Virus record (IMG/VR): IMGVR_UViG_3300045440_000108
Coordinates: 1 to 27,588 of that record
DNA: 27,588 bases
Reading direction: 5' to 3' (one strand)
Source: a virus
The notes beneath the pieces were generated by a model, which was not told the DNA's origin, did not search any database, and worked only from the letters and a program-made list of their open reading frames with translations. Within the stretch, counting starts at the first letter, position 1. The number at the start of each line of letters is the position of its first letter. This document shows positions 1 to 27,588 of this stretch, piece by piece. A program made the position numbers and the translations under genes.

Positions 1-84
1 TGTAAAATTAGTTGTCAGTAAAATCGTTGAAATAGCCGTATAGGCTGTGCGAATCTGCTTAAAAGCACACAACAGGGACAGAAT
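1..84 (+). other. AT-rich leader before the terminase genes
   Basis: No gene is seen here. The first 60 bases are about 37% GC, much lower than the genes that follow. TGTGC at 46-50 can pair with GCACA at 65-69, and TGCTT at 56-60 with AAGCA at 63-67 as an alternative, giving a weak hairpin just before the ribosome binding site. I see no convincing -35/-10 pair. In lambda the cos site and terminase-binding sites lie just before and inside the small terminase gene, so a packaging site may be here or just outside the window, but nothing in the bases proves it. Confidence 0.4.
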
Positions 85-624
85 ATGGGCGAAATGGTCA
101 ACAAACTCGAATACGCCAAGATGCGCGGCATTTCGCGCCAATCTGTCTACAAGGCTATTAATACTGGCAAGATCGTGGCCGCGGTCGATGATAACGGCAT
201 GATTGACGTTGAGGTCGCAGACCGCCTATGGGCCGAGAATACGCATCCTTTTGCCGGCGCCAGGAGTCACCAGAAGAAGCGCGGCCACAAAAAGCCGGAA
301 GAAGTGATCAGGGCCGCCATGGAAATTGGCATCGATCCTTCATCGGTACCGACGCTGATGGAGTCAAAGACCGTCGAGGCAGCCTACAAGGCGAAATTGG
401 CGCAAATTGAATACGAAGAGAAAACAGCCAGGCTGGTGGATGCTGAGAAGATCAAGAAGGAAGCGTTTAGACTGGCTCGGGTGCTGCGGGATTCCATGAT
501 GGCAATTCCAGATCGCCTGGCCGCGGAATTGGCCGGCATCACGGACGCTTTTGTGGTTCACCAAAAACTTACGGATGAAATTCGCAGTGCGATCTCCGAG
601 GTAGCGAAGGTGGCTGATGAGTGA
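85..624 (+). CDS. Terminase small subunit (Nu1-like)
   Basis: Probable DNA-recognition subunit of the packaging motor, 179 residues, close to lambda Nu1 (181). The first ~50 residues look like a winged helix-turn-helix of the Nu1 type: YAKMRGISRQSVYKAINTGK followed by an acidic turn and a second helix ending in LWAENT. Residues ~110-179 are helical and charged and would carry the self-association and large-subunit contact regions. A GGGAC ribosome site precedes the ATG at 85; an in-frame ATG at 94 is a possible alternative. The stop overlaps the start of the large subunit by 8 bases (ATG 617, TGA 622-624), so the pair is translationally coupled. Identification rests on the N-terminal pattern, length and position directly before the large subunit. 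Confidence 0.88.
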   Translation: MGEMVNKLEYAKMRGISRQSVYKAINTGKIVAAVDDNGMIDVEVADRLWAENTHPFAGARSHQKKRGHKKPEEVIRAAMEIGIDPSSVPTLMESKTVEAAYKAKLAQIEYEEKTARLVDAEKIKKEAFRLARVLRDSMMAIPDRLAAELAGITDAFVVHQKLTDEIRSAISEVAKVADE

Positions 625-2497
625 ACTGGTGTACCGTCAAGCATTCCTTGACGGTTTGACTCCTGACCCTGATCTCACGGTTAGCGAGTGGGCAGACCGA
701 TATCGTTTTCTAAGCCAGAAGGCATCTGCCGAGCCAGGCCGCTGGCGCACGGACAGAACCCCGTACCTGCGCGAGATCCTCGATAGCCTGTCGCCATCGG
801 ACCCAACACAGCGGGTCATCTTCATGGCCGGCGCCCAGGTGGGCAAGACCGAGACGGGCAACAACTGGACCGGGTTCGTAATCGACATGGCGCCAGGCCC
901 CATGATGCTGGTGCAGCCCACCGTGGACATGGCCAAGCGTCTATCGAAGCAGCGTCTAGCGCCCATGATAGACGAGACACCCAGGCTGCGCGGCAAGGTA
1001 GCGGACAGCCGCACCAGGGACTCCGGCAACACGCAGATGGCCAAGGAATTTCCTGGCGGGTTCATGCTAATCACGGGCGCAAACTCCGCGGTTGGCTTGC
1101 GCTCTATGCCAGTACGGTACCTGTTCCTGGACGAAATCGATGGGTACCCATCCGACCTGGATGGCGAAGGCGACCCAGTCAACCTGGCCGAGCGCCGCAC
1201 CACCACGTTCGCGCGCCGCAAAATCTTCATGTGTTCGACGCCGACCGTGAAGGACCATTCGCGTATCGAGCGTGAGTACCAGGCAAGTGATCAGCGGAAG
1301 TTCTATGTTCCCTGTCCCCACTGCGGCGAGTTTCAGCAACTGAAGTGGTCCAACCTGAAGTGGCAAGACGGTGATGCCACTACGGTCATGTATGCCTGTG
1401 AACACAATGGATGCATGATCGAGGAACACCACAAAACAGATTTCCTGCTGGCCGGCGAGTGGCGCGCCACTGCTACCGGCGACGGCCGCACGCGCGGGTA
1501 TCACCTATCGTCGCTGTACTCTCCCCTGGGCTGGAAATCATGGCAAGAGATCGTTGATGAGTTCCTGCGCGCGAAGGGCGACCCACCGCTGCTCAAGACC
1601 TTCATCAACACTATCCTGGCCGAAACTTGGGAAGACGAAATCGCGGCCAGGATCGGCGCCGGCGAGTTGCAGGATCGTGTTGAGTTCTACCAGGCTGGAA
1701 TTGCGCCGGCAGGAGTACTGACCGCAGTTGCTGGCCTGGACGTTCAGGACAATCGCGTGGCCATCACGGTGGTTGGCTTTGGCAGGGATGAGGAATCCTG
1801 GGTGCTGCGTCACGATGAAATTTTCGGTGATCCAGCGCGGCCTGAACTGTGGAGCCAGGTATCCAACTTGCTGAAGGCGCCGATCGAGCATGAGATGGCC
1901 GAGCCGATCCGCATTTCTGCTGCTTGCATCGACAGCGGCGGCCACTTCACGCATGAGGTGTACGCATTCGCGCGCGAACATCGCGATGTGAACGTGATGG
2001 CCGTGAAGGGTATGTCGCAAAAGAACAAGGCCATCATCGGCCGTCCGTCGAAAGTCGATTTGAACTTGAAGCGACAGGTATTGAAGAACGGCGCAGAGGT
2101 GTGGCCAGTCGGTACCGACACTGCAAAGGTGACAATTTACTCTCGACTGAAACTCAACGAGCCAGGCGCCGGCTTCATCCATTTCCATTCGGAAATGAGT
2201 GATGACTACTTCACTCAGTTGACGGCAGAGAAGTTGCAGACCAGATACATCCGCGGATATCCAGTTCGCGAGTGGGTGAAAAAGTCTGGTGCGAGAAACG
2301 AGGCGTTGGACTGCTACGTTTATGCGCTTGCGGCTATGCAATCCCTGTATTTTCGGTTCAATCGGAAAACTATTTGGGAGCAATTGGAGAATAAATTGGT
2401 TCAAAAAGCCGATTTGGTAAGCGATAAGCCGCTGTTGCAAAAAATCCCGCGCAGAGTTAAGGTGGCCACGCAGAATTCATTCGTGACTAACTGGTAA
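617..2497 (+). CDS. Terminase large subunit (GpA family)
   Basis: ATPase and nuclease that cuts concatemeric DNA and pumps it into proheads; 626 residues against 641 in lambda gpA. Walker A-like GAQVGKTE lies at ~72-79, Walker B LFLDEID at ~169-175 with Glu173 as likely catalytic base. A zinc-ribbon-like set CPHC (Cys233, Cys236) plus CEHNGC (Cys261, Cys266) follows, as in many GpA proteins. The C-terminal RNase H-like nuclease shows its acidic residues in GLDVQDN (Asp375), CIDSGG (Asp439) and NEALDCYVYA (Asp565). All key residues are present, so the protein should be active. It acts with the small subunit at the portal. A TTG-started gene follows after 7 bases. Confidence 0.97.
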   Translation: MSELVYRQAFLDGLTPDPDLTVSEWADRYRFLSQKASAEPGRWRTDRTPYLREILDSLSPSDPTQRVIFMAGAQVGKTETGNNWTGFVIDMAPGPMMLVQPTVDMAKRLSKQRLAPMIDETPRLRGKVADSRTRDSGNTQMAKEFPGGFMLITGANSAVGLRSMPVRYLFLDEIDGYPSDLDGEGDPVNLAERRTTTFARRKIFMCSTPTVKDHSRIEREYQASDQRKFYVPCPHCGEFQQLKWSNLKWQDGDATTVMYACEHNGCMIEEHHKTDFLLAGEWRATATGDGRTRGYHLSSLYSPLGWKSWQEIVDEFLRAKGDPPLLKTFINTILAETWEDEIAARIGAGELQDRVEFYQAGIAPAGVLTAVAGLDVQDNRVAITVVGFGRDEESWVLRHDEIFGDPARPELWSQVSNLLKAPIEHEMAEPIRISAACIDSGGHFTHEVYAFAREHRDVNVMAVKGMSQKNKAIIGRPSKVDLNLKRQVLKNGAEVWPVGTDTAKVTIYSRLKLNEPGAGFIHFHSEMSDDYFTQLTAEKLQTRYIRGYPVREWVKKSGARNEALDCYVYALAAMQSLYFRFNRKTIWEQLENKLVQKADLVSDKPLLQKIPRRVKVATQNSFVTNW

Positions 2498-2504
2498 GCG
2501 TTAC

Positions 2505-3071
2505 TTGCAGATTCCGGCCTCAATTGTTCAAGGCAATACGGTCACCTGGCGCGATATTTCGACCCAGGACAATCTCGGCAACTCCATCACGTCAAATGAT
2601 TGGACACTTACCTGGTATTTTTCTGGTCCGACCACGTTTAGCGTTACGTCTACCGTCTCTTCGACTGGCTGGGAAACCACGCTATCGGCGGCGCAAACCA
2701 CGGCTATGAATGAAAGCCGCACGCCAAATTATTTTTGGCAAGCGACTGTCACCAAGGCCGCGCAGGTAATTACGATCGGTTCTGGCCGTCTGACGGTCTT
2801 GAAGAACCTGGCATTGTCTGTTGCCGGCTACGACGGCCGCACGCAGTCAGAAATCGATCTTGCTGCGGTCCAGGCCGAGATCCAGGCACGGATTAGCGGC
2901 GGTGCGACTATCGAGTACACCATCGGCACTCGCCGCCTCCGTAAGGAAGCATTGAGCGAACTGATGGCGCTGGAAAGCCGCTTGAAACTGCTGGTGTCCA
3001 AGGAGCGCAAGGCTCAGGACCTGGCAAATGGCCTGGGTGATCCGCGAAACGTCTATGTGAGGTTCACCTAA
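2505..3071 (+). CDS. gpW-like head-tail connector with extra N-terminal beta-sandwich
   Basis: 188 residues, started by TTG at 2505 right after the terminase stop; no ATG fits. The C-terminal ~75 residues (from ~115) look like gpW/DUF6148-type connector proteins: a helix (EIDLAAVQAEIQARISGG), a short beta-hairpin with EYTIGTRRL, a second helix (KEALSELMALESRLK) and a tail ending NVYVRF, matching gpW's ending GFYV. gpW is only 68 residues and seals the packaged head below the portal. The first ~105 residues are extra: strand-rich, with TLSAAQTTAM and a terminal GRLTVL, resembling the protein encoded at 7105. Position between terminase and portal fits gpW. The gpW call is by pattern; the fusion and its role are inference. 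It ends TAATG, sharing a base with the portal start. Confidence 0.68.
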   Translation: MQIPASIVQGNTVTWRDISTQDNLGNSITSNDWTLTWYFSGPTTFSVTSTVSSTGWETTLSAAQTTAMNESRTPNYFWQATVTKAAQVITIGSGRLTVLKNLALSVAGYDGRTQSEIDLAAVQAEIQARISGGATIEYTIGTRRLRKEALSELMALESRLKLLVSKERKAQDLANGLGDPRNVYVRFT

Positions 3072-4630
3072 TGGCGTGGTATTGGCCCTTTGGAAAGAAG
3101 CAAGAGCCTCAATCGGCTCGGCCGCAGCGCGCTTATTCTGGTGCTGGATTTAATCGACTACTGTCTGATTGGATTGCCTCAAGCACGTCCCAGGACAGCG
3201 AAGCACGCATGGCCATCCGCGTCTTGCGGAACCGTGTTCGCGAGATGGCGCGTAACAACGACTATGTATCGAACGCCCTGCGTGCGATTCAGAACAATGT
3301 CGTTGGCAATGGCGTCAAGATGCAGAGCCATGTCTCGCGCGCGCGTGGCCGCGGCGCCGGCCAGATGGACACCGCTCTAAACGAAGCCATCGAAAAGACA
3401 TGGAAGCAGTGGTGTCGTTCTGAGAATTGCCACACCGCTGGAAAACTATGTTTCAGCGAGATCGAGCGTGTCCTTATTCGCGCAGTGGCTGAAAGCGGCG
3501 AGGTGTTTGTCCGCTTTATCCGCTCTCCTATGGGCCGTTCGCCGGTGCCGCTTGCCCTAGAAATCATCGAAGCCGATTACCTGGATGAGAACTTCAACGG
3601 CTCCGAGATCGGTAATGGCAACGAAATCCGCATGGGTATTGAGGTTGATAAGTGGCAGCGCCCTGTTGCGTACCACTTTTTTCAGCGTCACCCTGGTGAT
3701 TTCCAGTTCAATGCGAAGGCGCCGCAAATGGCGCGAATTCGTGTACCTGCATCGGAAATCGTTCATCTGTATCGCACAGATCGACCGGACCAGACTCGCG
3801 GTATTCCCTGGTTTGCTTCCACGCTGATCCGTCTGCGCCACATGAGTGGCTTTGAAGAAGCCGAAGTCATCGCTGCGCGCACCAGTGCGTGCCAAATGGG
3901 CTTCCTGGAAACGCCGGACCCAGACTTTGAAGCGGACAGCGTCATTGATGGTGAACGGGTTCAGTCATTTGAGCCTGGCAAGATCACCACGCTGGCTCCT
4001 GGCGAAAAGTTCACGGCATTCAGCCCGACGCGGCCTAGCGGTCTGCTTGATCCGTTCATGCGGTTCATGTTGCGCGGCGTTGCGGCCGGCGTTGGTGTTT
4101 CTTACGAAACGCTGGCCAAGGATTATTCGCAGTCCAACTACAGCAGCAGCCGACTGGCGCTGCTAGACGATCGCGATACATGGCGCGGTTTGCAGAATTG
4201 GATGATCGAAACCTTTCATCAGCGGGTGTTTGAATCCTGGCTGGAAATGGCCGTTCTATCCAACACCATCAATCTGCCTGGATATGAGATTGATCGGACC
4301 AAGTACGAAAGCGTGCGCTGGATTCCGCGCGGCTGGGCGTGGGTCGATCCTCACAAGGAAATCACGGCATATCGCACTGCGGTTCGCGCCGGCTTTATGA
4401 CGCTGACAGACGTAGTCGCACAAAATGGCGGCGACTTGGAAGAGATGCTGGCTACACGCGCGCGCGAAGTCGAGTTGTGCGACAAGTTGGAACTTATTTT
4501 TGACACCGATCCTGAAGTTGTTGATGGATCTGGCAAAGCGCAACCAGAGCCAATTGAAGATTTGCCTGATTCGCCAGACGATACTGGCGCGTCAAATCAA
4601 GCGACACAATCCGAAGACATGGTTGATTAA
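3071..4630 (+). CDS. Portal protein (lambda gpB family)
   Basis: Dodecameric ring at the packaging vertex through which DNA enters and leaves, and on which head completion proteins dock. 519 residues, versus 533 in lambda gpB. Family marks visible: the early RARNNDYVSNALRAIQNNVVG-type region (about residues 60-80: MARNNDYVSNALRAIQNNVV), DYLDEN near residue 175, RTDRPDQTRGIPWFASTL near 237, and SYETLAKDYSQSNYSSSRLAL around 345, the latter characteristic of this portal family. The C-terminal ~35 residues are acidic and low complexity. The ATG shares a base with the previous stop (TAATG). No N-terminal protease or scaffold is fused to it; the protease is in the next gene. Confidence 0.95.
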   Translation: MAWYWPFGKKQEPQSARPQRAYSGAGFNRLLSDWIASSTSQDSEARMAIRVLRNRVREMARNNDYVSNALRAIQNNVVGNGVKMQSHVSRARGRGAGQMDTALNEAIEKTWKQWCRSENCHTAGKLCFSEIERVLIRAVAESGEVFVRFIRSPMGRSPVPLALEIIEADYLDENFNGSEIGNGNEIRMGIEVDKWQRPVAYHFFQRHPGDFQFNAKAPQMARIRVPASEIVHLYRTDRPDQTRGIPWFASTLIRLRHMSGFEEAEVIAARTSACQMGFLETPDPDFEADSVIDGERVQSFEPGKITTLAPGEKFTAFSPTRPSGLLDPFMRFMLRGVAAGVGVSYETLAKDYSQSNYSSSRLALLDDRDTWRGLQNWMIETFHQRVFESWLEMAVLSNTINLPGYEIDRTKYESVRWIPRGWAWVDPHKEITAYRTAVRAGFMTLTDVVAQNGGDLEEMLATRAREVELCDKLELIFDTDPEVVDGSGKAQPEPIEDLPDSPDDTGASNQATQSEDMVD

Positions 4631-4663
4631 TTCTTCAAAATCGAAGATATTCGCAACACGTCT

Positions 4664-6595
4664 TTGAATAAAGAGACAAAAGTGGAAAACAATTTGGAAC
4701 GTAAAATGCAGTTGCCGGTGCTTTCGCGCTATTCGACTGTCACTTCCGAAATTGACCTGGAAACCAGGTCGATGGAGTTTTCGTTCTCCAGTGAAACGCC
4801 AGTCGAGCGCTGGTTTGGCGATGAAGTTCTGTCCCACGATCCTGGTGCAGCAGATCTGACGCGGCTGAATAATGCTGCGCCTCTGCTTTGGAACCACGAT
4901 CCTGATCAGATAATCGGCGTGGTTGAAAGCGCCAGGATTGCGCCGGATAAGCGTGGGTATGCCACAGTTCGTTTCGGTACGTCGGCTAAGGCCGAAGAGA
5001 TCCTGGCTGATGTCCGCGCCGGGATCATCCGCAATGTTTCGTTCGGCTATCGCATCCTCGACATGGTCGAGGGCAAGCGCGATGGCAAGTCGGTCTACAC
5101 GGCAACCAGGTGGCTGCCGATGGAAGTTTCATGCGTGTCGATCCCTGCTGATCCCACTATTGGGCTGGGCAGGGCCGAAGCGCAAGAAAATCGCGAAGTG
5201 AATGTTCGCGCACTTAATCCCACTCCCCAAAAGGAAGTTCCCATGTCTGATGTTTCTGCTCCGGCTGTGCCGGTCGATGTTTCGGCGGTTCGGGCCGAAG
5301 CAGTAACTGCGGAGCGCGGCCGTATCGCTGCCATCCGTTCCCTCGGTGAGAAGTTCGCAAAGCCGGACCTCGCTGCCAGCCTGATCGACGGCGCCCGTTC
5401 GATCGAAGAAGCCCGTACTGCGTTCCTGGAGTCCATGGGTGCCAAGCAGGTTCCCGTGTCGGCGCCACAGGCGTCCGGTAACGTCGATCTGAACGAGAAG
5501 GAACAGCGTTCCTACTCGGTGGTTCGTGCGATCAATGCGGCCATCAGCAAGGATTGGAGCCAGGCTGGTTTGGAGCGTGACGTGAGCCGTTCGCTGGCGA
5601 AGGAACTCGGTCGCGATACCGAAGGTTTCTTCATGCCGATGAACCTGCGTATGGACACCCGCGCGTCCTACGCGGTCGGTGCCACCGCAACGGGCGGCGC
5701 CGCTGTGGCGACGAACCTGCTGGCCGACAGTTTCATCGAGGTTCTGCGGAACAAGGCGATGATCATGTCGATGGGTCCCACGGTCCTGTCGGGCTTGGTT
5801 GGCAACGTGGCCATTCCGCGTCAGATCAGCCAGACCGCTACCTACTGGGTGACGGAAGCAACGGCCATCACGCAAGCGGAAGCGACCTTCGACCAGGTCA
5901 CGATGTCTCCCAAGCAGTTGGGCGCCCGTAGCCAGTACTCGCGTCTGATGCTCCAGCAGTCTACGCCGGACATCGAAGGCGTGGTCCGCAACGACCTGGC
6001 CAAGGTCATGGCGCTGGGCCTCGACCTGGCGGCCATCAACGGCAGCGGTAGCGCCGGCCAGCCGCGCGGCATCCTGAACCAGTCGGGCATCGGCTCGGTG
6101 GCCATGGGTACCAACGGCGCCGCCCTAGCCAACGCCACCACGGCCAGCACCAGCGGTCTGGACCAACTGATCCAGTTGGAGCGTGCGGTCGATGTGGCCA
6201 ACGCCCTGAATGGCAACCTCTGGTACCTCACGAATGCCAAGGTTGTTGCCCAGTTGAAGCAGTTGAAGACGCAGTACGCGGATTACCTGTGGACCGGCGA
6301 CCGTCTGGACACCACGTCTGGCACGGCTGGCGGCATCAACGGTTACCGCGTGGCGCGTTCCAACCAGGTGCCTATGACCCTCACCAAGGGTACGTCTGGC
6401 GCCGTCTGCTCGGCCCTGGTCTTTGGCGACTTCAGCCAGTTGATCATCGGTATGTGGGGCGGCCTGGAAATCCTCCCCAACCCGTATGGCTCGGGCTACA
6501 ACGCTGGCTCGGTGGACATCCGCGCCATGCAGACGTGCGACCTGAACGTGCGTCACGTCGAGTCCTTCGCGGCGATCACCGACATCCTCGCGTAA
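4664..6595 (+). CDS. Prohead protease-major capsid protein fusion
   Basis: 643 residues in one frame. Residues ~30-170 form an S78-type (HK97-like) prohead protease: catalytic His78 in LLWNHD, Ser126 in IRNVSFGY, and the conserved PMEVSCVSIPAD with Glu154. Residues ~195-330 are a helical linker resembling the scaffold-like delta domain, and ~330-643 are an HK97-fold capsid subunit (IPRQ, YWVTEATAIT, GTSGQPRG-like SAGQPRGIL at ~463, and YLTNAK). The protease would cut the delta region during head maturation. The reported start is the outermost TTG; GTG 4682 (after AAAGAG) and ATG 4706 are equally possible, and no start has a strong ribosome site. GC rises from 50% (4741-4800) to 72% (6001-6060), as expected if the capsid part is the highly used segment. 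No separate decoration protein gene follows. Confidence 0.93.
   Translation: MNKETKVENNLERKMQLPVLSRYSTVTSEIDLETRSMEFSFSSETPVERWFGDEVLSHDPGAADLTRLNNAAPLLWNHDPDQIIGVVESARIAPDKRGYATVRFGTSAKAEEILADVRAGIIRNVSFGYRILDMVEGKRDGKSVYTATRWLPMEVSCVSIPADPTIGLGRAEAQENREVNVRALNPTPQKEVPMSDVSAPAVPVDVSAVRAEAVTAERGRIAAIRSLGEKFAKPDLAASLIDGARSIEEARTAFLESMGAKQVPVSAPQASGNVDLNEKEQRSYSVVRAINAAISKDWSQAGLERDVSRSLAKELGRDTEGFFMPMNLRMDTRASYAVGATATGGAAVATNLLADSFIEVLRNKAMIMSMGPTVLSGLVGNVAIPRQISQTATYWVTEATAITQAEATFDQVTMSPKQLGARSQYSRLMLQQSTPDIEGVVRNDLAKVMALGLDLAAINGSGSAGQPRGILNQSGIGSVAMGTNGAALANATTASTSGLDQLIQLERAVDVANALNGNLWYLTNAKVVAQLKQLKTQYADYLWTGDRLDTTSGTAGGINGYRVARSNQVPMTLTKGTSGAVCSALVFGDFSQLIIGMWGGLEILPNPYGSGYNAGSVDIRAMQTCDLNVRHVESFAAITDILA
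5231..5245 (+). promoter_or_regulatory. Internal ribosome binding site and ATG for a capsid-only product
   Basis: AAGGAAG at 5231-5237 is followed after 5 bases by an in-frame ATG at 5243 (Met194 of the fusion, sequence MSDVSAPAVP). It is a better ribosome site than any at the gene's own start. Translation from here would give a 450-residue delta-domain plus capsid protein without protease. Lambda uses the same logic to make scaffold Nu3 from inside gene C. Seen: the site and frame. Inferred: its use. Confidence 0.6.
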
Positions 6596-6609
6596 GACCG
6601 GTAGGCCAA

Positions 6610-6635
6610 GGCGCGGTCCCTTTGGGGGCCGCGCC
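6610..6635 (+). terminator. GC-rich hairpin after the capsid gene
   Basis: An 11-bp stem (GGCGCGGTCCC paired with GGGGCCGCGCC, one G-U pair) closes a 4-base loop, 15 bases after the capsid stop. A T-run (TTTTT, 6644-6648) starts 8 bases after the stem, too far for a textbook intrinsic terminator. It may be a partial terminator that keeps capsid mRNA more abundant than downstream mRNA, or a 3' stabilising hairpin. It sits in the longest gap inside the late operon (65 bases). Confidence 0.6.
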
Positions 6636-6660
6636 ATGGCTGATTTTTGGGGGAATTTGA

Positions 6661-6834
6661 ATGGCCAAGTACAAAGTACGCGATCAGTTCTTCGTTCACC
6701 TAAACGAACAGGTGTACGAGCCTGGCACGGTTGTTGAACTCACCGAGGAAGAGGCCGCCAAGGTCGCTCACCAGGTTGAGCCAGTCGCGGCTGTGAAGCC
6801 GGCGAAGGCGCGCGGCGCCTCCGATGCTGTCTGA
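6661..6834 (+). CDS. Small protein after capsid, 57 residues
   Basis: ATG at 6661 follows a good ribosome site (GGGGGA, 6649-6654). The product starts MAKYKVRDQFFVHLNEQVYE, continues with PGTVVELTEEEAAKV and ends in an Ala/Lys-rich tail. Short proteins of this form (an SH3-like K-V...G..Y.PG..V.L pattern with an acidic helix and Ala/Pro/Lys tail) are common right after phage capsid genes and occupy the place of lambda FI, but I cannot assign a proven role. It overlaps the next gene by 11 bases, which supports it being real. It could be a head completion accessory protein. Confidence 0.72.
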   Translation: MAKYKVRDQFFVHLNEQVYEPGTVVELTEEEAAKVAHQVEPVAAVKPAKARGASDAV

Positions 6835-7099
6835 AGACCTCGACGTTTTCTTTAATGACTTTGCTGTCACCGTTGTCATTGGCTCGGTGACCGGCAAGGG
6901 CATTCTCGACGCGCCGACACATATGATTTCGGACGGAACCATTCTGTCCAACGATTACATCCTCACCGTTCGGACGAGTGTTTTTGGCAGTCCTCTGTAC
7001 GGTACCTCAATCAAGGTAGGCGGCGTTTCGTACACTGTCCGTGAATCGCGACAGATCGACGATGCGGCCTTTACCGAAATACTTTTGTCCAAGGTGTGA
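6824..7099 (+). CDS. Head-tail joining protein, gpFII-like
   Basis: 91 residues; lambda gpFII has 117. The pattern VTGKGILDAPTHM, then ILTVRTSVFGSPLYGTSIKV, then GGVSYTVRESRQID matches the FII layout (a loop with 'F-D-P', a strand ending in VRT, then 'GDT-x-IG-x-x-F-V'). FII binds below gpW on the filled head and forms the site for tail attachment. The start lies inside the end of the 57-residue gene and the stop overlaps the possible GTG of the next gene, so it is translated within a tight series. The similarity is weak in sequence and supported by gene order. Confidence 0.7.
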   Translation: MLSEDLDVFFNDFAVTVVIGSVTGKGILDAPTHMISDGTILSNDYILTVRTSVFGSPLYGTSIKVGGVSYTVRESRQIDDAAFTEILLSKV

Positions 7100-7104
7100 G
7101 CCTG

Positions 7105-7440
7105 ATGGTTACTCCAGCAAATTTGGACATCACCATCGAGCAAAACGCTACGTTCTCGATGCAGTGCGATTTCAAAGACAGCACTGGCGTTGCTCTGAAC
7201 ATGAACAGTTACACCGTTGCAGCGCAACTGTGGACCGAGGCGAAAGGCCGGAAACTGGCCGACTTTACCGTGACCTGGGTAAACCGAGCCTCTGGCCAGT
7301 TCACTATCTCGCTCTCGGCGGCCGTCACGGCAGCGCTTGGCGCCAGCGGGTATTGGGATCTCCTGGTTACCAACCCTGACGGCACCAAGGACTATTGGCT
7401 GCGCGGCGCGGCAACCCTTGAGGCCGGGTATACGCTGTGA
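7105..7440 (+). CDS. Small beta-sandwich virion protein
   Basis: 111 residues from ATG 7105, placed 8 bases after AAGGTG (7091-7096); a GTG at 7096 overlapping the previous stop would add three residues. Strand-rich: NATFSMQCDFKDSTG, YTVAAQLWTEAKGRKLADFTV, ISLSAAVTAALGASGYWDLLV and DYWLRGAATL are typical of a family of Ig-like beta-sandwich proteins in phage and prophage structural clusters. No enzyme motif or signal peptide. The second half (LSAA-T-A-L, then Tyr-Trp, then a closing strand) resembles the N-terminal domain of the protein at 2505. It opens a block of surface-protein genes and overlaps the next one by 4 bases (GTGA). Function not proven; virion attachment or adaptor domain is the likely role. 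Confidence 0.65.
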   Translation: MVTPANLDITIEQNATFSMQCDFKDSTGVALNMNSYTVAAQLWTEAKGRKLADFTVTWVNRASGQFTISLSAAVTAALGASGYWDLLVTNPDGTKDYWLRGAATLEAGYTL

Positions 7441-7889
7441 GCCAGGTAGCAGTAACCACCACTACTGCCACCGTCTCTGTTTCGACCACCGAGAACGGTG
7501 TCTCGGTCCAGGCGGCGGCGCAGCCCACGCTGGTCAACGTAACCGCGGTCGGCCCTCAAGGCCCAGCCGGCGGCCTTCGTGCCACGGTACTGACCACGGC
7601 CGCCAGTGTCACTCCGAATGCCGATACGGATGACTTGGTATCCATCGATGCCCTGGCGACCGCGCTAAACGTCACCAATCCGTCTGGGACGGCCGTAAAT
7701 GGCCAGCGGCTACTGATCCGCATCCTCGACAATGGAACGCCCAGGGCGCTGTCCTGGGGCGCCCTGTACGCCAATGGCGGGAACGCCCTGCCAACGACCA
7801 CAACAGTTGGCAAGCGGATGCACCTCGGCTTCATGTACGATTCATTTCAGACAAAATGGTACCTGGTCGCCCAGGCCACCCAGGCATAA
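7437..7889 (+). CDS. Short fibre-like protein with GPQGPAG hinge
   Basis: 150 residues with a GTG start inside the preceding stop. The first ~40 residues are Thr/Val-rich strands (VAVTTTTATVSVSTTENGVS), then a collagen-like hinge GPQGPAG at ~39-45, then a C-terminal module (~47-150) with TPNADTDDLVSIDALA, GQRLLIRILDNGTPRALSW and HLGFMYDSFQTKWYLVA. That last module recurs at the C-termini of many phage tail-fibre and appendage proteins, where it likely forms a compact, oligomeric beta tip. Only two Gly-X-Y triplets are present, so this is a hinge rather than a collagen stalk. The role as a virion appendage is inferred from the module and the neighbours. Confidence 0.68.
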   Translation: MSQVAVTTTTATVSVSTTENGVSVQAAAQPTLVNVTAVGPQGPAGGLRATVLTTAASVTPNADTDDLVSIDALATALNVTNPSGTAVNGQRLLIRILDNGTPRALSWGALYANGGNALPTTTTVGKRMHLGFMYDSFQTKWYLVAQATQA

Positions 7890-7901
7890 CGGAGAAAAAT
7901 T

Positions 7902-8306
7902 ATGGCTCTTCAGTATTCGGTTGCTGTTCGTAACGCTAGGCTTGACGTGGTGGAATCCACCATCGGCGCCGCGGCGGTTTTGAAGATTTTCACCGGCGCC
8001 CCTCCTGCAAACGCGGCCGCAGCCGACAGCGGTACCGTTTTGGCAACGGTGACGCTGCCCAGCGATTGGATGAACGCCGCCAGCGCCGGCACAAAGACAC
8101 TGTTTGGCACCTGGAGTACGACCGCCTCGGCCGCCGGCACGGCTGGCTATTTCCGTCTCTACGCCACTGGCGGCACCGTGTGCGGCGCCCAGGGGACCGT
8201 GACGGCCACGGGTGGCGGCGGCGACATGACTGTGGACAACACGTCCTTCGCCAGTGGCCAGTCCTTTTCGGTTACCACGTTCACGCTAACGGCCGGAAAC
8301 GCCTAA
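7902..8306 (+). CDS. Phage structural protein, 134 residues
   Basis: Starts at ATG 7902 after GGAGAAAA. The sequence begins MALQYSVAVRNARLDVVEST, has LKIFTGAPPANAAAA and LPSDWM in the middle and ends with a Gly-rich GTVTATGGGGDMTVDN and a FTLTAGNA tail. I recognise this as a small conserved protein often found among phage virion genes, predicted all-beta, with no assigned function. No signal peptide or membrane segment. Lying between two fibre-like proteins suggests it is a virion surface or adaptor protein. Composition is GC-rich like the preceding genes, unlike the next gene. Confidence 0.65.
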   Translation: MALQYSVAVRNARLDVVESTIGAAAVLKIFTGAPPANAAAADSGTVLATVTLPSDWMNAASAGTKTLFGTWSTTASAAGTAGYFRLYATGGTVCGAQGTVTATGGGGDMTVDNTSFASGQSFSVTTFTLTAGNA

Positions 8307-8307
8307 C

Positions 8308-9246
8308 ATGGGGCTGGTTCATACAACCACTGCTACTGGTACCAATGATGGTACAAAACAGGTTTCTGTAACTGCGTGGAATGAAGAGCATACAGTAAAC
8401 ACAAGCCTGAACCTCCCTGACTCTACCTATCCGGCGACTGCCAATGCTCCTGCAAGCGGAGCGGAATTGTTCTCGCAATTCTTGCTTGGCTCATGGCGCA
8501 AGGTAGGGTTTGTCGATACAGATGGAAAGGTGCATTACTTTGCCCCGCACCCAAACACTGCCAATGTCTATGCGTTAGTTGCCAATGGCGGCACCACTTC
8601 TACTACATTTGCACTGCCAGTTGGCCACGCTATTACTGCTACTGCTGCTACGTTTTTGGCACAAGCGCCAGCAGCCGGAGACGCTGTTTCTCTTAGCAGC
8701 CGCTATTCATGCAGGACAAACAACACCGCAGGTAATGCTGTAGAGATTCGACCGACAGGTTTTCTAGGAAGCAGGACTGGCGGTTTCTTTTTCGATATGA
8801 CTTTTAAGATGCGAACGATTGTAACCAACAACCGTGCATTCTTTGGGCTGACAAATAACATCACGACTTTTGGCAACATCAATATCCTAACCAACACTGC
8901 ACAGGACAAAGTTGGCGTAGGTGTAAATTCGTCCACAGGTAATTGGCAGTTTGTCCACAACACGGCAGGAACCACTCCGACGCTTATCGACCTTGGAACC
9001 AACTTTGCATTAAACACAACTGACTTTTTTAGGCTGTTGATATCCTGCATCAGCACTGATACCGCATCGCTATATTGGGTTGTAGAAAATTTGACAAACG
9101 GCCAGACCTCCAGTGGAACTGCTACTACTAATCTTCCTACTGTCACTGCTATGTTAACGCCACGCCAATACCTAACAAACAATGCACAAAGCACGATTGC
9201 CGACTTTGATTCAACTGGCTATTTCATGCAAGCGTTTACCGTATGA
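8308..9246 (+). CDS. Tail-fibre-like / receptor-binding candidate
   Basis: 312 residues, starting one base after the preceding stop. The N-terminus (HTTTATGTNDGTKQVSVTAWNEEHTVNTS) is a short module I recognise at the start of many phage fibre-type proteins, likely an anchor. The remainder (~110-312) is Asn/Thr/Phe-rich, strand-like, with GFFFDMTFKMRT and LISCISTDTASLYWVVENL, compatible with a concanavalin-like or other jelly-roll binding domain. GC is 43-48% in sampled lines (8521-8580, 9121-9180) against over 60% nearby, pointing to a separately acquired, fast-exchanging gene as expected for an adhesin. No catalytic motif seen. Adhesin role is inference. Confidence 0.62.
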   Translation: MGLVHTTTATGTNDGTKQVSVTAWNEEHTVNTSLNLPDSTYPATANAPASGAELFSQFLLGSWRKVGFVDTDGKVHYFAPHPNTANVYALVANGGTTSTTFALPVGHAITATAATFLAQAPAAGDAVSLSSRYSCRTNNTAGNAVEIRPTGFLGSRTGGFFFDMTFKMRTIVTNNRAFFGLTNNITTFGNINILTNTAQDKVGVGVNSSTGNWQFVHNTAGTTPTLIDLGTNFALNTTDFFRLLISCISTDTASLYWVVENLTNGQTSSGTATTNLPTVTAMLTPRQYLTNNAQSTIADFDSTGYFMQAFTV

Positions 9247-9659
9247 CTGTTTATAACGTAGTAGACACTGCCGGAACTCTATCTCTTGTTGAGGTAGGGC
9301 AGAGCATTCCTGAAGGCGGCGTAATTGTTGCGATCACTTCTGACCCAGACTATCTGAACCACCCATCGCAAGTTGAATCGCTCATCAGCAAATTTGCTTT
9401 TTTGCAGCGCTTCACGGAAGCAGAGTTGGTGGCAATAGAATTGGCAAAGATTCACAGCGCCAGTGCCACTCAGTCACAAAACGAATTTGCCGCAACACTT
9501 CGTATGCACCAATTGAAATTGGATGCATCGAAATGGGTTGATTTGCAACATACGGAAACCGTTACTGGCTTGAACGGGCTGGAAGCGGCTGGACTTTTGT
9601 CTACTGGCCGAGCAAATACTATTTTGACCACGCCAATAGCAGACGATGAGAGGCCGTAA
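9243..9659 (+). CDS. Conserved small protein paired with the fibre-like gene
   Basis: 138 residues, ATG overlapping the previous stop (ATGA), and of the same low GC, so it probably travels with the gene at 8308. The N-terminal ~45 residues look strand-rich; ~55-138 is helical with LISKFAFLQRFTEAELVAIELA, DASKWVDLQHTETVTGLNGL and AAGLLSTGRANTILTTP. This 'F-RFT-E-E... D-L...T..GL..L...GLL...RA..IL' pattern occurs in small proteins that accompany phage fibre or baseplate genes. It may be a fibre assembly chaperone or a minor structural piece; I cannot tell which. No signal or membrane segment. Confidence 0.58.
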   Translation: MTVYNVVDTAGTLSLVEVGQSIPEGGVIVAITSDPDYLNHPSQVESLISKFAFLQRFTEAELVAIELAKIHSASATQSQNEFAATLRMHQLKLDASKWVDLQHTETVTGLNGLEAAGLLSTGRANTILTTPIADDERP

Positions 9660-9667
9660 GGCAAACC

Positions 9668-11128
9668 GTGGCTGTTTGGATTCGATCTGCTAGTTCATTC
9701 GGTCTGCCAGGTCTTCCAGGCGCCTCGTCTTATGTCGTTCCAAGGCCGGCAAGTTACGTCGAAGGCAACGTCATTGTTGCTCTGGCGTACTGCCAGTTGG
9801 GGTTCGTTTCTACGCCTACGGGATGGACTCAGCAAGCCAGTAGCACTGGCTCTGGGTACATTCATGTCTTTACCAAGATTGCATCAGCAAGCGAACCAAG
9901 TACATACACGTTCAATAATGAGGGCGTAGACTCTCCGGCGTTTTTTGTACTGTTGGCTCTTGGCGGCGTTTCTTCATCATCGCAGGTCGGAGGCGCCGCG
10001 TGCGCCTACACTGCCGAGACTGGCGGCCCACCGTTACTAGTCACAGCGCCAGCGTTCACATCCACCATAAGCGGCTCGGCGCTGTGGATTGCGATGGATT
10101 CCAGTAACTATTCGTCTTCTGCATTTACGGCCCCTGCCGGGTACTCTAGCGGCATCGTAGACCTAAGCACCGCTGGAACGTATGTCACTGTATACGCAAC
10201 GGCAACTAAAGACGGGATTACGGCAGGATCCATAGCGGCTGCTGATGGAAGTCTTAGTAGCGCTTCCGATGGTAATTTCTTTGTTGCCCAAATAGGCATT
10301 GCTTCTGGGTCGGTGGACCCTCTGCCGCCGCTATTTGACGCTGCCATATTTGACCCTGTTGTATTTGATGCCGCAGTGCCGTCAATCACCGGCACGCTGT
10401 CGGTATCGGAAAATAACGATACGCTTTCAGCGGCCGGCACGATTTCTGGCTCCACCGGAATTACGGCAACCGCGGCTATTACGGAAGCAGCCGATACCGT
10501 ATCTGGTATTGCGGCGATTTCTGTTCTCGCATCAGCGGCGATTACAGAAGCATCGGACAGTGCCTCCGGTGTGGCTTCCCTGGCGATCGTTGCAACTGCC
10601 ACGATCACGGAAGGCGGCGACAGCCTGGCCGGCGTATCGTCAGCCAGGGCGACCGCAACGCTGTCGGTCCAGGAAGCAAACGATTCCGTTTCCGGTGTGT
10701 CTTCCCTGCCAGTTCGCGCCAGCCTGGCGGCCACGGAACAAAATGACAGCCTGACTGGATTTGGATCGGCTGGTGGCATTTCGGCAAATGCATCCATCAC
10801 GGAAGCCGCTGACACTGTTTCTGCGGCCGGCGCTTTGCCGCTTGCTGCTGCCGCGTCGATTACGGAAGCATCGGATACCGTAACGGCAGTTTCCTCGCTG
10901 CCCGTAAAATCGTTCCTAAGTCTTGTCGAAGCAAGCGATAGTGTAAATTCAGTTTCCACTATTCGCGTTTCTGCCAGTTTGCTGCGGACGGAGGCAAACG
11001 ATTCAGTAACGTCCAGTTCATCGTTGACCCTGACTGGCGCGGCGACTATTATTGAGCAGGGCGACATTTTGGTCGCAAGCGGTTATTTCGTGCCGCCAAC
11101 GAATTCTGCGTTCTTCCAGTTCTTCTAG
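9668..11128 (+). CDS. Virion surface protein with ~11 tandem beta repeats
   Basis: 486 residues from GTG 9668 with only a weak ribosome site (AAGGC). Residues ~30-215 form an all-beta domain (GNVIVALAYCQLGF, TPTGWTQQASSTGSGYIHVFTK, EPSTYTF) of a kind common in phage and surface proteins. After PLFDAAIFDPVVFDAAVPS come about 11 repeats of 19-25 residues (~239-471), consensus A-S-I-T-E-A-x-D-S-V-S-x-V-S-S-L-x-V, then a short FFQFF end. The repeats resemble the 'TEADDTLSATG' type found in other phage structural proteins and suggest a beta-solenoid or fibrous stalk. The C-terminal Phe-rich end recalls oligomer-sealing tails. It closes the inserted surface-gene block. Role inferred, not shown. Confidence 0.66.
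   Translation: MAVWIRSASSFGLPGLPGASSYVVPRPASYVEGNVIVALAYCQLGFVSTPTGWTQQASSTGSGYIHVFTKIASASEPSTYTFNNEGVDSPAFFVLLALGGVSSSSQVGGAACAYTAETGGPPLLVTAPAFTSTISGSALWIAMDSSNYSSSAFTAPAGYSSGIVDLSTAGTYVTVYATATKDGITAGSIAAADGSLSSASDGNFFVAQIGIASGSVDPLPPLFDAAIFDPVVFDAAVPSITGTLSVSENNDTLSAAGTISGSTGITATAAITEAADTVSGIAAISVLASAAITEASDSASGVASLAIVATATITEGGDSLAGVSSARATATLSVQEANDSVSGVSSLPVRASLAATEQNDSLTGFGSAGGISANASITEAADTVSAAGALPLAAAASITEASDTVTAVSSLPVKSFLSLVEASDSVNSVSTIRVSASLLRTEANDSVTSSSSLTLTGAATIIEQGDILVASGYFVPPTNSAFFQFF
10382..11080 (+). repeat. Degenerate tandem repeat region, about 11 units of ~21 codons
   Basis: In-frame repeats within the gene at 9668. Each unit carries a T-E-A/Q-x-D core followed by S/T-V-S/A, for example ITEAADTVSG, ITEASDSASG, VQEANDSVSG, ITEASDTVTA, VEASDSVNS. 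Unit lengths vary between 19 and 25 residues. The DNA copies are diverged, so the protein pattern is under selection or the expansion is old. Confidence 0.8.
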
Positions 11129-11135
11129 GTAGCGA

Positions 11136-11558
11136 ATGACCATCAGGGAGCAAATCCTCTCGACTATAGCCACGAAACTGGCATCTGCGCCGAGCATTGG
11201 CGCGCCGGTGTATCGCAGTCGAGTTACGCCCCTGGCGCGCGGCGAAAGCCCCGCAGTCATTGTCGAGCCGCTTCAGGACCAGGCTAACCAGGCAGTTATT
11301 CCAAAAATAGACTGGACCATGGGTGTCCGCATTTCCGTTATCGCGCGCGGGTCAATTCCAGACCAGGCCGCCGACACGATCATCCAAAACATCCATGCTA
11401 AAATGACCGCGGATCTGACGATGGGAGGATATGCATACGATGTGCAGCCAAACACCACGTCATGGGAATTCGTAGAGAGCGACCAACCCAGTGTCGTTGT
11501 CTCTTACGACTTCCTAATTTTGTACCGCACATCGCTGACCGACTTGACCGTAGGGTAA
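11136..11558 (+). CDS. Tail terminator / minor tail protein, U-like
   Basis: 140 residues (lambda gpU 131). The pattern MTIREQILSTIATKLASAP, VYRSRVTPLARGESPAVIVEP, DWTMGVRISVIARGSIPDQAAD and SVVVSYDFLILYRT fits small tail-completion proteins of the gpU/tail-terminator type, which cap the tail tube and fix its length before joining the head. The position, two genes before the tail tube gene, is that of lambda U. No gpZ-like gene lies before it. The stop is 4 bases before the next ATG. The assignment rests on pattern and gene order, so some doubt remains between terminator and another tail-completion protein. Confidence 0.72.
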   Translation: MTIREQILSTIATKLASAPSIGAPVYRSRVTPLARGESPAVIVEPLQDQANQAVIPKIDWTMGVRISVIARGSIPDQAADTIIQNIHAKMTADLTMGGYAYDVQPNTTSWEFVESDQPSVVVSYDFLILYRTSLTDLTVG

Positions 11559-11562
11559 GTAA

Positions 11563-11712
11563 ATGAACGAAACCATTGACGAGTTCCACGGCCAGGGCGG
11601 GTCATACACCGCCGATCCAAAAACGGGTAAGCGCACGTTGGTGTCGCGAACTCTTGACCAGGCAGAGCCTGTTGCTCCTGCCGATCCTGCCACTGATCCC
11701 GATCAGGAGTAA
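11563..11712 (+). CDS. Small acidic protein, 49 residues
   Basis: ATG at 11563 after GGGTAAG, stop at 11710-11712. The product begins MNETIDEFHGQGGSYTADP, has TGKRTLVSRT in the middle and ends in a Pro/Ala/Asp-rich tail. The GGSY-x-DP-x-TG-R form recurs in short proteins sitting just before phage tail tube genes. It has good codon use, its own ribosome site and tight packing between neighbours, so it is likely translated; its function is unknown. No membrane segment or signal. Confidence 0.6.
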   Translation: MNETIDEFHGQGGSYTADPKTGKRTLVSRTLDQAEPVAPADPATDPDQE

Positions 11713-11717
11713 CTGAA

Positions 11718-12671
11718 ATGCCTTTGCTTAATCGAAAGCGAATCCTCCTCGCGAAGACCGAAACCACCTATGGCACCGATAGCGCGCCTACCGGCGCCGC
11801 GAATGCCATCCTCATCCGGAACCTTGACGTGACCCCGCTCGATGCGGAAATCGTGTCTCGCGACCTCATTCGCCCGTACTACGGCGCGTTTGACCAGATC
11901 GTGGCCAGCCAGAAGGTCCAGGTGACGTTTGAAGTCGAAATACAGGGTGCCGGCGTTGCCGGTACTGCGCCGGCCTACGGCCCTCTGCTGTTGGCCTGTG
12001 GTATGTCGGAAACCGTCACTGCATCGGTCAAGGTAGATTACAAGCCGGTATCGGCTTCGTTCTCCTCGGTGACGATCTGGGTTCAGGTTCAGGACTCGGC
12101 CAACGCCAACTCGCCAACCCACAAGATTACGGGCTGCCGCGGCAACGTCGAATTCGTGCTGAACGCCAAGTCTCTGCCGGTCATGAAGTTCACGTTCACG
12201 GGCGTCTACAATGCTGTTGTCGATGCCGCGGTTCTGGCTGCGACTTACACTGGGTTCAAGACGCCGACCGCGGTTAACAAGAGCAACACGCCGACGTTCA
12301 GTTTCTTTGGCTATTCGGCAATCATGTCGGAATTTGGCCTGAACCTGAACAACGAAATTGTTTACCGCAACCTGGTGAACTCGGAAAGCGTCCTGCTGAC
12401 CGATCGCAAGGCCGGCGGCACGGCTGTGTTTGAAGCACCGACCATCACGGCGAAGGACTTCTTCGCATCGGCACTGTCCACCACCCTGGGCAATCTTCAG
12501 ATTGTCCACGGTGCCACTGCCGGTTCGATCGTTGACATTAGCGCAACTGCAACCGTTGACGTGGTCAACCCGAGTTACACGGACATGGATGGCATCGCCA
12601 TGATTTCCGTGCCGTATGTGCTAATTCCGACCACAGCGGGTAACGATGAATTCACGCTTTCCGTGAAGTAA
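11718..12671 (+). CDS. Major tail tube protein (V-like)
   Basis: 317 residues, started 5 bases after the previous stop. Opening MPLLNRKRILLAKTETTYGTDSAPTGAANA, with RDLIRPYYG and VQVTFEVEIQGAG, is characteristic of siphophage tail tube proteins of this lineage, which stack as hexamer rings around the tape measure. The middle has GPLLLACGMSE and LPVMKFTFTGVYN; the last ~90 residues are a beta domain, comparable to the Ig-like or extra domain at the end of lambda gpV. Composition is GC-rich, in keeping with a highly made protein. It stands in the V position: after U, before G/T. Strand-rich, no signal sequence. Confidence 0.9.
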   Translation: MPLLNRKRILLAKTETTYGTDSAPTGAANAILIRNLDVTPLDAEIVSRDLIRPYYGAFDQIVASQKVQVTFEVEIQGAGVAGTAPAYGPLLLACGMSETVTASVKVDYKPVSASFSSVTIWVQVQDSANANSPTHKITGCRGNVEFVLNAKSLPVMKFTFTGVYNAVVDAAVLAATYTGFKTPTAVNKSNTPTFSFFGYSAIMSEFGLNLNNEIVYRNLVNSESVLLTDRKAGGTAVFEAPTITAKDFFASALSTTLGNLQIVHGATAGSIVDISATATVDVVNPSYTDMDGIAMISVPYVLIPTTAGNDEFTLSVK

Positions 12672-12693
12672 AGGCCGAAAGGAGGAGGATCCC

Positions 12694-13035
12694 ATGGCTT
12701 TCGTTTTGAAGCAGAGTGCCAGTTATACCTGGCCGGTAACGGTTGAATTCCCCACTGACGGTGGCCGCTTTGAAAAGCACACCTTCGATGCGGAGTTCAA
12801 GCGTCTTAGTCAGACCAGGATCGAGGGCATCATGGCCGATGCCGTTGCCAACCAGTTGAAGGATGGCGAGGTAGCGGCCGAGGTGCTGATCGGGTGGAAG
12901 GGTGTCACCGATGGTGGCGCCGACATTCCGTATTCCGAAACTGGCAAGGCAGAGTTGCTGGAAGTCCCCCTGGTGGCCGCATCGGTCATCAAGGCGTGGA
13001 TGGAAAGCCTGTCGGGAGCCAAACGAAAAAACTAG
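12694..13035 (+). CDS. Tail assembly chaperone G-like
   Basis: 113 residues, preceded by the strongest ribosome site in the window (AAAGGAGGAGG, 12678-12688), matching a product needed in quantity. It begins MAFVLKQSASYTWPVTVEFP and carries FKRLSQTRIEG and VLIGWKGVTD, the usual marks of the siphophage chaperone family that coats the tape measure during tail assembly. The stop TAG at 13033 comes directly after the slippery A-AAA-AAC, which allows a minority of ribosomes to continue as the GT product. Lambda gpG is 140 residues. Assigned by pattern, size, position just before the tape measure and the frameshift arrangement. Confidence 0.87.
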   Translation: MAFVLKQSASYTWPVTVEFPTDGGRFEKHTFDAEFKRLSQTRIEGIMADAVANQLKDGEVAAEVLIGWKGVTDGGADIPYSETGKAELLEVPLVAASVIKAWMESLSGAKRKN

Positions 13036-13382
13036 AAGAGGCCGCGCGCTACTGGGTCGGCGGCGGTGACTCCCTCAAGGAAGTGATCCAGGACCTCAAA
13101 AACCTTAATGCCCCAGCCGAGGTCATCAAGGAGTTTGAGGACGCCCAGCGCAAGGAAGATTTTGAAGTGTGGCCAGAGAACTGGACCGTACTAGAAATTT
13201 TCCTGCGTTTGCAGACGCAGTGGAGAACCACTTTTGGTGGATTGCTAGGACTAGATTACACTGCGGCTAAATGGGTATTTGAAATCTACGAAGTCAAAGA
13301 TCAAAAGGAAATGCTCGACAGCCTTATGATCATTGAACGTGCGGCACTGAATGCTTTGAACGAGGACAAAAATGGCTCTTGA
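12694..13382 (+). CDS. Tail assembly chaperone GT (-1 frameshift product)
   Basis: About 229 residues: the 113 residues of G, then 116 from the -1 frame, beginning LEEAARYWVGGGDSLKEVIQ. The T part has no ribosome site or good start of its own before the junction and shows protein-like sequence only after the slippery site (QDLKNLNAPAEVIKEFEDA, WPENWTVLEIFLRLQTQW). In lambda, GT is made at a few percent of G and links the chaperone to tail tube and tape measure. The T end overlaps the tape measure start by 11 bases. Length and layout match the lambda G/GT system. Confidence 0.86.
13026..13032 (+). promoter_or_regulatory. Programmed -1 ribosomal frameshift site
   Basis: The heptamer A-AAA-AAC in the G frame (…CGA AAA AAC TAG) is a canonical X-XXY-YYZ site placed one codon before the G stop. 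A -1 slip moves to …AAA CTA GAA GAG and opens the T frame. A possible 5-bp GC stem (GCCGC 13041-13045 with GCGGC 13060-13064) starts 8 bases after it and could stimulate slipping. Lambda uses G-GGA-AAG instead. Confidence 0.88.
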
Positions 13383-16300
13383 ATTGTTCAACGTCAAAGC
13401 GATCCTTCAGGGCAGCGTAGTAGGTACGGAGTCTTTCGACCGTTTTGGTACAAAACTAAACTCGATCGGAAAGACCGCCGACAACGTGAACAAGCAGATG
13501 TCCGGTCTGCAAAGCACGATCAAGGGTTTGGCCGGCGCGCTTGGCGCCGTCCAACTCTCCAACATGATCGCGGAATTCGCGCGTGCAACTATCCAACTGG
13601 ATGCCTTCCAAAAGCAACTGTCGATCGGCTTTGGCGCTGCTTCGCAACTGGAACTGAATCAGTTGCGTAACACCTTGCGCGAACTTGGCATCAGCCAGGA
13701 TGAGGCTCTTGGGTCTGCGGTTCGTTTCACCTCATCCCTGAAACTGTCAGGCCAGTCGGCCGCAGAAGCAAACAAGACTTTTGAGGCCGCATCGAAACTA
13801 ATCTTGTCGAACAAGTTGTCGGCAGACGGCGCCAATCGCGTTTATTACGCGATGAGTCAGACGGCTTCAAAAGGCAAGTTGATGATGGAAGAGTTGGGGG
13901 GGCAACTTGGCGACCAGTTGGCTGGATTCATGCAGCAAACTGCCGACGCTATGGGCATCTCAACGGCTGAACTCATCAAAAATATGCAAGCCGGCAAAGT
14001 CAGTGCAACTGACTTTTTTAAAGCGCTGCAAAAGATTGGCGATAACATCGATCCCTCCAAACTGGAAAGCGCAGCCCAGTCGCTTGGCAAACTTAAAAAC
14101 TCCTGGTTTGACTTTAAAGTCAGCATCCTAAATTCAAAAGATATAAAAGATGCATTGGATGCGGCTACGTCTGCTATTAAGGCTATGGCCGAAAATGCGG
14201 AAACGCTAACGACCATTTTTGTTGTTGGCGTTTCTGTTGCTATCGGCAAGGCTACTAGCGCATTTATTGCTAACACCATGGCATCGTTGGCCAATGCCGC
14301 TGCAAATCGCGTAGTGCTTGCATCCGCTCTGGCGGCCGCACAGGCCAAGTATGCAGAGGCAGCAAGCGCTCAAGCCGCTGCCGCAGCGATGTTTATTGAG
14401 GTTGAGGCAATCGCCGGTGTTGTCACCGCTGAACGTGTAATGGCGGCGCAAATGGCCGCCACCGCTGCGGCCACTCAAGTTGCGACTGCTGAACTCGCCG
14501 TACATTCTGCTGCGGCCAGGGCTGCCGGCGTCGGCATGGCAGCGTTTGGCCGAGCCGGGATGGGCGTGGTTAGTTTCCTGGGTGGTCCGTTTGGTATTGC
14601 TTTGGCTGCGATTTCTGTTGGTTTGTATCTGTTTGCAAGCAGAACTTCTGATGCAGAAAATGCTTCTAATTCTTTTGCAAATGCACAAAGTGATCTTGGT
14701 AAGGTAATTGATCTAACTACTGGAAAAATTAACAGTCAGAACGAATCATTGATTCGACAGGCAAGACTCTCTGCCGCAAAGGCTGCAAAAGAGAATGTTG
14801 CTGCATTTAATAGTTCGGCTAACACAGTTTCCAATTCAATAATGATGAGAGCAAATTCACTTAACCCAGCCAGCGAAGGCCGGGATAGGATGCTTACTCA
14901 AAATTACAAAGCCATTAACGATATTGTTGCAAAGTTTAATGACAGCGTGCGCGCCGGCGCTCCTAAAACCGCTGAGTTTGAACGAGCGCTAACCAGCCTT
15001 GCGGCCAAATCTCCTGAGGTAAAAAAAGCGCTTGGCGACATTAATGAAATGATGTTGGAACTTGAAACAACATCAATAAACAGAAACAAATCCATTTTGG
15101 CACAGCGTCTACTTACTGGTCAGGCTACTGAAGCAGACAAGGCTTTGGCGCGCTCATATGGTCTTCTTTTTGAAGAACAAAGCAAAGTAAATGCGGCAGA
15201 TGAAGACGCCGCAGATGCTTTGAAGAAAAAGATTCAGGGAGTACTAGAATCCCTGATTCTTCAACGGCAGGTTATCAGTCTTTCTGAAAAAGAAGGATTT
15301 GTCCTGGAAAAACTGAATTCCGCTGGTCTGGTATCTTTTGATGCAAACAACAAAATGGTTGTTGCTCAGGGCGCCAATACTCAGGCAATCAGGCGACAGG
15401 CCGCGGCGCTTTACTCAGAGACGGAAGCGCAAAAGGCCGCCAACAAGGCCAAGGAAGATGCAAAAGCACTGGCCAAAAACGCTCAGGAAAATGTAGACAG
15501 CCTTACCAGCAAGGGCGCACAAATTCAGTTTCAGATTGATCACTTCCAGCAGTATGGCGAAAAGGTCGCCAGCGCTCAAGAAGCGCTGGTTCTTTTTGAA
15601 ACCACCCAAGGAAAATACAAAGACGCTTCTTCTGCAATTAAGGCAACAATGCTGGCAGAGGCCAAGGCTGTGGATGAGTTGGCCGCAAAGTACGATGCAC
15701 TAGTTGCCGCAAAACGATTGGACGGTGCTGTTCAGGGCTTCAAGGAAAATGCGGCCAATAAGATCACCGATCTGAAGCAGCGCGCAATTGGCATCATGGG
15801 CGGCGACAAATACGCAACCATGCGTTCCGATTTCTCTCAGGAATTGGACAAGCAGATTGACCGCTTCCAGCGTGAGCAACGTGCGGCCGGCGTGTCTGAG
15901 GTGGAGATCTCCCGTCGCGTTGTAGAAATGAATCAGGCCAAAACAGAGGCCATGGCCGAATACAACGAGCAGATCCAGGTGATCCAGCAACTGGAAGGCG
16001 ATTTCATGGTCGGTGCAAAGGCCGGCCTTCAGGATTACTCCAACCAGGTGCAGGACGTTGCTAGTGCCATGCGGAAAGCGTTCGTGAACGCATTCCAGGC
16101 GACCGAGGATGCCCTGGTCAACTTCGTGATGACTGGCAAACTGTCGTTCAAGGATCTGGCCAGTTCGATCATTGCCGACCTTGTCAGGATCGCCATTCAA
16201 CAGGCAATCATGGCACCGCTGGTCGCGTGGTTTAAGGGCCTGGGGATGTTCGCGGCCAATGGTGCAGCATTCAACACGGGCGGCACTGTAACCGCGTATG

Positions 16301-16608
16301 CGGCCGGCGGCGTGGTTACCCGGCCTACCATGTTCCAGCACGCTGGCGGCCTTGGCGTGATGGGAGAGGCCGGTCCTGAAGCCGTGATGCCGCTTCGGCG
16401 CATGGGCAACGGTCGCCTGGGCGTTGAGGCCGGTGGCAGCGGCGGCACGCAGAACGTCACGGTAAACGTCAACGTCGAGAGCGGCACCAGCAGCACCAGC
16501 GGCGATGCCGGCAAGGCCGCTGAACTCGGCAAGATGGTAGCGATGGTTGTTCGCACGGAACTGATTCAGCAGAAGCGTCCTGGCGGCCTTCTCGCAAGTG
16601 GTGGTTAA
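13372..16608 (+). CDS. Tail tape measure protein (H-like)
   Basis: 1078 residues; sets tail length and enters the cell envelope during DNA ejection. Residues ~60-250 form the tape-measure N-terminal domain (NMIAEFARATIQLDAFQKQL, TSSLKLSGQSAAEANKTFEA, MMEELGGQLGDQLAGFMQQT). Hydrophobic stretches at ~279-295 and ~398-423 (GGPFGIALAAISVGLYLFA) could insert in membranes. A long coiled-coil and Ala-rich middle follows, and a C-terminal lambda-family domain (~880-1078) with ALVNFVMTGKLSFKDLASSI and the Gly-rich GGVVTRPTMFQHAGG...GEAGPEAVMPL. At about 0.15 nm per residue the tail would be near 160 nm. The centre is AT-rich (35% GC at 14641-14700) against 67% near the end (16321-16380). The ribosome site is GAGGA, 4 bases before ATG. 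Confidence 0.96.
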   Translation: MALELFNVKAILQGSVVGTESFDRFGTKLNSIGKTADNVNKQMSGLQSTIKGLAGALGAVQLSNMIAEFARATIQLDAFQKQLSIGFGAASQLELNQLRNTLRELGISQDEALGSAVRFTSSLKLSGQSAAEANKTFEAASKLILSNKLSADGANRVYYAMSQTASKGKLMMEELGGQLGDQLAGFMQQTADAMGISTAELIKNMQAGKVSATDFFKALQKIGDNIDPSKLESAAQSLGKLKNSWFDFKVSILNSKDIKDALDAATSAIKAMAENAETLTTIFVVGVSVAIGKATSAFIANTMASLANAAANRVVLASALAAAQAKYAEAASAQAAAAAMFIEVEAIAGVVTAERVMAAQMAATAAATQVATAELAVHSAAARAAGVGMAAFGRAGMGVVSFLGGPFGIALAAISVGLYLFASRTSDAENASNSFANAQSDLGKVIDLTTGKINSQNESLIRQARLSAAKAAKENVAAFNSSANTVSNSIMMRANSLNPASEGRDRMLTQNYKAINDIVAKFNDSVRAGAPKTAEFERALTSLAAKSPEVKKALGDINEMMLELETTSINRNKSILAQRLLTGQATEADKALARSYGLLFEEQSKVNAADEDAADALKKKIQGVLESLILQRQVISLSEKEGFVLEKLNSAGLVSFDANNKMVVAQGANTQAIRRQAAALYSETEAQKAANKAKEDAKALAKNAQENVDSLTSKGAQIQFQIDHFQQYGEKVASAQEALVLFETTQGKYKDASSAIKATMLAEAKAVDELAAKYDALVAAKRLDGAVQGFKENAANKITDLKQRAIGIMGGDKYATMRSDFSQELDKQIDRFQREQRAAGVSEVEISRRVVEMNQAKTEAMAEYNEQIQVIQQLEGDFMVGAKAGLQDYSNQVQDVASAMRKAFVNAFQATEDALVNFVMTGKLSFKDLASSIIADLVRIAIQQAIMAPLVAWFKGLGMFAANGAAFNTGGTVTAYAAGGVVTRPTMFQHAGGLGVMGEAGPEAVMPLRRMGNGRLGVEAGGSGGTQNVTVNVNVESGTSSTSGDAGKAAELGKMVAMVVRTELIQQKRPGGLLASGG

Positions 16609-16944
16609 ATGGCTACGTTCACATACACACCAGACTACGGCGCGGCGTATGAAGTGAAGCCCAAGATCAGGGTTTCAAAGTTTGGCGACGGTTACGAGCA
16701 GCGCCAGGCGGCCGGCCTGAACACGATGCCAAAGACCTGGGATCTGAAGTTCTCGCTCCGCGTCGATACCGAGGCGAACGCCATCATCACGTTCCTGGAG
16801 AACCAGGCCGCGGTGAGCAGTTTCGACTGGACCGACATCAATGGCTATTCCGGCAAGTACGTTTGCAGATCCTGGAATCGCGTCAAAGAGCGCTACAATC
16901 TAAACACCATTACTTGCAAGTTTGAACAGGTCTACGAGCCGTGA
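16609..16944 (+). CDS. Minor tail protein M-like
   Basis: 111 residues, lambda gpM 109. It starts MATFTYTPDYGAAYEVKPKI, includes VSKFGDGYEQRQAAGLNT and KTWDLKFSLR, and ends with a Cys/Phe strand and VYEP, all family features; FGDGYEQR and the W-L-F strand are the clearest. It is one of the tip proteins that joins the distal tail tube to L and the J hub. The ATG follows the tape measure TAA with no gap, and the stop overlaps the L start by 4 bases. Order H-M-L-K-I-J is fully as in lambda. Confidence 0.93.
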   Translation: MATFTYTPDYGAAYEVKPKIRVSKFGDGYEQRQAAGLNTMPKTWDLKFSLRVDTEANAIITFLENQAAVSSFDWTDINGYSGKYVCRSWNRVKERYNLNTITCKFEQVYEP

Positions 16945-18158
16945 CGCCAAACGCCGCCATTTCCAGCGAGATCCAGAAACTCTCGCCATCGGCCATCATC
17001 GAGATGTTTGAACTCGATGCCACGCTCATTGGCGGTTCGATATACAGGTTCCATGCCGGCAAGAACGGGATAATCACTGACCTGGTTTGGAACGGTCAGA
17101 CCTATAGCGCATTCCCGATCGAGGCCAGTGGGTTTGAATGGAGCGGCAAGGGCCAACTCCCGCGGCCGCGCATCACCATTGCAAACGTCCTGGGGACTCT
17201 CAGTTCAATGGTCCTGGCCTACGAGGATCTGGCCGGCTGCAAGGTCACCAGGATTCGCACCCTGGCCAAGTACCTGGATGCGGTCAACTTCCCGGCGCAA
17301 AGAAACTTTCTGAGATACTCAGAAAACATCTCCAGTTGGACTGCCAATCCGACATTGGCAATTTCTGAAAATGCCATTTTGTCTCCAATTGGAACGATGA
17401 CTGCCGACACCACTGCGTCTTTGGGAGGGACGCGGTACATTGGGTCTTCAGTTGTCGTTAATTCTCAATGCACTCATTCAATTTACGTCCGTCCGGCAGA
17501 CGCCAATAAAACGATTCAGGTTTATGCTGATGGAGTATTTGGCGCTGCGGGAGCATTTGCATCTGCAACTTCTTCTTTTAACCCGGCAACTCTTTCGCCA
17601 ATTGGTGGCGCCGGATTTGATTCTCGGGGAATCACAAAAGCAGAAAATGGATGGTACAGGGCGTGGGTTACTTTCACGCCGATTACGGCCTCCGCAATCA
17701 ACTGCCATGTATATCCTGCTACAGCCGATGTGACTGGTTGGTGGGGCGCGCAACTTGATATTGGTGCGATGACTGATTACCAGCCTGTTACTGGCGCCAC
17801 GTTCAGCCGCAATGCCACTGCGGATCCAACGGCCGAGTTCGCCAGGGACATCTATTACATCGACCGTAAGGGTGCCGAGAACAAAGACACGGTCGAATTT
17901 GAATTGGCGGCCGCGCTGGACCTTGCTGGCATCGCCCTGCCGCGCCGGCAAATCGTTCAGAACTACTGCCCATGGACCTACCGCGGCAGCGAGTGCGGCT
18001 ACACCGGCACCACCTATTTCGACACCAACGACAACTCTGTGGCAACGGCCGGCCTGGATGTCTGCGGCAAGCGGCTCACGTCCTGCCGAGCCAGGTTCGG
18101 TCAATACGCGGAACTGCCCTACGGTGGATTCCCGGCCGCAGGACTGTTGAAGGTATGA
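16941..18158 (+). CDS. Minor tail protein L-like with inserted domain
   Basis: 405 residues, against 232 in lambda gpL. Residues 1-~118 and ~291-405 give a complete gpL: IIEMFELDATLIGGSIYRFH and LPRPRITIANVLGTLSSMV early, then PRRQIVQNYCPWTYRGSECG, and QYAELPYGGFPAAG near the end. Cys343, Cys352, Cys375 and Cys382 match the four cysteines that hold an iron-sulphur cluster in lambda gpL. Between them, ~120-290 is an extra all-beta segment beginning NFLRYSENISSWTANPT and ending VTGATFSRNAT, resembling carbohydrate-binding-like modules attached to many phage tail proteins. The insert has lower GC (42% at 17341-17400) than flanks (62% at 17161-17220, 65% at 17941-18000). It starts at GTG 16941 overlapping the M stop. 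Confidence 0.92.
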   Translation: MTPNAAISSEIQKLSPSAIIEMFELDATLIGGSIYRFHAGKNGIITDLVWNGQTYSAFPIEASGFEWSGKGQLPRPRITIANVLGTLSSMVLAYEDLAGCKVTRIRTLAKYLDAVNFPAQRNFLRYSENISSWTANPTLAISENAILSPIGTMTADTTASLGGTRYIGSSVVVNSQCTHSIYVRPADANKTIQVYADGVFGAAGAFASATSSFNPATLSPIGGAGFDSRGITKAENGWYRAWVTFTPITASAINCHVYPATADVTGWWGAQLDIGAMTDYQPVTGATFSRNATADPTAEFARDIYYIDRKGAENKDTVEFELAAALDLAGIALPRRQIVQNYCPWTYRGSECGYTGTTYFDTNDNSVATAGLDVCGKRLTSCRARFGQYAELPYGGFPAAGLLKV

Positions 18159-18880
18159 ACGAGGACACCCGATCCGCGGCCCTGGCACACGCCAGGGCAG
18201 AGTTTCCGCGCGAGGCGTGCGGCCTGGTCATCATCTTCAAGGGCCGGGAGCGGTTCTGGCCGTGCGCCAATCTCAGCACGGTTGGCGGCGACCAGTTCAT
18301 TATGTGTCCAGAAGACTATGGGAAGGCCGAGGAGGCCGGTGAAGTGGTCGGGGTGTTCCACTCCCACGTCAACCTGCCACCGACCCCCTCAGAGGCTGAC
18401 AGGGTGTCCTGTGAGGCCACGAACGTCCCCTGGTACATTGTGGGCATCCCAACCGAGACATGGGCGCAGATCGAGCCGTGCGGCTACGAGGCGCCATTGG
18501 TCGGCCGTGTCCACTGCTGGAACGCCCTGGACTGCTGGACCCTGGTCCATGACTGGTACCGCCGGGAGCGCGGGATCATTCTGATGAACGTCCCCAGGTA
18601 CCGAGAATACTGGAAGGACGGGAAGGACATACTGGGTGGAAATGCTGAAGCGGCGGGATTTGTTGATGTACCCGAAGGTAATCCGCTAGAAATCGGTGAT
18701 GTTATTCTCTTTCAAACCGGCGACAGTATGGTCGCGAACCACGTTGCGTTGTATATTGGGGACGATCAAATTCTGCACCACGCGGAAAATCGTTTGTCCA
18801 GTCGGGACGTTTACGGTGGCTGGTACAAAAAGCACACTGTGAGGGTGGTTCGTTATGCGGTTGATTCGGCTAAACGGTGA
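18155..18880 (+). CDS. Tail tip K-like protein: JAMM/MPN plus NlpC/P60
   Basis: 241 residues from ATG 18155, which overlaps the L stop; the open frame extends further left but only inside L. Residues ~1-110 are an MPN/JAMM metalloprotease fold with Glu20 and the complete motif His69-x-His71-x7-Ser79-x2-Asp82. Residues ~115-241 are an NlpC/P60 cysteine peptidase: Cys127 in NALDCWTLV and His196 in ANHVALYIGDDQILHH. Lambda gpK has the same two domains. It acts in tail-tip assembly, processing a partner or the cell wall; the exact substrate is not known. All catalytic residues are present. The end overlaps the I gene by 26 bases, an unusually long overlap for this region. Confidence 0.94.
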   Translation: MNEDTRSAALAHARAEFPREACGLVIIFKGRERFWPCANLSTVGGDQFIMCPEDYGKAEEAGEVVGVFHSHVNLPPTPSEADRVSCEATNVPWYIVGIPTETWAQIEPCGYEAPLVGRVHCWNALDCWTLVHDWYRRERGIILMNVPRYREYWKDGKDILGGNAEAAGFVDVPEGNPLEIGDVILFQTGDSMVANHVALYIGDDQILHHAENRLSSRDVYGGWYKKHTVRVVRYAVDSAKR

Positions 18881-19520
18881 ACTTGGGAAGCGATTTGGCA
18901 GAATCCATAAAATGGATGTCAAAACGCCGGCCGAGGCTATTCGTGCGCTGGCCGCAAATCATCCTGGATTTCAGCAGTTTCTGATCGAGTCCGGCGAACG
19001 TGGACTTGGGTATCGCTGTGTTGTCGATAAGGGAACCATCGGAGAGCAGGAACTTGCTTACCCGATGTCCAGGTCTTTCTCGATCACTCCTGTGGTCACT
19101 GGCGCCGGAAAGATTGGCCAGATCATTCTTGGCATCGTGCTGATCGTGGCTGCCTTCTACACATTTGGCGTTGCCGGAGGCTTTGGTTTGGTGGCTGAAG
19201 GCGCGACCATGGCTACGGCAACCATCGGTTTTCTTGGCCTCACTTACGCGAACGTGGCCTGGCTTGGCGTAGCCCTGGTCCTGGGCGGCGTGGCACAGAT
19301 GCTTGCTCCAACGCCAAAAGCAGCCAAGGCCGGCGAAAAGCAAGAGAACCAGTATTTCGACGGGCCGACCAACACCACGGCGCAGGGTGCTGCCGTCCCG
19401 GTTGGCTACGGCCGCATGATCGTCGGCAGCGCCGTCATCAGCGCTGCAATTACCGTTGAGGACAAGTCTCCATACCTCTTCCCATATGATTATCCGATCT
19501 TTGGGTACTCCATCCCATGA
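18855..19520 (+). CDS. Tail assembly protein I-like
   Basis: 221 residues (lambda gpI 223). It starts MRLIRLNGELGKRFGR, the usual ubiquitin-like N-terminal strand-turn-helix, with EAIRALAANHPGFQQFL. Two hydrophobic Gly/Ala-rich stretches (~85-118 and ~122-147, IILGIVLIVAAFYTFGVAGG and VAWLGVALVLGGVAQML) precede LAPTPKAA and the conserved closing NTTAQGAAVPVGYGRMIVGSAVIS. In lambda, I is needed for tail-tip assembly but is not found in mature virions. Its start lies 26 bases inside K and its stop overlaps J by 4 bases, so translation is coupled. Confidence 0.93.
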   Translation: MRLIRLNGELGKRFGRIHKMDVKTPAEAIRALAANHPGFQQFLIESGERGLGYRCVVDKGTIGEQELAYPMSRSFSITPVVTGAGKIGQIILGIVLIVAAFYTFGVAGGFGLVAEGATMATATIGFLGLTYANVAWLGVALVLGGVAQMLAPTPKAAKAGEKQENQYFDGPTNTTAQGAAVPVGYGRMIVGSAVISAAITVEDKSPYLFPYDYPIFGYSIP

Positions 19521-22500
19521 CCACCATGGTAATCGCTGGCGGCGGCGGCAAAAGCGGTGGCTCTGGCGGCGGCCTTACCGAGCAGTCCGACACACTGAAA
19601 TCGTCTTCATATGCACAGGTTCTTGACCTGATTGCAGAGGGAGAAATCGTCGGCCTGATTGATGGCATGAAGTCCATCTACCTCGATGACGTGCCGATTC
19701 AAAATGCGGATGGGTCGAGCAACTTTACTGGCGTTGAATACGCCGCGGTGAATGGAACTCAGACCCAGTCTGCAATTGCTGGGTACGACCAGGTACGCAA
19801 CGAAAGCGTTGTTGGAGTAGAAGCAAAGATCTCCAGCGGCCCAGTAGTCAGAAGCGTAACGAATACCAACGTCACGTCGGTAATCATTACGGTTCAGATG
19901 CCGGCGCTGAGTTACATGGACAGCACCGGGCAACTCGGCGGCACGTCCGTTCAATTTGCCATTGACGTTCAGTTGAACGGTGGTGGCTGGGTCGAGAAGA
20001 TCAACGAAACGATCACCGGCAAGGCGTCTGCCGGCTACGAGCGTCAGTACCGCATCAACCTTCCGGCCGGCGCCACTCGCGATGTCCGCGTTCGGCGCAT
20101 CACGGCAGATGCAACCAACAGCCAAACGAACAACAAGACCTACTTCAAGTCTTATACCGAAGTAATCGATGCAAAACTCCGGTATCCAAACTCGGCCATC
20201 GTTGCGCTGAAGATCGAGGCCAGTCAGTTCCGTGCCATTCCGCGGCGCGGGTACGATGTCAAACTGCTGAAGATCCGCATTCCATCGAATGCCACCGTTC
20301 GCGCGGATGGGTCGCTCACCTATACCGGAAACTGGGATGGAACCTACCAGATCGCCTGGTCATCCAATCCGGCGTGGTGTTTCTACGATCTGCTGACCAC
20401 CGATCGCTACGGCTGCGGAACATTCATCGATGCCACCCAGGTCGATAAGTGGGCGCTGTATACCATAGGCAGATACTGCGATGAGTTGGTAAGCAATGGG
20501 TTTGGCAGTACTGAACCGCGGTTCTCCTGCAACCTGTGGGTGAGCAACCGTCAGGAAGCCTACACTCTCCTGAGCAACTTCACCGCTATCTTCCGCGGCA
20601 TGGCCTTCTGGGGTACTGGGGCCGTAACGGCTGTGCAGGATGCGCCGGCAGATGCTGTCTACCTGTACACGAACGCCAACGTCATCAACGGCGACTTCTC
20701 GTACCAGGGCAGCAGCGCAAAGGCACGCCACACCGTGGCCCTGGTCACCTGGAACGACCCCGGCGATATGTACCGTCAGAAAGTCGAGTACGTTGAGGAC
20801 ACTGCCGGGATCGCCAGGTACGGCATCGTGGAGAGTCAGATTTTGGCATTTGGCTGCACCTCTCGCGGCCAGGCGCATCGTGTCGGCAAGTGGCTGCTCT
20901 ATACAGAGCGATATGAAACCGAGGTGGTCGGATTTAAAACCGGCGTTGAGGCTGCATTCTGCCGGCCCGGCGATATCATCAAGGTTGCTGACCAGTACCG
21001 AGCCGGAAATCGCCTTGGCGGCCGCGTCTCTTCTGCGACATCAACCACCCTGACTGCCGACAGCATTCAGACTGGCACCCTGTCCTCCGGCGGTACTCTT
21101 TCGGTAATCGGCGCGGATGGCATAGTCCAGACCAGGACCATTAATTCCGTCGCTGGAAACACCATCACGGTAACGGCCGCATTCTCGCCGGTTCCTGTGG
21201 TTCAGTCGGTCTGGCTGGCATCCTCCGCTTCGATCCAGGCGCAGACTTTCCGCGTTCTTTCTGTCGTTGAGAACGAGCAGCAGGAATACGAAATCACGGC
21301 CGTTGAGCATCGCGCTGACAAGTACGCTGCCATCGAGCAGGACATCACGCTGGCGCCAAGGAACTTCACCTCGCTTTCGCCGGTGCCGTCGATCGTTGCT
21401 TCGGTTTCAATGTCCGAGAGCCTCTACCGGTATCAGAGCGATGTGCGCGCCAAGGTAACCGTGACATGGCCGCCGGCGGCCAATGCAGCCCGTTACCGTG
21501 TCGAATGGCGCCTGGCTGACAACAACTTCACCACGGAAGAAACCAGCGCCACCGACTTTGAGATTATGAACACCACTGTCGGTAAGTACGAAGTGCGTGT
21601 GACGGCCATCGGAGTATTTGGAACGCCAGCAAGCGGGTACGCATCCACTACGCTGAACACGCTTGGCAAGACCGCGGCTCCTTCCGATGTAACCGGGTTC
21701 TCGGCCACTATCGACTCGATGATCGGCATCATTCTCTCTTGGACCAGCGTTGCGGATCTCGACGTTGATCAATACGAGATTCGACGCGGCGCCAGTTGGA
21801 CGGCTGCAACCGTTGTCACCAGGGTGAAGGCTAACACCTACAAGGTAGGTACCATTAGCGGCGCCAGTCAGACCTACTGGGTCAAGGCGATCGACACCAC
21901 TGGCAACTACTCCAACAACGCGGCATCGCTGACAACGTCCCTGACGGTTCCAACGGCCGTCACCATGACGGCCCAGGTGGTGGACAACAACGTACTGCTG
22001 TCCTGGGGCGCTGCAACATCAACGCTTGCCATCGACTATTACGAGATCCGCAGGGGCGCTTCCTGGGCGGCAGGAACGGTTGTCGGCCGGGTGTCGAACG
22101 CCACGTTCACCACACTGTTTGAAACCTCGTCGGGCGCGTACATCTACTGGATCGCCGGCGTGGACATTGGTGGCAACGTCGGCGCACAGACCAGCGTATC
22201 AGCCAGCGTAAATCAGCCCCCAGATTACGTTCTGCTGCTGAACGCAAACTCGACCTTCTCCGGAACCAAAACGAACGCCATCATGCAGGATGGCGTGCTG
22301 TATATGGGCGTGGACACCACCACGACCTACCAGGCTCACTTCACAAACAATGCCTGGACAACTCCGCAGGACCAGATCACTGCCGGCTACCCGTACTTCA
22401 TCGAGCCAACGGCCAACACCAGTTCATACGAAGAAGTAATCGATTACGGCAGCACCATTCCTGCTTCCAAGGTTTCCCTGGTATCGACCTACAGCATTGG

Positions 22501-22939
22501 GTTTGGATCGGCCACGGTCACTCCGACGATCAGTGTTTCCAACACGTCAAACACCGGGCCGTGGACCAACTACGCTAACGTAACGGAAGTTTACGCAACA
22601 ACCTTCCGGTACATTAAAATCAGGTATGACGTTGCCGGCGCGGCTGGCGATGACATCGTGCAATTCAATGCGATCGTAACGAAACTAGACGTTAAGCAGA
22701 AAGACGATTACGGCAGTGTCGCCTGTGCATCCACGGATGCCGGCGGCACAACGGTTACTTTCAACAAGCCGTTCAATGCCATCACGTCGATCAATTTGAC
22801 TCCGGCCGGTACCACAGCAAGATATTGCATCTACGATTTCACCAGCGTTCCAAACCCAACAACATTCAAAATACTGCTCTTCGATAGTTCCGGCGCGAGA
22901 ATGTCCGGCACCGTCTCCTGGGCTGCGAGAGGATTCTAG
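19517..22939 (+). CDS. Central tail tip / host specificity protein J-like
   Basis: 1140 residues, close to lambda gpJ (1132). After a Gly-rich start, TLKSSSYAQVLDLIAEGEIVGLIDGMKSIYLDDVP is the J N-terminal signature. Hub domains occupy ~50-610 (WFYDLLTTDRYGCG-like CFYDLLTTDRYGCGTFID; CRPGDIIKVADQY). Three fibronectin-III-like domains follow at ~620-715, ~718-808 and ~810-895; the last two share YEIRRGASW at Tyr753 and Tyr842, 89 residues apart. The C-terminal ~70 residues (STDAGGTTVTFNKPFNAITSI, LFDSSGARMSGTVSW) are a beta module seen at the ends of other phage tip proteins and would be the exposed, receptor-facing end. The trimer forms the tail tip and fixes host range. The ATG overlaps the I stop. 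Confidence 0.95.
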   Translation: MTTMVIAGGGGKSGGSGGGLTEQSDTLKSSSYAQVLDLIAEGEIVGLIDGMKSIYLDDVPIQNADGSSNFTGVEYAAVNGTQTQSAIAGYDQVRNESVVGVEAKISSGPVVRSVTNTNVTSVIITVQMPALSYMDSTGQLGGTSVQFAIDVQLNGGGWVEKINETITGKASAGYERQYRINLPAGATRDVRVRRITADATNSQTNNKTYFKSYTEVIDAKLRYPNSAIVALKIEASQFRAIPRRGYDVKLLKIRIPSNATVRADGSLTYTGNWDGTYQIAWSSNPAWCFYDLLTTDRYGCGTFIDATQVDKWALYTIGRYCDELVSNGFGSTEPRFSCNLWVSNRQEAYTLLSNFTAIFRGMAFWGTGAVTAVQDAPADAVYLYTNANVINGDFSYQGSSAKARHTVALVTWNDPGDMYRQKVEYVEDTAGIARYGIVESQILAFGCTSRGQAHRVGKWLLYTERYETEVVGFKTGVEAAFCRPGDIIKVADQYRAGNRLGGRVSSATSTTLTADSIQTGTLSSGGTLSVIGADGIVQTRTINSVAGNTITVTAAFSPVPVVQSVWLASSASIQAQTFRVLSVVENEQQEYEITAVEHRADKYAAIEQDITLAPRNFTSLSPVPSIVASVSMSESLYRYQSDVRAKVTVTWPPAANAARYRVEWRLADNNFTTEETSATDFEIMNTTVGKYEVRVTAIGVFGTPASGYASTTLNTLGKTAAPSDVTGFSATIDSMIGIILSWTSVADLDVDQYEIRRGASWTAATVVTRVKANTYKVGTISGASQTYWVKAIDTTGNYSNNAASLTTSLTVPTAVTMTAQVVDNNVLLSWGAATSTLAIDYYEIRRGASWAAGTVVGRVSNATFTTLFETSSGAYIYWIAGVDIGGNVGAQTSVSASVNQPPDYVLLLNANSTFSGTKTNAIMQDGVLYMGVDTTTTYQAHFTNNAWTTPQDQITAGYPYFIEPTANTSSYEEVIDYGSTIPASKVSLVSTYSIGFGSATVTPTISVSNTSNTGPWTNYANVTEVYATTFRYIKIRYDVAGAAGDDIVQFNAIVTKLDVKQKDDYGSVACASTDAGGTTVTFNKPFNAITSINLTPAGTTARYCIYDFTSVPNPTTFKILLFDSSGARMSGTVSWAARGF
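21671..22200 (+). repeat. Two tandem fibronectin-III-like units in J
   Basis: Two adjacent domains of about 89 residues share DxYEIRRGASWxAxTVVxRV, then YWxxxxDxxGN. The encoding DNA has diverged at silent sites (tacgagattcgacgc versus tacgagatccgcagg), so this is an old duplication or a domain arriving twice. Confidence 0.75.
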
Positions 22940-22941
22940 TC

Positions 22942-24018
22942 ATGGCAGATTGGTCGCTACCTACACTCACCTCGACCTATGCGAACTTCAGGCAGAACCT
23001 GGTGGATCGCGATGTCGAGGCGGCAACTCAGTTTTCCCTGACCACGCCGACCAACACGCCAACCGGCGCCATCAAGTGGGACACCACTTTGAACCGGTGG
23101 CAGAAGTGGTCCGGTACCGCTTGGGGCGAACTCGCCACCACCTACGCCCTCACCGGCCTCACTGTCACCAGTTTCAGCAACACTGGCAACACCACGCTGG
23201 GCGATAGCAGCGCAGACACCGTCACGGTCAACGCCAACACTATGGCGTTTCCAAACGGTGTTTCCATCAGCGGCAACGTCACCTATTCAGGTCTGATCAC
23301 TTTCACTGGCAACGTGACGTTTGGTGACGCCGCCGGCGACACCGTTACCCTGGTTGGCACCACCGTCAACCTGGCAACCGGAACCACCACGTTTGCGGTC
23401 GGCACCGCCAACTTCAGCGTTGGCCTCCAGGTCGCTGGGTCGGCCGTACTCAGCGCCGCCTCGACGGCGACACTGACCAACAAGACCTTCGACACGGCCG
23501 GCACCGGAAACGTGTTCAAGGTAAACGGAAACTCGCTGACGGCTACGGCCGGCACCGCCACTGTCACTGTCCCAAACAGCACCACCACCCTGGTTGGCCG
23601 CGACACCACCGATACGCTCACGAACAAGACCATCACGGCCGCGGCGTCGGGATCCAGCGTCAAGGACAGCGCCGGCACTGCCTTTGAAATCGGCTACATG
23701 GATCTGCCGCAGAATGCCCAGAGCGCGGCATACACCCTGGCACTGTCGGATCGTGGCAAGCACATCTCCATAACCACCGGTGGCGTGGTCATCCCGGCTA
23801 ACGGCAGCGTGTCGCCGCAGGTTCTCTTTCCGATCGGCACCACCATCGTGGTCTTCAACAACAGCGCTACGGCACAAAACATCTCGATCACTACCGACAC
23901 GCTGCGCCAGTCCGGCACTACGAACGTAGGAACGCGCAGCCTGGCTGGTTACGGCATGGCAACCCTGGTAAAAATTGGCACCACTGTCTGGGCCATCTCT
24001 GGTGCGGGTGTCAGTTAA
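22942..24018 (+). CDS. Tail fibre-like protein, 358 residues
   Basis: It follows J by two bases. Residues ~38-65 (PTGAIKWDTTLNRWQKWSGT) form a short Trp-rich motif common near the start of phage fibres. Residues ~75-170 hold beta repeats (TTLGDSSADTVTVNA, VTFGDAAGDTVTLVG), and ATLTNKTFDT at ~177 and DTLTNKTITA at ~224 are the two copies of a shaft motif widespread in phage fibres. The C-terminal ~108 residues (GYMDLPQNAQSAAYTLALSD...VLFPIGTTIVVFNN...WAISGAG) are a trimeric beta tip module found on many appendages. This should be a side or tip fibre protein that contacts the host. The stop shares a base with the next start (TAATG). Confidence 0.83.
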   Translation: MADWSLPTLTSTYANFRQNLVDRDVEAATQFSLTTPTNTPTGAIKWDTTLNRWQKWSGTAWGELATTYALTGLTVTSFSNTGNTTLGDSSADTVTVNANTMAFPNGVSISGNVTYSGLITFTGNVTFGDAAGDTVTLVGTTVNLATGTTTFAVGTANFSVGLQVAGSAVLSAASTATLTNKTFDTAGTGNVFKVNGNSLTATAGTATVTVPNSTTTLVGRDTTDTLTNKTITAAASGSSVKDSAGTAFEIGYMDLPQNAQSAAYTLALSDRGKHISITTGGVVIPANGSVSPQVLFPIGTTIVVFNNSATAQNISITTDTLRQSGTTNVGTRSLAGYGMATLVKIGTTVWAISGAGVS

Positions 24019-24938
24019 TGAGCGGCATTCTCGGCGCTCTTGCTGGCGCAAGCAGCGGCTACGCTTCATCGACCTATTTGATGGGCGTTGGCGCCGGCGG
24101 CACTTCGTCCAAGTTCTTTACGTCCTGGAACTACGGATACACCTTTGATTCTGCCTCGATGATTTATCCTGGGCAGAATGGCTTTCTTGTACCAAGCACA
24201 CGCATAAACGTCGAAACAGCAGAAATTGCGTACTTCACGCAAAGCACCGGCTCCTTTGGGATCCTGTACGACCTGGTATGGACCACGATATCAGGGCTTG
24301 CCAGCAAGGTTAATCTCGACGGTGTCCAATACCTGATGTCAGATGCCGGCCTTGCCTCTGGAGCATCTGCTGCGGTTACGCTGTCGATCGCAACACCTGG
24401 TGTGGTCACCTGGTCAAGCAATACTGTGGTTGTTGGCGACACCATCATGTTTACGACAACGGGCGCGCTACCGACCGGCCTGACGCCCAATACAGTCTAT
24501 TTTGTACAGGCGATCGTAACCTCCGGAAACACCTTCAACATCGCTGCCACCAAGGGTGGCGCTGCGATTGCATTTTCCGGAACCCAGAGCGGAACACATA
24601 CCGCTTACCTGCGGCCGCGCCGCAGGTTCACGGTGGCCGGCGCGCCTTCCACAAACCCATCGTGGGCCAGGCAGCCGGTTGCGCCAACGGCCAACACCAG
24701 CAACCCGGTTACGTTCACTTCCACCGGCCACGGGTTCACCAATGGGCAAACGGTTGGTTTCACCACCACTGGATCGCTGCCGTCAGGACTGAGTCCAAAC
24801 ACCCAGTACTACATCGTCAACGCCGCTGCGAATACCTTCCAGGTTTCCGCAACATCTGGCGGCGCTGCGCTGGGCAACGGCGCGATCAAGTCAGGCACAT
24901 ACCTGTGCATGAGAACCATTACCGTAATCGTGTCATAA
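24018..24938 (+). CDS. Tail fibre-associated protein with a duplicated module
   Basis: 306 residues. The N-terminus (MSGILGALAGASSGYASS) is Gly/Ala/Ser-rich; ~20-115 is a beta-rich segment of unknown type. Then two copies of an ~80-residue module: ~118-197 (GDTIMFTTTGALPTGLTPNT, NTFNIAATKGGAAIAFSGTQ) and ~222-298 (GQTVGFTTTGSLPSGLSPNT, NTFQVSATSGGAALGNGAIK). That module recurs in many phage fibre and appendage proteins. Position between a fibre gene and an orphan suggests a surface or fibre-tip component. No catalytic residues or membrane segment. Role inferred from module type. Confidence 0.72.
   Translation: MSGILGALAGASSGYASSTYLMGVGAGGTSSKFFTSWNYGYTFDSASMIYPGQNGFLVPSTRINVETAEIAYFTQSTGSFGILYDLVWTTISGLASKVNLDGVQYLMSDAGLASGASAAVTLSIATPGVVTWSSNTVVVGDTIMFTTTGALPTGLTPNTVYFVQAIVTSGNTFNIAATKGGAAIAFSGTQSGTHTAYLRPRRRFTVAGAPSTNPSWARQPVAPTANTSNPVTFTSTGHGFTNGQTVGFTTTGSLPSGLSPNTQYYIVNAAANTFQVSATSGGAALGNGAIKSGTYLCMRTITVIVS
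24369..24911 (+). repeat. Duplicated ~80-residue module (24369-24608 and 24681-24911)
   Basis: Both units carry FTTTG-x-LP-x-GL-x-PNT, then Y-x-V/I, then NTF-x-x-x-AT-x-GGAA. They lie head to tail in one gene with a ~24-residue spacer. The protein match is clear; the DNA match is partial. Confidence 0.75.
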
Positions 24939-24947
24939 GGGGGAGCC

Positions 24948-25532
24948 ATGCTGACCGAAGAAGAAAAACCGACAACTTCAGAAGAGGACATCGTTCTGTT
25001 CGATGACCTCTATGTCACCTACAGCACGTTCAAAAATGGTTTTACATTCACCAGGGGAGGAAACTCCTACCAGTGGATTGCAAAGCACGAATTCATTCCA
25101 CCATCGGAAAATCGCTGCATCAAGTGGCCATACGATGAAGACGTGAAATGGGACTTGTGTCAGCACGCTTCATTGGCTATTCAGGGTCGAGCAGAATACG
25201 TTTTTGAAACCCCAAATGGTTTTACTTCCTACGAGTGGAAGAAGGGGTGGCACAACGTAGAGAATGGAGGTGGATACCTGCCGTCTGGATTGTTCAGCCG
25301 GGTCTTTTATGATGATTTTACGCTGTGTTGCATCCTACAAAGAAGTGCAAGACAATTGGCTCCGGCGTACCTTTATTCGGTATTTGAGGACTCCATCACA
25401 CTGGACGTGGATGCAGCCTTTATCCATTACGCCACGGGACCTCGCCAGAAAGAAACCGACTTTGATATTCCGGCTGGATCAACGATAAACATTGGCAGCC
25501 TAAATTTTGCCATTGTAGGGTACAGAATTTAG
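24948..25532 (+). CDS. Unrecognised protein, 194 residues
   Basis: ATG at 24948 follows a good ribosome site (GGGGGAG). I do not recognise a family. The sequence is Trp/Tyr/Phe-rich with two similar short pieces (NGFTFTRGGNSYQWIAK at ~31 and NGFTSYEWKKGWHN at ~91) and Cys residues at ~57, 71, 126 and 127. It has no signal peptide or membrane span and looks globular beta. The C-terminal ~40 residues (QKETDFDIPAGSTINIGSLNFAI) suggest a beta-sandwich end. It lies after fibre genes and before lysis genes, the slot where phages often carry host-range or cargo genes. GC is lower (45% at 25021-25080) than the fibre genes before it. Candidate fibre tip, chaperone or cargo protein. Confidence 0.6.
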   Translation: MLTEEEKPTTSEEDIVLFDDLYVTYSTFKNGFTFTRGGNSYQWIAKHEFIPPSENRCIKWPYDEDVKWDLCQHASLAIQGRAEYVFETPNGFTSYEWKKGWHNVENGGGYLPSGLFSRVFYDDFTLCCILQRSARQLAPAYLYSVFEDSITLDVDAAFIHYATGPRQKETDFDIPAGSTINIGSLNFAIVGYRI

Positions 25533-25543
25533 GGGACCAGATC

Positions 25544-25786
25544 TTGAGCGATCAGCAAACATCAATAGAAATGGTCGGCATTGTCCTTACGATCATTTCT
25601 CTTGTGGCCGGCGGCGTCGGCATCTGGGTCACCTTGCGTGAACGTCTGGTAAGGGCCGAAACGAAAATTGAGGTACTGGAGCGCCAACACAGCGATCACA
25701 AATCCGAAGTGACATCGCTTCGCGAATACCTGGACGCTCAGTTTGGTGAATTGAGAAAGGTTCTCGCAATGAAGGCAGACAGGTAA
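25544..25786 (+). CDS. Membrane-anchored coiled-coil protein, holin-region
   Basis: 80 residues from TTG 25544 after GGGGA (25532-25536); the stop overlaps the endolysin start (TAATG). One transmembrane helix at ~10-30 (MVGIVLTIISLVAGGVGIWV) is followed by a charged helix (~31-78, LRERLVRAETKIEVLERQHS). This N-in/C-out or reverse single-span layout with a coiled coil is frequent among small proteins in phage lysis cassettes and before amidase genes. It could be a holin-like, antiholin-like or spanin-assisting protein; nothing in the sequence decides. It is not a Rz, which is present separately at 26422. Confidence 0.65.
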   Translation: MSDQQTSIEMVGIVLTIISLVAGGVGIWVTLRERLVRAETKIEVLERQHSDHKSEVTSLREYLDAQFGELRKVLAMKADR

Positions 25787-26262
25787 TGGCGCCTATCGGG
25801 AAAATAAAATTCCTGACGATACATTGCTCTGCCACTCCAGAAGGCCGATCCGTATCTGCCGGCCAAATAACCAAGTGGGATAAGGCCAAGTTCGGCCAGA
25901 CCAGTTACCACTGGGTCATCGAAATCGACGGCACGCCTATTCGCACGCTGTCTGATCGTTACAAAGGCGCCCACGTCGGCGGCCACAATACCGGGAATGT
26001 TGGAATCTGCTATGTCGGCGGCATGGACGGCCAAATGCATTTCCCGAAAGACACGCGGACAGATCCGCAAAAACTTGCGATGCGAAACCTGGTCGATTTC
26101 TACCGGGCCAACTACCCTGGGATCATCATCAGGGGACATCGCGACTGGTCGCCAGATTTGAACGGCGACGGCATCATCGAAACGAAGGAATGGGTGAAGT
26201 CCTGTCCATCGTTCGATGTCTCCAAATGGCTTGCTGAAATCAAGGTGAATGCAAATGGATAA
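25786..26262 (+). CDS. Endolysin, N-acetylmuramoyl-L-alanine amidase
   Basis: 158 residues, Amidase_2/PGRP family (T7 lysozyme type), cutting the amide bond between muramic acid and L-alanine in the host wall at lysis. Zinc ligands: His13 (TIHCSAT), His118 (GHRDWSPD), Cys140 (KSCPSFDV). Tyr41 (SYHWVIEIDG) and Lys138 match the catalytic Tyr and Lys of T7 lysozyme. Between His118 and Cys140 lies D-L-N-G-D-G-I-I-E-T-K-E (124-135), which has the EF-hand loop pattern (D1, N3, D5, G6, I8, E12). No signal sequence, so release needs a holin. The start overlaps the previous stop, and the ATG of the next gene lies 8 bases before its own stop. Confidence 0.95.
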   Translation: MAPIGKIKFLTIHCSATPEGRSVSAGQITKWDKAKFGQTSYHWVIEIDGTPIRTLSDRYKGAHVGGHNTGNVGICYVGGMDGQMHFPKDTRTDPQKLAMRNLVDFYRANYPGIIIRGHRDWSPDLNGDGIIETKEWVKSCPSFDVSKWLAEIKVNANG

Positions 26263-26413
26263 GATCAAGGGTTACAAGACGTACATCGTTGGCGCCCTGG
26301 GTGTACTTGGCGCGATCGCCAGTTACCTGGTTGGGGATGTCACGATTGCCGAGGCTGGTCAGTTGGTGCTGACGGCAATCCTCGGCATGACCGTTCGCAA
26401 CGCCATCCAGTAG
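26255..26413 (+). CDS. Small membrane protein, putative holin
   Basis: 52 residues: MDKIKGYKTYIVGALGVLGA, then IASYLVGDVTIAEAGQLVLT and AILGMTVRNAIQ. It has one clear hydrophobic helix (~10-27) and a second moderately hydrophobic helix (~31-47), with a positive N-terminus. Such 50-80-residue, two-helix proteins next to an amidase are common in phage lysis cassettes and are usually called holins, which open the inner membrane to let the endolysin out. The ATG lies inside the endolysin's last codons. It may instead be an antiholin or partner of the protein at 25544. Holin role is inferred from size, hydrophobicity and position. Confidence 0.6.
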   Translation: MDKIKGYKTYIVGALGVLGAIASYLVGDVTIAEAGQLVLTAILGMTVRNAIQ

Positions 26414-26421
26414 GCGCGGCG

Positions 26422-26781
26422 GTGTCGATTCGGTCGATGGCCCTCCTAAGCACTGGGTGCCTCCTCCTCATCCTGTCCATCTTGTGCTGGACGCGAGGGA
26501 GGGCCATCGACCACCTATTGACGGAACTGGGAGCGAAAGACGCCCAGATCCTGGACCTGACTGCCAGCCTGGAGGCCCAGGGAAAGCAAATCGCGGAACT
26601 GTCCAGGCTGGCGGCCGAGCGCAAAGCCCAGGTCGAACAGGCGCTGAAGCAAGCCGGCACGTTCAGGGGGATCATTGATCGCCGCGCTCAGGCAATCCTG
26701 GTCCGACCTCCTGCCGGCGCCACAGCCTGTGAGGCGGCCGAGAACCTAATCGACGCATATCGAGCAGGGGGGCAACTGTGA
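26422..26781 (+). CDS. Rz-like inner-membrane spanin
   Basis: 119 residues from GTG 26422, with ATG 26437 as alternative. An N-terminal transmembrane anchor (~6-24, MALLSTGCLLLILSILCW) is followed by a long periplasmic coiled-coil region (~30-83: LTELGAKDAQILDLTASLEA, AERKAQVEQALKQAGTFRGI) and a short tail with a conserved-looking ACEAAENLIDAY. This is the layout of an i-spanin: it joins the Rz1-like lipoprotein across the periplasm and fuses the inner and outer membranes at the last step of lysis. It overlaps the Rz1-like gene by 4 bases (GTGA). Lambda Rz is 153 residues. Confidence 0.85.
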   Translation: MSIRSMALLSTGCLLLILSILCWTRGRAIDHLLTELGAKDAQILDLTASLEAQGKQIAELSRLAAERKAQVEQALKQAGTFRGIIDRRAQAILVRPPAGATACEAAENLIDAYRAGGQL

Positions 26782-27017
26782 AGCCCGTGCTGGCGCTCCT
26801 GTTGTGCCTGACCGCGTCTGGCTGCGCCACCCGCACCGTCACCGTCGAGGTGCCAAAGCCAATCCCGGTGCCGTGTGTCGCCCCGGTTGTCCGTGAGCCG
26901 CAGTACCCTACCGGCGGCAAGGACATCTACGAAAAGGTCAGGACGCTTCTCGCTGAACTGGAGTTGCGGAAAGGCTACGAAGTCGAACTTCAGGCCGCAC
27001 TGGCAGCGTGCCGGTAG
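26778..27017 (+). CDS. Rz1-like outer-membrane lipoprotein spanin
   Basis: 79 residues from GTG 26778, 4 bases overlapping the Rz-like stop, with GGGGGG upstream. The signal peptide MKPVLALLLCLTASG ends in a lipobox with Cys16 (ASGC), then VPKPIPVPCVAPV, a Pro-rich stretch typical of Rz1, and a charged helix (EKVRTLLAELELRKGYEVELQ). The lipid-anchored form would sit in the outer membrane and bind the Rz-like coiled coil. Unlike lambda, where Rz1 is nested inside Rz in another frame, here the gene is downstream and only abuts it. Its last 80 bases overlap the integrase gene on the other strand. Confidence 0.86.
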   Translation: MKPVLALLLCLTASGCATRTVTVEVPKPIPVPCVAPVVREPQYPTGGKDIYEKVRTLLAELELRKGYEVELQAALAACR

Positions 27018-27588
27018 CAATCGCATCCATGATCGCGACCGATGTCCTGGTCTGCGCCGATCTGATCACCTCATCGAAAACACCGAGATACCGCTCGGTG
27101 GTCTTAACGCTTGAGTGTCCAAGCATCATCTGCACTTCTGTCAGCGTCGAGCCACCGAGCAACCCATAGGTTGCGTATGTGTGCCGCAGATCGTGCGGCC
27201 GGACTCCAGACAGACCCATCTGCTTCATCACGGCGCGCCAGGTCGGATACGGGTAGGTGAGCGGCCCTTCCCTGTCCTCTGCCGGGAAGATCCAGCGCTT
27301 GTGCGCCAGGGGATGCGACTGGACCTGGCGCAGCATGATTCGGATATCGTCGCCCAGTTGGACCACCCGCGGGACGGTCTTGGTCCGCGGCAGCGAAAGG
27401 GTGCCGGCTTCCCAGTTCACCCAGGACCACTCGGCCAGGGACCATTCCCGCATCCGTAGCCCGGTGATCATCAGAGCCTTGAACAAGGCCACCGAGGCCC
27501 ATCTGCGCGGATCCTGGGCCTCCAGGGCGGCCACCAGGGCGCGCATCTGCTCCGGTGTCAGGATGGTCTGCTTCTTGCGCTCCTTGAA
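26938..27588 (-). CDS. Tyrosine recombinase integrase, partial (N-terminus outside window)
   Basis: The minus strand is open through the right edge of the window (216 visible residues); the true start lies beyond 27588, and an internal Met at 27544-27546 is not the likely start. The visible C-terminal catalytic domain holds all key residues, numbered from that Met: Arg31 (TGLRMREW), Lys56 (SLPRTKT), His118 and Arg121 (RPHDLRHT), His144 (MLGHSS) and the Tyr153 nucleophile (TTERYLGV). The tail after Tyr153 is about 49 residues. It would carry out site-specific integration and excision between attP and attB. It is transcribed toward the late operon and ends 80 bases inside the Rz1-like gene, so no gap is left for an attachment site between them. 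Confidence 0.94.
   Translation of the reverse strand, partial: FKERKKQTILTPEQMRALVAALEAQDPRRWASVALFKALMITGLRMREWSLAEWSWVNWEAGTLSLPRTKTVPRVVQLGDDIRIMLRQVQSHPLAHKRWIFPAEDREGPLTYPYPTWRAVMKQMGLSGVRPHDLRHTYATYGLLGGSTLTEVQMMLGHSSVKTTERYLGVFDEVIRSAQTRTSVAIMDAIATGTLPVRPEVRLRSLSATPVQREAS

Follow-up and report, generated by a model that had tools for sequence, protein, structure and literature searches.

A putative neck-fibre cassette in an exchange hotspot between the FII-like and U-like genes of a siphophage

Introduction

In phage lambda, gene Z occupies the position between FII and U. In the siphophage genome studied here (IMG/VR record IMGVR_UViG_3300045440_000108; the whole stretch of 27,588 nucleotides is called the window) six genes fill that interval, raising the question of what they build and where on the virion it sits. 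Their overall role is very probably host attachment, as fibres and associated proteins. The best explanation, to our minds just on the probable side of even, is that the six genes form a host-attachment cassette which can be exchanged at a fixed FII-U hotspot and whose fibres are mounted at the neck. To our knowledge only a few phages, chiefly T4, the lactococcal phages and Felix-type myophages, are known to have fibres or collars at the neck.

The cassette and its flanks

The cassette (7105-11128) consists of six tightly packed forward ORFs, c1 to c6 (Table 1), with head-to-tail spacings of -4, +12, +1, -4 and +8 bases. These are not chance ORFs, since profile search gave a protein-family match for every one of them. 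The ORF of c1 opens at GTG 7096, and we take the ATG at 7105 as its start because the relatives begin there. The gpU-like terminator on the right is 51% identical to that of S-CBS1. Elsewhere the window has the late region of a lambda-like siphophage, with terminase, portal, a capsid protein fused to a protease, tape measure, M, L, K/I and J; downstream of J come genes of fibre size (22942-24938), of which the second weakly matches tail fibres, and lysis genes.

Table 1. Features of the FII-U interval, with the database families that they match
Feature	Coordinates	Strand	Length (aa)	Description	Family match
FII-like	6824..7099	+	91	Head-tail connector without C-terminal tail (extension 0 aa)	PF05354, E=4.7e-8, 34.0 bits (cutoff 26)
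c1	7105..7440	+	111 (ORF 114)	LtfC-like beta-sandwich, proposed collar ring/adaptor	PF23926 (LtfC), 4.4e-7, 30.8 bits (above curated cutoff 27); phrog_1084, 1.6e-23; phrog_3304 'L-shaped tail fiber assembly', 8.6e-12
c2	7437..7889	+	150	Short fibre: strand-rich N-terminus, GPQGPAG hinge, C-terminal tip domain	phrog_3030, 2.6e-13 (C-terminal domain)
c3	7902..8306	+	134	Virion protein, proposed dimeric fibre connector (garland/whisker fold)	phrog_3758 'virion structural protein', 1.2e-30 over 1-132, full length
c4	8308..9246	+	312	Adhesin/fibre-tip protein	phrog_13925 (its C-terminal domain), 3.7e-20 over residues 73-308
c5	9243..9659	+	138	Small fibre-accessory protein, possible assembly chaperone	phrog_25252, 4.2e-10
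c6	9668..11128	+	486	N-terminal domain of ~230 aa, about ten 21-aa repeats (period 21), C-terminus SAFFQFF	phrog_38872, 6.1e-17
gpU-like	11136..11558	+		Tail terminator, right edge of the hotspot	phrog_4204, E=5e-33

A preliminary description of the window had placed six genes between the FII-like and U-like genes, among them a beta-sandwich protein, a GPQGPAG-hinged fibre, a small structural protein and a tandem-repeat protein. The ORFs, the families of the two flanking genes and the six cassette matches confirm this arrangement. Its label 'gpW-like' for the 188-aa gene before the portal gene had to be dropped; that gene matches phrog_5774 ('head-tail joining') and is much longer than lambda gpW.

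The FII-U interval in related phages

The interval is an exchange hotspot for fibre cassettes, not a fixed module. Relatives were gathered through the capsid, portal, terminator and c1 proteins, cultured cyanosiphophages were added, and the FII-to-U gap was measured. This survey of gene order, which the preliminary description had suggested, found other fibres or none at the spot: the 56 related loci comprise 32 without a fibre gene there, 19 with other fibre genes (mostly of Mtd_N type) and five with the window's cassette type. Measured over 58 rows, which include the window itself and one contig in a few copies, the gap does not exceed 350 bp in 32, is about 600 bp in 11 and is more than 1 kb in 15. 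FII and U usually abut where there is no fibre gene; gaps of about 600 bp hold a single gene of fibre size, which was Mtd_N wherever this was tested; and the long inserts bring small accessory proteins along with Mtd_N/collagen-like fibres and proteins that look LamG-like by inspection. In L015 and L017 the insert stands just before FII instead; S-CBS1 and S-CBS3 have an mtd gene before FII. The cyanosiphophages S-CBS1, S-CBS3 and S-LBS1 share the hotspot and the gene layout and likewise encode fibres between MCP and the tail terminator, but these fibres are of Mtd_N or other types, their FII has a C-terminal tail and c1-c6 are absent. A scan of genome contigs with the capsid protein turned up a single close relative, which is identical to a contig in IMG/VR.

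The same relatives bear on tail completion. Profile search found no gpZ-like gene among c1-c6, in keeping with the preliminary description, which had gone on to suggest that one of the six may also serve in tail completion. In many relatives, however, FII abuts U with no gene between. The lineage therefore lacks a gpZ gene at this position, and none has to come from the cassette; all six families, moreover, look like fibre or virion-appendage proteins. A gpZ replacement is therefore largely refuted, and we give it hardly any credence.

The C-terminal tail of FII

The length of FII follows the content of the interval. Its C-terminal extension is 0-6 aa in all 32 loci without a fibre gene after FII, 19-109 aa in all 19 with a fibre gene directly after FII, and 0 in all five with c1 in the slot. 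The tails are several unrelated sequences. Both states occur within one supported clade, where L013 has a fibre and a 76-aa FII tail while L015 and L019 have no fibre directly after FII and an extension of 0 aa. At least four changes on the tree underlie the correlation, but only two independent pairs sit on branches with good support, too few for significance in a sign test; the pattern is strong, without formal significance. We infer that this tail serves to attach the fibre to the FII ring, a job that c1 takes over in the window's cassette type. A tail gained and lost together with fibre cassettes predicts a physical docking site.

The LtfC-like protein c1 and the short fibre c2

Relatives of c1 were found at 60-76% identity. 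In c2, short strand-like segments alternate along the N-terminus (VAVTTTTATVSVSTTENGVSVQ..), followed by GPQGPAG and then the tip domain. The c1+c2 pair recurs in identical order and layout in L056, L058, L111, L112, S-CBS4 (gp051-052) and Streptomyces phage TunaTartare (gp28-29), and a strand-rich N-terminus could be read from the sequence of the fibre adjoining the LtfC-like gene in L056, L111, L112, S-CBS4 and TunaTartare, as in c2. The TunaTartare pair lies between gp26, which appears capsid-like in our reading, and the head-tail adaptor gene; that of S-CBS4 lies behind the tail-fibre genes. The LtfC-like genes of cyanomyophages have a neighbor gene without the hinge.

A known arrangement close to this is the LtfC-LtfA collar with lateral tail fibres of T5/DT57C, likewise a small LtfC-family beta-sandwich beside a fibre gene with a strand-rich N-terminus. 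LtfC of DT57C is a dodecameric collar that encircles the TTMP ring at the tail tip, and the fibre N-terminus donates beta-strands to it (PMC10713586). By analogy c1 may form a ring and bind strands of its fibre. Whereas the T5/DT57C ring is at the tail tip, the cassette genes lie at the head-tail joint; the fibre here is short with a GPQGP hinge, and c3-c6 are added. Two other candidate relationships of c1 were set aside: an origin as a duplicated N-terminal domain of the head-tail joining protein was rejected (hhalign 7.5%), and two weak Ig-domain hits to CD276 were taken as chance.

The virion protein c3

The family of c3, which PHROGs places in the category 'head and packaging', is very widespread, with relatives in 516 IMG/VR stretches (the best 80 of 516 at 60-78% identity). 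Together with cultured phages these gave 48 genomic contexts, 37 of them with a c6-type repeat protein nearby. By our own tally the upstream gene is portal, capsid or connector in roughly 23 of 28 nameable contexts, a count inflated by the short late regions of podophages, and a tail gene in five. The c3 gene comes after the portal gene in L039, L048, L070, L076 and L100, and behind J or other tail genes in Seuss, Send513, Pan4, L093 and the related siphophage L036, where a repeat protein accompanies it behind J.

The AlphaFold (AF2) model of c3 is confident (pLDDT 90.5). Its best Foldseek match in PDB is 9rkv_A from the tail-fibre map of phage 7-7-1 (E 9e-6, TM 0.77 by query length), most likely the garland protein, to judge from the molecule name in the deposition, the size, the copy number and the paper. 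Neck chains follow from Bas63 (9mt4_K; 7e-4, TM 0.66) and Sf14 (9c39_K; 2e-3, TM 0.65; both by query length), with weaker fold matches to the GP4 fibre-tail adaptor and A511 gp105. By sequence, c3 has a PDB homologue in 44nx_B (1.4e-9), which is identical to ORF006 of podophage KPP25.

Sf14 whiskers are gp30/gp31 dimers (PMC11821841), and their genes follow the portal gene, as c3 does in several phages. c3 shares its fold with chains of the neck-whisker structures of Sf14 and Bas63 (PMC11821841; PDB 9c39, 9mt4), but those are myophages and this is a siphophage. Against ORF55 and ORF54 of Felix O1, the probable whisker genes, c3 gave single-sequence hhalign probabilities of 0.7% and 0.2%, with no alignment; because the Felix O1 genes at that place fail to align, the link to whiskers is one of fold, ancestry not being implied. 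The garland of 7-7-1 and Milano and the BW3TFN connectors of A511 probably share the fold as well, but enclose the baseplate fibres of contractile tails. From these analogies we propose that c3 is a dimer that would bind fibres.

Position on the virion

We favor the neck because of the FII-tail pattern, the neighbors of c3, its Sf14 and Bas63 fold relatives, and the separate genes of fibre size behind J. The preliminary description had likewise suggested a neck or collar appendage rather than a tail-tip fibre, and this is still the reading to which most evidence points, the collar-ring family of c1 included, although the position itself is reached indirectly. Tail-tip precedents exist in LtfC of DT57C and the garland of 7-7-1, and c3 stands behind J in some phages. 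Little can be concluded about virion position from the order of genes, since the neck structure of TP901-1 is encoded after the baseplate genes (PMC4493119).

The cassette might instead form T5-like side fibres at the tail tip, with c1 as an LtfC ring encircling the distal tail; that the genes lie where they do would then be an accident of recombination. In favor of this are the DT57C collar around the TTMP ring, the garlands at the baseplates of 7-7-1 and Milano, c3 and a repeat protein behind J in L036, and the place of the pair in S-CBS4. Against it, FII has a tail exactly when a fibre gene directly follows it; the window moreover already has genes of fibre size behind J, and c3 genes mostly adjoin portal, MCP or connector genes, so that we regard a tail-tip location as unlikely, if well worth keeping in mind. 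Decoration of the capsid, by head fibres or decoration proteins that merely share the late-gene position of the capsid gene, seems improbable. It would suit the PHROGs category of c3 and its frequent place after the MCP gene, a fibre of the sister cassette in L013 matches a 'head decoration' family, and 7-7-1 does have capsid fibres (PMC12796354); the cassette, however, goes with FII and U and not with MCP, FII tails track the presence of fibres, and LtfC and the other fold relatives of c3 are tail or neck proteins.

For the favored neck-mounted cassette, we envisage that c1 subunits would ring the neck at the FII/U level, as LtfC rings the DT57C tail tip, and that the c2 N-terminus would be laced into this ring by strand augmentation, with c2 leaving through its GPQGPAG hinge to present the tip domain. 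Dimers of c3 would act in the manner of garland or whisker proteins, tying the fibres to one another or to the neck, while c4, helped by c5, and c6 would be exchangeable adhesins that recognize the surface of the cell or the polysaccharide on it. Where sister phages carry Mtd_N-type fibres, the docking job of c1 would fall to the FII tail. More tentatively, and with somewhat less than even odds, we suggest a siphophage lineage with an exchangeable neck-fibre socket, made from FII's own docking tail or from an LtfC-type collar ring, into which diverse cassettes swap, so that the virion would have one adsorption apparatus at the tail tip and a second one at the neck. If true, this would let neck fibres be recognized by a sequence rule in phages that have not been cultured, and would assign a function to phrog_3758, a very common family; the docking-site prediction is testable in the cultured phages S-CBS1, S-CBS3 and TunaTartare.

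The neck passage structure of lactococcal phages (TP901-1 and 936 phages; PMC6669499) offers a parallel, with a beta-sandwich neck collar and variable carbohydrate-binding tips, optional and swappable as here. It is, however, one long protein with a coiled coil, whereas separate small genes are found here, and its gene follows the baseplate genes in TP901-1, unlike the cassette between FII and U. No single cassette protein combines a BppU-type sandwich, coiled coil and carbohydrate-binding domain; the c1 sandwich is a separate 111-aa gene.

The distal genes c4, c5 and c6

The first part of phrog_13925 matches the L111 fibre and the last part matches c4, so that c4 looks like a free-standing fibre tip. 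It is 25% identical to Pan4_25, likewise encoded directly after a c3 gene. No c4 relatives were found in IMG/VR, its AlphaFold prediction from one sequence gave no usable model (pLDDT 34), and neither c4 nor c6 has a sequence match in PDB; tblastn gave no match to c6 in cultured phages. c5 is 39% identical to gp125 of Rheinheimera phage Barba21A, located after the tail-fibre genes of that phage, and we infer a role as assembly accessory. The c4-c5 genes have 47% GC and 44-45% GC3 against 56% GC for the window, a low content that marks the pair as probably a recent arrival. This unit of adhesin plus accessory is also replaceable: in the close relatives L056, L058 and L061 the place of c4-c5 is taken by different genes, with c1, c2, c3 and a c6-like gene kept.

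Fibre cassette and neighboring inserts

The phrog_3758 virion protein of the cassette shows unusually high conservation (60–78%) across unrelated phages (loci L028–L107), its carriers being podo-, sipho- and myophages of up to 250 kb. This suggests frequent exchange of the gene and a tightly constrained partner for its protein. The adhesin and fibre-accessory genes c4 and c5 have a GC content of 47% (GC3 44–45%) against 56% for the whole window, and are therefore probably a recent import.

L006, a contig of a Phenylobacterium MAG, is a near relative. Its FII–U interval holds a transcription-regulator-like gene in place of fibre genes. In L015 and L017 an insert separates FII from the capsid-side small gene and begins with a ~110-aa protein (MALGDQSSFGVV..), possibly a decoration protein; different small genes of comparable size occupy this site in L129 and L113.

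Features of the window and related loci
Feature	Locus	Position	Placement
phrog_3758 (c3)	window	7902-8306	
c4 + c5	window	8308-9659	
phrog_858 gene	L006	7610-7972	between FII and U
~110-aa protein	L015	1562-1894	first in insert
~110-aa protein	L017	12163-12495	first in insert
49-aa ORF	window	11563-11712	between U and major tail protein gene
Tail assembly chaperone ORF + overlapping second ORF, other frame	window	12694-13382	

Genes downstream of U

The 49-aa ORF product matched no PHROG or Pfam family; it carries the motif GGSYxxDPxTGxRxLVxRT, and many relatives encode a counterpart (L007, L013, L015, L019, L024, L056, L058, L111). The chaperone ORF ends in ..SGAKRKN, encoded over an A-rich run, and its overlap with the second ORF looks like a gpG/gpGT-type programmed frameshift; L058 has the same arrangement.
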